Assembly: GCA_019752575.1 (NCBI GenBank)
Contig: JAIELW010000015.1
Coordinates: forward strand, 1-52,079
Direction: 5' to 3'
Length of the DNA: 52,079 nt
Source of the DNA: Xanthobacteraceae bacterium
GTDB lineage: Bacteria; Pseudomonadota; Alphaproteobacteria; Rhizobiales; Xanthobacteraceae
Part shown: positions 1 to 52,079 of the stretch, piece after piece
Position numbering within the stretch: position 1 is the stretch's first letter
How the letters are laid out: each line of letters starts with the position of its first letter
The notes under the pieces: generated by a model
Seen by the model: the letters and a program-made list of their open reading frames with translations, nothing else
The model's database searches: none
Told to the model about the DNA's origin: nothing
Translations under genes and position numbers: made by a program

Positions 1-1587
1 AATCTCGAAGGCGTGCGCGCAGCCTCACACGCATATTTCGGTAAGGAGCCGGTGCGGCTCACGATCGGCGAGGCGGCGCTGCTCGTGGCCTTGCCGCAGT
101 CGCCGGAGTTGCGCCGTCCCGACCGCGCGCCCGATGTCGCGATCCGCGCGCGCAACCGCGTGATCGACCGCATGCTCGCGGCCGGCGTCATCACTATCGC
201 AGAAGCGACACGCGCACGCGAGGAAGCGGTGCCGCGTGTGCGCAGGGAACTGCCGCAGCTTGCACCGCATGCCGCGGAAGCGGCACTTGCCGCCTTCCCG
301 AAACAGCAGCGTCATCATCTTGCGATCGACGCAACGATCCAGCGCCGCCTGGAAGAGCTCGTGCGCGAAAAGATTCCGGCGCTCGGCCCGCGCGTGTCTG
401 TCGCGATCCTCGTTGCCGACAACCAGACCGGAGAAATCCTCGCGCGTATCGGCTCCACTGACTTCAATGACATGGAGCGCGCGGGGCGCATCGACATGAC
501 GCGCGGGGTGCGCTCGCCGGGCTCGGCGCTGAAGCCTTTCATCTATGGGCTTGCCTTCGAGGACGGCATCGCGCATCCGGAAACGCTGATCGAGGATCGC
601 CCGACGCGCTTCGGCGCATGGCGTCCGGAAAATTTCGATCTCACTTTTCAGGGCACCGTCACGCTCCGCCGCGCGCTGCAGCTTTCGCTGAACGTACCGG
701 CGGTGGCGCTGCTCGAGTCCGTCGGACCGCCGCGTCTGTTTGCGCGGCTTGAGACGAGCGGCGCGCAGTTGCAACTTCCGCAAGGCGAAGTGCCGGGGCT
801 CGCGATCGGTCTTGGCGGGCTCGGCCTGCGGCTCGAAGACCTGACGCTGCTGTATGCGGCGCTCGCACGCGGCGGCGAGGCGTTCCCGCTCGTGCATCGG
901 CTCGACGTGAAGAACGAGGCCCAGCGCCGCGTGCGGCTCCTGGATCCGGTCGCCGCCTGGTATGTCGGCAATGCGCTGATCGGCGCACCGCCGCCGGAGA
1001 ACGCACCCTTCGGCAAGATCGCGTTCAAAACCGGTACGTCTTACGGCTATCGCGATGCCTGGGCGGTCGGCTTCGACGGCAAGCGCACCATCGCGGTCTG
1101 GGTCGGCCGCCCGGATGGCCAGCCGGTGCCCGGCATGATCGGCCGCGCCGTCGCGGCACCGATTTTGTTCGATGCCTTTGCACGTGCCGTCCCGAAGATC
1201 GAGCCGCTGCGCGCTGCGCCGTCCGGTGCCATCGTCGCCAGCACTGCACGGCTGCCGTTGCCGCTGCGCCGCTTCACGCCGCAAGGTGAAATGCGCAACA
1301 TCGCAAGCTCCGAACCGCCGCTGAAGATTATTTTTCCGCTCAACGGCGCGCAGCTTGCCCTTGAACGAAGCGAGCGCGGCGACCCGCTTTCGCCGGCGCA
1401 GCCGATTGCGATCAAGACCAGCGGGGGCAACGCCCCGTACCGTTTTCTCGTGGATGGCATGCCCGTAGGCGAGGCCGACTTGCGCAACATGGCTTTCTGG
1501 CAGCCGCAAGGTCCTGGTTTCGTGCGTCTGACCGTGATCGACGCCGCGGGCGCGACCGACAGCGTGGTCGTGCGCCTGCAACAATAA
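1..1587 (+). CDS. pbpC: Penicillin-binding protein 1C (3' part, cut by window start)
   Basis: Bifunctional peptidoglycan glycosyltransferase/transpeptidase acting on the periplasmic face of the inner membrane. The frame is open from base 1 (N-L-E-G-V-R-A-A-S), so the true start lies upstream and 528 residues are visible. The first ~100 residues are the end of the glycosyltransferase domain, with AYFGKEP typical of PBP1C. The transpeptidase domain follows: the SxxK nucleophile motif (SALK) at about nt 523-534, SLN near nt 688 and the KTGTS box at nt 1027-1041. The last ~90 residues form the PBP1C-specific C-terminal beta domain (LKIIFPLNGAQ, ending VVVRLQQ). All motifs expected of an active transpeptidase are present. 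Compared with PBP1A at 47713-49902, the C-terminal domain and short linker identify this as the 1C type. A second, long reading frame on the opposite strand is a GC-codon shadow. Confidence 0.93.
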   Translation, partial: NLEGVRAASHAYFGKEPVRLTIGEAALLVALPQSPELRRPDRAPDVAIRARNRVIDRMLAAGVITIAEATRAREEAVPRVRRELPQLAPHAAEAALAAFPKQQRHHLAIDATIQRRLEELVREKIPALGPRVSVAILVADNQTGEILARIGSTDFNDMERAGRIDMTRGVRSPGSALKPFIYGLAFEDGIAHPETLIEDRPTRFGAWRPENFDLTFQGTVTLRRALQLSLNVPAVALLESVGPPRLFARLETSGAQLQLPQGEVPGLAIGLGGLGLRLEDLTLLYAALARGGEAFPLVHRLDVKNEAQRRVRLLDPVAAWYVGNALIGAPPPENAPFGKIAFKTGTSYGYRDAWAVGFDGKRTIAVWVGRPDGQPVPGMIGRAVAAPILFDAFARAVPKIEPLRAAPSGAIVASTARLPLPLRRFTPQGEMRNIASSEPPLKIIFPLNGAQLALERSERGDPLSPAQPIAIKTSGGNAPYRFLVDGMPVGEADLRNMAFWQPQGPGFVRLTVIDAAGATDSVVVRLQQ

Positions 1588-1682
1588 ATCCTTAAAGCCT
1601 TCGCCTAGATTGGAACCATGCTAAGCTGCATCCGGTTCGGTTATCGGCCAGCCGTGTTCTGAAAAGAGATTGGGAGAACAAA

Positions 1683-2225
1683 ATGTCCGTTGCACCGCAA
1701 AGCTACCAGCAGGGCTATTCGGGTTTTGCGAAATCGCTGCACTGGATCGTGGCCCTTCTGGTGCTCACCACTATTCCGGTCGGTGTCGCAATGGGCCAGA
1801 TCGAGAAAGCGCCGTTCAATCTTTTCAACTTCCACAAGTCGCTCGGCGTTCTCATTCTTATCCTGATGACGATCCGGCTCATTTATCGCCTCATGCACGG
1901 TGCGCCGCCGGAGCCCTATATCCCGGTTTTCTATCAGATTGCCGGCTCGATCACCCATTGGGCGCTTTACGTGCTCCTGATCATCACGCCGATCTCGGGC
2001 GCGATCGCGAACATGTATTACGGCGCGCCAACACCGTTCTTCGGTTTGTTCGAGGTGCCGCCGTTCTTCACGAAGAACGAGGACACTGCTAATTTCATCT
2101 TCGCGCGCCACAGGTGGCTCGGTTTCACGGTCGGCGCGCTCGTGTGCATGCACATCGGCGCGGGGCTGTTCCACTATTTCATCCGCAAGGACGGCGTCTT
2201 GCAGCGGATGCTGCCGGGAAGCTGA
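1683..2225 (+). CDS. Cytochrome b561 family membrane protein
   Basis: A 180-residue, four-helix di-heme b-type cytochrome of the bacterial b561 family, which passes electrons between the quinone pool and periplasmic acceptors in the inner membrane. Four histidines sit where the family places heme ligands: H20 in helix 1 (KSLHWIV), H51 in helix 2 (NFHKSLG), H143 and H157 around helix 4 (ARHRWLG, CMHIGAG). Hydrophobic segments lie at about 18-38, 52-70, 88-110 and 147-166. Length matches the family. The start is supported by GGGAGA 8 bases upstream. It stands alone between pbpC and the structured intergenic region. Members of this fold include superoxide:quinone oxidoreductase (CybB) and partners of secreted redox enzymes, and the sequence alone does not say which applies. 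Confidence 0.9.
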   Translation: MSVAPQSYQQGYSGFAKSLHWIVALLVLTTIPVGVAMGQIEKAPFNLFNFHKSLGVLILILMTIRLIYRLMHGAPPEPYIPVFYQIAGSITHWALYVLLIITPISGAIANMYYGAPTPFFGLFEVPPFFTKNEDTANFIFARHRWLGFTVGALVCMHIGAGLFHYFIRKDGVLQRMLPGS

Positions 2226-2279
2226 ACGGAATTTCAAACAGCGCGCAGGCCAATGCCGCCCGCGAAAGAAATTCGAGGG

Positions 2280-2570
2280 GTGCGGAGCGCTGCGAAACGC
2301 AACGTCTTCGTTTCTCGCCTCTCCGCTTTTTACGGAAGAGGCGTCTCGTTTCGCAACGCTCCACTTCGGCGATTTTCGGCGCAGGCCGCGCTTTTCGTGA
2401 GGTCCTCTTGCGAGTTCCTCTCCGTCAGCCGTGCTCCCGGCAGGCGAGCCTAGTCTCGCCGGGCGGTGCCCTACGCCGTCCCGGGCCGCGGCTGCGAACC
2501 GCAAACGGAGACGCCGGCCGTTTCCCGCATCTTGCTGCGCCTCGCGAGTGCGCCCTCGATGGAAACGGCG
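2280..2570 (-). ncRNA. Candidate structured non-coding RNA (~290 nt)
   Basis: Downstream of the promoter at 2577-2605 the sequence folds, by eye, into a chain of strong helices. These are 2561-2569 with 2517-2525 (9 bp); 2505-2511 with 2419-2425 enclosing 2489-2494 with 2426-2431 and the hairpin 2443-2448/2455-2460; then 2347-2362 with 2284-2299 (16 bp with one G-U pair) enclosing 2333-2343/2316-2325. Such density of long complementary segments is unusual for a spacer. I could not match it to RNase P, tmRNA, SRP or 6S RNA. A T-rich tail (AATTTCTTTC) follows the last helix. The alternative is a minus-strand reading frame rich in Arg/Lys/Ser over the same region, which has no recognisable domain. 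Confidence 0.5.
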
Positions 2571-2576
2571 AGAAGG

Positions 2577-2605
2577 AATATAGTCCTATTAGAGATGGAA
2601 GTCAA
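2577..2605 (-). promoter_or_regulatory. Strong sigma-70-like promoter reading toward 2280
   Basis: On the minus strand, TTGACT (2605-2600) is followed by a 17-base spacer and TATATT (2582-2577), close to the -35/-10 consensus. The expected transcription start, about 2570, coincides with the first base of a 9-bp helix (2561-2569 pairing with 2517-2525). No convincing protein start with a ribosome binding site follows, so the product is more likely an RNA. Confidence 0.65.
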
Positions 2606-2636
2606 GAAATTTCGTCATGCCACGACGAATTCCATT

Positions 2637-2675
2637 GTCATTCCGGATCGGCGCGTTCGCGCCGTCCGGAATGAC
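2637..2675. repeat. GTCATTCCGGA palindromic dispersed repeat
   Basis: Near-perfect inverted repeat: GTCATTCCGGA...GGCGC on the left and GCGCC...TCCGGAATGAC on the right, around a TTC loop. It lies 5 bases past the stop codon of the minus-strand methyltransferase and may act as its terminator or mRNA-end stabiliser. It resembles the intergenic GTCAT-type palindromes common in this bacterial order. Confidence 0.7.
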
Positions 2676-2679
2676 AAAT

Positions 2680-3519
2680 TTAGCGGGGCAGTGCCAGCAA
2701 GTCTTTATGGCCGACAATACAAGTGGTGCCGCGCGCTTTGCGCGCGGCTAGCCATGACTGGATTACGCTCTCCGGAACCGATCTCGTTTCGCGAACCGCA
2801 TTCGCCCAGCCTTCAGCAAGCGCTTCGATCAGTGCGTGGTCTTCCGGCCCGAGTATCCAGTCGCTATCGGCAAGTTCGGCGTCGTAGCCGAGCGCTTTCA
2901 ACTTCTTCCCGATCAAGCCGATCGCTTTGTTGCCGGCCGAAGGACCGAAGCCTTTTTCTTTCCCGAAATCGCGCTCGAACGCCTCCGTCATTTGTTTGTC
3001 GGCGTCATGCGTGGGCGACCACTTCGCGGTTTTGTCATGCACCAGCGTCGTATAAAGCGCGAGCTTGTCTTTCGCGAGCGCCGCGCAAAAGCGGTCGATC
3101 CAGTTTTCCGAAACGAGGTCGAACAAGGCGGCTGAGGTCACAAGATCGGGAATCGAGTCGCCCCACGGAGCGGGATTTGCGTTTAGATCCGCACGCTTCA
3201 CCTCGACACGAACGAGCTTGTTGCTCTTTTCGAGTTCGAGACCCGCCGCGGTCGGGCGCGACTTATCCGCCCACGCGCTCAGGAAATCGAGCGAAGCGGA
3301 AAGCAGCGCGGGATCGTAATCGACCAGCACCCATCGCTGACGTGTCCCAAGCGCAAGCGCGGTCCCGCGCAGGTTTGAGCCCGCGCCCGCGCCGAGATCG
3401 TAGATCACCGGCTCGTCTTTGCCGGCGAGATGGCTTGCCGCTTTCGCGAGCAACGCTTTGTCGCGCGAACGATGATCGGCCGGCTCGCGAAGACGCAACC
3501 ATTCCGGCGAGAAACTCAT
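2680..3519 (-). CDS. Class I SAM-dependent methyltransferase (pterin-like cluster)
   Basis: A 279-residue Rossmann-fold methyltransferase. SAM-binding motif I is DLGAGAGSNLRG at about residues 41-52, followed by the acidic end of strand 2 (VDYDPALL). The substrate is not evident from sequence. The start ATG (3519-3517) overlaps the stop of the upstream glycosyltransferase as ATGA, so translation is probably coupled and the two proteins made together. It is the last gene of a four-gene minus-strand operon: dehydrogenase, pterin-synthase-fold protein, glycosyltransferase, methyltransferase. The palindrome at 2637-2675 follows directly. A longer upstream reading in the same frame runs into the glycosyltransferase and is rejected in favour of the coupled start. 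Function as a tailoring O- or N-methyltransferase on a glycosylated product is inferred from context only. Confidence 0.85.
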   Translation of the reverse strand: MSFSPEWLRLREPADHRSRDKALLAKAASHLAGKDEPVIYDLGAGAGSNLRGTALALGTRQRWVLVDYDPALLSASLDFLSAWADKSRPTAAGLELEKSNKLVRVEVKRADLNANPAPWGDSIPDLVTSAALFDLVSENWIDRFCAALAKDKLALYTTLVHDKTAKWSPTHDADKQMTEAFERDFGKEKGFGPSAGNKAIGLIGKKLKALGYDAELADSDWILGPEDHALIEALAEGWANAVRETRSVPESVIQSWLAARKARGTTCIVGHKDLLALPR

Positions 3520-4574
3520 GCGGCTGCCTTCGCATGTGCGCGTTCCAGCGCCTCGGCGACACGTTTCGCGGTGTCGCTCCAGCGCGGAAGTTTTTTCGCA
3601 TATTCCCACGCCGCATCGGCGCGTTTTGAAAACTCGGCAGGCGCGGTCAGTAATCTGCGAAGCGTCAGCGCGAGCTCGCCGAAATTGCCGGGCGTTACGA
3701 AAACGCCGGCGGCGCGCGGAACCGTCTCGACCAGCGCGCCGCCGGAGCCCGCGACGACCGGAAGCCCGCGAGCGAGCGCTTCGGTAAACGCCATGCCGTA
3801 ACCTTCGAAATGCGAAGGCAGCACGAATAGCGAAGCGCTGGAATATTCTTTCTCGAGTCCGGCATCGTCGAGCGGGCCGAGCAGGGCGGTTCGTTCTTTT
3901 ATCTTTCCGTCCGCGATTTCTCTCTCGAGCGCTTGCATCGCAATCGCGTCGCGATCCGTGCTGCCGGCAATCCGCCATTCCCATTCGAGGTCGCGGACTT
4001 TCGAAAGCGCTTTCGCGAGCGTGTCGTGCCCTTTGCGGCGCGTGATCGCACCGACCGACAGGAGCCGCATCGGTTTGGAATCGCCCTTCGCGCGCGCGGA
4101 GGGTTCGGTGCCCGGCTCGGCAACAGTGAGATCGTTCGGCGCGACATTAAATTCGCGCGCGAGCAGTTCGGCGGTGGAGCGGCTCGTTGCAATCGTCGCA
4201 ACCGCACGCGAGAGCGCCTCGCGCTCGGTGCGATGCAGGTAGTCGATACGATCGGAGGTCAGTCCTGTCTCGAAAGCGAGCGGGTGATGACAGAGCGCGA
4301 CCAGCCGCGCCTTCAAAGACTTCAAGGTCGAAAGCGGAATCGCACCGAGTGCGAGCCCGTCGATCATCACAAGCGCGTCGGAAGGAATGCCGGAAAGAAT
4401 CTTCGCGGTTTCAGCTAATGCTTCTTCCGAAGGCGAGGGGAATTCGGAAGAAAGTTGCAAATGCTTCACGCGCCAGCCGAGCGCGGGCAATTCCTCGATC
4501 ACCCGCTTGTCGTAGCGATAGCCTCCGGTCGGCGTATTCAGGTCGCCCGGAATAGCGAAGACGACTTCGCGCAT
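3516..4574 (-). CDS. Glycosyltransferase family 4 (pterin-like cluster)
   Basis: A 352-residue GT-B retaining glycosyltransferase of family GT4, probably cytoplasmic. Visible signatures are the Gly-rich N-terminal loop (TPTGGYRYD), the nucleotide-sugar-binding region LLSVGAITRRKGHDTL at about 170-185, and the C-terminal E-x7-E motif within FEGYGMAFTEALARGLPVV. The donor sugar and acceptor cannot be read from the sequence. It begins 5 bases after the stop of the pterin-synthase-fold gene and overlaps the methyltransferase start by 4 bases. The tight linkage to a COG0720-type protein recalls cyanobacterial pteridine glycosyltransferases, which attach sugars to tetrahydropterins. That comparison is an inference from neighbourhood, since GT4 enzymes have very many acceptors. 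Confidence 0.87.
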   Translation of the reverse strand: MREVVFAIPGDLNTPTGGYRYDKRVIEELPALGWRVKHLQLSSEFPSPSEEALAETAKILSGIPSDALVMIDGLALGAIPLSTLKSLKARLVALCHHPLAFETGLTSDRIDYLHRTEREALSRAVATIATSRSTAELLAREFNVAPNDLTVAEPGTEPSARAKGDSKPMRLLSVGAITRRKGHDTLAKALSKVRDLEWEWRIAGSTDRDAIAMQALEREIADGKIKERTALLGPLDDAGLEKEYSSASLFVLPSHFEGYGMAFTEALARGLPVVAGSGGALVETVPRAAGVFVTPGNFGELALTLRRLLTAPAEFSKRADAAWEYAKKLPRWSDTAKRVAEALERAHAKAAA

Positions 4575-4579
4575 GAAGC

Positions 4580-4978
4580 TCAGACCGCCGCTTCGTACCA
4601 GCCGCGCGCGACATGCGACTCGTGCATCGTCACGCGGATTTTGGAGACGCCTTCGGAGTCCGCACCCAACTTGCCGGCTTTGAGCGCCGCTTTCATCTGC
4701 TCGAAGACATAACGCGCGAGAAACTCGGTCGTGGTCTGCTTGCCTTTGAACTCCGGCACATCGTCGAGATTGCGATAATTGATCGGCGCGAGCGTGGCTT
4801 TGAGCGCGTCGATCGCAGCACCGATGTCGACCACGACTTCGTTCGATCCTAGCTTCTCGCGGAAGAAAGCGACGTCGCAGACGAAAGTCGCGCCGTGCAC
4901 GCGCTGCGCGGGGCCGAAGAACTCGCCCTTGAAAGAATGGGCGATCATGATGTGGTCGCGGACTTCGACGGCGTACAT
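4580..4978 (-). CDS. Divergent 6-pyruvoyl-tetrahydropterin synthase/QueD-fold protein
   Basis: A 132-residue member of the PTPS/6-carboxytetrahydropterin synthase (COG0720) fold, normally a zinc enzyme acting on 7,8-dihydroneopterin triphosphate. Hand alignment to E. coli QueD keeps zinc ligands H14 (IAHSF) and H28 (RVHGA) and the Glu of MHESHVARGWY that grips the pterin. It loses the catalytic Cys27 (A24 here), the third zinc His33 (A30) and the Asp-His pair of LDHHYLND, which reads INYRNLDD. The complete Cys-Asp-His triad is therefore gone. The protein is full length, without frameshift, and sits inside a tight operon, so decay looks unlikely. It may catalyse a different reaction or bind a pterin-like ligand. 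It is probably not a queuosine enzyme: no queC, queE or queF is nearby. Confidence 0.85.
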   Translation of the reverse strand: MYAVEVRDHIMIAHSFKGEFFGPAQRVHGATFVCDVAFFREKLGSNEVVVDIGAAIDALKATLAPINYRNLDDVPEFKGKQTTTEFLARYVFEQMKAALKAGKLGADSEGVSKIRVTMHESHVARGWYEAAV

Positions 4979-4996
4979 AAAGAGACTTCCTCTATA

Positions 4997-5989
4997 TCAG
5001 TAACGGACGAGCGCGCCGAGGCCCGGCGCTTTCGGCGACAACAGGCGCGACAATTGCTGCGGAAGTTCGGCAAACGGCACTTCCTCGCCGATCAACGCGT
5101 CGAGCTTGTCATCGGCAAGCAGACCGACCGCGGCTTCCAGCCGCCGCCGGGTGCTCCAGCGCTTGGCGCGTGCCGCGCAGACGTTGCCGACCTGGCTCGA
5201 GATCAGCCGCAGGCGGCGGGAATGAAAAGCGTCGCCCAAAGGCACGTTCACCATGCCGGCGCCGAACCAGCTTGCCTCCACGATCGTGCCTTCAACGCCT
5301 GCAAGCTTCAAAGCGAGCGTCAGGCCCGCGGCCGAGGCAGTGGAATGAATAACGAGATCGGCATCGCCGGGCGCGTCCGCGGGCAAGGCGAACACGACCC
5401 CGATCTTCTTCGCAATCGCCTCCCGCGACGGCTCGATATCCACGAGCGTCACCATTGCGCCGGGCAGGCGGCTGGCGAGTGCCGCGACCAGCATGCCCAC
5501 GATGCCGCCGCCAACGATTACGATCCGGTCGGCTGGCTGGGCGCCGCCGTCCCAAAGTATATTGAGCGCCGTTTCCATGTTGGCAGCGAGCGTGGCGCGG
5601 CGCGGCGGCACGTTGCCGGGAATGATGAACGCCCGTTCAGCCTGCACGACGAAGCGGTCCTGATGCGGGTAGAGCGCGAAGATATTCTTGCCCTTGAGTT
5701 CGGCCGGCCCTTCCTCGACCACGCCGACTGCCGAGTAGCCGTACTTAACCGGGAAGGGGAATTCGCCTTCCTGTGCCGGCGCCTTCATCCGGCTCCATTC
5801 GATCTCCGGCACCTTGCCTTCGAAGATCAGCCGTTCCGTGCCTCGGCTTAGACCCGAATAGAGCGTGCGGACGAGCACGCCGTTCGGCCCAGGATCACCG
5901 ATTGTTGCAGGACGTAACTCGGCCTTGCCCGGCGCGACATACCAGAGCGCCCTGGCGTCATTGTTCTTAGGTTTAACGGTCGAGTTCAC
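4997..5989 (-). CDS. Medium-chain dehydrogenase/reductase, apparently without catalytic zinc
   Basis: A 330-residue MDR-superfamily oxidoreductase, with a GroES-like N-terminal half and a Rossmann domain with IVGGGIVGMLVAALA at about 160-174. The usual catalytic-zinc Cys (GxCGTD) is replaced in YSGLSRGTE and the GHE histidine by KYGYSAVG, so the zinc-dependent alcohol dehydrogenase mechanism seems absent. The overall pattern (SRGTE near the start, DAFHSRRLRLISSQVG near residue 265) resembles BchC-like members that oxidise or reduce a side chain on a large ring. It is first in the minus-strand operon, 18 bases before the pterin-synthase-fold gene, and faces away from opgH across 120 bases that must hold both promoters. 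Confidence 0.85.
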   Translation of the reverse strand: MNSTVKPKNNDARALWYVAPGKAELRPATIGDPGPNGVLVRTLYSGLSRGTERLIFEGKVPEIEWSRMKAPAQEGEFPFPVKYGYSAVGVVEEGPAELKGKNIFALYPHQDRFVVQAERAFIIPGNVPPRRATLAANMETALNILWDGGAQPADRIVIVGGGIVGMLVAALASRLPGAMVTLVDIEPSREAIAKKIGVVFALPADAPGDADLVIHSTASAAGLTLALKLAGVEGTIVEASWFGAGMVNVPLGDAFHSRRLRLISSQVGNVCAARAKRWSTRRRLEAAVGLLADDKLDALIGEEVPFAELPQQLSRLLSPKAPGLGALVRY

Positions 5990-6109
5990 GCGAAAGGCCT
6001 TAGCAAATATTTTGGAACGCGCTAGGAATTAGCGAGTTTTCGCCACGGATTTGTACCGGTTGTCGGCGAGAAGGCGCTAACGCGCAAGCAGGGGACGGCT
6101 TTACCAAAC

Positions 6110-7936
6110 ATGTCAATCGAAACCACTTCCGCTGAGGCCAAAACGGCCGTCGGCGTCGCTAGCAGTGCGGCCAATACCGGGATCGGCGAAACCACGCCGA
6201 CCGGAATGCAGTCGGTACGGGTGATCACCCGCCGCCGGATCATCTTCGCCGGACTTTCCGTCGCCACCATGCTCGGCATGGCAGTCTGGCTCGTGCAAAT
6301 TCTCGCCCATGACGGCTTCGGTCTTCTGGACGCGCTGCTGCTCGCCTGTTTCCTGACCTACGTTCCCTGGATCGCCATCGGCTTCTGGAATTCCGCGATC
6401 GGATTCTTCTTCATGAATCTGGTGAAGAACCCCGTGCCGGAGATCACGCCGGTCGTGCTCAAGGCGCGCGACACCGACCCGGTCATTGTTCGCTCCGCGA
6501 TCCTGATGACGGTCAGAAACGAAGACCCCACCCGCGCGTTTGCGCGCCTTCGCGTGATCAAGCAAAGCCTCGACCGCACCGGCCAGGCCGACAAGTTCGA
6601 CTTCTTCGTGCTCTCGGACACGAACCGCGACGACGTGGCGAAGCTCGAGGAGGCGGCTGCCGACACCTGGGCCAAGGAGTTTCCGGGCGTCTCGAAACTC
6701 ATTTATCGCCGCCGCGAGCACAATGTCGGTTACAAGGCCGGCAACGTCCGCGATTTCTGCGAGCGCTGGGGCAAGAATTACGAATTGATGATTCCGCTCG
6801 ATGCGGATTCGATCATGACCGGCGAAACCATCGTGAAGATGGTGCGCATCCATCAGGCCAATCCGCGCCTCGGCATTTTGCAGAGCCTGATCGTCGGCAT
6901 GCCGAGCACGAGCTTCTTCGCGCGCGTCTATCAATTCGGCATGCGCCACGGCCTGCGCGCCTATATCGCGGGCTATGCGTGGTGGCATGCGGACTGCGGG
7001 CTGTTCTGGGGCCACAACACCACGATCCGGATTCAGCCGTTCTACGATTACTGCAAGCTGCCGCTGCTTCCCGGCAAGCCGCCGTTCGGCGGGCACATTC
7101 TCTCGCACGACCACATCGAAGCGATGATGATGCGCCGTGCCGGATTCGAAGTACGCGTCATCCCGGAAGAAGTCGGTTCCTATGAAGAGACGCCGCCGAC
7201 GCTCTTGGATTTCGAAGCGCGCGACGTGCGCTGGGCGAACGGCAACCTGCAATACACCAAGCTCTTGGACATGCCGGGCTTGCAGCCGGTGAGCTGGGTG
7301 CAATTGCTAATGGCGATCCAGATGTTCGTGGGCCAGGGTGCCGTGGTCCTGTTCGCGGTTCTTGCAGCACTTGCGCTCGCGATCGCGCCCGCTTCGTCGG
7401 CCGCGACCTTCCCGATCTGGTCCGCATTCGGCTTCTACGCGCTCTTTATCTTCATGTTCATCGCGCCGCGCATCTTCGGTGTGTTCGATGCGCTGCTGCG
7501 TTCGGCCGCCCGCTACGGCGGCACCGCGCGTCTGTTCCTCGGCGGCGCGATCGACATGGCGTTCACTTTCGTCCATGCGCCGTTGCAGATGTTCGCGGCG
7601 AGCTACTTCATGGTTGCCGCGCTGTTCGGCCGCAAAACGAAGTGGGACGGTCAGCAGCGCGACGGCTATCGCGTGCCTTGGAAGGCGGCGGCAAAGACTT
7701 TCATGCCGCATACGCTGCTCGGCCTCGGCATTCTTCTCTTCGTACTGATCGTCTCGCCGAAATCGGCGATCTGGTTCGTGCCGCTAGTGTTCGGCCTGAT
7801 CGTGGTGATTCCGTTCGCGGTCTACACGTCGGACACGCGGCTCGGCGCCTGGGCGGAGCGCAACAAGTTCTGCGCCATGCCGGAGGAGTTCGACATGCCG
7901 GAGGAAATCCGCGCCGTGCAGGCGGCGGCCGCCTGA
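6110..7936 (+). CDS. opgH: Glucans biosynthesis glucosyltransferase H (MdoH/OpgH)
   Basis: Inner-membrane family 2 glucosyltransferase that uses UDP-glucose to build and export the beta-glucan backbone of osmoregulated periplasmic glucans. It has 608 residues, shorter than the ~850 of E. coli because it lacks most of the long cytoplasmic N-terminus. Membrane segments lie at about 45-65, 70-105, 400-430, 440-465, 490-520 and 540-590. The catalytic core holds IPLDADSIMTGE (the DxD-type metal site), LSHDHIEAMMMRRAG (acid/base region) and DVRWANGNLQ, the Q/RxxRW-type acceptor motif. No opgG is visible next to it. An FkbM methyltransferase starts 3 bases after its stop, suggesting one transcript and possible decoration of the glucan. 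Confidence 0.92.
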   Translation: MSIETTSAEAKTAVGVASSAANTGIGETTPTGMQSVRVITRRRIIFAGLSVATMLGMAVWLVQILAHDGFGLLDALLLACFLTYVPWIAIGFWNSAIGFFFMNLVKNPVPEITPVVLKARDTDPVIVRSAILMTVRNEDPTRAFARLRVIKQSLDRTGQADKFDFFVLSDTNRDDVAKLEEAAADTWAKEFPGVSKLIYRRREHNVGYKAGNVRDFCERWGKNYELMIPLDADSIMTGETIVKMVRIHQANPRLGILQSLIVGMPSTSFFARVYQFGMRHGLRAYIAGYAWWHADCGLFWGHNTTIRIQPFYDYCKLPLLPGKPPFGGHILSHDHIEAMMMRRAGFEVRVIPEEVGSYEETPPTLLDFEARDVRWANGNLQYTKLLDMPGLQPVSWVQLLMAIQMFVGQGAVVLFAVLAALALAIAPASSAATFPIWSAFGFYALFIFMFIAPRIFGVFDALLRSAARYGGTARLFLGGAIDMAFTFVHAPLQMFAASYFMVAALFGRKTKWDGQQRDGYRVPWKAAAKTFMPHTLLGLGILLFVLIVSPKSAIWFVPLVFGLIVVIPFAVYTSDTRLGAWAERNKFCAMPEEFDMPEEIRAVQAAAA

Positions 7937-7938
7937 AC

Positions 7939-8715
7939 ATGCTGGCTTGGCTGACAACGGGGCGGGCGATCCTTCGCTCGCTCCGTATTTATTACGGCGA
8001 CCGCAGCCACGGCAAAAAAATGGACGCGATGTATTCGCGTTTTCTCAAGGCCGGTGACCTCGCATTCGATGTCGGCTCGCATGTCGGCGACCGCACCGGA
8101 TCCTTTCTCCGCCTCGGCGCGAAAGTGATCGCGCTCGAGCCGCAGCCTGCGCTCGGCTCGGTCTTGAAGCTCTTTTACGGACGCAATCCGAAATTCGAAT
8201 TGGTGCGCGCGGCCGTCGGCAGCCGCGAAGGCGAGATCGAACTGAAACTGAATACCCGGAACCCGACGGTCGCCACCGCTTCGGACGATTTCATCAAGTC
8301 CGCCGACACGGCCCCCGGCTGGGAAGGCCAGCGGTGGGACGACAAGATCAAGGTTCCGATGACCACGCTCGATGCGTTGATCAAGCGCTACGGCAAGCCG
8401 GCCTTCGTGAAAGTCGATGTCGAGGGATTTGAAGACGAAGTACTTGCGGGACTTTCGCAGCCGCTTGCAGCGCTCTCGATCGAGTTCACGACGATCCAGC
8501 GGAACGTCGCCTTGCAGGCGATCAAGCGTTTGGCAGCGATGGCTCCGTACCGCTTCAACGCGGCGCTCGGCGAGAGCCAGCTTCTTGCCCACTCGCAACC
8601 GCTTTCCGCGGAGGAAATCAGCCGCTGGATCTCGGAACTGCCCATCGCGGCCAATTCCGGCGACGTTTATGCGAGCCTGAATGACGCGTCTCTGAAGGCC
8701 AATCCTTCAAGCTGA
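7939..8715 (+). CDS. FkbM family methyltransferase
   Basis: A 258-residue SAM-dependent methyltransferase of the FkbM family, whose members O-methylate sugars and polyketides. Motif I is FDVGSHVGDRTGSF at about residues 44-57, EPQP ends strand 2, and FVKVDVEGFEDEVL is the FkbM signature at about 155-168. The ATG at 7939 lies 3 bases behind the opgH stop, giving a tightly coupled two-gene unit. Longer in-frame starts would run inside opgH and are not supported. Because of this coupling, a methylated periplasmic glucan or glucan precursor is a plausible product. That is an inference, since FkbM enzymes act on many hydroxyl groups. Confidence 0.88.
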   Translation: MLAWLTTGRAILRSLRIYYGDRSHGKKMDAMYSRFLKAGDLAFDVGSHVGDRTGSFLRLGAKVIALEPQPALGSVLKLFYGRNPKFELVRAAVGSREGEIELKLNTRNPTVATASDDFIKSADTAPGWEGQRWDDKIKVPMTTLDALIKRYGKPAFVKVDVEGFEDEVLAGLSQPLAALSIEFTTIQRNVALQAIKRLAAMAPYRFNAALGESQLLAHSQPLSAEEISRWISELPIAANSGDVYASLNDASLKANPSS

Positions 8716-8804
8716 TCCCGCAAAAGGGTATGGGTCGCTTCCGGCCAGCGGCCTATTCTGGAATAAAGATACAAGGTCGCGCTCGCTTGCGGCACGGAGG
8801 GAAC

Positions 8805-9509
8805 ATGGCCGACGTCATTCCTTATAATCGGGAAGAGAAGAGCGCACAGCCGTCTTCGCTTTACCTGCCGTACAAGTCGACCGAATTTCGCGCGCCGAAG
8901 CAGCCGCTGGTGATCCTCCCGCACACGCTCTCGGAAGTAACCGGCCCGGTCTATGGACACGGCCGCATGCTGCCGGTCGACGCCGACCTTACCAAGCAGC
9001 ACGCCGGCGAGCCGCTGGGCGAGCGCATCATCGTCAGCGGCAAACTGCTCGACGAAAACGGCCGCCCGGTTCCGAATACGCTGATCGAGATCTGGCAGTG
9101 TAACGCTGCCGGCCGCTACATCCATGCACGCGACCAGCATCCCGCGCCGCTGGACCCGAATTTTTCCGGTGCCGGCCGCGTCGTCACCGACGCCAAAGGC
9201 AATTACAAATTCACGAGCATCAAGCCTGGCGCTTATCCGTGGCGCAATCATCCGAATGCGTGGCGGCCGGCGCACATCCACTTTTCGATGTTCGGCCCGA
9301 GCTTCATCAATCGGCTCGTGACGCAGATGTATTTCCCTGGCGATCCGCTGTTTGCGTTCGACCCGATCTACCAGAGCATTACGGACGAGAAAGCGCGCGA
9401 GCGCATGGTGAGCCGTTTCGACATGGACTCGACGATCCCGGAATGGGCGCTCGGCTATAAGTTCGATATCGTTCTACGCGGCCGAAACGCGACGCCGATG
9501 GAGCATTAA
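8805..9509 (+). CDS. pcaH: Protocatechuate 3,4-dioxygenase beta subunit
   Basis: Iron-bearing subunit of the intradiol dioxygenase that opens protocatechuate to beta-carboxy-cis,cis-muconate in the cytoplasm. The protein is 234 residues. All four Fe(III) ligands are visible at the family spacing: Y105 (AGRYIH), Y144 (PGAYPW), H157 and H159 (AHIHFS), equivalent to Tyr108, Tyr147, His160 and His162 of the Pseudomonas enzyme. The start ATG follows GGAGGGAAC, an ideal ribosome binding site, which decides against an upstream in-frame start at 8730. pcaG follows 3 bases later. The other beta-ketoadipate genes (pcaB, C, D) are not in this window, which is unusual but not rare. Confidence 0.95.
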   Translation: MADVIPYNREEKSAQPSSLYLPYKSTEFRAPKQPLVILPHTLSEVTGPVYGHGRMLPVDADLTKQHAGEPLGERIIVSGKLLDENGRPVPNTLIEIWQCNAAGRYIHARDQHPAPLDPNFSGAGRVVTDAKGNYKFTSIKPGAYPWRNHPNAWRPAHIHFSMFGPSFINRLVTQMYFPGDPLFAFDPIYQSITDEKARERMVSRFDMDSTIPEWALGYKFDIVLRGRNATPMEH

Positions 9510-9512
9510 TCC

Positions 9513-10085
9513 GTGAGTAAGCAGCGTTTCGGTCAGACCCCGTCGCAGACGGTCGGCCCGTTCTTTCATTTCGGTCTGCCTTACGAGGGCGACAGCAATC
9601 TCATTACCGGCGATGCGCAGGGGCAGCGCATCGTGGTAGAAGGCAAGGTGATGGACGGCGCAGGCGAGCCCGTTCCCGATGTGCTGATCGAAATCTGGCA
9701 GGCGAACGCTGCCGGCAAGTACGATCATCCGGAAGACACGCAAGACAAGCCGGTCGACGAGGGCTTTCACGGCTTCGGCCGCTGCGCGACCGACAAGGAA
9801 GGTGTGTTCCGTTTTCAGACTGTCAAGCCCGGAACGGTGCCGGGGCCCGGCAACACGTTGCAGGCGCCGCATCTCGTAACCTTCGTCTTTGGCCGCGGCA
9901 TGTTGAAACAGCTTTTGACTCGAATCTATTTCGAGGATGAAGCGCACAATGCAAACGATCCCGTGCTCGGTCTGGTACCGGACGCCCGCCGCGCGACATT
10001 GATTGCACGTAAAACTAATTCCTCGGCCTACACGCTGAACATCGTGTTGCAAGGCGAGGGTGAAACCGTCTTCTTCGACTACTGA
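9513..10085 (+). CDS. pcaG: Protocatechuate 3,4-dioxygenase alpha subunit
   Basis: A 190-residue alpha subunit of protocatechuate 3,4-dioxygenase. It shares the intradiol dioxygenase beta-sandwich with PcaH (TPSQTVGPFFHFGL at the N-terminus; VLIEIWQANAAGKY at about 53-66) but lacks the iron-ligating His pair, which is normal for alpha chains: where PcaH has AHIHFS, this chain has PHLVTFVF. It contributes substrate-binding residues to the alpha-beta active site. The GTG start lies 3 bases after the pcaH stop. A 342-base spacer separates it from the TRAP transporter genes. Confidence 0.94.
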   Translation: MSKQRFGQTPSQTVGPFFHFGLPYEGDSNLITGDAQGQRIVVEGKVMDGAGEPVPDVLIEIWQANAAGKYDHPEDTQDKPVDEGFHGFGRCATDKEGVFRFQTVKPGTVPGPGNTLQAPHLVTFVFGRGMLKQLLTRIYFEDEAHNANDPVLGLVPDARRATLIARKTNSSAYTLNIVLQGEGETVFFDY

Positions 10086-10427
10086 AGAACGCCGGAGCGA
10101 TTCTTTCCGCTGCAACGTGGCGGTGCAATTTCGCAATTTTTCTGCAAGGTGAATCGCGCAATCGCACCTCGAACTGCACGAAATTGAGCAGCCAACAGAC
10201 AATTCGCCGCGTCTGACGCGCTGGCTGCTCTCCCAACGATCAATCCTCCCGCCAATTCGGAGTGGGCAGCGCGGTATTTGCTGCGCCGCAAGATAAAACA
10301 GCGCTTGCGACCGCCGTGCGGGTTTTGCAAAATCGTTGGAGCGCCAATCGTGCGCTTCATGCAACGCGGCGAAGACCGCGGCTCGGCCTTCCGTCATGGC
10401 AGGCCGATCTCAGGGAGGACTAATTCT
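10086..10427. other. Spacer between pcaG and the TRAP operon
   Basis: 342 bases without a convincing gene. It contains imperfect inverted repeats (GTGCAATTTCG near 10122 and CGAAATTGAGC near 10178) that could form a hairpin after pcaG, and must contain the promoter of the TRAP substrate-binding protein gene, but no clear -35/-10 pair stands out. An in-frame extension of the downstream gene into this stretch (from 10278) lacks coding character. Confidence 0.5.
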
Positions 10428-11561
10428 ATGCCGACCACCAAAGGTTCGGGCGCGCCTGTAGCTGGCCGCCGGAAGTTCTTGAAGACTGCGGGCCTCACTG
10501 GCGCCGCCGCTGTTGCGACGATCGCGATGCCGCAAGTGTCGCGCGCGCAAACCGTGACCTTGAAGTATCAGTCGACCTGGCCGACGAAGGACATCTTCCA
10601 CGAATTCGCTGCCGACTACGCGAAGAAGGTCAACGAAATGTCGGGCGGCCGTTTGAAGCTCGACGTGCTCGCGGCCGGCGCCGTCGTTCCGGCGTTCCAG
10701 ATGGCCGATGCCGTTCACTCCGGCGTGCTCGATGCCGGTCACGGCGTCTGCGCTTACTGGTACGGCAAGCACAAGGCTTACTCGCTGTTCGGCACTCCGC
10801 CGTCCTGGGGCTGGGACGCGACCAGCTTCCTCGCCTGGTTCTATTACGGCGGCGGCGAAGCGCTCTACAACGAACTCGTCAACGGCATCCTGAAGCTGAA
10901 CCTCACCGGCTTCCTCTACTACGCCATGCCGACACAACCGCTCGGCTGGTTCAAGAAAGAGATGAAGACCGGCGACGACTTCAAGGGCATGAAGTACCGC
11001 ACCGTCGGTCTGTCGGCCGACGTGTTCAAGGAAATGGGCGCGGCCGTCACCATTCTTCCTGGCGGCGAAATCGTCCCGGCGATGGATCGCGGCCTGCTCG
11101 ACTCGGCGGAATTCAATAACCCGTCGTCCGACATCCTGCTCGGTTTCCCGGATGTGGCGAAGTTCTTCATGCTCGGCAGCCATCACCAGCAGGCGGAATC
11201 GTTCGAGATCATCTTCAACAAGACGAAGTTCGATGCGCTTCCGGCCGAAGTGAAGGCGATCTGCCGTAACGCGGCGTTTGCCTCGACCGCCGACCAGAAC
11301 GCTCTCGGCTTGCACCGTTACTCGAACGATCTGATCGAGATCAAGAAGCGCGGCGTGAGCGTCGTGAAGACTCCGGACGCGCTTCTTAACGCACAGCTCG
11401 ACGCCTGGACGAAAGTTCTGGCCGAGCAGTCGAAGGAGCCGTTCTTCGCGAAGGTCGTCGAGTCGCAGAAGGCTTGGATGCGCCGTACCTACCCGTATAC
11501 AAGCACCAACAATCTCGACTCGAACGCACTCGCCGCCGCGTACAAGAAGCTCATCGGCTAG
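10428..11561 (+). CDS. TRAP transporter substrate-binding protein, TAT-exported (TakP-like)
   Basis: A 377-residue periplasmic binding protein of the DctP/TakP family of tripartite ATP-independent transporters. The N-terminus carries a twin-arginine signal (GRRKFLKTAG) with a hydrophobic stretch and an SRAQ cleavage region near residue 41, so it is exported folded. The mature part follows the TakP-like pattern seen for 2-oxoacid, mannitol or chloroaromatic-type systems: AAGAVVPAFQMADAV, YYGGGEALY, GWFKKEMKT, DFKGMKYR (holding the conserved carboxylate-binding Arg) and GGEIVPAMDRGLLDSAE. The start is supported by GGGAGGAC 7-12 bases upstream. Substrate is unknown; position beside pcaHG suggests an organic or aromatic acid. 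A strong terminator follows, so its message may accumulate above that of the permeases. Confidence 0.92.
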   Translation: MPTTKGSGAPVAGRRKFLKTAGLTGAAAVATIAMPQVSRAQTVTLKYQSTWPTKDIFHEFAADYAKKVNEMSGGRLKLDVLAAGAVVPAFQMADAVHSGVLDAGHGVCAYWYGKHKAYSLFGTPPSWGWDATSFLAWFYYGGGEALYNELVNGILKLNLTGFLYYAMPTQPLGWFKKEMKTGDDFKGMKYRTVGLSADVFKEMGAAVTILPGGEIVPAMDRGLLDSAEFNNPSSDILLGFPDVAKFFMLGSHHQQAESFEIIFNKTKFDALPAEVKAICRNAAFASTADQNALGLHRYSNDLIEIKKRGVSVVKTPDALLNAQLDAWTKVLAEQSKEPFFAKVVESQKAWMRRTYPYTSTNNLDSNALAAAYKKLIG

Positions 11562-11582
11562 TCGCCGCATGAAAAAATGGAG

Positions 11583-11614
11583 CCCGCGCGGACCAAATCC
11601 GCGCGGGTTCTTCT
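11583..11614 (+). terminator. Rho-independent terminator after the TRAP binding protein
   Basis: Perfect 10-bp GC stem CCCGCGCGGA / TCCGCGCGGG with CCAAA loop, followed by TTCTTCT. It sits 22 bases past the stop codon and before the permease genes, which would allow excess binding protein relative to permeases. Confidence 0.8.
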
Positions 11615-11725
11615 ATGTGCGTGTACGGCGTAAAAACTGCGTAACAAATTCGCTCGTACATCGCTCGCGCAAACTGCTATGACGTTCGCACCCGTAGTCT
11701 TACGGGAGCGTGAGGGGAGACTGCC

Positions 11726-12664
11726 ATGAAAAATCTTCCGCTGATTTTGGGTGTGATTGGGGGTGCGTTCGGCTTGTGGGCCGGCGTCACTCTTTACGGC
11801 GCGGATTACGGAGCGGCGTTCTCCTCTTTCAAAGCCTTCTTCCATGTCACGGGCACTCTCGTTCCAATTCTGGCGATCATCGGCGGCCTGATCTCGCCGA
11901 AGAAACCTTCGCTCGGCGCGGTGCTGATGATTGGCGCGGCACTCGCGATGCTGCCGATCTTCGGTCTCAAGTGGTACACGGTGATGGCAGTAACCTTCTG
12001 CGCAGCCGGCGGCGTCGCGGCGACGCTGCAAACTGATTCGTCGCACGAGGAAGGTCTCCACATCGTCGATCAGATCAGCACCTTTGTCGGCAAGACGGCC
12101 GGCTGGTGTATTCTGATTTTGACCTTTGTCACCTCCTACGAAGTGTTCATGCGCTACGTCTTCGGCGCGCCGACCGAATGGGCGTTTGACGCAAGCTACA
12201 TTCTCTATGGCGCACTGTTCATGCTGGCCGGCGCCTACGCGCTTTCGCGCAACAGCCACGTCCGCGGCGACTTCCTCTATCGCGCTTGGCCGGTGCGCAG
12301 GCAGGCGGGCATGGATCTGACGCTTTATGTGTTGTTTTTCTTTCCCGGAATTCTGGCGCTGATTTATTCCGGTTATGGCTTCGCCGAACTCGCCTGGATC
12401 ATGAAAGAGCGCTCGTCCGCGAGCCCGAACGGCCCGCCGGTCTATCACTTCAAGACGCTCATTCCCGTCACCGGGGCGCTGATGCTCTTGCAGGGCATCG
12501 TCGAATTCATGCGCTGCATTATCGCGGTGCGCGACGGCAAGTGGCCGCAGCGGCTGCATGACGTGCAGGAACTCGACCAGCAGATGCTCGAGAAAGCGGA
12601 GCAGGGCGAGTACCAGACCATCAAAGATCTCGAAAAACTCGGCCAGCGTAAGGGAGCCGTCTGA
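11726..12664 (+). CDS. TRAP transporter small permease DctQ with extra N-terminal membrane domain
   Basis: The small (DctQ) integral membrane subunit of the TRAP transporter, 312 residues where the family usually has 160-230. Residues ~1-105 form an additional hydrophobic domain with about four helices (GVIGGAFGLWAG, PILAIIGGLISPKK, LGAVLMIGAALAML, VTFCAAGGVAATL), resembling DUF4064-like small membrane proteins. Residues ~115-280 are the DctQ four-helix domain, with SYEVFMRYVFGAPTEWAFD and NSHVRGDFLY as signatures. The C-terminal 30 residues are charged. The GGGAG site upstream fits the start at 11726. Its stop overlaps the start of the large permease by one base (TGATG). No function is known to me for the extension. 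Confidence 0.85.
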   Translation: MKNLPLILGVIGGAFGLWAGVTLYGADYGAAFSSFKAFFHVTGTLVPILAIIGGLISPKKPSLGAVLMIGAALAMLPIFGLKWYTVMAVTFCAAGGVAATLQTDSSHEEGLHIVDQISTFVGKTAGWCILILTFVTSYEVFMRYVFGAPTEWAFDASYILYGALFMLAGAYALSRNSHVRGDFLYRAWPVRRQAGMDLTLYVLFFFPGILALIYSGYGFAELAWIMKERSSASPNGPPVYHFKTLIPVTGALMLLQGIVEFMRCIIAVRDGKWPQRLHDVQELDQQMLEKAEQGEYQTIKDLEKLGQRKGAV

Positions 12665-14580
12665 TGTTTTCGCTTTCCTCTTTCCTGGCCTCGATGGGCA
12701 TCGGCAACGCCGAACTCGGCGTTATCATGCTCATTCTCTTCGTCGCTTTCATCATGCTCGGCTTCCCGATCGCTTTCACGCTGATGGCGCTCGGTGTGTT
12801 CTTCGGTTACTACGCGATGGGCGATCTCGTGTTCTCGCTGGTCGTGCAGCGCGCCTATTCGGTGATGACGAACGACGTGCTGATCTCGATCCCGCTCTTC
12901 GTCTTCATGGGTTATGTGATCGAGCGCGCAAACGTGCTCGACCGCCTGTTCCGCTCGCTGCAGCTCGCGGCAGGACCGATCCCGGCGTCGCTCGCACTTG
13001 CCACACTCGCCACCTGCGCGATCTTCGCGACCGCGACCGGCATCGTCGGTGCGGTCGTCACCTTGATGGGACTCCTCGCGTTCCCGGCGATGTTGCGCGC
13101 GGGATACGACGTGAAGATTTCTGCGGGCGTCGTTTGCGCCGGCGGCTGTCTCGGTATTCTGATTCCGCCGAGCGTCATGCTCATTCTTTATGGTGCGACC
13201 GCAGGCGTCTCGGTCGTGAAACTTTACGCCGGTGCGTTCTTCCCCGGCATCATGCTGGCCGGCCTTTACATGCTGCTGACGATCGTCCTCGCCGTCCTCA
13301 ATCCGAAACTAGCCCCGAAGCTTTCCGATAACCCGGCGGATATCGACAAAGAGCTTTCGCCCGGCGCCGTGAAGTTTTTCCGTTCGCCTGGACCGTCGAT
13401 TCTCTACGCCGTATTCATCGGCGCTGTGATCTGGTTCCACGATCTCGGCGCGACCTGGGTCACGGTTTTCGCGATTTTCGGCATCGGCAACGCGATCTAT
13501 GCGTACCGCTTCCCCGGCGTCTATTACACGCTTCTCAGCTCTTTCCTGCCGCTCGGGGCGTTGATCGCATCGGCGTTGGGCACGATCGTGTTCGGCATTG
13601 CGACGCCGAGCGAAGCGGCGGCGATGGGCTCTCTCGGCGCGCTCATCCTCGCGCTTCTTTACGGCGCGAATTACGATGTAGCGTGGAAACGCTGGATGGT
13701 TTCGATTTACGGCGTTGTCATTGGCGCTCTGCTGGTCGGCCTCTTTCTTTTCGTTCCGTTCCGCACGTTTGCGATTAGCTTCCTGGTGTTGACGCTCGTC
13801 GTCGTGTTACCGCTCATCCCCTACAATCGCTTCGGTATCGTCTCGCTGCGTGAGTCGATCTACCTGACCGCGCGCACCACCGCGATGGTGTGCTGGCTGT
13901 TCATCGGCTCGTTCATCTTCTCCGCGATCTTCGCCTATCTCGGCGGCCACGGCCCGATCGAGAAGTTCGTGCTCTGGATGAACCTGAACCAGACCGGTTT
14001 CATGATTTTGGCGCAGGTCATCATCTTCATCCTCGGCTGGCCGCTCGAGTGGACGGAAATCATCGTCATCTTCATGCCGATTTTCCTGCCGCTCCTGAAG
14101 ACCTTCGACATCGACCCGCTGTTCTTCGGGCTTTTGGTGGCACTGAACATTCAGACTTCCTTCCTGTCGCCGCCGGTCGCCATGGCGCCGTTCTATCTGA
14201 AGGGCGTCGCCCCGAGCTGGGTCAACATCAACGACATCTTCCGCGGCGTGCTGCCTTACATGCTCGTCGTCATCGTCTCGATGGTGATGCTCTACGCATT
14301 CCCGCAGATCGGCCTCGGCCTCCCGAACTATCTCTACCCAGGCGGCAAGACCATTGTTGCGGGGTTCGCGGAAGGCATGAATCCGGCGTACCTGTTCGGA
14401 GCGGGCCTCGTGGCGTTCGCCATCACCGCCGGCTTGTTCTGGCGCTCGCTGCCGGCCGGCGGAAAGATGCACCGCTTCGTCGGCACCGAATGGGAGCCTT
14501 ACACGGCGTTGTTCTTTACCACCGGTGTCGCGCTCTCGTTCACGCTATTGCTATCGGGCGCGATCAATCTCTGGCTCTGA
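12664..14580 (+). CDS. TRAP transporter large permease DctM
   Basis: A 638-residue, many-helix large permease that couples sodium or proton gradients to import of the ligand delivered by the DctP protein. Typical DctM features are FIMLGFPIAFTLMALG near the start, IPLFVFMGYVIERA, ATGIVGAVVTLMG and CAGGCLGILIPPSVMLILYG. It is longer than the usual 430 residues because of an inserted central hydrophobic region (about 270-410), as in the larger DctM subgroup that pairs with TakP-like binding proteins. The second half ends with IQTSFLSPPVAMAPFYLKGVAP and about three further helices. Translation is coupled to DctQ through a one-base overlap. A hairpin and an amidase gene follow. Confidence 0.92.
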   Translation: MFSLSSFLASMGIGNAELGVIMLILFVAFIMLGFPIAFTLMALGVFFGYYAMGDLVFSLVVQRAYSVMTNDVLISIPLFVFMGYVIERANVLDRLFRSLQLAAGPIPASLALATLATCAIFATATGIVGAVVTLMGLLAFPAMLRAGYDVKISAGVVCAGGCLGILIPPSVMLILYGATAGVSVVKLYAGAFFPGIMLAGLYMLLTIVLAVLNPKLAPKLSDNPADIDKELSPGAVKFFRSPGPSILYAVFIGAVIWFHDLGATWVTVFAIFGIGNAIYAYRFPGVYYTLLSSFLPLGALIASALGTIVFGIATPSEAAAMGSLGALILALLYGANYDVAWKRWMVSIYGVVIGALLVGLFLFVPFRTFAISFLVLTLVVVLPLIPYNRFGIVSLRESIYLTARTTAMVCWLFIGSFIFSAIFAYLGGHGPIEKFVLWMNLNQTGFMILAQVIIFILGWPLEWTEIIVIFMPIFLPLLKTFDIDPLFFGLLVALNIQTSFLSPPVAMAPFYLKGVAPSWVNINDIFRGVLPYMLVVIVSMVMLYAFPQIGLGLPNYLYPGGKTIVAGFAEGMNPAYLFGAGLVAFAITAGLFWRSLPAGGKMHRFVGTEWEPYTALFFTTGVALSFTLLLSGAINLWL

Positions 14581-14589
14581 TTGTGATAA

Positions 14590-14616
14590 GGTGTCCGGGT
14601 CAATAACCCGGACACC
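14590..14616. promoter_or_regulatory. Perfect 11-bp hairpin immediately before the amidase start
   Basis: GGTGTCCGGGT and ACCCGGACACC pair perfectly around a CAATA loop, ending 6 bases before the GTG start codon of the amidase. No T-run follows, so it is a poor terminator. It occupies the place of the ribosome binding site and could limit translation or stabilise the end of the TRAP message. Confidence 0.6.
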
Positions 14617-14622
14617 AATGCC

Positions 14623-15978
14623 GTGAGCGCAGAACTCGTCGAACTGACCGCAACCGAAATCGCGGGCAAGATTGCCCGTGGCGACATCTCGTCCGAGGAA
14701 TACACCCGCGCACTGATCGCGCAGGTGAATTCGATCGAGGACAAGGTTCAGGCCTTCCAGCATTTCGATCCGGAGCATGCGCTCGCGCAGGCGAAAGAGC
14801 GCGACACCTATCGCGCGAACGGTAACGCGCTGGGCCCGCTGCACGGCCTTCCGGTCGGCATCAAGGATTGCATCGACACCGCGGACTACCCGACCGAGAA
14901 CGGCTCGGCGCTGTTCGCGGGGCGCCGGCCTTATCGCGACGCGGCGGTGGTGACGAAGCTGCGCGCAGCCGGCGCGGTGATTTTCGGCAAGACCGTGACC
15001 ACCGAGTTCGCCTTCTATCATCCGGGCAAGACGAAAAACCCGCACGATCTCGAGCGCACGCCGGGCGGCTCGTCCTCCGGCTCGGCCGCGGCGGTCGCAG
15101 CCGGCATGTTGCCGCTCGCGATCGGCACCCAGACCAACGGTTCGATCATTCGCCCCGCGGCTTATTGCGGCGTATTCGGTATGAAACCGAGCCACGGCTT
15201 CGTGTCGCGCGCGGGCGTGCTCTCGCACTCGCGCAAGCTCGACCACATCGGGCCGTTCGCGCGTTCGCTGGATGACATCGCGCTGATCCTCGATGCGATG
15301 ACGGGCTATGACGAAAACGATCCGGACACCAAGCCATATGCCGTTCCCGACTTTCGTGCCGGCGCGAAAGAGAAACCGCCGGTCACGCCGCGGCTCGCTT
15401 ATGTGCGCACGCCGGTGTGGAGTAAGGCGGACAAAGCAACCGCCGAAGCCTTCGAGGAGCTTGCGGATTCGCTCGGCGAGGTGGTGCAGCGCGTGGAACT
15501 GCACGAGCCGGTTTACGGTCACGCGTGGGACGATCTGCGCGCGATCATGACCGCCGACATGGCGCATCATCACGGCAAGATCGTCGGCCGCGGCGGCGAT
15601 ATGCCGAGCCAGACGCTCAGGGATTTTATCGCCGAGGGCCGCAAGGTAACGGCCACGCGCTATCTCGAAGCGCTCTCGCAGGCAAAGCAATACGGCGCGG
15701 GTCTCGCGGATTTCTTCGACCACTATGACGCGATCCTGACGCCCTCGGCGACCGGCGTCGCGCCGAAGGGGCTTGGCGCCACCGGCGATCCGGCATTCTG
15801 CTCGCTATGGACGCTGACCGGCTTGCCCGCGATTTCGCTGCCGCTCTTGCAGGGCGAGAACGGCCTGCCGCTCGGTGTGCAGTTGGTCGGGCCGATGGGC
15901 CGCGACGCGCGCTTGCTCAGAACCGCGAAGTGGCTTTTGAGCCACCTCTCGCACGATCAGGAAGCGGAAGTCGCGTAA
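14623..15978 (+). CDS. Amidase signature family hydrolase
   Basis: A 451-residue cytoplasmic amidohydrolase of the amidase-signature family, cleaving carboxamides to acids and ammonia. The Ser-cisSer-Lys triad is complete by position and spacing: K81 (VGIKDCID), S150 (first Ser of GGSSSGSA) and S174 (TNGSIIRPA), with the 24-residue separation between the two serines typical of the family. Substrate preference is not readable. The GTG start gives MSAELVELTATEIAGKI, a normal family N-terminus; an overlapping ATG at 14618 is in another frame. It follows the TRAP permease closely, so the transported compound may be an amide or amino-acid-like acid. The GatA role is unlikely: no gatB or gatC is present. 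Confidence 0.9.
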   Translation: MSAELVELTATEIAGKIARGDISSEEYTRALIAQVNSIEDKVQAFQHFDPEHALAQAKERDTYRANGNALGPLHGLPVGIKDCIDTADYPTENGSALFAGRRPYRDAAVVTKLRAAGAVIFGKTVTTEFAFYHPGKTKNPHDLERTPGGSSSGSAAAVAAGMLPLAIGTQTNGSIIRPAAYCGVFGMKPSHGFVSRAGVLSHSRKLDHIGPFARSLDDIALILDAMTGYDENDPDTKPYAVPDFRAGAKEKPPVTPRLAYVRTPVWSKADKATAEAFEELADSLGEVVQRVELHEPVYGHAWDDLRAIMTADMAHHHGKIVGRGGDMPSQTLRDFIAEGRKVTATRYLEALSQAKQYGAGLADFFDHYDAILTPSATGVAPKGLGATGDPAFCSLWTLTGLPAISLPLLQGENGLPLGVQLVGPMGRDARLLRTAKWLLSHLSHDQEAEVA

Positions 15979-17337
15979 TTACTGCACGCGGTTTCCGGAG
16001 ATCGTGAGCTGGGCGTATTGCTCCGGCTTGTCGCGCGACAGATCGTTGGTGACCCGCCTCAAGCCGTCCATGCCGAGGATCGCGCCCATCGTGGTGCCGG
16101 AGATCAGGTTGTCGGCGACGAGGGCTGCACCCGCGCCCTTCGAAACCTGCACGGCGATCCCGATGCGCGACTGGCGCACGATATTGCTGGTGACGGAAAC
16201 GTCGCGAAGATATTCTTTCCAGCCGAGCCAGATGCCCGCGACCGGAGCTTTTTCGATCACGTTGCCGGATACGACGGTATCGGCCTCGACGCCGATGCCG
16301 ATGCCGCGCGCCTCCTGATCGACGAACGCCTTGCCGCGCGTCACCAGATTACGGATCAGGTTCCCTTGCACGATTGCGAGGCGGCCGCCGTGGTTGAAGT
16401 TCGTTACCGAAATGCCGAGTGCTGCGCCATCGATCACGTTGTTCGTGATCACCGCGCCTTCGAAGTCGAACTCGGAATAGATCGCGACCTCGCCGAGTGA
16501 GGAGGCGGAATTGCCGCGCACCTGCAGATTGGAGGCGGCATTGCCGCGTACCGCGCTGAAGGCGCAGTTCTTGATCCGGTTGTCGGCGACGATCACGTTG
16601 GCGGCGCGGAAGATATTCACGCCGTTGCCGTTCTGGCCCGAACCGCCGTCACGCGCCGCGATATCTTCGATACGATTGCCGGAGACGAGGGTGCCGTCGT
16701 CGCCTTTCTCCGAGCGCCAGACCAGAATCCCGTTGTTGCCGGCGTTGCGGATCGTGTTGTTGCGAATTGCGAGGCCGGTCGCATCGAGCGAAAAGATCGC
16801 GGCTTTGGCGGCGCCGGTGAACACGTTGTTCGCGAGTTCGCCGTTGACGCCTTCAAGCATCAGCGAGGTGCCGCCAGCGGCAATGACTGTGCAGTCGCGC
16901 ATGATGAAATCGCGCGTGCCGCGGATGGTGATGAGCCCGCGCTTCTCCGGCAGCGGCCGCGAAGCGCCGTCGAAAGTCAGGCCGGAAAGCATGATCTGTT
17001 CGGCGCGCGAGCTTGCCGCGAGCGATGCGCCGTAGCCGAGCACGATGCGGGTGGCACCCGGCACGCCGACGAGATGCGTGCCGGAAGGCAGCATCAGGTC
17101 GCCGGCACGATAAACGCCGGGAGGAAAAAACAGCGGTACGCGAGACCCTGCCGCTGCGTTGATTGCTTCCTGGAGTGCGCGGCTTTGGTCGTCGACCCCG
17201 TTCGGGCGCACGCCGAATTTCGTGACATCCATGCCGAAGCCGCCGCCGGGCGCGGTGGCCGCATAGGCGGCGCTTAGCGGCACGCTGGCGCCTGTGGCGG
17301 TCAGGGCCGTCAGCAATGTCCTGCGGTCGAGGGTCAT
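15979..17337 (-). CDS. TAT-secreted right-handed beta-helix repeat protein (TIGR03808-like)
   Basis: A 452-residue exported protein with a twin-arginine signal (DRRTLLTALTATG at residues 4-16) and probable cleavage near AYAATAP. The mature protein opens with FGVRPNGVDDQSRALQEAI, the N-cap typical of pectate-lyase-like proteins, then about 14 short parallel beta-helix turns rich in Asn (NNVF, NNTIRNAGNNGI, GNRIED, DNRIKNC, GNVIEKAP, SNIVRQS). The fold is shared with polysaccharide lyases and epimerases. I see no clear catalytic signature, and the closest described group is an uncharacterised TAT-exported repeat family of Rhizobiales. The start is chosen at ATG 17337 with GGAGACGCGAC upstream; an earlier ATG 33 bases upstream would weaken the signal peptide. 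Its stop abuts the amidase stop with no gap (convergent). Confidence 0.82.
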   Translation of the reverse strand: MTLDRRTLLTALTATGASVPLSAAYAATAPGGGFGMDVTKFGVRPNGVDDQSRALQEAINAAAGSRVPLFFPPGVYRAGDLMLPSGTHLVGVPGATRIVLGYGASLAASSRAEQIMLSGLTFDGASRPLPEKRGLITIRGTRDFIMRDCTVIAAGGTSLMLEGVNGELANNVFTGAAKAAIFSLDATGLAIRNNTIRNAGNNGILVWRSEKGDDGTLVSGNRIEDIAARDGGSGQNGNGVNIFRAANVIVADNRIKNCAFSAVRGNAASNLQVRGNSASSLGEVAIYSEFDFEGAVITNNVIDGAALGISVTNFNHGGRLAIVQGNLIRNLVTRGKAFVDQEARGIGIGVEADTVVSGNVIEKAPVAGIWLGWKEYLRDVSVTSNIVRQSRIGIAVQVSKGAGAALVADNLISGTTMGAILGMDGLRRVTNDLSRDKPEQYAQLTISGNRVQ

Positions 17338-17390
17338 GTCGCGTCTCCGCGTGGGAATCCGCGGAACCACGTTTCAAGAAGCGGGCCGGA

Positions 17391-18032
17391 TTAACCGTCC
17401 CGGCGCGGGACAAAACGGGCTTTGAGCGCTTCGTTTGCGGCCGCCCAGACGGCGGCTTCGCCCGCACGGATCAGCATTTTCATCGAGAAGGCTCGCGCAC
17501 CGGCCGGCGGGACGTGAATGAAGAAGGTTAACGGAGCGGGGGTAAGGGCCGCCGTCATCGTCAGCGCGCGATAGAACACGGCATTGCAGAGATAGCCGCC
17601 CGCATCGATCGAAAGCCCGGCTTTTGCGCCGGTGCCGCGAATGGCAGCACGCATCCGCATCGCCGGCCCGCGCACGCCGATCCGTTCCGCGCCGTCCGCC
17701 ACGAGCTTTCTTACACGCGGCGTAAAACGGGCGTGATCCGGATGCAGGACGGACGCCCGGTTTCGCGCGATCGTTTCGACGCGAATGTGCTTTGCAACTC
17801 CGGCAACGCCGAAAAGCACGATCGCGTCCGGCTTTTTCGCAATCAGTTTTTCGAGCGCGGCTTCGGCGGCGCCATAGGCGGTCTCGAAGATTGCGGCATC
17901 GAGCGCGATATTCGCCGCACGAAAGCGCTGCAGCTTCGCGAGCGCCCGAACGATTTCGCCCGAAGGGTTGTTCGGTACGCCCGGAAACGGTCCGAAGCCG
18001 GCAACGGCGACACGAACGCGCGGCGAGTTCAT
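17391..18032 (-). CDS. Pyroglutamyl-peptidase I-like cysteine peptidase (family C15)
   Basis: A 213-residue protein of peptidase family C15, which removes N-terminal pyroglutamate from peptides. The N-terminal AGFGPFPGVPNNPSGEIV matches the family. Catalytic candidates are the Glu of RVETIARNRA, the Cys of GGYLCNAVFY and the His of FFIHVPPA, corresponding to the Glu-Cys-His triad, so the enzyme looks intact. Sequence around the Glu (GVAKHIRVETIA rather than GGRxxIxxERVA) diverges from classic Pcp, so substrate range may differ. It overlaps the end of meaB by 4 bases (ATGA), implying translational coupling with a methylmalonyl-CoA mutase chaperone, an odd pairing. Confidence 0.78.
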   Translation of the reverse strand: MNSPRVRVAVAGFGPFPGVPNNPSGEIVRALAKLQRFRAANIALDAAIFETAYGAAEAALEKLIAKKPDAIVLFGVAGVAKHIRVETIARNRASVLHPDHARFTPRVRKLVADGAERIGVRGPAMRMRAAIRGTGAKAGLSIDAGGYLCNAVFYRALTMTAALTPAPLTFFIHVPPAGARAFSMKMLIRAGEAAVWAAANEALKARFVPRRDG

Positions 18033-19030
18033 TCGTCCGAGAGGCCGATCAGCCTGGCGAGTTCGTCCGCGGCCATCGCGGGCGGCAGCTTGCCGTCGGC
18101 AACCGCTTTTTCGAGCGCGGGAATCCGCGCCCGGATTTTCGAATCCGAGCGAATGCGTTCCTGGAAACGTTCTTCGACGAGCGTCCACATCCACTTGATT
18201 TCCTGCGCACGGCGCTTTTCGGCGAGACGTCCGGATTTCTGCTGCCGGTCGCGATGGGCGATCACGCTCTCCCAGACGCCGCCGACGCCGTCGCCGGCGA
18301 GTGCCGAATAGAGCAGCACCGGCGTCGCCTCGTTCGCGTCGGACGAAAAAATATGGATTGCCGCCTTCAGTGCGCTCGCCGCCGCCCGCGCGCGCGGGAG
18401 GTTATCGCCGTCGGCTTTGTTGACTGCGATAATATCCGCAACCTCGAGAATACCCTTCTTGATGCCCTGCAATTCGTCGCCGGCCCCCGGCAGCATCAGC
18501 ACGAGAAATACGTCTGTCATTGCGGCGACCGCGACCTCGGACTGGCCGATGCCTACGGTTTCGACGAGTACCACGGAGTATCCTGCCGCCTCGCAAAGCA
18601 ACATCGACTCCCGCGTGCGGGCCGCGACGCCGCCGAGCGTGCCCGCTGAAGGCGAGGGACGAATGAACGCGCTATCGTCCGCGGCGAGCCGCTGCATGCG
18701 CGTCTTGTCGCCAAGGATCGATCCGCCCGTTTTCGTGGACGATGGATCGACGGCAAGCACGGCTACCCGATGACCGGCCGCGGTGAGGTGGCTGCCGAGT
18801 ACGTCGATCGAGGTGGATTTGCCGACACCCGGGACACCCGAAATCCCCACCCGGACCGCTTTGCCGGTATGCGGCAGCAGTTCGCGCAACAGCTCCTGCG
18901 CGCGCGCGCGGTGCTCGGATTTTTTCGACTCTACGAGCGTGATCGCGCGGGCGAGCGCGGCGCGGTCATGCGCCAGCACCTTGCGGGCGAGTTCGGCGAT
19001 GTCCGGGGAAACGCGCGGCGCCTTCGTCAT
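18029..19030 (-). CDS. meaB: Methylmalonyl-CoA mutase-associated GTPase MeaB
   Basis: A 333-residue G3E-type P-loop GTPase that gates adenosylcobalamin loading into, and protects, methylmalonyl-CoA mutase. Walker A is GVPGVGKST at about residues 61-69; further motifs are DPSSTKTGGSILGDKTRM, the MeaB-typical VETVGIGQSE and the guanine-specifying NKADGDN. Length fits the ArgK/MeaB family. It lies downstream of both mutase subunit genes on the same strand, separated by a methyltransferase and a repeat-filled 316-base spacer, so it may have its own promoter. The following C15 peptidase gene overlaps it by 4 bases. Confidence 0.94.
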   Translation of the reverse strand: MTKAPRVSPDIAELARKVLAHDRAALARAITLVESKKSEHRARAQELLRELLPHTGKAVRVGISGVPGVGKSTSIDVLGSHLTAAGHRVAVLAVDPSSTKTGGSILGDKTRMQRLAADDSAFIRPSPSAGTLGGVAARTRESMLLCEAAGYSVVLVETVGIGQSEVAVAAMTDVFLVLMLPGAGDELQGIKKGILEVADIIAVNKADGDNLPRARAAASALKAAIHIFSSDANEATPVLLYSALAGDGVGGVWESVIAHRDRQQKSGRLAEKRRAQEIKWMWTLVEERFQERIRSDSKIRARIPALEKAVADGKLPPAMAADELARLIGLSDE

Positions 19031-19074
19031 GCGCGGGCTTTATAGCAGATCGGGATGCTTGCGGCAGACGAACT

Positions 19075-19340
19075 AATTTTCCCTCCCCACTCAAGTCGGG
19101 CTTGCCCGACTTGAGAATTTTGAATGCCAAAGTCGGCTAAAGCCGACTTTGGTTGGGGAGGGTGGCGAGCGCGAAAGCGCGAGCCGGGTGGGGTGACAGT
19201 GTTTAAATTGCAGACCGGGGGTTACCCCCACCCCGCCTCGCATCCAAGCCGGCTATAGCCGACTTAGACATTTAAAAATGCCCATCTCGGATAAATCCGG
19301 GATGGGTGCTCGGCGACCCTCCCCGCAAGAGGGAGGGAAA
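19075..19340. repeat. Mosaic of palindromic repeats between meaB and a methyltransferase gene
   Basis: The spacer is filled with short palindromes inside a larger repeat. From left: CCCTCCCC; AAGTCGGGCTTGCCCGACTT (about 19094-19112); AAAGTCGGCTAAAGCCGACTTT (about 19129-19150); the boundary GGGGAGGG at 19155-19162 with a GGCGAGC...GCGAGCC hairpin; then, in opposite orientation, CCCCCACCCCGCC (19225-19237), AAGCCGGCTATAGCCGACTT (about 19246-19265), CATCTCGGATAAATCCGGGATG (about 19283-19304) and CCCTCCCC (19317-19324). It reads as two copies of one dispersed family (compare 50505-50570), inverted relative to each other, each carrying different inner palindromes. No protein gene is seen. Confidence 0.75.
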
Positions 19341-19346
19341 GAATCT

Positions 19347-20048
19347 TTACCCGATGTCCGCGAGCCGCGTATCCAGCGATAAAACCAGCGCTTTTTTCCC
19401 GGAGCGGAAGTCCGCGCCCATCGGCCAGATATTGTTCGGGAACACGCGCATCAGTTCTTCGACATAGAAGTCGAACGCGGCTTCGCGGCAGATCATGAAC
19501 TTCGTGGCACCCACGATGTCCTCGCGGTCGATGATGCAGAACACCTTCAACGAAGGCTCGTGCGCAAAAAATGCGTTCACGGTGATGCCAAGCGTCGGGT
19601 AGCCGGGATGCAGCATGTCATCGAGGCAGATCACGCCGCGCTCGTCGAGGCAGGCGCTCGCAAGCGCAAGATCGTTCGAAAGATGCTCGGGCGTGTGCTC
19701 GCCGTCGACATGGAAGAAACGGACTTTCTTTCCGGGCGCGAGCGAAAGAATTTTTTCGGAACGCAATTTCAGGCTGTCGGCTTTCAGCACCACCGAGCGG
19801 TCCGCAACACCAAACTTCGCAAGGTTGGCCTCAAGGCGTCCCTTGATGCCTTCATCAGGCCAGACGAAATTGTCGATGCCGATCGCGCGCTCGCCGTCTT
19901 TGAGCGTATGCGCGAGCGCAATGAAGTAGCGCCCCTCGAAGGTGCCGATCTCGGCCAGATGTCCGGAAATGCCGTGCGCGGATTGAATCCGCATCGTGCC
20001 CGCGCTGATGGTGGCCGCGAAGCGCGAGGACATTCCGCGCACGGACAA
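19347..20048 (-). CDS. Class I SAM methyltransferase (Methyltransf_24-like), start uncertain
   Basis: At least 233 residues. SAM-binding motif I reads LAEIGTFEGRYFIALAH, followed by GIDNFVWPDEG and the strand-4 motif FFHVDGEHTPEHLSNDLALA, then GVICLDDMLHPGYP; this pattern fits the Methyltransf_24 group. The TTG at 20048 is the only nearby conventional start, but coding-like sequence in the same frame (S-L-P-A-I-L-K-S-G-A-E-A-A-D-R-Y-I-A-G-G) continues upstream to the stop codon of the mutase gene, without ATG or GTG. The real N-terminus may therefore be longer and use an unusual codon such as the CTG near 20108. It follows the mutase large subunit directly on the same strand. Substrate unknown. 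Confidence 0.75.
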   Translation of the reverse strand: MSVRGMSSRFAATISAGTMRIQSAHGISGHLAEIGTFEGRYFIALAHTLKDGERAIGIDNFVWPDEGIKGRLEANLAKFGVADRSVVLKADSLKLRSEKILSLAPGKKVRFFHVDGEHTPEHLSNDLALASACLDERGVICLDDMLHPGYPTLGITVNAFFAHEPSLKVFCIIDREDIVGATKFMICREAAFDFYVEELMRVFPNNIWPMGADFRSGKKALVLSLDTRLADIG

Positions 20049-20112
20049 ATATCCGCCCGCGATGTAGCGGTCGGCAGCCTCGGCGCCGGATTTGAGGATT
20101 GCAGGCAGGGAC

Positions 20113-22278
20113 TTATTCCGCCGCGGCGCGGCTGTGGCCGAGCTTCTTCGAGAGCGAGCGCAGCAGATCTTCCGCCGCTTCCGCGATCACGGTGCCGGGC
20201 GGGAAGATCGCTTCCGCGCCGCCCGCTTTCACTTCCGCGTAATCCTGCGGAGGAATGACGCCGCCGACCACGATCATGATGTCGTCGCGGCCCTCTTTCT
20301 TTAGCGCGGCCTTCATCTCGGGAACGAGCGTGAGATGCCCCGCCGCGAGCGAAGAGATGCCGACGATGTGCACATCGTTCTCGACCGCCTGCCGCGCGGC
20401 CTCGCCGGGTGTCGCGAACAGCGGGCCGATGTCCACGTCGAAACCGAGATCGGCGAAGGCCGAGGCGATCACCTTCTGGCCGCGGTCGTGGCCGTCCTGG
20501 CCCACTTTCGCAACGAGAATGCGCGGGCGGCGGCCTTCGTCGGCTTCGAACTTCTCGACGAGCTTCTGCACGCGGACGACTGCGTCGGACATATTCCCGA
20601 CCTCCCGCTTGTAAACGCCGGTAATCGCACGGATTTCCGCGCGGTGACGGCCATAGACTTTTTCGAGCGCCGACGAGATTTCGCCGACGGTGGCTTTGGC
20701 GCGCGCAGCATCGACGCCGAGCGCCAAGAGATTGCCTTCGCCGGACTCCGCGGCTTTGGTGAGCGCGTCTAACTTCTGTGCGAGCACCTTCTCGTCACGC
20801 TCCGCGCGAAGCTGCTGGAGCTTCTCGATCTGGCGCTTGCGCACGGCCGAGTTGTCGACTTTCAAGACTTCGATCTCGGCCTCGCTTTCGGGCCTGTATT
20901 TGTTGACGCCGATCATGGCCTGCATGCCGGCGTCGATGCGTGCCTGCGTTTTCGCGGCGGCTTCCTCGATGCGCAGCTTCGGAATCCCGGCTTCAATGGC
21001 CTTCGCCATGCCGCCAAGGCTTTCGACTTCCTGAATGTGATCCCAGGCTTTCTTGGCGAGATCGTGCGTGAGCTTCTCGACGTAATAGGAGCCGCCCCAA
21101 GGATCGGCGATCCGGGTCGTGCCGCTTTCCTGCTGCAGGAAAAGCTGCGTGTTGCGCGCGATGCGGGCGGAGAAATCGGTCGGCAGCGCCAGCGCTTCGT
21201 CGAGCGCGTTGGTGTGCAGCGACTGCGTATGCCCCTGCGTCGCCGCCATGGCCTCGATCGCGGTGCGCGTGACGTTGTTGAAAACGTCCTGTGCGGCCAG
21301 CGACCAGCCGGAAGTCTGGGAATGCGTGCGCAGCGAAAGCGAGCGCGCATCCTTCGGATTGAATTCCTTCATCAGCTTCGCCCACAACAGGCGCGCCGCG
21401 CGCATCTTCGCGATCTCCATGAAGAAATTCATGCCGATCGCCCAGAAGAAGGAGAGCCGAGGCGCGAAGCGGTCGATGTCGAGCCCGGCGGCGATGCCCG
21501 CGCGCACATACTCGACGCCGTCGGCGAGCGTATAAGCGAGCTCGAGGTCCTGCGTCGCGCCCGCTTCCTGCATGTGATAGCCGGAGATCGAGATCGAATT
21601 GAACTTCGGCATGTTCTGAGAAGTGAAGCCGAAGATGTCGGAGATGATCCGCATCGAGGGCCGCGGCGGGTAGATATAGGTGTTGCGGACCATGAACTCT
21701 TTCAGGATGTCGTTCTGAATGGTCCCGGAAAGTTTTTGCGGCGAGACGCCTTGTTCTTCGCCCGCGACGATGAAGAGCGAGAGCACCGGCAGCACCGCTC
21801 CGTTCATGGTCATCGACACGCTCATCCGCTCGAGCGGAATGCCCGCGAACAGCGTGCGCATGTCCAGAATGGAGTCGATCGCAACACCCGCCATGCCGAC
21901 GTCGCCCGAAACGCGTGGATGATCCGAGTCGTAGCCGCGGTGGGTCGCAAGATCGAAGGCGATCGATAGGCCTTTCTGGCCGGCCGCGAGATTGCGGCGG
22001 TAGAAGGAGTTGGAATCTTCCGCCGTTGAGAAGCCGGCATATTGCCGGATCGTCCACGGCTGCGTGACATACATCGCCGGATAGGGGCCGCGTAAGTAAG
22101 GCGCGATGCCCGGCCACGTGTTCAGAAAATCGATCCCGGCGAGATCGCGCTCGGAATACGCGGGCTTGACCGGAATGTCTTCGGGGGTAAGCCACGGCTC
22201 CGCCGCGCTCGCGGGCACGCTCTGCGCGCTCTCGCGAAATTGAACTTTCGAAAAGTCCGGCAGCTTGCTCATCGTCAT
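20113..22278 (-). CDS. mutB: Methylmalonyl-CoA mutase large subunit
   Basis: A 721-residue adenosylcobalamin-dependent mutase converting (R)-methylmalonyl-CoA to succinyl-CoA, the last step of propionate and odd-chain/branched amino-acid breakdown. The TIM-barrel part has [17 protein letters not shown]-type substrate contacts (present as [15 protein letters not shown]) and [10 protein letters not shown]. The C-terminal B12-binding domain carries the base-off ligand motif DGHDRG, then [10 protein letters not shown] and the VGGVIPPQD loop. All expected motifs are present. The start is placed at ATG 22278; a second ATG 6 bases on is equally possible. The small subunit gene lies upstream, but the two are separated by 435 bases holding a DUF817 relic and a repeat, instead of being adjacent. 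Confidence 0.95.
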
Positions 22279-22342
22279 ATTTATACCCCGGCGCGCTGGA
22301 TAATCACGCACCGCAATAACCTCTTATATTTCAGTTAGTTGC

Positions 22343-22615
22343 GTGCACAAGCCCGAACCTGACACGTCCAAAAGAAGCGCCGCCGCGGCTTTCGCGCCGC
22401 TCGCGCGATTCATCGGGCGCGAGGCCGCGCTCGGCCGCTGGGCGGAGAGTGGCGGCCGTCTACGTGCCTGGACTTACGAATTCGTCCGCTTTGGCATCAA
22501 GCAGGCGTGATGGCAGGCGGTGTCGCTTGCGAAATTCGGCTCGTGGTTTTTATTATTGTTTCTAAGTTACGCGCTGGTCGCGTTCGTCAACCGGCCGAGG
22601 AATGAGCCGCGCTAA
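22343..22615 (+). pseudogene. Relic of a DUF817 membrane-protein gene (internal deletion)
   Basis: In one frame, from GTG 22343 to TAA 22613-22615, the translation has two pieces that match the two ends of the ~270-residue DUF817 family as I remember it. The N-terminal piece includes RAWTYEFVRFGIKQA, then TGA at 22508-22510; the C-terminal piece is WQAVSLAKFGSWFLLLFL, then SYALVAFVNR. All the central membrane helices are missing. The junction shows GCAGGCG twice, 12 bases apart (22501 and 22513), a plausible short repeat for deletion. The relic lies on the plus strand between the two minus-strand mutase genes. It is too short to be functional and no mobile element is seen at its ends. Confidence 0.65.
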
Positions 22616-22624
22616 AATATCCTT

Positions 22625-22710
22625 GTCATGCCCGGCCTTGTGCCGGGCATCTCGTTTAGGGAACGCAATGCCCTTGAAATCGAGATGGCCGGGACAAGCC
22701 CGGCCATGAC
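22625..22710. repeat. GTCATGCCCGGC dispersed palindromic repeat
   Basis: An 86-base imperfect palindrome: GTCATGCCCGGC-CTTGT-GCCGGGCATCTCG on the left and CGAGATGGCCGGG-ACAAG-CCCGGCCATGAC on the right around a TTTAGGGAACGCAATG-type centre. It begins 4 bases past the stop of the mutase small subunit gene and probably ends or stabilises that message. This is a familiar intergenic repeat type in Rhizobiales genomes. Confidence 0.8.
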
Positions 22711-22713
22711 GGC

Positions 22714-24543
22714 TCACAGTTTGTTTTGTGCTTCTTTGAGCGCCGCGATCACATCGCAGCCGGCATGGATGAAGCCGCCGACACCAGCACTTTTGTAGGC
22801 TGCTTCTTTCTCACCAGCGCGGCCCGCCAGCCACACGGAAGCTCCCGCATGCTTCAGCGCTTTCGCAACCTCTTCTGCCCGCGCCGCGTAGATTTCATCG
22901 GACGAGCAGACGCAGGCGAGCTTCGCGCCCGATGCCTTAAAGGCTTTCGCGGCTTCCTTCGCCGAAGCAAGTCCTTCGCTCGACACGGCGGCAATGCCGC
23001 CCGCTTCGAAGAAGTTTCGCGCGAATGTCGTGCGCGCGGTGAAGTCCACGGCTTTTCCGAGGTTCGCAAGAAACACTTTCGGCCGCTCTTTCATCGCGTC
23101 GGCGGCATCTCGCAATACCTCGAACGGCTCGGCGAGGCGCATCCTCGTGAGCGGTTCGCTCACAGCGGGGAAGGGAAGCTCAGCAACGTCAGGCTTATCG
23201 TCGAGCACAGTTTCCTTCGTTTCGTGAACGTTCGGAAATTCGCTTACTCCCGTGATCGCGTCCTTGCGGACCGCGATGTTGCGCATGCGCGCTTCGCGTG
23301 TCGCCGCGATTTTCTTCTGCAGCAGTCCCGCTTCCAGCACCTTGGCGAGGCCGCCGGCGGCTTCGATCTCCTGAAACAGCTTCCACGCCGCTTCGCAAAG
23401 CTCAGAGGTCAAGGCTTCAATGCCGCCGGAGCCCGCGGCCGGATCGCCCACGCGAAAGAGATTGGATTCTTCGAGCAGGATCGTCTGTGTGTTGCGCGCG
23501 ACCCGGCGCGCAAAACCGTCGGGCAGGCCGAGCGCCGCCGTATGCGGAAGCACCGATACTGCATCCGCACCACCAAACCCCGCGGCGGCGACTGCCATCG
23601 CCATCCGCAGCATGTTCACGTTGGGCTCGCGCTTCGTCATCATCCGCCAGGCCGTTTCGGCGGAAATGAAAATCGGTTTTGGTGCAAGGGAAGCGGCTTC
23701 TTCGACGCGCGCCCAGAGCTTCCGGAGTGCACGAAACTTCGCGATTGTCAGGAACTGGTCGGCGTCGGCGGCGAGGCGGAAGAAGATTGCATCGCGCACC
23801 TGATCGAGCGACACGCCGGCAGCTTCCAGCGCGCGCAGGTATTCGACGGCACAGGCGAGTACAAAAGCGAGTTCCTGCGCCTCAGCACCGCCGCTGGCAT
23901 GAATCACGCGCCCGTCGGCGGCGGCAAAGTGTTTCTTGAAACCTTGTTTCTTCAGGTCTGTAATCAGCGACGCAAAGAACGGTGCGATTTCTTTCCACGG
24001 TGCAGGGCTCTTGCCGTGATAAGCGATGGCACCGAGCGGGTCGTAGCCGAAGCGGAAATTCGTCTTCGTCGGATCGACACCGCGCTCTTTCGCGATTTCC
24101 GCGAGCCAAAGCGGCGCATCTTTCGAGAGCGGTCCGATATCGAGTTCGATTTCGGCGGCGTCCAGCCAGACCTGATCGAGCGCTTGCGCAAGTGCCTGCT
24201 TGGTCGCGGGTAGTGCGAATCCGAAATCGCCCGCCGAACCCGGAAAAACGAGTTTCAGCCCGGTCGCGCCGTTTTCGAGATCGCGCAACGCCTGTTTGTT
24301 GGCCTCTTTCGGATCGCGAAAGTCGATCCGCTGCAGCACCGCCCACGGCTCGCCATCGGCGCGGCCTCCGATGCGGGGGGCATTTTTCGCACGCTCATAA
24401 AGCGGCTGGATCGAAATGCCGTCATAGGTTTTCGAGACGAGTTTCTTCTCGAAGGGTGCGCCCTTGAGCGCGCTCTCGACGAGCTTCAGCCAGTCGTCGC
24501 GCGTGGCGGCCGGAAATTCGGAGGCGAGGGGAAGTTCTGACAT
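22714..24543 (-). CDS. mutA: Methylmalonyl-CoA mutase small subunit
   Basis: A 609-residue paralogue of the large subunit which pairs with it to form the heterodimeric mutase but does not bind cobalamin. The barrel-like part keeps RNTQTILLEESNLFRVGDPAAGSGGIEAL, while the C-terminal domain lacks the DGHDRG cobalamin motif (reading instead KAVDFTARTTFARNFFEAGG), as in known small subunits. The start is ATG 24543 (MSELPLASEF); an upstream in-frame extension of 17 codons has no ribosome binding site. It is followed by the repeat at 22625-22710. folK begins the next minus-strand block 57 bases upstream. Confidence 0.92.
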   Translation of the reverse strand: MSELPLASEFPAATRDDWLKLVESALKGAPFEKKLVSKTYDGISIQPLYERAKNAPRIGGRADGEPWAVLQRIDFRDPKEANKQALRDLENGATGLKLVFPGSAGDFGFALPATKQALAQALDQVWLDAAEIELDIGPLSKDAPLWLAEIAKERGVDPTKTNFRFGYDPLGAIAYHGKSPAPWKEIAPFFASLITDLKKQGFKKHFAAADGRVIHASGGAEAQELAFVLACAVEYLRALEAAGVSLDQVRDAIFFRLAADADQFLTIAKFRALRKLWARVEEAASLAPKPIFISAETAWRMMTKREPNVNMLRMAMAVAAAGFGGADAVSVLPHTAALGLPDGFARRVARNTQTILLEESNLFRVGDPAAGSGGIEALTSELCEAAWKLFQEIEAAGGLAKVLEAGLLQKKIAATREARMRNIAVRKDAITGVSEFPNVHETKETVLDDKPDVAELPFPAVSEPLTRMRLAEPFEVLRDAADAMKERPKVFLANLGKAVDFTARTTFARNFFEAGGIAAVSSEGLASAKEAAKAFKASGAKLACVCSSDEIYAARAEEVAKALKHAGASVWLAGRAGEKEAAYKSAGVGGFIHAGCDVIAALKEAQNKL

Positions 24544-24600
24544 CGGAAAACTCTGAACAGGCCAAACATGCCACGGGCAGCCGGACCCCGCCAAGCGGCG

Positions 24601-25086
24601 TCAGTTCGGGTCGTAGCGGGCGACGGTTTTGGAGTCGATGCGGCCGAGAAGCTCGCGGACCGGCGTGCCGCCGATCGAAATATCCGGCGCGATCTCCGCG
24701 AGCGGCACCAGCACAAAGGCCCGCTCGGCAATCCGGGGATGCGGGATCGTAAGGCCGTCGTCATTCACCGCTTGGTCTTCATAGATCAGTATGTCGAGAT
24801 CGAGCGTGCGCGGCCCATAGCGGACCTCGTTCTTCCGGTCGCGCCCGGCCGCACGTTCGATGTCGTGGAGTACGGCGAGCAATTCGGCCGGCGCGAGCGC
24901 GGTCGAGATACGGATCACCTGATTGAGATAATTGTCCTGCGGCACCGGCCCCCAGGGGGCGGTATCGTAGATCGAGGATGCGGCACGGATCGGCCCGGCC
25001 TGTTTTTCGATAGCTCCGCGCGCGCTGGCGAGATGAGCGAGGCGATTGCCGAGATTGGAGCCGAGGCCGAGATAGACCTCAGCCAT
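24601..25086 (-). CDS. folK: 2-amino-4-hydroxy-6-hydroxymethyldihydropteridine diphosphokinase (HPPK)
   Basis: A 161-residue folate-pathway enzyme that transfers pyrophosphate from ATP to 6-hydroxymethyl-7,8-dihydropterin. Signatures: LGLGSNLGNRLAHL at the N-terminus, the substrate loop APWGPVPQDNYLNQV, and the magnesium/ATP motif GPRTLDLDILIYEDQ followed by IPHPRIAERAFVLVPLAEI. Its start overlaps the folB stop by 8 bases; folP-folB-folK read as one operon with overlapping genes, in pathway order apart from the aldolase/kinase swap. Confidence 0.95.
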   Translation of the reverse strand: MAEVYLGLGSNLGNRLAHLASARGAIEKQAGPIRAASSIYDTAPWGPVPQDNYLNQVIRISTALAPAELLAVLHDIERAAGRDRKNEVRYGPRTLDLDILIYEDQAVNDDGLTIPHPRIAERAFVLVPLAEIAPDISIGGTPVRELLGRIDSKTVARYDPN

Positions 25087-25447
25087 CGCGTTTGCGCTCG
25101 ACGGTGGTCGCGACGTATTCGAACACGGCCGAGATCGGCGCCGACGGTTTCTTCACCGTCACGCGCGCGCTCTTGACCGCCGGAAAGTGCGCGAGGATTC
25201 CGGAAGCCACGTGCGCCGCCGCCGCTTCGATCAGATAGAAACGTTTGCCGCGGAAGATCGATTCCGTCACTGCGACCACTTCGCCGTAATCGACCGTATC
25301 CACCAGCCGGTCGTGCTTCACGGCCTCCGAGACATCCGCCTCCAGGCGAATGTCGAGAATGAAGCGCTGCCCGAGCTTCGCTTCCTCTTCGCCGACGCCA
25401 TGTTTGGCGAACAGCACGAGCCCTACGATGTCGATCACGCCTTTCAA
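25079..25447 (-). CDS. folB: Dihydroneopterin aldolase
   Basis: A 122-residue aldolase converting 7,8-dihydroneopterin to 6-hydroxymethyl-dihydropterin and glycolaldehyde. Family features are the N-terminal GVEEEAKLGQRFILDIRLE, the Tyr of TVDYGEVVAVTESI, and the KPSAPISAVFEYVATTVER end with the conserved Lys-Pro. The start is a TTG (MKGVIDIVG) that overlaps the folP stop as TTGA, giving coupled translation. It is shorter than FolX-type epimerases and its context is clearly folate. Confidence 0.93.
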   Translation of the reverse strand: MKGVIDIVGLVLFAKHGVGEEEAKLGQRFILDIRLEADVSEAVKHDRLVDTVDYGEVVAVTESIFRGKRFYLIEAAAAHVASGILAHFPAVKSARVTVKKPSAPISAVFEYVATTVERKRDG

Positions 25448-26283
25448 CTTGCCGCTCCCGTCGCTTCGACGATTCTGAGCGCTTGCATGTGCGTGGCAAC
25501 ATCATGGACTCGGATAATCGAAACCCCGGCAAGTGCCGCGAAAACGGTCGTCACCACGCTGCCGCCGATGCGGTCGCCGGGATCGCTCGGCGACACTTTA
25601 TTGATGAAGGATTTGCGCGACGCACCGAGCAGTACGGGAAATCCGTAGTCGTTCAGCTTCGCCAGATTGCCGAGAATCTGCAGGTTCTGCTCGAGCGTCT
25701 TGCCGAACCCGATGCCGGGATCGAGCACGATCTGATCTTCGGCCGCGCCCGCGCGCAGCAGCTTCTCGACCGCACCTGCGAAGAAGGCTTTCATGTCCTC
25801 GAAGATGTCGAGCGAGGCGTCGATCTGCTCGCGGTTGTGCATGACGATCGCGGCCGCCCCGCCGTCCGCAATCGCCTTCGCCATTTCCGGATCGCGCGAA
25901 AGCCCCCATACGTCGTTCACGATATGCGCGCCGGCTTTGAGCGCCGCTCGTGCCACTTCCGCTTTATATGTATCGATGGAAACCGGCGCCGCCGGGATCG
26001 AAACCAGGCTTTCGATCACCGGGATCGCGCGTTTCATCTCGGTCGCGGCGTCGACCGGGTCATGGCCGGGCCGGGTGGACTCACCGCCAACGTCGATGAT
26101 CGCCGCCCCGTCGGCAACCATGCGCTGCGCAGCCCCGACAGCCTCGTCGACGGAAGCATAGGCGCCGCCGTCCGAGAAGGAATCCGGGGTTACGTTGAGG
26201 ATGCCCATGATGATCGGGCGGGCGCCAAGCGCGATTGCATGGCCCCTCGCGCGAAGCGTTCTTGCTGGCGGCTTTGCAAGCAT
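25444..26283 (-). CDS. folP: Dihydropteroate synthase
   Basis: A 279-residue TIM-barrel enzyme joining 6-hydroxymethyl-dihydropterin pyrophosphate with p-aminobenzoate; the target of sulfonamides. Signatures: IMGILNVTPDSFSDGG (pyrophosphate-binding Asn-Thr-Pro loop), DVGGESTRPG, VSIDTYKAEVARAALKAGAHIVNDV, VLDPGIGFGKTLEQN and LLGASRKSFI (the pterin-binding Lys-Ser region). No alteration typical of sulfonamide-resistant Sul enzymes is apparent. The start at ATG 26283 precedes the barrel by about 25 residues. It is first in the folPBK operon. Confidence 0.95.
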   Translation of the reverse strand: MLAKPPARTLRARGHAIALGARPIIMGILNVTPDSFSDGGAYASVDEAVGAAQRMVADGAAIIDVGGESTRPGHDPVDAATEMKRAIPVIESLVSIPAAPVSIDTYKAEVARAALKAGAHIVNDVWGLSRDPEMAKAIADGGAAAIVMHNREQIDASLDIFEDMKAFFAGAVEKLLRAGAAEDQIVLDPGIGFGKTLEQNLQILGNLAKLNDYGFPVLLGASRKSFINKVSPSDPGDRIGGSVVTTVFAALAGVSIIRVHDVATHMQALRIVEATGAAS

Positions 26284-26332
26284 GGCTCGACTAGAACGCC
26301 CGGCTGCAAAAAACGCAAGCTGGGGGTGCGGG

Positions 26333-26788
26333 CTAGTACGTGATCTCGAGCGGCAGTTCGCGCGCCCGTTCGATCCACTTCTGGATCGCTTTTTCGCTCG
26401 GCAGCAACTGAACGGCCTTCTCGTTTCTGCTCTTGGCAGTCCGGCGCGACCGCTCGGCATTCTCGGTTGCCATCTTCTTCGCCAGGTGCCGCGGGTTGCG
26501 ATGCCGCAGTGCCCGCAAGGTGTCGACGCCGACGCCGCGCAGGAGGCAAGTATAGTCGCCGCCGAGCCCCTTGATCCGCATCAGGTCGGCCTGATTCACG
26601 ATATTGAGAATTTCGGCGACTGGAATGCCAGTTTTTTCCGAGAGCGTCTTACGCCCCTTGGCATCTTTTGCCGCCTTCAATAGCCCGGCCGTGGTCCGGA
26701 TGCGTACCGCCCGGAGCTTTTCGAGCGACACGGCATCGATCCCGCCGATCTCCTTGATCGGATAAGATGGATTTCCCTTTTTCGGCAC
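26333..26788 (-). CDS. DUF4332-type helix-hairpin-helix protein
   Basis: A 151-residue cytoplasmic protein. It shows the DUF4332 pattern of tandem helix-hairpin-helix-like units: IGGIDAVSLEKLRAVRIRTTAGLLKAA, then GIPVAEILNIVNQADLMRIKGLGGDYTCLLRGVGV-type repeats where Gly pairs mark the hairpins. Such modules usually bind DNA non-specifically or mediate protein contacts; no enzymatic function is evident. The C-terminal third is Arg/Lys rich. A GTG start at 26788 with AAGGA 8 bases upstream is preferred over an ATG 14 codons earlier. It stands alone upstream of folP on the same strand. Confidence 0.75.
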   Translation of the reverse strand: MPKKGNPSYPIKEIGGIDAVSLEKLRAVRIRTTAGLLKAAKDAKGRKTLSEKTGIPVAEILNIVNQADLMRIKGLGGDYTCLLRGVGVDTLRALRHRNPRHLAKKMATENAERSRRTAKSRNEKAVQLLPSEKAIQKWIERARELPLEITY

Positions 26789-27117
26789 ACCACATTCCTT
26801 CGCGGGGCGCGGCGATAGCGCCGCGGCCATGGTTCTTGTTTATCGATGGAAACGATTTTGCGGTGCAGAGAGGAAAACCTTGAGCCGGGTTACGATAACG
26901 TCACTTCGGATCGTAACCGCGGGCATCTCCGTCTCCCTCGTGCGCTTGCGCACTCTATGTCTGCTTCTGTCGTCATCCAAAAGCGGCGGACTGTCAAAAT
27001 GTTTTTTTCCAAATTTCTTGTTGACTGCAACGCCGGATTGGGAATCGGCGGACGATTGGAAACTTGACGGAAGCCGGATTATAACTTTTCGAGAGGTCCG
27101 GAAGCAGGAGCGCTTAA
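26789..27117. other. Spacer upstream of the HerA-like gene
   Basis: 329 bases with lower GC than the surroundings and short A/T runs (GTTTTTTTCCAAATTT near 27001). It separates two divergent genes and should hold both promoters. One candidate is listed separately at 27056-27085. An overlapping plus-strand reading frame has no coding signature and shadows the HerA-like gene. Confidence 0.5.
27056..27085 (+). promoter_or_regulatory. Possible promoter of the HerA-like gene
   Basis: TTGGAA (27056-27061), an 18-base spacer and TATAAC (27080-27085), 33 bases upstream of the start codon at 27118. The -10 matches five of six consensus bases and the -35 four of six. Confidence 0.35.
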
Positions 27118-28689
27118 ATGGCGAACGCGGATACCGACGACAAGCTCTTCATAGGCAAGGCGGCGAAGCCGCAGTACCTCAGTCTCAATCTTGCCAACCG
27201 TCACGGGCTCGTGACCGGCGCGACCGGCACCGGCAAGACCGTCACATTGCAGACGATGGCCGAAGGATTCTCGCGCGCAGGCGTTCCGGTGTTCGCTGCC
27301 GACATCAAAGGCGACCTCTCCGGCGTTTCGCAAGAGGGCGAAGGCAAGGACTGGATCGTCAAGCGCTGCAAGGAAATCGATATGAAGTACGAGCCGGATC
27401 TGTTTCCGGTCGTCTTCTGGGATCTTTTCGGCGAACAGGGCCATCCGATCCGCGCGACCGTCACCGAAATGGGTCCGCTACTGCTTTCGCGCATGATGAG
27501 TTTGAACGATACGCAGGAAGGCGTGCTCAATATCGCGTTCCGCGTGGCCGACGAGAACGGCCTGCCGATCATGGATCTCAAGGATTTGCGCGCGATGCTG
27601 ACCTTCATCGCGGATAATTCTGCCGATCTCACCAAGACTTATGGCAACGTATCCTCGACCACCGTCGGCGCGATCCAGCGCCAGCTGCTCGTGCTGGAGA
27701 ACCAGAACGGCGAAAAGTTCTTCGGCGAGCCGGCGCTCGAAATCAAAGACCTGATGAAGACCAAAGACGGCAAGGGCGTCATCAATCTGCTCGCCGCCGA
27801 CAAGCTGATGGCCAACCCGAGGCTCTATGCGATCTTCCTGTTGTGGCTGCTTTCCGAGTTGTTCGAAGAACTTCCGGAAGTCGGCGATGTCGATAAGCCG
27901 AAACTCGTCTTCTTCTTCGACGAAGCGCATCTTCTGTTCGACGAAGCGCCGAAGGTGCTGCTCGAAAAGATCGAACAGGTTGTCCGCCTGATCCGCTCGA
28001 AGGGCGTCGGCGTCTATTTTGTCACGCAGAACCCCGCTGACATTCCCGAAACCGTGCTCGCGCAGCTCGGCAATCGTGTGCAGCACGCGCTTCGCGCTTA
28101 CACACCGAAGGAGCAGAAAGCCGTAAAGGTGGCGGCGGAGAGTTTCCGGCCCAATCCGAAGATCAAGACCGAACGGGTGATCACGGAACTCGGCAAGGGC
28201 GAGGCGCTGACCTCGTTTCTAGAGGGCAACGGCGTACCGGCCATGGTCGACCGCACATTGATCCGCCCGCCGGCGGGCAATGTCGGTCCGGTCACGGATG
28301 CGCAGCGCAAGGCGGTCATCGGCAAGAGCCCGGTCAAAGGAAAGTACGACGAGACGGTCGACAGCGACTCCGCATACGAGATGCTGCAGAAGAAGACCGA
28401 CATCAAAACGCGAAATGCGACTCAGCAAGGCGATTCCGACCAGCAGTCGAGTGGCGGCGTGCTCGGTGGCGTCGGCGACCTGATCGGCGGCATATTCGGC
28501 ACCAACCGCAAGCGTGGCGAAAGGTTATCTACCGGACAGAGGGTTGCGCGCGAGGTGACCCGTTCGACGGTTAATCGCATCGGCGGTGCTGTCGCCGGTG
28601 AATTCGGCAAGAAAATCGGCGGGTCGATGGGCAACACGATTGGGCGGGCGATCCTTCGGGGAGCGTTGGGCGGAATCCTGCGCCGATAA
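27118..28689 (+). CDS. HerA-like/DUF853 ATPase (YjgR family)
   Basis: A 523-residue P-loop ATPase of the HerA-FtsK superfamily, C-terminal-domain type (YjgR). Walker A is GATGTGKT at residues 34-41, preceded by LANRHGLVT; further motifs are AADIKGDLSG, Walker B in LVFFFDEAHLLFD, and the YFVTQNPADIP sensor-like segment. A Gly-rich C-terminal tail (GGVLGGVGDLIGGIFG and further glycines) follows an Asp/Gln-rich linker. HerA relatives move DNA, but no NurA nuclease or defence gene is adjacent, so this is probably the housekeeping member of unknown role. The start has AGGAG about 8 bases upstream. Confidence 0.88.
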   Translation: MANADTDDKLFIGKAAKPQYLSLNLANRHGLVTGATGTGKTVTLQTMAEGFSRAGVPVFAADIKGDLSGVSQEGEGKDWIVKRCKEIDMKYEPDLFPVVFWDLFGEQGHPIRATVTEMGPLLLSRMMSLNDTQEGVLNIAFRVADENGLPIMDLKDLRAMLTFIADNSADLTKTYGNVSSTTVGAIQRQLLVLENQNGEKFFGEPALEIKDLMKTKDGKGVINLLAADKLMANPRLYAIFLLWLLSELFEELPEVGDVDKPKLVFFFDEAHLLFDEAPKVLLEKIEQVVRLIRSKGVGVYFVTQNPADIPETVLAQLGNRVQHALRAYTPKEQKAVKVAAESFRPNPKIKTERVITELGKGEALTSFLEGNGVPAMVDRTLIRPPAGNVGPVTDAQRKAVIGKSPVKGKYDETVDSDSAYEMLQKKTDIKTRNATQQGDSDQQSSGGVLGGVGDLIGGIFGTNRKRGERLSTGQRVAREVTRSTVNRIGGAVAGEFGKKIGGSMGNTIGRAILRGALGGILRR

Positions 28690-28826
28690 CGAACATCCTA
28701 AAAACGAGTGAGACGCTTTCGTTCGCCAATAGGTTGCATCTTCGCGCCGACTTGATACCATCGGCACCGGGATACCTCAGCGGCGTTATCGCAAGCCTCT
28801 GCCGCTTTGGTCGGTTGGTGGAAAAA

Positions 28827-29309
28827 ATGCGTTCGTTGATGGCGGCGCGTATCGTGCTGCTCGATTGCGATCAATTGCGGCGCGAAGCGCTGATACGCAG
28901 GCTCTCCGAGTTCGAGGCCTTCGAGGTCAGCGGCATCGCGACCGTCGCTGAAACGTCAACCGCATCGCCGCCGGATCTCTATCTCATCGAAGGGCCGTGC
29001 CTCTCCGCGAACGACGCCGGCGGCTCCGTATCGCCAAATCCGTTCGCTGCGAGCGGCATACCGGCCGTTTTGATGGTGCCGGAGCCCACGAACGAGCAAC
29101 GCCGCGCCGCCTTGCGCGCGGGCTACACAATCGTGCTTGCGGCGCCCGTTCCGCATCGCCTGCTGTATCGCCGGATTGCGCAGCTTCTGCAGAATGCACG
29201 GCGCGGGAAACGCCGTGCGGAAGCCTTGGCGGAGAGGACCCGCAAGAAGCCCCTCGAAGAAGTCGCGCCGGCACAAGTCGCGCCGCGCGCCGAGGCTCCG
29301 GCGCACTAA
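28827..29309 (+). CDS. Response-regulator-like pseudo-receiver protein
   Basis: A 160-residue cytoplasmic protein that threads onto the CheY fold: strand 1 RIVLLDCDQ with the acidic pair, helix 1 LRREALIRRLSEF, strand 3 PDLYLIEGP, strand 4 IPAVLMVPEP and strand 5 TIVLAAPVP. The usual phosphoacceptor Asp is replaced by Glu (LIEG), the switch Thr/Ser is replaced by Val-Pro and the conserved Lys by Ala. Phosphorylation therefore looks impossible. The C-terminal ~45 residues are Arg/Lys/Ala-rich and probably disordered. No sensor kinase is adjacent. The ATG at 28827 is preferred to an upstream in-frame start. Confidence 0.65.
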   Translation: MRSLMAARIVLLDCDQLRREALIRRLSEFEAFEVSGIATVAETSTASPPDLYLIEGPCLSANDAGGSVSPNPFAASGIPAVLMVPEPTNEQRRAALRAGYTIVLAAPVPHRLLYRRIAQLLQNARRGKRRAEALAERTRKKPLEEVAPAQVAPRAEAPAH

Positions 29310-29363
29310 AGCGTTTTCGTTCACGCGCAGGATTGCTAGCGTCTCCCGGCAAGGAGGCCGCGA

Positions 29364-30743
29364 ATGGCGCTCGACCAGGTTCTCGCGACGATAGACAAAA
29401 ATCTCGACCGGAGCATCGAGCGGCTGTTCTCGCTGTTGCGGATCGAAAGCGTTTCCACCGATCCGGCGTTTGCGAAGAACTGCCGCGCAGCCGCGGAGTG
29501 GCTCGCCAAAGAACTCGCAAGTCTCGGTCTCGATGCGAGCGTGCGCGACACCGAAGGCCATCCGATGGTGGTCGCGCACAGCAAGACGCAAGGCGCGGGT
29601 CCGCACGTTCTTTTCTACGGCCATTACGATGTGCAGCCGGCCGATCCGGTAGCGCTCTGGGAAACGCCCGCTTTCGAGCCGCAGGTGAAAACCGTGGGCG
29701 GCCGTAAAATAATCGTCGGCCGCGGCTCCGCCGACGATAAGGGTCAGTTGATGACTTTCGTCGAGGCGTTGCGTGCCTTCGTCGAGGCGGAAGGCAAATC
29801 GCCGCTACGGGTCACAATCATGCTCGAAGGCGAAGAAGAAACCGGCAGCCCTTCGCTCGCGCCTTTCCTCGAAGCCAATAAGAGTGAATTGAAGGCCGAT
29901 GTTGCGCTCGTCTGCGACACCGACATGTGGAACGACACCACGCCTGCGATCACCACCATGCTGCGCGGGTTGCTGCTCGAGGAAGTGATCGTAAAAGCCG
30001 CCGACCGCGATCTTCATTCGGGGCTGTTCGGCGGTGCCGCGATCAATCCGATCAGGTTGCTCGGACGCATCATTGCTTCGATTCACGACCCCGAAGGACG
30101 GATTGCAATCCCCGGCTTCTATGACGGCGCAGGCGAACTCGACGCCGAGATCAAAGCGCAATGGACGTCGCTCGATTTCAGCGAGAGCAAATTTCTAGGC
30201 GAGATTGGTCTTAGCCAACCTGCCGGAGAGAAGGGACGCCACGTGCTCGAACAGCTCTGGTCACGGCCGACCTGCGACGTAAACGGCATCATCGGCGGCT
30301 ACACGGGCATCGGCTCGAAAACCGTGATTCCGGCACAGGCTTCCGCGAAGTTTTCGTTCCGGCTCGTAGGCAGGCAAAACGCGGAAGCGATCCGCGATGC
30401 GTTTCGCGATTTCGTCCGCAAGCAATTGCCGCCGGATTGCAAAGCCGAGTTTCTTTCGCACGGCGCCAGCCCGGCGCTGCAACTGCCGCTCGACTCTCCT
30501 TATCTTAAGAAGGCGAGGGCGGCGCTTGCGGCGGAGTGGGGCGTGCCGGCGGTTCTGAAAGGCTCGGGCGGCTCGATTCCGATCGTCGGAAACTTCAAGC
30601 GCGATCTGGGGATGGACTCGCTTCTGATCGGCTTTGGCGTGGACGACGACCGCATCCATTCCCCGAACGAAAAATACAATGTCTCGTCGTTTCACAAAGG
30701 CGCACGGAGCTGGGCGAGGCTCTTGGATGCGTTGCGCAGCTAG
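29364..30743 (+). CDS. M20 family metallopeptidase (dipeptidase)
   Basis: A 459-residue di-zinc peptidase of the M20/M25/M40 family. Zinc and catalytic residues are visible in order: H87 and D89 (YGHYDVQP), the bridging Asp of GSADDKG (124-125), the general base and zinc ligand E158-E159 (EGEEETGS) and D185 (VCDTDMW). The lid/dimerisation domain follows at about 200-320, and the last third includes SGGSIPIVG. It most resembles the cytosolic dipeptidase/succinyl-diaminopimelate-desuccinylase-like group acting on small peptides. The GGAGG ribosome binding site ends about 9 bases before ATG 29364. It stands alone and converges on the membrane glycosyltransferase gene. Confidence 0.92.
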   Translation: MALDQVLATIDKNLDRSIERLFSLLRIESVSTDPAFAKNCRAAAEWLAKELASLGLDASVRDTEGHPMVVAHSKTQGAGPHVLFYGHYDVQPADPVALWETPAFEPQVKTVGGRKIIVGRGSADDKGQLMTFVEALRAFVEAEGKSPLRVTIMLEGEEETGSPSLAPFLEANKSELKADVALVCDTDMWNDTTPAITTMLRGLLLEEVIVKAADRDLHSGLFGGAAINPIRLLGRIIASIHDPEGRIAIPGFYDGAGELDAEIKAQWTSLDFSESKFLGEIGLSQPAGEKGRHVLEQLWSRPTCDVNGIIGGYTGIGSKTVIPAQASAKFSFRLVGRQNAEAIRDAFRDFVRKQLPPDCKAEFLSHGASPALQLPLDSPYLKKARAALAAEWGVPAVLKGSGGSIPIVGNFKRDLGMDSLLIGFGVDDDRIHSPNEKYNVSSFHKGARSWARLLDALRS

Positions 30744-30752
30744 GCGGGGACG

Positions 30753-32441
30753 TTACTGCCAGAAGGTATGGATCGGGTGCGCGGTGGCCTGCGTGGCCGC
30801 GCGCTTGTCGTCCTGCGGCATGGGAACGTAGGTCGTGGTGAAGCTCAGGCGGCGAATGTCGTAGACGCGCGCGAATACGACGCTCTCGCGGCGCACTTCG
30901 TTGATGATCGGCGCATACAGCTCCGCGCAATAAAAGGTGCCGAGCGAAACCGCGAAATCCGCGCCCTTGGCGTCATTCGTCGCTTCGAAGTCGTCGCCGA
31001 GTTCGAGCGCAACCACCGCCGCCGGACCGCAGACTGCAACCTTCCACTTGCGGTTCGCAGGCTTCTGAAGCTTATGCTCCTTGATCTTTTCGAGCAGGGT
31101 TTCCGAAGCCTCCTTGAAGCCGAGCGCCCAGTAGTCGAGCATGTAGCGGTCGGAAGCACCGCGCACGCCGCCTGCAACATGATTGAAGAGCGCATACTGA
31201 TACGGGTGGATACGAACCATATCGACGACGGTGATACCGACGAGCAGCGAGAACGCAGTCGCGCCCGCGACCGCCGCCGGGCGGCGATACTCGTTCAGCT
31301 TCTCGAATAGATAGGCAACCGCGACACCCGCCAGCACCGCCATCGGCGGCACGACGAACAGGAAGTGCCGGATGCCGTTATAAAGCACCGGCCGGGTAAT
31401 GACCGTTAGAATGATCGGCAGCAGCGCCGCTGCGACGAGCAACGCAAGCGACGCACGCTTCGCGGGCGTGCCGAGACCGCGGAAAATCATAACGAGCGAG
31501 CCGGCGATACCCGCGATCGCAAGTCCGCCGACGATTTCCGGAATCTTGAGCAGGCAAAGCTTGGGAAGATAGGTGCGCGGCATTTCCGGGATCATGATCT
31601 GCGTGCCGTCGAACAATTCGCGCCACGGCTTTTCCCAGAAGTTCGAATAATAGGCGATCGCCTTGAACGGATTGAGCGGCGACAGCACCGCCCACGGCCA
31701 GACCAGCGCCATCACGGCGTAAGCGAGCGGTAAGGCGAGCGCCAGCGTTCCGACAAACTTCGCGGCCCGCATTCCGGATTCCCGATAACCGAGCTTGCGC
31801 GCTTCCGCGAGCATGTAGACGAGCAGGGCAGTGCCCGCGAAGAAGACCGCGATGCCGCCGATCACGCGCGTGCCGATCAAGAGCCCGAGCGCGACACCGA
31901 ACAGCACGATCGTCATCGGCTTAGGCCGCGGATATTCGTCGAACGCGCGGACGAAGGTGTAGAGCAGGAAAATCATCGCGACCGCGAAAGGAGAGTCTTT
32001 CGCGTTGATGAACATGTGGCCGTAATAAAGCGGTGTGATCGCGAGCAGGATGAGCGCGGCGGCGCCTGCGATGGGCCCGCCGATGCGGCGCGCGAGCCGC
32101 CAGACAACGATCAGGCCGAGAATCCCGACGATCGCACCCATGAGCCGGCGCGACTCGAACAGATCCGTCGTTGTGAAGCGGTCGAGAATGGAGGCGGCAA
32201 GGTCGAAACCGCCGCCATAATAAAAGAGGTTGGAGAACTCGAACGCGCGATAATCCGCGAAGCCGGAGGCGTAATAGGAGTAAAGCAACTCGCCGTAATG
32301 CGAATGTGCGTAATCGTCCCAGCCGAGGCCGTAATCTAGGAAGGTGATACCGGCGATCACGCTCAGCGCCACGAGTGCGGCAAACGCAAGCATATCGGCC
32401 GGCGCGGCGGGCACCCGCTGGTTCATGGTGTTAGAACGCAT
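30753..32441 (-). CDS. ArnT/PMT-like membrane glycosyltransferase (GT39/GT83-type)
   Basis: A 562-residue polytopic membrane protein with about 11 helices over the first ~400 residues and a soluble C-terminal domain of ~130 residues. The first periplasmic loop holds GLGWDDYAHSHYGE, with the Asp-Asp expected of polyprenyl-phosphate-sugar-dependent GT-C transferases, and the second loop has YYGHMFINAKDSPF. These enzymes move a sugar from a lipid carrier to protein or lipid A on the periplasmic side. The acceptor here is unknown, and no sugar-modification genes are adjacent. Start alternatives are ATG 32441 (MRSNTMNQR) and five codons later. Confidence 0.8.
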   Translation of the reverse strand: MRSNTMNQRVPAAPADMLAFAALVALSVIAGITFLDYGLGWDDYAHSHYGELLYSYYASGFADYRAFEFSNLFYYGGGFDLAASILDRFTTTDLFESRRLMGAIVGILGLIVVWRLARRIGGPIAGAAALILLAITPLYYGHMFINAKDSPFAVAMIFLLYTFVRAFDEYPRPKPMTIVLFGVALGLLIGTRVIGGIAVFFAGTALLVYMLAEARKLGYRESGMRAAKFVGTLALALPLAYAVMALVWPWAVLSPLNPFKAIAYYSNFWEKPWRELFDGTQIMIPEMPRTYLPKLCLLKIPEIVGGLAIAGIAGSLVMIFRGLGTPAKRASLALLVAAALLPIILTVITRPVLYNGIRHFLFVVPPMAVLAGVAVAYLFEKLNEYRRPAAVAGATAFSLLVGITVVDMVRIHPYQYALFNHVAGGVRGASDRYMLDYWALGFKEASETLLEKIKEHKLQKPANRKWKVAVCGPAAVVALELGDDFEATNDAKGADFAVSLGTFYCAELYAPIINEVRRESVVFARVYDIRRLSFTTTYVPMPQDDKRAATQATAHPIHTFWQ

Positions 32442-32630
32442 GTCTCGGAAGTTGGATCGCTCGGTTCGCGCCGGGCGAAACCTGATATGGGACGGGCGGC
32501 CGGCTACGCGCCCGTGAGCCTAGGTAGTAGGCGATTACGGCGGGATTCGTGCAAATTGTATGCAGACGCACAAGCCCCTAGCCGTGCGGTGCAACACGGA
32601 CAAGCCGTAGCGACCAAACATGAATTCCAA

Positions 32631-32664
32631 ATGAAAACGTCCGGCAGGGTGTGCCTGCCGGACG
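32631..32664 (-). terminator. Rho-independent terminator of sodB
   Basis: Minus-strand 11-bp perfect stem CGTCCGGCAGG / CCTGCCGGACG with a CACAC loop, followed by TTTTCAT, about 22 bases past the sodB stop codon. Confidence 0.8.
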
Positions 32665-32686
32665 TGCACAAAGTCGGGTTGCCCAC

Positions 32687-33292
32687 TTACGCGCCCTTGA
32701 TGGCGGCAGCGTACATTTCGGCGACGTATTCCCAGTTAACCAGGTTTTCGATGAAAGCCTTCAGGTAGTCCGGCCGCCGGTTGCGGTAGTCGATGTAATA
32801 GGAGTGCTCCCAGACGTCGCAGCCCAAGATCGGCTTGCCGCCATGAACCAGCGGGCTTTCGCCGTTGGCGGTTTTGGTCACGACGATCTTGCCGTCCTTT
32901 ACCGTGAGCCAAGCCCAGCCCGAGCCGAACTGCGTGGTGCCGGCCTGGATGAATTCCTCTTTCATTTTGTCGACCGAACCGAGGTCGGCGACGATCTTTT
33001 TCTCGATTTCGCCGGGAATCTTGCCGCCGCCATTCGGCTTCATCCATTTCCAGAAGTGGAGATGGTTGTAGTGCTGGCCGGCGTTGTTGAAGATCGCAGG
33101 GTTCTTGCCGAACGAGCCTTTGACGATTTCCTCAAGGCTCTTGCCTTCAAGGTCAGTGCCTTTGAGCGCGTTATTCCCGTTGTTCACGTAAGCAAGGTGA
33201 TGCTTGTCGTGGTGATACTCGAGCGTCTCTTTCGACATGTACGGCGCCAACGCGTCGTGTGCGTAAGGCAGGTCTGGCAATTTGAAGGTCAT
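32687..33292 (-). CDS. sodB: Superoxide dismutase, iron type
   Basis: A 201-residue cytoplasmic dismutase of the Fe/Mn family converting superoxide to oxygen and peroxide. Metal ligands are H27 (YHHDKHH), H77 (HYNHLHF), D159 and H163 (CDVWEHSYY). The second-sphere Gln is at Q73 (AGQHYNH) and the later position reads TANGES, with Gly where Mn enzymes carry Gln; this arrangement is the iron-type hallmark. The start is ATG 33292, 7 bases after AAGGAG, ruling out an upstream in-frame extension. Single-gene unit with its own terminator at 32631-32664. Confidence 0.95.
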   Translation of the reverse strand: MTFKLPDLPYAHDALAPYMSKETLEYHHDKHHLAYVNNGNNALKGTDLEGKSLEEIVKGSFGKNPAIFNNAGQHYNHLHFWKWMKPNGGGKIPGEIEKKIVADLGSVDKMKEEFIQAGTTQFGSGWAWLTVKDGKIVVTKTANGESPLVHGGKPILGCDVWEHSYYIDYRNRRPDYLKAFIENLVNWEYVAEMYAAAIKGA

Positions 33293-33467
33293 CCGGAATC
33301 TCCTTATTTCTTTCGGGGTTAGATAAGCGCGGACGAGCGGTCGGAACAACCTTGCGCTTTTTCCTGCTTTAAACAGTGTTATGGCACCGAAAAGCCGCCT
33401 TCTGGTAGGATGGATTAACGCCTAGCAGCTAGAAGTTGTTCAGTAAGGTAGTGGGAGTTTGTCGGGC

Positions 33468-34394
33468 ATGCCTGCGGTAATGACCTTAGGCGGTATAGCC
33501 TTGGCGGTGCTGGGACTTTTGATCGCATTCGCGGGAATGCCCGACCGGGCCGCCGGACTTGGCCTCGGCAGCGATCTGATCCAGACCGGTGCGACCATTC
33601 TTGCCGGCGGTCTTGTCATCGCGGCGCTGGGTCAGGTTCTCAAGGCCTTACGCGATGTCGCCGACCGCGTCGAAGATGCAGGCTTCGGCCTTTCCGGTCC
33701 GCGCCAGTCCCTGAACGACGAGCTTGCCGAGCGCGCGCCCATGCCGCTGCCCCGTGCGGCCGCCCGCAATGCCGCTGCTCCGCAGGACGAACTCGGCGAA
33801 GAGGCACCCGCGGCTCCGCCCGCACGCGAACCGCGCCCTTCGCGCACGCCGCAACCGGCCCCGCGTAATGCGCGTCCGGCTCCGGAAGTGCAGCGATCCC
33901 AGCCCCGTCAGCAGACCCGGTCCGAGCCGCAGCAGGATGAAGACTTCGCCGACGACTATGCCGCCGACCGGCAGCCGCGCCCCGAGCCGCGCTGGATGCG
34001 CGCGCAATCGGAGGCGAACAACCGGCAGCAGAATGCGGGTGCAATTCCGCTCCAGCAGGAACGCGCGGCCCGCGCCGCGCCGGCGGCGCAGCAACCGGCG
34101 CCGCCGCGCCGCGAGGCAGCAACGGCTCCCGAGCAGAATGCTTACGAGCCCGAGCCGCGCCGCCGCGCCGCCGCCCCGCAACCCGAAGAAGCCGAACGCG
34201 GCGAACCCGTGGTGGTTCGCTCCGGCATCATCGCGGGCATGGCTTACACGCTCTATTCCGACCGCTCGATCGAAGCCGAATTACCCGCGGGCACGGTTCG
34301 CTTCGGCTCCATCGAGGAGCTGCAGGAGCACGTGAAGCGCGCAGGCGTGGACGATCAGGACGACTATCGCGGGCAGAACTCCGCGCCGCACTAA
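33468..34394 (+). CDS. Membrane-anchored Pro/Ala/Arg/Gln-rich protein of unknown function
   Basis: About 308 residues. Two hydrophobic helices at the N-terminus (LGGIALAVLGLLIAFAG and GATILAGGLVIAALGQVL) form a hairpin anchor. Residues ~75-250 are low-complexity, dominated by Pro, Ala, Arg, Gln and Glu, and surely disordered. The last ~60 residues are ordered-looking: SGIIAGMAYTLYSDRSIEAE, then GSIEELQEHVKRAG. Thus a membrane hairpin is tethered by a long linker to a small C-terminal domain. I do not recognise a named family. ATG 33468 is favoured (GGGAG 10 bases upstream) over TTG 33459. It is transcribed away from sodB and converges on a DMT exporter gene, overlapping its end by 4 bases. 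Confidence 0.7.
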   Translation: MPAVMTLGGIALAVLGLLIAFAGMPDRAAGLGLGSDLIQTGATILAGGLVIAALGQVLKALRDVADRVEDAGFGLSGPRQSLNDELAERAPMPLPRAAARNAAAPQDELGEEAPAAPPAREPRPSRTPQPAPRNARPAPEVQRSQPRQQTRSEPQQDEDFADDYAADRQPRPEPRWMRAQSEANNRQQNAGAIPLQQERAARAAPAAQQPAPPRREAATAPEQNAYEPEPRRRAAAPQPEEAERGEPVVVRSGIIAGMAYTLYSDRSIEAELPAGTVRFGSIEELQEHVKRAGVDDQDDYRGQNSAPH

Positions 34395-35299
34395 GGCGAT
34401 GGCGCGCTCGCAGATATCCGCGGCTTGTTGACCAGCCAAATTCCGAATGCAACCAGCGCAAGCGCGATCCATAAGAGCGGGCTCACCCGCTCGTTCAGGA
34501 AATAGGCGCCCGAGAGCATCGCGAATAGCGGCGACAGAAACGTGAACACCGACAACGTCGATGCCGGATAGGTCCGCACCAGCGCGAACCAAGCAAGATA
34601 CGACGCAAAAGCGACGATCACGATCTGGTAGGCGAGCGACGCGGCGACAAGACCGTCGAACTTCGTGATGCCGCTTTCGCCCGCGAGCAGGGCGCCGGGC
34701 ACGAACAGCGCGGTGATGCCGAGCTGATAGGCAAGCGTTTTCGCCGAGTGAATTTTCACCAGCGAAGTCTTCTTGATGACGAGTGTCGTGACCGCCCAAA
34801 GAATCGCTGCGACCAGCATCATCAGGTCACCGATCAGCGCTGTGTTCGAAGGCACCGAAAGACTGTCGCGTAGTGCGAGCACCAGCCCGCCGAACGCGCA
34901 AAGCAGGCCCACAACCTGCGCGATCCCCATGCGTTCGTTCGGTAGGAGAAAATGCGCGCCGATCGCAATGACGAAAGGCGCTGCGTAAAGGAAAAGAATG
35001 CTGCGCGCGACATCCGTGTAAACCAGCGCCCAGTAAATAAATACAAATTCCAGCGCGAACAGAACACCGACGACGAGGCCGGGGACGAGCGTGCCGTCGC
35101 GCTCGAACAGTTTGATCCCGCGCACGTGACACCAGATCAGCAAAAGTACAAAAGCGCCCGCGCAGCGCAGGCCGCTCTGGAACGCTGGCGAAATCGCGTC
35201 GTTCGTGACCTTGATCGCGACCTGCTGAAAACCCCACGAGGCCGTGAGCAGGACCATCGCGAGCGTCGCGAAGACATCGAGCCTGTCGTGCTGTTTCAT
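34391..35299 (-). CDS. EamA/DMT family transporter
   Basis: A 302-residue inner-membrane protein with ten predicted helices in two EamA repeats of five, the drug/metabolite transporter layout. The first repeat begins TLAMVLLTASWGFQQVAIKV; the second starts near VAASLAYQIVIVAFASYLAWFAL and ends in the LNERVSPLLWIALALVAFG motif typical of the last helices. Substrate cannot be predicted; family members often export amino acids or other metabolites. The first codon overlaps the stop of the oligopeptidase B gene (ATGA), so the two are translationally coupled. Confidence 0.88.
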   Translation of the reverse strand: MKQHDRLDVFATLAMVLLTASWGFQQVAIKVTNDAISPAFQSGLRCAGAFVLLLIWCHVRGIKLFERDGTLVPGLVVGVLFALEFVFIYWALVYTDVARSILFLYAAPFVIAIGAHFLLPNERMGIAQVVGLLCAFGGLVLALRDSLSVPSNTALIGDLMMLVAAILWAVTTLVIKKTSLVKIHSAKTLAYQLGITALFVPGALLAGESGITKFDGLVAASLAYQIVIVAFASYLAWFALVRTYPASTLSVFTFLSPLFAMLSGAYFLNERVSPLLWIALALVAFGIWLVNKPRISASAPSP

Positions 35300-37437
35300 G
35301 CTTTCGCGTCTGCGCCCGCGGTGACGATCGCAAACACGTAAGCGAGCGCGACTTCATCGAGCCGGTCAAAGCGGCCCGCCGCGCCGCCGTGACCCGCGTC
35401 CATGTTGGTCTTCAGGAAGATCGGCTGCTTGCCGGTATTGAGCGCCCGCAATTTCGCAACCCACTTCGCGGGCTCCCAATAGGTCACGCGCGGATCGGTG
35501 AGACCGGCGAGAACCAGCATCGCGGGATAGGATTTTGCCGCGACATTATCATAGGGCGAATAGCGCAGCATGCGCTCGAGCACTGCTTTGTCGGTGGCGG
35601 GATTGCCCCACTCGGGCCATTCCGGCGGCGTCAGCGGCAGCGTGTCGTCGAGCATGGTGTTGATGACATCGACGAAGGGAACTTCCGCGATGATGCCCGC
35701 GAAAAGTCCGGGCTTCAGGTTGGCGACTGCGCCCATCAGCAAGCCGCCAGCCGAACCGCCTTGGGCGACGATCTTGTCCGCTGCCGCGGACTTCTCCGCG
35801 ATCAAATGTTCGCCGCAGGCGATGAAGTCGGTGAAGGTGTTTTCCTTCTTCTCCATTTTGCCGTCGAGATACCAGCGCCAGCCCTTGTCGGTGCCCCCGC
35901 GAATATGCGCGACCGCATACACGAAGCCGCGGTCGACGAGCGAAAGGCGGCTCGTCGAGAACGCTGCCGGCATCGAAATGCCATAGGAGCCGTAGCCATA
36001 AAGCAGGCAAGGCGCCGAGCCGTCGATCTTCGTGTTTTTATGATGCATGAGCGAGATCGGCACGACGGCGCCGTCTTTTGCTTTCGCAAAAATGCGCCGC
36101 GTCACGTAGTCCGCCGGGTTATGGCCCGAAGGCACTTCCTGGCGCTTGCGCATCGCGCGCTCGCGTGTGCGCATGTCGTAGTCCCAGACTTCGGTCGGCG
36201 TCGTCATCGACGAATAGTTGAAACGCAGGTTGTCGGTCGCGAATTCGAAGCCGCTCGATGAGCCAAGCGAATAGGCTTCTTCCTTGAACGCGATCGTGTG
36301 TTCCTTGCCGCTCGCGATCTCGCGCACGATGATGCGCGGCAGGCCTTCGTGACGCTCTAGCCGGGTCAGCCAGTCTTTGAAAATCGAGCAGTCTAGGATC
36401 AGCGTGCCGTGCTGGTGCGGGATCAGGTCCCGCCAGTTGGCACGGCCAGGATTGGCGAGCGGCACAGTCGCGATCTTGAAGTCTTCCGCGCCGCCGGCGT
36501 TCGTGAGCACGATCAGCACTTCCTCGCCGTTGAACGACGGGTGATGTTCGACTTCGTAGCGCAGACCCACGGTGCGCGGCTCGATCAGCCGCGGCTTCGC
36601 CGAAGGATTCTTCAGGTCGAGCAGCCGGATTTCGGAAGTGTCGTGATCACCGGTGGAAATCGCCGCGAAGCGGTCCGCCTGCAATTCGCCGATCGAGACG
36701 AAAAAGCCCTTGTCGGATTCTTCGTAGATCAATTCATCATCTTTGATGTCTTTGCCGAGCCGGTGCAGATAAACCCGTGACGGACGATGCTCGGCATCGA
36801 GCTTCACATAATAAAAGCCGCTCGCATCGTCGAGCCAGACCAGCCCGCCGCCGGTGTCGGTGACGAGGTCGCCGCGATCCTTGCCGCTCGCAAGTTCGCG
36901 CACACGAACGCTGTAAAGCTCGGAGCCTTTGTCGTCCGAGGCCCACGCAAGCAATTTATGATCCGGCGAATGCGACGCGACGCCGAGCGAGAAATAGGCT
37001 TTGTCTTTTGCAAGCGCATCGCCGTCGAGCAGGATTTCTTCCGGCCCGCCGCCCGCGGGCTCGCGGCACGCGAGCGGGTGCTGCCCGCCGTCGCGATAGC
37101 GCGAGAAATAGGCGAACGGTCCATCGCGCGAGGGCACCGAGGAGTCGTCCTCCTTGATGCGTCCGCGCATTTCCGCGATCAGTTTTTTCTTGAGCGGATC
37201 GTAAGGCGCGAGCGCTTTTTCCGTATAGGCGTTCTCGGCTTCGAGATATTCGCGAATGTCCGGCTGAAGGATGCTGGTGTCGCGGAACACTTCCTGCCAT
37301 TTCGGATCGCGCAGCCAAGCGAAATCGTCCACGAGCGTGAGCCCGTGGACGACCTGCTTCGATGCGATTTTCTTGGCTACCGGCATCTTGCCGAGCGCGG
37401 AAAGGTTCCAGTTGTCGCTATTTGGTGTCCGTGTCAT
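35296..37437 (-). CDS. ptrB: Oligopeptidase B (S9A prolyl-oligopeptidase family)
   Basis: A 713-residue serine peptidase that cleaves short peptides after Arg or Lys. The N-terminal beta-propeller region ([16 protein letters not shown] opening; [10 protein letters not shown]) is followed by the alpha/beta-hydrolase domain with the nucleophile in [16 protein letters not shown], the Asp in [15 protein letters not shown] and the His in [12 protein letters not shown]. The triad is complete and length is normal. The ATG at 37437 overlaps the end of msrB by 20 bases, with AAGG just upstream; a later ATG (MPVAKKIAS) is an alternative. The gene lies in a minus-strand run msrB-ptrB-DMT exporter with overlapping ends, probably one transcript. 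Confidence 0.93.
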
Positions 37438-37843
37438 CGGCCTTTTTCAGTTTCAGCGCATGCCCGTTCATGCAATAGCGCTGTCCGGTCGGATTGGGTC
37501 CGTCCGGAAATACGTGGCCGAGATGCGCCTCGCAAGAGGCACAGCGGATTTCAGTGCGGCGCATCAGGAATGAGTTGTCGGAATGCTCCGACACCGCGCC
37601 CTTTTCGATCGGCTGGTAGAAGCTCGGCCAGCCGGACCCGGAATCGTATTTCGTTTCCGAGGAGAACAGCGGCGCGCCGCAGGCGACGCACTTGTAAACG
37701 CCTTTGCTTTTCTCGTTGAGATAAGGCCCGGTCCAGGCCGGCTCGGTGCCGTGCTTGCGCGTGATGTAATATTGTTCCGGCGTCAGTTCCTTTTGCCATT
37801 CGGCATCGGACTTCACGACCTTCGGGCGGCCGGTATCGGTCAT
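37418..37843 (-). CDS. msrB: Peptide methionine-R-sulfoxide reductase MsrB
   Basis: A 141-residue repair enzyme reducing the R-epimer of methionine sulfoxide. Structural zinc Cys pairs are C52/C55 (CVACG) and C101/C104 (CASCE); the catalytic Cys is C124 in [19 protein letters not shown] is the substrate pocket. All expected residues are present. The start at ATG 37843 is chosen because the protein then begins at the family N-terminus. The same frame stays open 124 codons further upstream, but that part has no similarity I recognise. It probably heads a transcript with ptrB and the DMT exporter. Confidence 0.94.
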
Positions 37844-38324
37844 TGTTCTGCTCCGGGTGCGGTTTTCTGGCTCAGAAGTATGCTTCGCATGCAAAGGCCG
37901 CAAGGCGGCTGTGCTACACAAGCGCGCGAGCGCAAAATGCCGCGAAAGATCGTAGCATTTGCCGCTCGCCGCGGCCCGGCGTTCGGCGCGGAGCGCGCGG
38001 AACAAACGGATTTCCTGACCTTCGAGGGCTGCGCCGAGAAAGCGCTTCTCGCGGCGGAGCGTTTCGTCCCTCGTTTCAGCGCGAAATGAGCGGATCGCGG
38101 CATAGTCCGGGCCACGGACGATAATCGGAGCTTTGCGAAAGGGCATGGCGGAATTCCTGCTTGGGGGCAGGGATTTTCCGGCGCCGGAGAGTAGCGGGGA
38201 TAAATTCCTATCCACAGGATCGCGCCGTGCTCATTAAGCCGTTTTGATTTCAGGCGGATTCTCGCAAGATCGGATTGTATCGAAAATTGAATTTCCCCTT
38301 TCCCGCCGCAATCCTTATGATAAG
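37844..38324. other. Gene-poor stretch between msrB and the insertion sequence
   Basis: About 480 bases where several frames are open but none shows a recognisable protein, a good ribosome binding site or a domain. It should contain the msrB promoter. The right part (38215-38324) drops in GC, with A/T-rich sequence before the insertion sequence, and is the original upstream region of the DnaA-like gene now at 40356. TATGAT at 38316-38321 may be a -10 element of that gene, separated from it by the insertion. Confidence 0.5.
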
Positions 38325-38332
38325 TATATATT
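38325..38332. repeat. Target-site duplication, left copy
   Basis: TATATATT directly outside the left terminal repeat, identical to 40326-40333. Confidence 0.92.
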
Positions 38333-38356
38333 CGCAGTTATATACTTGACAAAAGT
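38333..38356 (+). repeat. Left terminal inverted repeat of the IS
   Basis: 24 bases starting CGCAGTTATATACTTGACAA and ending AAGT, exact inverse of 40302-40325. It includes the TTGACA hexamer that serves as -35 for the transposase promoter. Confidence 0.95.
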
Positions 38357-38373
38357 CGCGCTAGCCTTAGTAT
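38346..38373 (+). promoter_or_regulatory. Transposase promoter with its -35 inside the terminal repeat
   Basis: TTGACA (38346-38351) lies within the left inverted repeat; a 16-base spacer and TAGTAT (38368-38373) follow. AAGGAG at 38383-38388 then precedes the transposase ATG by 6 bases. Confidence 0.65.
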
Positions 38374-38394
38374 CGGTCGCATAAGGAGTTACCG

Positions 38395-39354
38395 ATGCCC
38401 AAGGCCAAAGAACCAGTTTTCAGCCACAAGGTCTTTCAGGACGAAACCGCAGCCCGTGAGGCGCTTGAAGCTGCGCGCTGGCCGGATGGTCCTGTTTGCC
38501 CTCATTGCGGCAACAGCGACCCGGAGAAGATTGCCAAGGTTGAAGGCGCGAAGCAGTCGCATCGCCCCGGCCTATTCTATTGCGTCGAGTGCGCGGGCCA
38601 ATTCACGGTCAAAGTCGGCACGGTGTTCGAGCGCTCTAAGGTTCCGCTGACGAAATGGTGGATGGCGGCGCACATGCTGAACGCGGGCAAGCGCGGCGTA
38701 AGTGCTCACGAAATTCATCGCGTGATCGGCGTCACCTATAAAACGGCATGGTTCATGATGCACCGCTTGCGCGAGGCCATGAAGGATACCAACGCTGGCC
38801 CTTTAGGCGGCGGCGGCAAGATCGTACAGGCTGACGAGACCTATATCGGCAATACCAAGCGCGCAAAGTCCTACAAGAAGGGCTTGCGTCACAAGCGCCA
38901 GATCGTTGCGCTGGTCGAGCCGAAGGGTAAGGCCCGCGTTTTCCATGTGAAGGGCGCGACCGCTGAATCCGTCCGCGACATTCTCGTTACGAATGTTGAC
39001 CGCAAGTCCGAACTGCATACCGACGAGTCCCGCCTTTACACGGAAACCGGCAAGGAGTTCGCGGACCATAAGACCGTGCGCCACGGCTGGAACCAGCGCG
39101 GCGTTTATGTCGGCCCCGAAGGCCAGACAACGAACCACGTTGAAAACTTCTTCGGCAACTTCAAGCGCGGCATGAAGGGCGTTTATAGCTTCTGCTCGGA
39201 ACAGCACTTGAACCGCTACCTGACCGAGTTCGAGTTTCGCTTCAATAACCGCTTGGACCTTGGCGTTGGTGACAAGGAGCGCACCCTGCTTGCCCTTAAA
39301 GGCATCGAAGGAAAGCGCCTAACCTATCGGCGGATTAACGGCGATCAGGTCTAG
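38395..39354 (+). CDS. IS1595 family transposase
   Basis: A 319-residue transposase. The N-terminus carries a zinc ribbon with C35/C38 (CPHCG) and C63/C66 (CVEC), then a helical DNA-binding part (KWWMAAHMLNAGKRGVSAHE). The catalytic ISXO2-like domain has D147 (QADETYIG), D210 (HTDESRLY) and the third-residue region N247-H-V-E250-N-F-F with K257, the DD(N/E)-type arrangement of this superfamily. Reading frame is intact, and the gene is driven by a promoter partly inside the left inverted repeat. It inserts with 8-bp duplications as seen here. Confidence 0.95.
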   Translation: MPKAKEPVFSHKVFQDETAAREALEAARWPDGPVCPHCGNSDPEKIAKVEGAKQSHRPGLFYCVECAGQFTVKVGTVFERSKVPLTKWWMAAHMLNAGKRGVSAHEIHRVIGVTYKTAWFMMHRLREAMKDTNAGPLGGGGKIVQADETYIGNTKRAKSYKKGLRHKRQIVALVEPKGKARVFHVKGATAESVRDILVTNVDRKSELHTDESRLYTETGKEFADHKTVRHGWNQRGVYVGPEGQTTNHVENFFGNFKRGMKGVYSFCSEQHLNRYLTEFEFRFNNRLDLGVGDKERTLLALKGIEGKRLTYRRINGDQV

Positions 39355-39385
39355 GCGTCAGAACGCCTTACGCTTTTACCGCTGG

Positions 39386-39423
39386 CGAAAGAAAAAGAGG
39401 GCCGATTAGGCCTTCTTTTTTCG
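39386..39423. terminator. Bidirectional terminator inside the IS
   Basis: CGAAAGAAAAAGAGGGCC-GATTA-GGCCTTCTTTTTTCG forms a near-perfect hairpin with T-run on the plus strand and a matching T-run on the minus strand. It serves the transposase from the left and the small minus-strand passenger gene (stop at 39406-39408, inside the hairpin) from the right. Confidence 0.8.
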
Positions 39424-39552
39424 CTTGGGACTCTTAGCTTTTCTGGCTTTAGCCTTCCCTCGTTTCAGATCGTCATGGGGTTTTGGCTCCATGCGAACGA
39501 GCGCGGCCATGATTTTCTTGGCTTTAGCCGGAGGGGGAGATTTTCTTGCCAT
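39406..39552 (-). CDS. Small Lys/Pro-rich IS passenger protein
   Basis: A 48-residue, strongly basic protein: an N-terminal part MARKSPPPAKAKKIMAALVR and a tail of alternating Lys, Ala and Arg ending KRKKKA. Its shape suggests nucleic-acid binding, but no family is known to me. The start ATG (39552-39550) interlocks with the start of the divergent plus-strand passenger gene (ATG 39551-39553) in the palindrome CATG, so the two ribosome sites lie on opposite strands over each other's coding region. Its ribosome binding site (AGG 11 bases upstream) is weak. It could alternatively be an untranslated shadow. Confidence 0.5.
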   Translation of the reverse strand: MARKSPPPAKAKKIMAALVRMEPKPHDDLKRGKAKARKAKSPKRKKKA

Positions 39553-40141
39553 GAATAATAAACCTAACCGGGGCAGTGTTCCGTTTTTTAAGGCCAAAAC
39601 GAAGCTCGATATTCCCCCCGAGCTTGCGGCCGAAATAGCGCACATCGTTGTCCAATGGAGCGTTTTTGAAAACGCACTAGATGTTGATCTAACTCAACTT
39701 CGAAACCATAAAAAGGGGCGCGATCTTGCTGAGGAAAAACCCCGCCAGTTCAAGAGAAAGATTCAACTCTGGCGACGAAGTATCCATGCACTCTATTCAA
39801 ATATTAAGCCCTACAAGTCCATGGCCGACGAAATTAGTAGCAAGGGGATAATCGTCGCCCAAATGCGACACCACATTGTCCACGGCCATTGGCGACAGGA
39901 AGAACCGGGGATTTTTATTATTACAAGCGGCTTGACGGGCGATAGAAAATTACAGCAATGCCGCTTTAATCTAACCGTCGCCACCAATTTGCATCGCGAC
40001 GTTCGAACCATGGCGGAAGCTGCCTATGGCTTCCTGATTTCGCGAGCGACGCACGGGGGCCTAGGGCTTCTAAAAGCAGTTCCCTTATCATCTGACGAGA
40101 ATCTGGTTCATCCGAATCCTCCCAAGCCCGAAAAACCTTAG
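39551..40141 (+). CDS. IS passenger protein of unknown function
   Basis: A 196-residue soluble protein, codon usage lower in GC than the chromosome. It starts MNNKPNRGSVPFFKAKTKL, has a helical segment LAAEIAHIVVQWSVFENALD resembling the four-helix start of proteins that share a His-rich centre (RHHIVHGHWRQEE at about 100-112), and ends in a Pro-rich tail (HPNPPKPEKP). The WSVFENAL...RNxxVHG pattern is seen in small IS- and phage-borne proteins of unknown role; I cannot assign a function. The purine-rich site GGAGGGGGAGA sits about 10 bases upstream of the ATG. The last 176 bases overlap the antisense passenger frame 39966-40220. Confidence 0.7.
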   Translation: MNNKPNRGSVPFFKAKTKLDIPPELAAEIAHIVVQWSVFENALDVDLTQLRNHKKGRDLAEEKPRQFKRKIQLWRRSIHALYSNIKPYKSMADEISSKGIIVAQMRHHIVHGHWRQEEPGIFIITSGLTGDRKLQQCRFNLTVATNLHRDVRTMAEAAYGFLISRATHGGLGLLKAVPLSSDENLVHPNPPKPEKP

Positions 40142-40220
40142 CAGCCGCCTCAACCATTTTGGGCGTGATTTCAATCTCAACCTGATCGGGCTTATCGCCC
40201 GTTGGAATATTCGCACTCAT
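39966..40220 (-). CDS. Small IS passenger protein of unknown function
   Basis: An 84-residue acidic-then-basic protein beginning MSANIPTGDKPDQVEIEITP, with a helical middle (MVEAAAKVFRAWEDSDEPD, then RQMIRELLLEAL). A strong ribosome binding site (AAAGGAG, 8 bases upstream) decides the start at 40220 over an upstream in-frame codon. Transcription probably begins from TTGACA within the right inverted repeat. The 3' two-thirds are antisense to the end of the plus-strand passenger gene, an unusual overlap of 176 bases; if one of the two is not real, the strong Shine-Dalgarno here argues for this one at least being translated. Confidence 0.6.
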   Translation of the reverse strand: MSANIPTGDKPDQVEIEITPKMVEAAAKVFRAWEDSDEPDSRQMIRELLLEALGPRASLAKSGSHRQLPPWFERRDANWWRRLD

Positions 40221-40285
40221 TGGTGCGCTCCTTTCATCTTGGAGCGCAGTTACAACTTGCACCGGCCTGTCACGCAGACGGTAGA

Positions 40286-40312
40286 ATCCTACTCTAGTAG
40301 AACTTTTGTCAA
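40286..40312 (-). promoter_or_regulatory. Inward promoter with its -35 inside the right terminal repeat
   Basis: On the minus strand TTGACA (40312-40307) in the right inverted repeat is followed after 15 bases by TAGGAT (40291-40286), about 66 bases upstream of the passenger start at 40220. It mirrors the transposase promoter at the other end. Confidence 0.45.
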
Positions 40313-40325
40313 GTATATAACTGCG
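40302..40325 (-). repeat. Right terminal inverted repeat of the IS
   Basis: ACTTTTGTCAAGTATATAAC and CTGCG (sharing the last C) read as the exact inverse of 38333-38356, all 24 positions matching. Confidence 0.95.
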
Positions 40326-40333
40326 TATATATT
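40326..40333. repeat. Target-site duplication, right copy
   Basis: TATATATT directly outside the right terminal repeat, identical to 38325-38332; 23 bases upstream of the DnaA-like gene's start codon. Confidence 0.92.
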
Positions 40334-40355
40334 CCTATCAAGGGAGAGTGGCGGA

Positions 40356-40703
40356 ATGCATGCGGATCTGGCGGCGGCTCGCGGCACCACGATACCGTTC
40401 GATGTGACCTGCGCTTTGGCGGCGCGTCTTGCGGCGAGCGCTTCAGGTGTGGCTGTTTCGGAAATTGGCTCCAGCAGACGCTCGCCGCGGCGGGTATCAA
40501 CGGCGCGGCAGATCGGCATGTATCTCGCGCATACCGCGGCCGGATTGCCGCTCGCGAAAGTCGCGGAATATTTCGGCCGCGACCGCACGACAGCCGCCTA
40601 TGCCTGCCGCCTGATCGAGGACCGGCGCGACGACCGCAAGTTCGACGACGAAATGACCGAACTCGAAAATCTGCTTTATGCGATCTGCGGGGTTGTGCGA
40701 TGA
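40356..40703 (+). CDS. DnaA domain IV-like helix-turn-helix protein
   Basis: A 115-residue cytoplasmic DNA-binding protein. Residues ~45-90 match the C-terminal DNA-binding domain of the replication initiator DnaA: ARQIGMYLAHTAAGLPLAKV followed by EYFGRDRTTAAYACRLIED, the signature that reads DnaA boxes. The ATPase domain is absent. Stand-alone versions occur across Alphaproteobacteria and are presumed regulators. The GGGAGAG site upstream of ATG 40356 is intact, but the insertion sequence ends only 30 bases before the start codon, so its original promoter has been separated. The stop overlaps the next gene's start as ATGA. Confidence 0.82.
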   Translation: MHADLAAARGTTIPFDVTCALAARLAASASGVAVSEIGSSRRSPRRVSTARQIGMYLAHTAAGLPLAKVAEYFGRDRTTAAYACRLIEDRRDDRKFDDEMTELENLLYAICGVVR

Positions 40704-41296
40704 GCAGGAGGAGAAAAACCGTACAACATCCTCTCGCACAACATGGCGTTGTACGTGCGCGCAACGAAGACGCGCGCATTGCGCCGGACGCATTGCTTGT
40801 AAACGAAAGCGAAAGCCCGCTCGCATGGCTCGCCCGCCGCAAGGATGCGAGCGGTAAACCGATGATCGACGCAGCGCAGTTCGCGGCCGGCGAGCGGCTG
40901 CGCGCGGATTTCACGCGTGCGGCGATGACGCCGCGCATTGGCGCCAATTTGACTTCTCCGGTCGCGCATGACCGCCGCGGTGGCGGCGAAAATGCAGTGC
41001 ATTATTCCGATCTCGTGATTGCTGCGAAAGAACGGCTCAATCGCGCGCTCGATGCGGTAGGTCCGGAGTTCTCAGGACTTCTGCTCGACGTCTGCTGCTT
41101 CCTGAAAGGGCTCGAAACGGTCGAGCACGAGCGTGGCTGGCCACGCCGCACATCGAAGATCGTGCTTGGTCTCGCGCTCGATCGTCTCGCGCGGCACTAC
41201 GGAATTGCCGCGAAGATCAGCGGCAGGCATCGCGCGCCGATACGTAACTGGCAGGCGGCAGACGCGCGCCCGACGATGGATGCGTATCGAGATTAG
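40700..41296 (+). CDS. DUF6456 domain-containing protein
   Basis: A 198-residue protein whose C-terminal ~130 residues match the DUF6456 pattern: SPLAWLARRKD, AGERLRADFTRAAMTPRIGANL, AAKERLNRALDAVGPEFSGLLLDVCCFLKGLETVEHERGWP-type helices, then KIVLGLALDRLARHYG. It looks like a helical DNA-associated protein, and in this order it is regularly found behind a small DnaA-domain-IV-like gene; the 4-base overlap (ATGA at 40700) supports joint translation here. Function unknown. It converges on sufE, overlapping its end by 4 bases. Confidence 0.8.
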   Translation: MSRRRKTVQHPLAQHGVVRARNEDARIAPDALLVNESESPLAWLARRKDASGKPMIDAAQFAAGERLRADFTRAAMTPRIGANLTSPVAHDRRGGGENAVHYSDLVIAAKERLNRALDAVGPEFSGLLLDVCCFLKGLETVEHERGWPRRTSKIVLGLALDRLARHYGIAAKISGRHRAPIRNWQAADARPTMDAYRD

Positions 41297-41736
41297 GCTT
41301 CGATCGCGGACCGCGCGTCGTGCTTCATGCGCTCGACCATGGAGCGAAAGCCGTTCGAGCGCTGTGGCGTCAGGTGCTCGCCGAGGCCCAGCTTGTTGAA
41401 GACGGCATTGGCGTCGGTCTCGACGATCTGCTTCGCGCTCTCGCCCGAATAGAGCGCGAACAGGATCGCGATCAGGCCCTTCACGATATGCGCGTCGCTG
41501 TCGCCTTCAAATCTCAAAATCGGGCCATCGCCACGTGTTGATGACGGTAGCCTTTCGCTGATCATCCAGACCTGGCTCGCGCAGCCCTGCACCTTATTCG
41601 CATCGACATGATCATCCGCCGGAAGTTCCGGCAGCTTGCGGCCGAGTTCGATCACGTAGCGATAGCGGTCGTCCCAGCTATCGAGCAGCTCGAAATCGTC
41701 GATGATCTTCTCGATACGCTCGTTCATGCCGGACAT
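41293..41736 (-). CDS. sufE: SufE family cysteine-desulfurase activator
   Basis: A 147-residue sulfur-transfer protein that accepts persulfide from SufS and stimulates iron-sulfur cluster assembly in the cytosol. The acceptor Cys is C52 in VQGCASQVW, within the family pattern (RIEKIIDDFELLDSWDDRY start, KLPELPADDH, NKVQGC, IVKGLIAILFALYSG). The rest of the suf operon is not in this window. Two starts are possible, ATG 41736 (MSGMNER) and 41727. It converges on the DUF6456 gene with a 4-base overlap. Confidence 0.92.
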   Translation of the reverse strand: MSGMNERIEKIIDDFELLDSWDDRYRYVIELGRKLPELPADDHVDANKVQGCASQVWMISERLPSSTRGDGPILRFEGDSDAHIVKGLIAILFALYSGESAKQIVETDANAVFNKLGLGEHLTPQRSNGFRSMVERMKHDARSAIEA

Positions 41737-41771
41737 ATAGTGCGGCTTGAACCAAGGTACAATTTCCCGGT

Positions 41772-42167
41772 TTAGCCTGCGCGGCGCGGCGGATGCTGCG
41801 GCGCTGTCGCCTTTTGCGGTGCGAGCCACGGCACTTCGCGGTCCCCGGCGGTGAGCGTGTCGCGGCCGGGCTTCGGGGTCGATCCGGTCGGGCCGTCGCT
41901 TTTCGGATTTGAGTCCGACATGAATTCGTAGAGCATCCGCGCGCCGTTCTGCGCTTTCTGGGCGAAAACCTGCAACGCCTGCGAACCGACCGCGCAGGCT
42001 TCCGGCTCGCGGGCGCAGAAACCGCGCGCGTCTTTGAGCGCAGCCGACGCGGCGCCGATCGCCTCGAACGTCGAGACCGCCGGCGCATTCGGGTCCGATT
42101 TCGGCCCGGCCGGCAGCAAGACGACGACGATGGAAAGCCAGAAGGCTACCCGGAAGAGAAAGAACAT
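41772..42167 (-). CDS. DUF5330 domain-containing protein
   Basis: A 131-residue protein with one N-terminal membrane anchor or signal (MFFLFRVAFWLSIVVVLLPAG). The conserved centre TFEAIGAASAALKDARGFCA with two Cys (CAREPEAC) and GSQALQVFAQKAQNGARMLYEF matches the DUF5330 group found in Rhizobiales. The C-terminal ~45 residues are Pro-rich and variable. Probably periplasmic, function unknown; the two cysteines could form a disulfide. It lies upstream of sufE on the same strand with 35 bases between. An upstream in-frame start would displace the anchor and is rejected. Confidence 0.75.
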   Translation of the reverse strand: MFFLFRVAFWLSIVVVLLPAGPKSDPNAPAVSTFEAIGAASAALKDARGFCAREPEACAVGSQALQVFAQKAQNGARMLYEFMSDSNPKSDGPTGSTPKPGRDTLTAGDREVPWLAPQKATAPQHPPRRAG

Positions 42168-42564
42168 GACGCCCGTAGTCCCCGCGCAGCTTATCTGCCG
42201 CGTCACTGCGCACCCTAGCGCGGGAGCTTTCAAAGAACCGTTCGGCCTTCGACGAAGATTCGCGTCGAATGAGGGAAATTCCGGAGATGGTTTCGAAACT
42301 ATTCAGGCCCTGCTGCGGCAAAGGTTCCGAAAAACCGGGACAATAAGAGAACGAAAACCATGCACGGAAAGAGATCGTTCACCATGCCCGAGGACACCAG
42401 GAAAAGCCCTATGAAATAAGGGCTTCTCGCACGCGCGCGGACCCCGCTACCCACCCGAATTTAGGGTTCGCTTAAGTGCGCACTTTTACTCTTCGGGGAA
42501 CAGGCGAGGGGACGGCGCGGAACCAATCGAAAAACGCGCCGCGAAAGTAAAGTTGCGTAGTTCC
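42168..42564. other. Divergent spacer between DUF5330 and the histidine kinase
   Basis: 397 bases without a gene. It contains a small hairpin AAGCCCT...AGGGCTT near 42402-42423 and the perfect 12-base palindrome AAGTGCGCACTT at 42474-42485, a possible regulator-binding site about 80 bases before the kinase start. No clear -35/-10 pair is seen. Confidence 0.45.
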
Positions 42565-44367
42565 ATGTTCGCGCCCATCCGGGCTTATCTCGACGCGCTC
42601 CTGCATTCGAGCGCGCGGCAGGACTCTGTGATCGCCGCGCGGCATCGCGCGTTCTTTGCGACCCGGCTTTTCGTGGGCCTCACCGCGGTTGCGGTGTTTC
42701 CGCTTTATCTTGCGTGGCGCGGCGCGCCGGGCCCGCTCGAAGTCTTCGCGCTCTGCTGGATGCTGACCCCGCTACTGCTGGTCTGGTATCTCTCGAAGAG
42801 CGGCGAATACGAGCGTGCGCACCTTTTGTCGGCTTGCGCGCTTGCCATTCTGGTCGGGCTGACCGGTGCTGTGACTGGCGGCCTTGCCTCCTTTGCCGCT
42901 CCCTGGATTGTCGTGATCGCGCTCGAAGCCTCGTTTTCCGCCTCGCGCCGCCTGATCGCGGCGACGATCGCCGTTGCGCTGCTCACTGCGGCAGGGCTGT
43001 GGTTTTTCGTTCCGGCTCCGGCGTCCGCCGCGTTCAATTCCGGCTGGCTCTCGATCGCGGGGGTCGCCTCGGCCGCGCTTTATGGCGGCGGCATCGCGCT
43101 CGCCAACAGCACGTTTGTCCGCGAAGGGCATCTTGCGAAGCTCGCGAGCGAAGCCCGCTACAAGTTGCTCGCGCGAAACATGTCCGACGTGATCGCGCGC
43201 CACGGCCGCGACGGCGCCATCACCTTCATTTCGCCGGCCGCCGAACAGCTCACCGGTATCCCGGCCTCCGATCTGCTCGGCCATCGGCTGTTTGATCGCG
43301 TCCACCTCGCCGACCGCCCGGCATTTTTGACTGCGATTTCGGATGCCGCGCGCAGCAGCGTGCCGGTTTCGCTGGAATTCCGCCTCCAGCGCGAATGGCC
43401 CATGAACGAGTATCGCGGCGCGCCGGAATTCGTTTGGGTCGAGATGCGCAGCCACGGCATCGACAGCGACATCCGCGCAGGCGAAGTCCGCCAGGTTGTC
43501 TCCGTGTTCCGGGACATCACGGCGCGCAAGGCCGATGCGCTTGCGGTCGAAAGTGCCCGCAGCGAAGCAGAGCGCGCGAACGATGCGAAGAGCAAGTTTC
43601 TCGCCACCGTCAGCCACGAGCTGCGCACGCCGCTGAACGCGATCATCGGCTTCTCCGAGATGCTCGCGCGCGAAGACGAGATGAAGCTCGATGCCGCCCG
43701 CCGGCAGGATTACGCACGCCTCATCCGCGATTCCGGCGAGCATCTGTTGGCGGTCGTGAACGGTATTCTCGATATGTCGCGCATCGAGGCCGGCCATTTC
43801 GAGATCGTCACCGAGCCGTTCGCAGTGAAGCCGCTGATCGAGAGCTGCCGCAAGATGATGTCCTTGCGCGCCGAGCAGGCGGGTATCCAGCTTTTCACCG
43901 ACATTGCCGCCGATCTGCCCGAAATCAACGCCGATCCGCGCGCATTGCGTCAGGTCGTAATCAACCTCGTTTCGAACGCGATCAAGTTCACCGAGCTTGG
44001 CGGCAAGGTCGATGTCGTCGCGCGCGCTTGCGGCAACGGCATCGAACTCGTCGTTTCCGACAATGGCGTCGGCATTCCGGAAGCCGATCTCGCACGTCTC
44101 GGCGATCCGTTCTTTCAGGGCCGTTCCGCCTATGACCGCACTTACGAGGGCACCGGGCTCGGCCTTTCGGTGGTGATGGGTCTTGTGAAGCTGCATGGCG
44201 GTTCGGTCGAGATCGAAAGCCGTTTGCGTAAGGGCACGAAGGTTCTCGTTCGCCTCCCGCTCGATTGTCAGCCGGTCATGAAGGCTTCCGCCAGCCAGAT
44301 CACGAAATTCCCCCAGCGCGCCAGCACGGCCGGCCGCGACGAAATGAAGGTCAGGAAAAGTGCCTAA
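42565..44367 (+). CDS. DivJ-type PAS-domain sensor histidine kinase
   Basis: A 600-residue inner-membrane kinase. About six helices span residues 30-180, a PAS domain follows (LLARNMSDVIARHGRDGAIT to DITARKADA), then the HisKA domain with the H-box SHELRTPLNAIIGFSE and the HATPase with N-box NLVSNAIKF, G1 DNGVGIP and G2 GTGLGLSVV. The membrane-PAS-kinase layout and details such as LIRDSGEHLLAVVNGILDMSRIE and FFQGRSAYDRTYEGTG resemble DivJ, which phosphorylates DivK in the alphaproteobacterial cell-cycle circuit. No response regulator is adjacent, as is usual for DivJ. A TTG at 42553 is an alternative start. The following peptidoglycan-binding-domain gene overlaps its end by 8 bases. Confidence 0.82.
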   Translation: MFAPIRAYLDALLHSSARQDSVIAARHRAFFATRLFVGLTAVAVFPLYLAWRGAPGPLEVFALCWMLTPLLLVWYLSKSGEYERAHLLSACALAILVGLTGAVTGGLASFAAPWIVVIALEASFSASRRLIAATIAVALLTAAGLWFFVPAPASAAFNSGWLSIAGVASAALYGGGIALANSTFVREGHLAKLASEARYKLLARNMSDVIARHGRDGAITFISPAAEQLTGIPASDLLGHRLFDRVHLADRPAFLTAISDAARSSVPVSLEFRLQREWPMNEYRGAPEFVWVEMRSHGIDSDIRAGEVRQVVSVFRDITARKADALAVESARSEAERANDAKSKFLATVSHELRTPLNAIIGFSEMLAREDEMKLDAARRQDYARLIRDSGEHLLAVVNGILDMSRIEAGHFEIVTEPFAVKPLIESCRKMMSLRAEQAGIQLFTDIAADLPEINADPRALRQVVINLVSNAIKFTELGGKVDVVARACGNGIELVVSDNGVGIPEADLARLGDPFFQGRSAYDRTYEGTGLGLSVVMGLVKLHGGSVEIESRLRKGTKVLVRLPLDCQPVMKASASQITKFPQRASTAGRDEMKVRKSA

Positions 44368-45082
44368 ACGCATCAGCAATCCGCGCCGGGCGCGTGACGA
44401 TTACGACGACGATTACGCGCGCGCGCCCAAGCGCCGCTCGCTCATCCGCCGCATGCTCGGTGCGATGCTGCCGCGCCGCATCTCCGACACGGTTGCGCTT
44501 GCAGTCGCGACCGCGGCAGCACTTGCCGTCGTCGTGAATGCGGTCGCGTTTCAGGAAACGCCGCGCTCTACGTTCGACAGCCTGCTCACGCGCGATGCAT
44601 CGGCGCCGAACCCGCAACCGCGTCCGTCAGATGCGCCGGCCCGCAACGTCACGGATCTGATCCAGAATATTCAGCGCGAGCTTTCGCTGCGCGGCTACTA
44701 CAACGGCGCTGTCGACGGCGTGCAGGGTCCGCGCACCGAGCAGGCGATCCGCGAATTCAACAAAGGCAAGGGCGGTCAGAATACGCTTGAGCCGAGCGAC
44801 GAACTCTTGAATCTCATCAAGCGCACACCCGCGAAAGGCGATATCACGGGCTCGATCAACGCGCCGGTGGAAGGCGAACGCAAGTCGCTGCGTATTCTGT
44901 CGCTGCAGCGCGCGCTTGCCCGGCTCGGCTATGGTCCGGTCCGCATGAACGGCAGCTTCGGTCCGGACACCAGGGAAGCGATCGAGCGCTTCGAGAAGGA
45001 CTGGATGATGCCGGTGACCGGCCTCATGTCCGAAAACCTTTTCACCAAGCTCGCGGCTGTAAACGGCGCGCCGATCGACTAA
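44360..45082 (+). CDS. Membrane-anchored protein with two peptidoglycan-binding domains
   Basis: A 240-residue protein: a basic cytoplasmic N-terminus (residues 1-35), one membrane helix at about 45-65 (TVALAVATAAALAVVVNAVAF) and two PGBD_1-type repeats in the periplasm, LIQNIQRELSLRGYYNGAVD...TEQAIREF and LSLQRALARLGYGPVRMNGS...TREAIERFE. Each has the family's D/N-G-x-x-G-P-x-T core. It should hold the envelope to peptidoglycan. A GTG start within the end of the kinase gene, preceded by AAGGTCAGGAAAA, implies coupled translation with the DivJ-type kinase, hinting at a link between the kinase and the cell wall. Confidence 0.82.
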   Translation: MPKRISNPRRARDDYDDDYARAPKRRSLIRRMLGAMLPRRISDTVALAVATAAALAVVVNAVAFQETPRSTFDSLLTRDASAPNPQPRPSDAPARNVTDLIQNIQRELSLRGYYNGAVDGVQGPRTEQAIREFNKGKGGQNTLEPSDELLNLIKRTPAKGDITGSINAPVEGERKSLRILSLQRALARLGYGPVRMNGSFGPDTREAIERFEKDWMMPVTGLMSENLFTKLAAVNGAPID

Positions 45083-45091
45083 TATCCTTCG

Positions 45092-45439
45092 GTGCGCCTC
45101 AAGAGTACGATCTGGGTGGCGGCTTATGTCCGCCGCTGCAACAACGAAGGCAGCTTCGCCGTTGTCCGCCGCCGCGGCGCGGAGGAGGCGGGTGCGATCT
45201 TCGTGAAAATTTCGAAACTCGACGGCACGGCAGTGCTTTTCGGCCCGGCGCCGCAAAGCGCTTTCGATGCCCCGCGGCCGGCCGAGCATCTATTCACGAG
45301 TTTCTTTCCGCAGGGCTTCGTGCCGGAAGCCGATGTAGAGGCGAAGATCGCGCGCGAGCAGAAGTTCGATCCGGATCTGTGGCTCGTCGAGGTCGAGGAC
45401 CGCGCGGGGAGAAATTTTCTGAACCTCGCGCAGACTTAG
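45092..45439 (+). CDS. DUF1491 family protein
   Basis: A 115-residue small soluble protein matching DUF1491: start RLKSTIWVAAYVRRCNNEG, centre GAIFVKISKLDGTAVLFGPAPQ, end EQKFDPDLWLVEVEDR. The family is restricted to Alphaproteobacteria and has no assigned function. A GTG start (45092) lies 10 bases after the stop of the peptidoglycan-binding gene, so the kinase, the PGBD protein and this protein may be one transcription unit. Confidence 0.82.
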   Translation: MRLKSTIWVAAYVRRCNNEGSFAVVRRRGAEEAGAIFVKISKLDGTAVLFGPAPQSAFDAPRPAEHLFTSFFPQGFVPEADVEAKIAREQKFDPDLWLVEVEDRAGRNFLNLAQT

Positions 45440-45546
45440 CCGAAAGCGAGTTCGTCAAAGATTTCCTGCGTTAAGAGCCTGTTAACCCTACCCGATTGTT
45501 ACTTGGGAAAAGCCGGACGTCCCGGCATGGCCCAAGGAGGCCTTCG

Positions 45547-45747
45547 ATGGGTTTGTTGGTCAGATTTCCGCTGGAGCGCGCGCGGGCGGTGCCGCCAGTT
45601 GCGAATAGCGGCGACAGTGCGTCGATACTCGTGCTGCCGGTGATCCGGATCGAGCGCGGAGCGAAACAGGTATCTCACGAACCGCAATCGAAGCCGCGCA
45701 CCAGGAATGGCGGCAGACCGCGCCGGCGCACCAAGCGTCCAGCGTGA
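45547..45747 (+). CDS. Small Arg/Pro-rich protein
   Basis: A 66-residue protein of unknown function: a first half with hydrophobic positions (MGLLVRFPLERARAV, ILVLPVIRIERG) and a strongly basic tail (KPRTRNGGRPRRRTKRPA). AAGGAGG lies 6-12 bases upstream of ATG 45547, an excellent ribosome binding site. The basic tail suggests nucleic-acid or membrane-phospholipid contact. The lipoprotein gene follows immediately. Confidence 0.6.
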   Translation: MGLLVRFPLERARAVPPVANSGDSASILVLPVIRIERGAKQVSHEPQSKPRTRNGGRPRRRTKRPA

Positions 45748-45748
45748 A

Positions 45749-46510
45749 GTGCGGCCTGCCTCTCCAATAAAACTTTTTTCAGCGCTATTTCTCGCGGCGC
45801 TGGCCGGAGCTTGCGCGCGCATCGGCGATTTCGAGCGCCCGATGCCTTCCTATTTCCATGACGAGATGTTGCCGATTGCCGGCGCTTATGCCGCGCAGCA
45901 TCGCAGCGAGCCGGTTTCGGGAGCGCCCCTTACCGATGATGAGCGAATGCTCCGCGATCTGGCCTACGCGATCATCGCGCCGCCAGTCACGAAGCAGAAG
46001 TGGTTCCTGACCATTACCGATCTTCGGCAATCGCGCATGCTGCCGAACAACGAACCGCCTTTCGACGTCGAGAAATACGCGAGCACGATCATCGACACGC
46101 CGTACCGTTCGGCGACCGCCCGCTATTCGCGGCTCGTGGACGATATTCGCGCGGACAGCTTGCGCGTCACACCGTTTTTTATGGTCGCAAGGCGCGTGGT
46201 GGATATGGACACAGCACGCGAGCGCAGCCTCACCGGGGTTTCGCGGTTGACGCCTGCGGAACGTGAAATCGCAATGGCACGCGTCGCTGAAAACCGCATG
46301 CTGATCGGCTGGGTCTACCGCCGGCTCGGCGAACGCAGCCGCGGCTACAAATATGCGCTGGAGCGATTGTTCATCAAAGCGCCTGCACCGGCGGCGGTCG
46401 ATGCCGAGCGTGCATTACGTGCGTTCGACGAGCGGCTCGCGAAAATTCCGGTGCTCAGCGCGCCGGTCGCTTATTATCCCACCAGCGGCCCGCAATACTT
46501 CAAGGACTAG
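45749..46510 (+). CDS. Putative lipoprotein of unknown function
   Basis: A 253-residue exported protein. With the GTG start at 45749 the N-terminus is a lipoprotein-type signal (RPASPIKLFSALFLAALAGAC); the lipobox AGAC is weak at -3. The mature protein is mostly helical and hydrophilic (MPSYFHDEMLPIAGAYAAQH, TPAEREIAMARVAENRMLIGW, RRLGERSRGYKYALERLFIKAP) with no enzyme motif, ending YYPTSGPQYFKD. Similar proteins of unknown role occur in Rhizobiales; I cannot name a family. An earlier ATG (45707) overlaps the small Arg-rich gene and would spoil the signal peptide. It converges on the DUF1254 gene with 4 bases overlapping. Confidence 0.7.
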   Translation: MRPASPIKLFSALFLAALAGACARIGDFERPMPSYFHDEMLPIAGAYAAQHRSEPVSGAPLTDDERMLRDLAYAIIAPPVTKQKWFLTITDLRQSRMLPNNEPPFDVEKYASTIIDTPYRSATARYSRLVDDIRADSLRVTPFFMVARRVVDMDTARERSLTGVSRLTPAEREIAMARVAENRMLIGWVYRRLGERSRGYKYALERLFIKAPAPAAVDAERALRAFDERLAKIPVLSAPVAYYPTSGPQYFKD

Positions 46511-47067
46511 CGCACGGCGCCGAGTGGCCCGCATTTCGCCTTGGATAGAAGCTCGCGGATGTTTGCACGCGCACCTTCCTCGCGAACGAAAGCGCGCACG
46601 AAAATAATTCCGAGCGTTGCCGGAGATTCGATAATCAGGCGGTCGGCTGCCGTGACGTCCTCGTCGCGTGGCAGCAACGCGCGCTGCTCGGCGGTCATCA
46701 GTTGCAGATCGATCGAGCGCCGCGCGGCGGCGCGATCGTTCAGCGAATAGAACACGCGGCCCTGTCGTGTATAGAAGGCGACCGATACGAGATCGGGGGT
46801 CGTCGGCACGCTGAGCGCAAGCGGTCCGCGCGAGAGGTCGAAGACGCAGGCGGCAAATACGAAAGCCGGATCGAGCCGCGGTAACAGGGATTCGAACGGC
46901 GTCGGGTCGGGCACCTGCACGATTTCGTTCGTCTTGCCGAGCGCGGACAGGCGCGCATAGGCGTCGTTTTGCGCGAGCTGCGGCAGCGCGAAGATCGAGA
47001 GAATATGCACGAGACCGCCGAGCACGAGCCCTGCAGCGACCGGAAGCGCTATTCGGATCACGGGCAT
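46507..47067 (-). CDS. DUF1254 domain protein, short form
   Basis: A 186-residue protein with an N-terminal membrane segment (IRIALPVAAGLVLGGLVHILSIF is its core) and the DUF1254 pattern: AQNDAYARLSALGKTNEI, LPRLDPAFVFAACVFDLSRGPL and VSVAFYTRQGRVFYSLND. In many bacteria DUF1254 and DUF1214 are parts of a single ~450-residue protein; here they are two adjacent short genes, this one second. The start overlaps the end of the DUF1214 gene by 10 bases. Function unknown; the pair probably forms one complex in the periplasm. Confidence 0.8.
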   Translation of the reverse strand: MPVIRIALPVAAGLVLGGLVHILSIFALPQLAQNDAYARLSALGKTNEIVQVPDPTPFESLLPRLDPAFVFAACVFDLSRGPLALSVPTTPDLVSVAFYTRQGRVFYSLNDRAAARRSIDLQLMTAEQRALLPRDEDVTAADRLIIESPATLGIIFVRAFVREEGARANIRELLSKAKCGPLGAVR

Positions 47068-47627
47068 TTCTCCCGTGTGACGCGCGGCATTTGCGCGGCT
47101 TCGCTGCGGGCAACGCCGGTCGGCATGTCGTAGAGGCGGATCACGACGGTGATGCGTTCGTTCTCTCCGGTCGGCAGCCAGTTGCCGCTATGCGCACGCG
47201 GCGCGAGCCAGACTTCGACATCGCCTTCCGCGTCGAAAACGACTTCGGTACTGGTGAAAGCGTAGCGCGCGGCGGGATTTTCGATCAGCCGCCCGCGGCC
47301 GTCATAAACGGTAAGCGTCCAGAAGCGCGCGGGCAGAAGCTTGCCCTTGATGCGCGTGATGCAGCGCCCATCAATTGCGCGGCCGCGATCGTCAGTCGTG
47401 GCAACAAAGACGACGCCTTCCGAAAATCCGAGCGGCAGCTCGCCGGAACGCGCGAAATTCGCTCGGGCGTAGGGATCGGCCTCCGCGGTCCCGCTTCTGG
47501 GCCATGACCGCCAGACGCCGATGTCGAGCGCGCCGAAACCGTTATCCCGCGCAGACATGACCCACGTCATGCCGAGCCCGCTCGCGGAGCCGATGATCAG
47601 TGCAAAAATGAAAAAGAGCGCGCGCAC
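47058..47627 (-). CDS. DUF1214 domain protein, short form
   Basis: A 189-residue protein with an N-terminal helix (ALFFIFALIIGSASGLGMTWV) and a DUF1214 domain: VVFVATTDDRGRAIDGRC, FWTLTVYDGRGRLIENP, then DVEVWLAPRAHSGNWLPT and VVIRLYDMPTGVA. The fold is a beta-sandwich; no enzymatic role is established. GTG start at 47627. A perfect minus-strand TATAAT lies at 47662-47657, 30 bases upstream, likely the -10 of this two-gene unit, although no good -35 is visible. It lies after PBP1A on the same strand. Confidence 0.8.
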   Translation of the reverse strand: MRALFFIFALIIGSASGLGMTWVMSARDNGFGALDIGVWRSWPRSGTAEADPYARANFARSGELPLGFSEGVVFVATTDDRGRAIDGRCITRIKGKLLPARFWTLTVYDGRGRLIENPAARYAFTSTEVVFDAEGDVEVWLAPRAHSGNWLPTGENERITVVIRLYDMPTGVARSEAAQMPRVTREKCP

Positions 47628-47712
47628 GCCGAGAAACCGGATTCGAGAAAGTACTTATTATAAGTGAGCCAATGCCACGGCGGCGGTGGCCGCGAAAGGG
47701 TCTTGCCGGCCG

Positions 47713-49902
47713 CTAGTTGGCAGCACTTCTATTGCTGTCGGCGGCGGGAACGCCGGCGCTGCTGCGCGCATCGCGCAACGCACGCTCCAGCTTGAGCAAC
47801 CGCTCGATCGCCCGCGGCGGCAAGGTGGTGTTGCGGTTGCGCAAAAGATTCTGCGGGGCGGCGGCGACATTCGGCATGTCGCGCTTCGGAGGCTCGCGCT
47901 TCACACCGGGAAGCTGCTGAAGGGTCACACCCTGATGCGCGACCGACATGACCTTGTGCCAGGTCATGGCGGGCAGCGAGCCGCCGGTCATGCGCCGCAA
48001 GGGCTGGTAGTCGTCGTTGCCGTACCAGACCGCGGCCACGAAGTTGCCGGTAAGGCCGATGAACCACGCATCCCGGTAGGCGTTGGTGGTTCCGGTCTTT
48101 CCTCCCGCGAGAATGCCGTTCAGGATCGCGCGCCGCGCGGTGCCGTTTTCGACCACGTTCACGAGGATCGGATTCATTTCGTTGATGACCGACACCGGCA
48201 GAATTTGCTCCGCGCGGGAGAGATCGGTCATGTCCCGCCACAGAAGCTCGCCGGTGAGCGAGCGGATTTCGAGCGCGGCGTGCCCGCGCACGCGTTTTCC
48301 GTTCGCGGCGAAGGTCGCATAAGACTGCGTCATGTCGAACACCGTGACTTCGGCCGCGCCGAGCGGCAACGGAGCAGAGATCGGAAGCGGAGTCGTAAGC
48401 CCCATCTTGCGCGCGGTGTCCACGATTTTCTGACGCCCAACGACGCCAGCAACCCTCACTGCCGGAATATTCACCGAGAGCGTGAGCGCCTGAAAAATCG
48501 GCATGCGGCCGGAGAAGGACTTCGAGTAGTTCTGGGGACACCAGTTACCTAGACAGAAGGGCGAATCTTCCACGATCGTCTGCGCGGTAAACCCGTTCAT
48601 GAACGCGGTCGCATAAACGAAAACTTTGAAGGACGAGCCGGGCTGACGCAGCGCGTCGGTTGCGCGGTTGAACTGGCTATCGCCGTAATCGCGGCCGCCG
48701 ACCATCGCGCGCACGGCGCCGTTCACTTCCATGACGACGATCGCGGCCTGGTTCGCGTTGTAGTCGCGTCCGAACTGGCGGAGCGACGACTCGATCGCCT
48801 CGTCCGCGGCTTTCTGTATCGCCGGGTCGAAGGCGGTGCGCACGACGAAGACGCGCTCGATCACCGAAGCGGGCAGGCGCGCCGCGATCTGCTGCACTTC
48901 GCGGAAGGCGTAATCGAGATAATAGTTCGGCGTCTGCTCCTCGCGGCGGTCGACCGCGCGCGCAGGATTGCGCCGCGCGCCGAACACCTGGCCTTCGGTC
49001 ATGAAGCCGGCTTCCACCAGATTATCGAGTACGATGGAGGCACGCGCACGCGCGGCGGGCAGGTTTACATGCGGCGCGTAACGCGCGGGCGCTTTGAACA
49101 GGCCCGCGAGCATCGCGGCTTCCGAAAGGTTCACATCGCGCGCGGATTTCGCAAAATAGTACTGCGCCGCGGCATCGACGCCGTAAGCGCCGCCGCCGAG
49201 ATAGGCGCGGTCGAGATAGAGTTTCAGGATTTCGTTTTTCTTCAGCCGCGATTCCAGCCAGACCGCGAGAAAGGCTTCCTTGATTTTGCGCTCGATGGTG
49301 CGCTCGTTCGAAAGAAACAGGTTCTTGGCGAGCTGCTGCGTAATCGACGAGCCGCCCTGCACGACGCCGCCGGCGCGGAAGTTCGTAGTCAGCGCACGCA
49401 GCGTTCCGGCCACGTCGATTCCGAAATGTTCGTAGAAGCGGCGGTCTTCGGTCGCGAGCACCGCCTTGATCAGATGATCCGGCATCTCCTCGAGCGGCAC
49501 CGAGTCGTTATGCTTGATGCCGCGCTCGCCGATTTTGTTGCCGTAGCGGTCGAGGAAGGTCACCGCGAGTTCGCTGCGCTTGAGCCAATCCTCGTCGGAG
49601 GTTTCGTCGAAGGCGGGCACCGCGAGCGCGAGCAGGAGAACCGACGCACAGGTGCCGAGCGTCGCCGTTTCCGAAAGTCCTTCGACCGCGAGCCGCCGGA
49701 AGCCGCTCACATGAAAACGGTCCACGAAGGCGGAATAGGCTTCCCACTTCGCGCGCAGGAAAATCCAGAATGCGAACAGCGCCGCGTTCAGCCACGCATC
49801 GAGATCGAGCAGCGTGCGGCGCCATCCCGTGATCCCCGCGCGCTCGAGCGGCGGTCTCTTCGAGCCTTTACCGGACGGGGGCGGGGCGGGCTGGTCTGCC
49901 AA
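47713..49902 (-). CDS. mrcA: Penicillin-binding protein 1A
   Basis: A 729-residue bifunctional peptidoglycan synthase. After a cytoplasmic tail and membrane segment (near residues 80-95, CASVLLLALAVPAF), the glycosyltransferase domain has EDRRFYEHFGIDVAGTLRA with the catalytic Glu and GGSSITQQLAKNLFL. The transpeptidase domain carries SxxK in QPGSSFKVF, SVN in LTLSVNIPAV and KTGTT in AGGKTGTTNAY. All active-site motifs are present. The N-terminal ~75 residues before the membrane segment are longer than usual and include an amphipathic AALFAFWIFLRAKW. The start codon is a TTG at 49902 (MADQPAPPPSG); no ATG fits. It is the second class A PBP in the window. Confidence 0.92.
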   Translation of the reverse strand: MADQPAPPPSGKGSKRPPLERAGITGWRRTLLDLDAWLNAALFAFWIFLRAKWEAYSAFVDRFHVSGFRRLAVEGLSETATLGTCASVLLLALAVPAFDETSDEDWLKRSELAVTFLDRYGNKIGERGIKHNDSVPLEEMPDHLIKAVLATEDRRFYEHFGIDVAGTLRALTTNFRAGGVVQGGSSITQQLAKNLFLSNERTIERKIKEAFLAVWLESRLKKNEILKLYLDRAYLGGGAYGVDAAAQYYFAKSARDVNLSEAAMLAGLFKAPARYAPHVNLPAARARASIVLDNLVEAGFMTEGQVFGARRNPARAVDRREEQTPNYYLDYAFREVQQIAARLPASVIERVFVVRTAFDPAIQKAADEAIESSLRQFGRDYNANQAAIVVMEVNGAVRAMVGGRDYGDSQFNRATDALRQPGSSFKVFVYATAFMNGFTAQTIVEDSPFCLGNWCPQNYSKSFSGRMPIFQALTLSVNIPAVRVAGVVGRQKIVDTARKMGLTTPLPISAPLPLGAAEVTVFDMTQSYATFAANGKRVRGHAALEIRSLTGELLWRDMTDLSRAEQILPVSVINEMNPILVNVVENGTARRAILNGILAGGKTGTTNAYRDAWFIGLTGNFVAAVWYGNDDYQPLRRMTGGSLPAMTWHKVMSVAHQGVTLQQLPGVKREPPKRDMPNVAAAPQNLLRNRNTTLPPRAIERLLKLERALRDARSSAGVPAADSNRSAAN

Positions 49903-50014
49903 GGCGGAACTCGCGCGGGAAAGAAGAGGCCGGGGTTATAGCAGGCGCGGGGAAGGGTAAGCGAATAGGGCGCTATTACATTGTTAATGGCGCATGCCCA
50001 ACGTATGAGGAGCC

Positions 50015-50554
50015 ATGACTGTTCCCTTCTGGCGCCGAAAATCGCTCAAAGAAATGAATTCCGAAGAGTGGGAATCGCTCTGCGACGGCTGCGCGCGGTG
50101 CTGCCTGGAGAAGCTCGAGGACGAGGATACCAGCAAGGTCTATTACACCAACGTCGCCTGCCGTTTGCTCGACTGCGAAGCCTGCCGCTGCTCCGATTAC
50201 GAAAACCGCATGACGCGCGTCAAAGACTGCGTGAAGATCACGCCCGAGGAGCAGTTCTTCTGGCTGCCGAAAACTTGCGCCTATCGCCGCGTGGCGGAGG
50301 GCAAAGACCTCTTGTGGTGGCATCCGCTTGTCTCGGGTAATCCCGAGACAGTGCATGAGGCGGGGATTTCCGTGCGCGGGCGCGTCGGCGGGGTCGAGGG
50401 TAAGGTTCGCGTGCGCGACTACGAGAATTATCTGGTGCGCTGGCCGATGCTGGAGCCGAAAGGTTCGCGCAAAAGCAAAAAACGGAAGCGCAGACCGAAC
50501 CGCACCCCCACCCTGAATCCCTCCCCCGCAAGCGGGGGAGGGAGGCGAGCGTAA
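50015..50554 (+). CDS. UPF0260/YcgN-type Cys-cluster protein with repeat-derived tail
   Basis: A 179-residue protein of the YcgN/UPF0260 group in the YkgJ zinc- or iron-chelating superfamily: [17 protein letters not shown] (Cys cluster), [27 protein letters not shown] and [14 protein letters not shown], with the C-x2-C-x3-CC pattern intact. The final ~20 residues ([17 protein letters not shown] at the end) do not belong to the family: they are encoded by the dispersed GGGGAGGG repeat at 50505-50570, which supplies the stop codon. Family function is unknown. GAGGAG lies just upstream of the start. Confidence 0.88.
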
Positions 50555-50570
50555 GCGAGCGGGTGGGGGT
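50505..50570. repeat. Dispersed GGGGAGGG-type palindromic repeat
   Basis: CACCCCCACCCTGAATCCCT followed by CCCCCGCAAGCGGGGGAGGG and GGCGAGCGTAAGCGAGC, ending GGTGGGGGTG. It is a nested palindrome of the same family as the two copies at 19075-19340. It overlaps the end of the UPF0260 coding region and provides a purine-rich site for the next gene. Confidence 0.8.
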
Positions 50571-50574
50571 GCCG

Positions 50575-51054
50575 ATGCTCAATCGAACCATGCTTTCCTT
50601 CCGCGAAGACGATCTTTCCGGCGCGGAAGTCCGCGCGCTGGTGGCGCGGCATCTGCAAGGCATGGCGGAACACTCGCCGCCGGGCGCCTGCTTCGCCTTC
50701 GACGCCGATCAGTTGAAGCAGCCTGGCGTCAAGTTCTGGACCGCATGGGACCGCGAGACGCTCGCCGGCATGGCCGCGCTGAAAACGCTCGATTGCGAGA
50801 ACGGCGAGATCAAGTCGATGCGCGTGGACGACCGTTTTCTCGGCATGGGCTTCGGCCGCGCGCTGCTCGAACACGTGATCGCGCAGGCGGAGGCCACGGG
50901 GATCGCGATGCTGTGGTTAGAAACCGGTTCCTCGCCGGGTTTCGTGCCGGCGCTGAAACTCTATGAGCGCGCGGGTTTCCGCTATTGCGGGCCGTTCGCG
51001 GATTACACGGAAAATCCTTTCAGCCGCTTCATGACGCGCGAAGTCGCAGGATAG
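50575..51054 (+). CDS. GNAT family N-acetyltransferase
   Basis: A 159-residue acetyl-CoA-dependent acyltransferase. Motif A is visible as IKSMRVDDRFLGMGFGRALLEHVI (written here only to its R-x-x-G-x-G core: LGMGFGRA), followed by LWLETGSSPGFVPALKLYER and AGFRYCGPF, the typical last strands. Substrate unknown. ATG 50575 is preferred, 5 bases after GGGGG contributed by the dispersed repeat; ATG 50590 is possible. It follows the UPF0260 gene by 20 bases. Confidence 0.87.
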   Translation: MLNRTMLSFREDDLSGAEVRALVARHLQGMAEHSPPGACFAFDADQLKQPGVKFWTAWDRETLAGMAALKTLDCENGEIKSMRVDDRFLGMGFGRALLEHVIAQAEATGIAMLWLETGSSPGFVPALKLYERAGFRYCGPFADYTENPFSRFMTREVAG

Positions 51055-51108
51055 CCGCGGCAACTTTCGGCGGGTTCAAGCGTTCCCGCTCCTCGAAAGG
51101 AGCGCGTC

Positions 51109-51228
51109 ATGACCAAGAAAGCGCTGAAGGGACAACAGAAGAAAACGCAGCCGCAAGCAAAAGGCAGCAATTCCAACGGCAAGAACCGGCCCGCGATCAA
51201 GCCGGGCGGGGCCCGCGGCACCAAGTAA
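51109..51228 (+). CDS. 39-residue Lys/Gln/Gly-rich protein
   Basis: Tiny basic protein: starts MTKKALKGQQKKTQPQAKG, ends AIKPGGARGTK. The AAAGGAG site 6-12 bases upstream of ATG 51109 is a near-ideal ribosome binding site, the main evidence that it is translated. Composition (10 or more Lys/Arg in 39) suggests RNA or DNA contact. No family is recognised, and such frames are easily missed by gene callers because of length. Confidence 0.5.
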   Translation: MTKKALKGQQKKTQPQAKGSNSNGKNRPAIKPGGARGTK

Positions 51229-51437
51229 TGCGACGCAAAGGCCTGCAAAGACAGGCGAAAAGGCCAAGCGGCCATTTGTCTGAAAGGGACAAGAACCGTG
51301 TCCCTTAAGTCCGCTACCGCGCTAGCTAACCGGCCGTTTAACGCGCATGGTTTGGTTATTGGCGTCCAGCACTAGGCCACGACCGCCAACAGAGAGACCC
51401 GCAGTGAGCGCTCCCGCCTAACGTGCAGGGGGCCGCT
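51229..51437. other. Short spacer with small hairpins
   Basis: Contains stem-loops such as AAGGGACA-AGAACCG-TGTCCCTT (51286-51308) and AAAGGCC...GGCCATTT-like pairs near 51260-51276. These may end the message of the 39-residue gene; no T-run follows. No protein gene is seen. Confidence 0.4.
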
Positions 51438-51608
51438 ATGTCGGTCCGAGTTATTCCGCAGAAGTCGAAAGATTTACCGCCTGTAGTCAGGCAAGCACCC
51501 TGCAAGTGCGGCTGCACGGTGTTTCGCGAAGCCAGTCGCTTTACGAGGGACGACGCCAGCGTCTCGATCATGTACGAGTGCGTGGAGTGCGGCGAATACC
51601 GGCTCTAG
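51438..51608 (+). CDS. Small zinc-ribbon protein
   Basis: A 56-residue protein with a C-x-C-x-C knuckle (PCKCGCTVF) and a C-x2-C knuckle (YECVECGEYR) 27 residues later, the layout of a rubredoxin-like zinc ribbon. Between them is an FREASRFTRDDASVSIM beta-hairpin segment. Start ATG 51438 follows GCAGGGGG. Possibly an adaptor for nucleic-acid or protein binding; no named family. A terminator follows. Confidence 0.6.
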   Translation: MSVRVIPQKSKDLPPVVRQAPCKCGCTVFREASRFTRDDASVSIMYECVECGEYRL

Positions 51609-51628
51609 AAAAGACCTATGACAAAGAA

Positions 51629-51660
51629 AAAGCCCGGAGCTGAGGGACCCCGGGCTTTCG
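51629..51660 (+). terminator. Terminator-like hairpin after the zinc-ribbon gene
   Basis: AAAGCCCGG ... CCGGGCTTT stem around a short AGCTGAGGGACC loop, preceded by an A-run and followed by CGG. The A/T-edged stem could terminate on either strand. Confidence 0.6.
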
Positions 51661-51717
51661 GAAGGCAATACCATCAAAGGCAGAGATTACTTTGATGACC
51701 GATCGTACCGCGCGCCT

Positions 51718-51912
51718 CTAAATAAAACCTTCCGGCTTACCCGCCCGCACACGGTAAATAATAAGTTGATCGTGTAGCGCTGCCCCGATCCCCGGCGGCA
51801 AAAGGCTGGCCGGGACGTTCACAAAGTAAAAGCAGAACACGAAATATAGCGGCAGCGCGCTTTCATGGCCGCAGAATACGACAAACAGCCCGCCAAGCGG
51901 GCGGACTAGCAT
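51718..51912 (-). CDS. Possible small hydrophobic protein
   Basis: A 64-residue frame with two hydrophobic stretches (VRPLGGLFVVFCGH and LPLYFVFCFYFVNVPASLLP), ending AGKPEGFI. AAGG lies 11 bases upstream of ATG 51912. It would be a small membrane protein with an internal helical hairpin. No family is recognised; it could also be chance in a low-complexity region. It faces the zinc-ribbon gene across the hairpin at 51629-51660. Confidence 0.4.
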   Translation of the reverse strand: MLVRPLGGLFVVFCGHESALPLYFVFCFYFVNVPASLLPPGIGAALHDQLIIYRVRAGKPEGFI

Positions 51913-51925
51913 GGGAAAATAATCC

Positions 51926-51954
51926 TTGACAGGGTGGCGCTGCTAAGATAGTGT
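51926..51954 (+). promoter_or_regulatory. Sigma-70-like promoter before a candidate small RNA
   Basis: TTGACA (51926-51931, perfect -35), 17-base spacer, TAGTGT (51949-51954). Expected start near 51961. Confidence 0.55.
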
Positions 51955-51960
51955 TCCGGT

Positions 51961-52040
51961 ATACTCCACAATTGTATCAGCGGCGGGCAGTTCTTTTGCT
52001 CGCGCATTTCGAAAGAACGGCGGCTTGCAGCCGCCGTTTT
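51961..52040 (+). ncRNA. Candidate ~80-nt small RNA
   Basis: Between the promoter at 51926-51954 and a perfect terminator hairpin there is an ~80-base stretch without a reading frame of note. It ends AACGGCGGC-TTGCA-GCCGCCGTT followed by TTG (52016-52040). Promoter, short body and intrinsic terminator together are the layout of a trans-acting small RNA. It could instead be the leader of the gene that starts at 52053, with the hairpin as attenuator. Confidence 0.45.
52016..52040 (+). terminator. Intrinsic terminator near the window end
   Basis: 9-bp perfect stem AACGGCGGC / GCCGCCGTT, TTGCA loop, then TT. Confidence 0.65.
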
Positions 52041-52052
52041 GCGTTGGAATTC

Positions 52053-52079
52053 ATGTCATATCCCCTGCGTCCGATCGCG
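52053..52079 (+). CDS. Start of a gene cut by the window end (uncertain)
   Basis: ATG at 52053 opens a frame M-S-Y-P-L-R-P-I-A that runs off the window. GGAA lies 5-8 bases upstream. Nine codons are too few to identify the product. Confidence 0.3.

Follow-up and report, generated by a model that had tools for sequence, protein, structure and literature searches.

The window (the whole stretch of DNA that was analysed, 52,079 nucleotides of a contig from a Xanthobacteraceae bacterium) carries four packed genes for a dehydrogenase, a PTPS-fold protein, a glycosyltransferase and a methyltransferase, which raises the question of what such a set could be making. From GTP, the four linked genes probably make a small molecule that bears a sugar and is methylated. 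On balance, the reading to which we incline is that they form the core of a conserved pathway to a GTP-derived, glycosylated and methylated pterin-type compound, of which we infer the reactions, their order and the product. The pathway is perhaps membrane-linked.

The four-gene core and its spread

The sequence-only reading had described four minus-strand genes with spacings of 18, 5 and -4 bases, and the open reading frames and the sequence agree with this exactly (Table 1).

Table 1. Genes of the core operon and its neighbours in the window
Feature	Positions	Strand	Basis
MDR-superfamily dehydrogenase (MDR), BchC-like, first operon gene, GTG start	4997-5989	minus	profile and genome searches
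PTPS-IV subfamily T-fold protein, FGPAQ signature, without catalytic triad	4580-4978	minus	PF01242, 3d7j match, residue conservation
GT4 glycosyltransferase, EX7E motif	3516-4574	minus	PF13692, PF00534, conserved EgyGm...EA
Class I SAM-dependent methyltransferase (MT), 4-base overlap with GT4 stop	2680-3519	minus	homologue profiles, fold match
Intergenic region between operon and divergent MdoH-like gene	5990-6109		ORF map
MdoH-like GT2 membrane glucosyltransferase, recurrent partner	6110-7936	plus	NF003963, NF003958
FkbM-family methyltransferase, recurrent partner	7939-8715	plus	PF05050
Cytochrome b561 family protein, convergent neighbour, recurrent partner	1683-2225	plus	PF01292

In Pfam the PTPS gene product matches PF01242 (E 4.9e-20), and the glycosyltransferase matches PF13692 (E 1.7e-23) and also PF00534. 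The dehydrogenase scored 26.9 bits against ADH_zinc_N, below the cut-off of 31.8. Its description as BchC-like was borne out, as its closest curated family in NCBIfam is TIGR01202, that of BchC (bacteriochlorophyllide 3-hydroxyethyl dehydrogenase). However, its 56.8 bits lie far under the cut-off of 291.25 and, unlike BchC, it is part of an operon without bacteriochlorophyll genes. At E 0.001 neither Pfam nor NCBIfam gives a match for the methyltransferase of the window; its homologue in locus L060 matches Methyltransf_25 (E 3.3e-10), and D41, G45 and G47 of motif I are invariant in 20 sequences. The window protein, modelled with a mean pLDDT of 95.7, resembles known SAM methyltransferase structures, with 3mgg as the top hit (E 5.2e-12). 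By this modelled Rossmann-like methyltransferase fold and motif I, the protein is a class I SAM methyltransferase. The same fold search returned many methyltransferases of diverse substrates at 10–19% identity, which is uninformative on the substrate of this one.

PTPS-IV was found in 89 of the 297 Hyphomicrobiales genomes sampled, about three in ten. The genes adjoin one another in the order MDR-PTPS-GT4-MT in 42 of 54 loci taken from genome contigs. An order-wide Hyphomicrobiales sample (41 genera with one locus each, genome G167 adding a second) shows the same in 34 of its 42 loci, so the linkage of the core is not due to chance. The core is also contiguous in 12/13 loci of a Pseudomonadota sample and in 6/10 and 3/4 loci of two further sets. 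The four genes are thus one conserved unit; the single operon supposed at the outset is matched by neighbourhoods across Hyphomicrobiales, where the four families are not rarely linked. The set is not confined to Alphaproteobacteria, as it also occurs in Streptomyces, Microbacterium, Thiodictyon and other Pseudomonadota.

Co-occurrence was tested in 80 genomes, one per genus, of which 41 carry PTPS-IV and 39 do not. Relatives of the dehydrogenase above 400 bits are present in all 41 of the former and none of the latter, and the methyltransferase in 37/41 against 2/39. In these last two genomes (G001, G010) the other core genes were not found near the methyltransferase. Lone PTPS-IV genes, lacking the other three core genes, exist at L065, L160 and L125. 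Pairwise-distance correlations among the four core proteins were moderate (Spearman 0.37–0.74) and are not counted as evidence.

A PTPS-fold protein without PTPS catalytic residues

PTPS-IV is described as the COG0720 subfamily with an FGPAQ signature (PMC5445326, PMC5041015). The protein of the window, with its PF01242 fold match and this signature, belongs to that known subfamily. The closest structure is PDB 3d7j, SCO6650 of Streptomyces coelicolor; the match is full-length (E 6.3e-41) and both proteins have the FGPAQ..HGAT and NYRNLD motifs. The structural model (pLDDT 91.5) has the PTPS fold, with a TM score of 0.94 to 3d7j and 0.74 to E. coli QueD, and it also matches GTP cyclohydrolase I weakly. 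Judged by the titles in the fold search, its T-fold relatives act on pterins, purines or uric acid.

Canonical PTPS and QueD have a catalytic triad of Cys, Asp and His and three zinc histidines. In the present protein the Cys is replaced by Ala24 and the Asp-His pair by Asn67-Tyr68, and none of the 55 rows of the conservation alignment has Cys or His at the positions of the triad Cys and triad His. HGH has become HGA in all 55 PTPS-IV rows, by which the second histidine of HGH, one of the zinc ligands, is lost. Since the triad and one zinc histidine are gone, the protein probably does not work as a canonical PTPS or QueD, which makes a canonical PTPS step in the pathway unlikely too. E120 and TTTE are invariant in the same alignment, as are many pocket residues; from PTPS structures, E120 is presumably the base-binding Glu.

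Recurrent partners and the readings they favour

The gene set is larger than the four genes first described. It further includes a RibD-type reductase, often RibA, an MdoH-like protein or a CDP-alcohol phosphatidyltransferase, FkbM and cytochrome b561. A stand-alone RibD_C (second copy, at least 85 bits) is present in 32/41 PTPS-IV genomes and 0/39 others (p = 1.7e-14), and RibA of at least 145 bits in 22/41 and 9/39 (p = 0.006). The core neighbourhoods of the order-wide sample contain RibD_C in 22 and RibA in 13 of 42. In four genomes of the 80-genome set the two are adjacent to each other and away from the core, and b561 adjoins three such pairs. Profile searches of the window's own genome found no dedicated RibA or RibD_C; what they did match was a protein of RibBX type, FolE and a single RibD that looks bifunctional. 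In the other genomes of the genus, a search limited to PF00925 gave at most one weak-type match each.

The PTPS-IV/RibA/RibD neighbourhood is already published: PF00925 and PF01872 are reported as PTPS-IV neighbours in a section of PMC5445326 that names only RibA- and RibD_C-type ones. Here, in contrast, a fixed MDR-PTPS-GT4-MT core with MdoH and FkbM stands in a genome whose searches turned up no dedicated copy of RibA or RibD_C. The partners belong to the RibA and RibD reductase-domain families of the riboflavin pathway, but unlike the RibD of that pathway the cluster RibD_C is reductase-only, without a deaminase domain, and mostly a second genome copy. Among 38 cluster RibA proteins (five resolved in a separate alignment) the zinc-ligand pattern is present in 37 and the active-site Tyr in 36, with Met in L064 and Leu in L113. 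S. coelicolor RibA in which this Tyr is Met gives a formamide product. Both Streptomyces loci in which a RibA turned up (L064, L159) pair a Met-type RibA with creatininase. Creatininase as a deformylase paired with Met-type RibA is nevertheless unsupported, as it also lies beside Tyr-type RibA in L189, L192, L194 and L195 (75–86 bits) and in six further proteobacterial loci (65–94 bits).

These partners make it possible, though rather unlikely, that the product belongs to the riboflavin branch and is never a pterin, being a ribityl-diaminopyrimidine glycoside or a flavin or deazaflavin relative, with PTPS-IV only binding the pyrimidine. RibA and the deaminase-less RibD_C are the partners with the clearest substrates, and of these two, which were the ones tested outside the operon, the extra RibD_C shows the stronger phyletic association. 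Yet the core is kept in the window's genome despite the apparent lack of dedicated copies, and the T-fold relatives noted above do not point to this branch.

A second group of partners may point to the membrane. The divergent gene is a strong family match to the OpgH/MdoH glucan glucosyltransferase, with 555 bits against NF003958 (cut-off 419) and 755 against NF003963 (cut-off 884). Such a gene is present in 48/54 and 29/42 loci and is divergent from the dehydrogenase gene in 76/106; in L063 it is inside the same operon as the core, and in the rearranged L134 it remains with the core set together with FkbM. FkbM was found in 21/54 and 18/42 loci and cytochrome b561 in 20/54 and 21/42. No MdoG (PF04349) was matched in the window's genome, and therefore the standard periplasmic glucan (MdoGH, OPG) system is ruled out; unlike in that system, the MdoH-like gene is tied to a PTPS-IV core. 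Of 106 loci, 79 have MdoH and 13 a CDP-alcohol phosphatidyltransferase, none having both. However, both are present in two of 13 further loci (L193, L194), so the idea of strict alternatives was dropped and the exclusion is a tendency only. Flippase-like genes (14/119 loci) and sulfatase-family genes (13/119) never occur where MdoH occurs alone, and creatininase (13/119) occurs with MdoH or with the CDP-alcohol phosphatidyltransferase.

The recurrence of these MdoH-like, FkbM, CDP-alcohol phosphatidyltransferase, flippase-like and sulfatase-family genes, together with the lost catalytic residues, would suit a surface glycan or glycolipid operon in which PTPS-IV has an auxiliary, non-catalytic part and nothing is made from a nucleotide. 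This is improbable, as the linkage of RibD_C and RibA would be hard to account for, many pocket residues are invariant and MdoG is missing. A role of PTPS-IV in coenzyme F420 synthesis, given as unpublished in PMC5041015, has an F420-dependent oxidoreductase near the Streptomyces fungicidicus cluster in its favour; against it, the features listed for seven alphaproteobacterial plasmid loci (an incomplete gene table) include no F420-named gene, and it is very improbable. That the protein is QueD (6-carboxytetrahydropterin synthase) for queuosine, as NCBI names 14 of 15 annotated plasmid copies, is scarcely credible even for the sole PF01242 protein found in this genome, because the Cys, the second HGH His and the triad His are missing, TIGR03367 gives 31.8 bits against a cut-off of 89.25, and the features listed for the opened plasmid loci include no other gene named for queuosine. 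Anti-phage defence was likewise set aside: PADLOC returned no hit for three of the proteins, and its weak mad2 hit for the methyltransferase (28.5 bits) was taken as a generic methyltransferase match.

A proposed pathway and its meaning

Of the first proposal, a pathway to a reduced, glycosylated and methylated pterin or pterin-like molecule, the best reading is still a pathway in which glycosyl and methyl groups are transferred to a small molecule. The pterin product is less certain, the linked RibA and RibD_C being enzymes of the riboflavin branch in GTP metabolism. For a pterin-type product we count the contiguity of the core, the linkage of MDR, MT, RibD_C and RibA, the invariance of E120 and TTTE, the T-fold and the presence of FolE in the window's genome. 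Against it count RibA and RibD_C in only part of the neighbourhoods, no dedicated copy in this genome, RibA in 9/39 genomes without PTPS-IV, the lone PTPS-IV genes, and the fact that RibA and RibD_C fit a riboflavin-like or deazaflavin product equally.

In the pterin-type pathway, the stand-alone RibD-type reductase of most relatives, with RibA (GTP cyclohydrolase II) in about half, would supply a 2,5-diamino-6-(ribosyl/ribityl)aminopyrimidinone phosphate. Since no dedicated enzymes were found in the window genome, its precursor would come from housekeeping metabolism, as FolE dihydroneopterin phosphate or a riboflavin intermediate. The dehydrogenase could oxidise a side-chain hydroxyl, and PTPS-IV, which keeps the presumed base-binding Glu and has lost the zinc and triad chemistry, may bind the heterocycle and help to close or reshape the ring. 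GT4 would then add a sugar and the methyltransferase a methyl group. The MdoH-like and FkbM proteins, or the CDP-alcohol phosphatidyltransferase and flippase-like proteins, could be carrying out a membrane-associated final stage.

The proposed logic is like that of cyanobacteria, where pterins are glycosylated by tetrahydrobiopterin glucosyltransferase: a PTPS-fold enzyme and a glycosyltransferase act on a pterin. The difference is that PTPS-IV here lacks the PTPS catalytic residues, and we know of no cyanobacterial counterpart of the dehydrogenase, methyltransferase, RibD_C or membrane genes. A literature search for the whole gene set found no description; Phillips 2012 (PMC3262898), the source cited for the PTPS classes, may cover more of the neighbourhood.

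A more specific version, which we regard as a long shot, is a dihydropterin route independent of GTP cyclohydrolase I, in which RibA would open GTP, the RibD-type enzyme reduce C1', the dehydrogenase oxidise C2' and zinc-less PTPS-IV close the ring (a split Amadori rearrangement), the pterin then being glycosylated, methylated and membrane-anchored. If true, this would be a second bacterial route to dihydropterins and would yield a new class of compound, a pterin glycolipid or glycan-linked pterin. The core set is small and occurs in culturable Rhizobium, Bradyrhizobium, Methylosinus and Streptomyces. Because it is kept in 89/297 Hyphomicrobiales and in the distant Streptomyces, what it makes is probably useful to these bacteria in general.

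Gene content, linkage and co-occurrence of the four genes

The four minus-strand open reading frames put forward in the sequence-only reading, with spacings of 18, 5 and -4 bases, are real and lie where they were claimed to be. They encode an MDR dehydrogenase, a PTPS-fold protein, a GT4 glycosyltransferase and a SAM-dependent methyltransferase (MT). MT homologues match Methyltransf_25. The structure predicted for MT (mean pLDDT 95.7) matched 784 PDB entries at E <=0.001, the best 50 of which are nearly all named methyltransferases.

Features of the four-gene unit and its surroundings in the window
Feature	Position	Strand or orientation	Remark
Penicillin-binding protein 1C homologue	13-1587		N-terminal part missing; the contig start cuts through
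b561 gene	1683-2225	convergent with the four genes	fits recurrent partner pattern
MT	2680-3519	minus	ORF; unplaced by Pfam and NCBIfam
GT4	3516-4574	minus	ORF; Pfam/NCBIfam placement firm
PTPS	4580-4978	minus	ORF; Pfam/NCBIfam placement firm
MDR	4997-5989	minus	ORF; Pfam/NCBIfam placement weak, nearest BchC
MdoH-like gene	6110-7936	divergent from the four genes	fits recurrent partner pattern
FkbM gene	7939-8715	beside MdoH-like gene	fits recurrent partner pattern
Two intradiol dioxygenase genes	8730-10085	after FkbM gene	protocatechuate 3,4-dioxygenase type

A contig scan yielded 54 loci, in which families were scored by tblastn (E 1e-8, at least 35% query coverage). MDR was present in 52/54, GT4 in 53/54 and MT in 45/54; the four were contiguous in 42/54, and several of the non-contiguous loci are short contigs. 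The scan patterns had been taken from the query itself, and therefore 297 Hyphomicrobiales genomes were searched, with alignment A1, for PTPS-IV, the COG0720 subfamily to which the window protein belongs. PTPS-IV was found in 89 genomes and 42 of 123 genera. From the 90 matches listed, 42 loci were taken, one for each of the 41 genera other than the window's own and a second locus of genome G167. These contained MDR (40/42), GT4 (41/42) and MT (36/42), and the four were contiguous in 34/42. Of the eight exceptions, three are on contigs ending at or just past GT4 (L122, L130, L131), three are rearranged (L099, where MT is also absent, L134 and L136), L127 is without MT and L125 is a lone second copy. 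In a Pseudomonadota sample PTPS-IV occurred in 27/398 genomes; 13 of the 27 loci were fetched (two within the same order, three within the same class and eight in other parts of the phylum). The four were contiguous in 12/13; the exception, L187, is without GT4. The neighbourhood check thus bears out the proposed linked unit.

Plasmid records with PTPS-IV numbered 20. Among the 14 regions opened, the four were contiguous in 6/10 of the first ten and 3/4 of the others, including Streptomyces, Microbacterium, Rhizobium, Agrobacterium, Methylosinus and the gammaproteobacterium Thiodictyon. Lone PTPS-IV genes without MDR, GT4 or MT occur on two Streptomyces plasmids (L065 10001-10399, L160 10001-10426), both near cupin, BTAD-regulator, sigma-factor and MBL-fold genes.

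Co-occurrence was examined in 80 genomes, one per genus (41 with PTPS-IV, 39 without; G051 left out), at bit thresholds chosen after the tables were seen. MDR above 400 bits was found in 41/41 against 0/39; in the group without PTPS-IV, G005 shows a 176-bit match containing a stop. MT was found in 37/41 against 2/39; of the four PTPS-IV genomes in which it was missed, G211 and G232 are those whose contig ends after GT4. A second RibD_C protein, a stand-alone RibD-type reductase, of at least 85 bits was present in 32/41 against 0/39 (p = 1.7e-14, kinship ignored; matches listed down to about 47 bits), and RibA (GTP cyclohydrolase II) of at least 145 bits in 22/41 against 9/39 (p = 0.006, kinship ignored).

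Fold and loss of catalytic residues in the PTPS-IV protein

The window PTPS carries FGPAQ, the PTPS-IV signature according to PMC5445326. In the PDB sequence search it matched SCO6650 (3d7j) along its length (E 6.3e-41); the remaining two sequences matched gave E 5e-4 and 6e-3. Its predicted structure (pLDDT 91.5) has 3d7j as top match (TM 0.94, 50% identity). Next come structures of QueD and PTPS (about 20% identity, TM about 0.7); GTP cyclohydrolase I and uricases rank much lower. SCO6650 is reportedly without zinc and without PTPS activity. In the PDB alignments Ala24 stands at the nucleophile Cys, Asn67-Tyr68 at the triad Asp-His, and HGH is changed to HGA, positions which we take to be the catalytic and zinc residues of PTPS. 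Across 55 aligned PTPS-IV rows (the window, 53 full relatives, one partial), neither a Cys in FGPAQ nor the second His of HGH was found (0/55 each); every full row has H14, H28, TTTE and E120-S-H. No PF01242 protein other than the window PTPS was found in its own genome. It was also observed that 14/15 annotated plasmid copies (e.g. L058 9001-9405, L060 9001-9399, L161 10001-10399) are named 6-carboxytetrahydropterin synthase, despite the absence of that family's catalytic residues.

Recurrent partners and the genome of the window

Several further genes recur in the scan and order-wide loci, respectively: RibD_C (32/54, 22/42), RibA (22/54, 13/42), MdoH (48/54, 29/42), FkbM (21/54, 18/42), b561 (20/54, 21/42) and CDP-alcohol phosphatidyltransferase (1/54, 8/42). 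The 13 Pseudomonadota loci gave RibD_C 9, RibA 5, CDP-alcohol phosphatidyltransferase 8 and MdoH 3. Flippase-like and sulfatase-family genes accompany the CDP-alcohol type, and creatininase accompanies either type. MdoH and MDR are divergent in 76/106 loci; in Neorhizobium MdoH lies upstream on the MDR strand, 2 bases apart, and in L134 MdoH and FkbM lie ahead of PTPS in the same orientation. A RibD_C/RibA pair is also present far from the core or on another contig in G167, G211, G070 and G232; b561 accompanies three of these pairs, and one has CDP-alcohol phosphatidyltransferase together with FkbM and sulfatase. RibA of two Streptomyces clusters (L064 14479-15138, L159 17265-17867), adjoining a creatininase gene, has Met where the proteobacterial cluster RibA examined has Tyr, except for Leu in L113. 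In G043 a reductase-sized RibD_C beside the PTPS-IV cluster (contig C6:281526-282041) is the only RibD_C match, and no bifunctional RibD was matched.

The window's own genome has FolE, no MdoG, one RibD (bifunctional by sequence) and a single PF00925 match, a RibBX-type protein (L056 871-1962, contig C18) whose RibA-like part is without the zinc cysteines. Six of seven further genomes of the genus have one PF00925 match of about equal strength; the seventh, 72% complete, has none. Taken together, the window looks like a reduced form of a larger gene set.

PTPS-IV itself is already published in PMC5445326, as is its association, within a cluster of 561 sequences, with neighbours of RibA and RibD_C type; the paper calls PF00925 GTP cyclohydrolase I/FolE2, unlike Pfam's own name, GTP cyclohydrolase II. 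PMC5041015 gives PTPS-IV, as unpublished, a role in F420 synthesis. A literature search, with a 2012 PTPS-class paper outside its coverage, found neither the four-gene core nor the MdoH/FkbM link described, and no product.

A possible pathway

The findings above establish which genes are present, how they are linked and co-occur, the folds of PTPS-IV and MT, and the missing catalytic residues; the steps of the pathway are proposed from them. RibA and RibD_C in relatives suggest that the pathway could start from GTP. The protein families point to glycosyl and methyl transfer, MDR could be performing an oxidation, and the invariant Glu would allow PTPS-IV to bind a heterocycle. MdoH, CDP-alcohol phosphatidyltransferase and the flippase-like genes are consistent with a membrane stage. 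GTP cyclohydrolase I makes its 2'-keto intermediate by an Amadori rearrangement; an identical intermediate would arise if C1' were first reduced and C2' then oxidised. Purely as a hypothesis, such a route would let MDR, RibD_C and the zinc-less T-fold protein work together in a coherent scheme.
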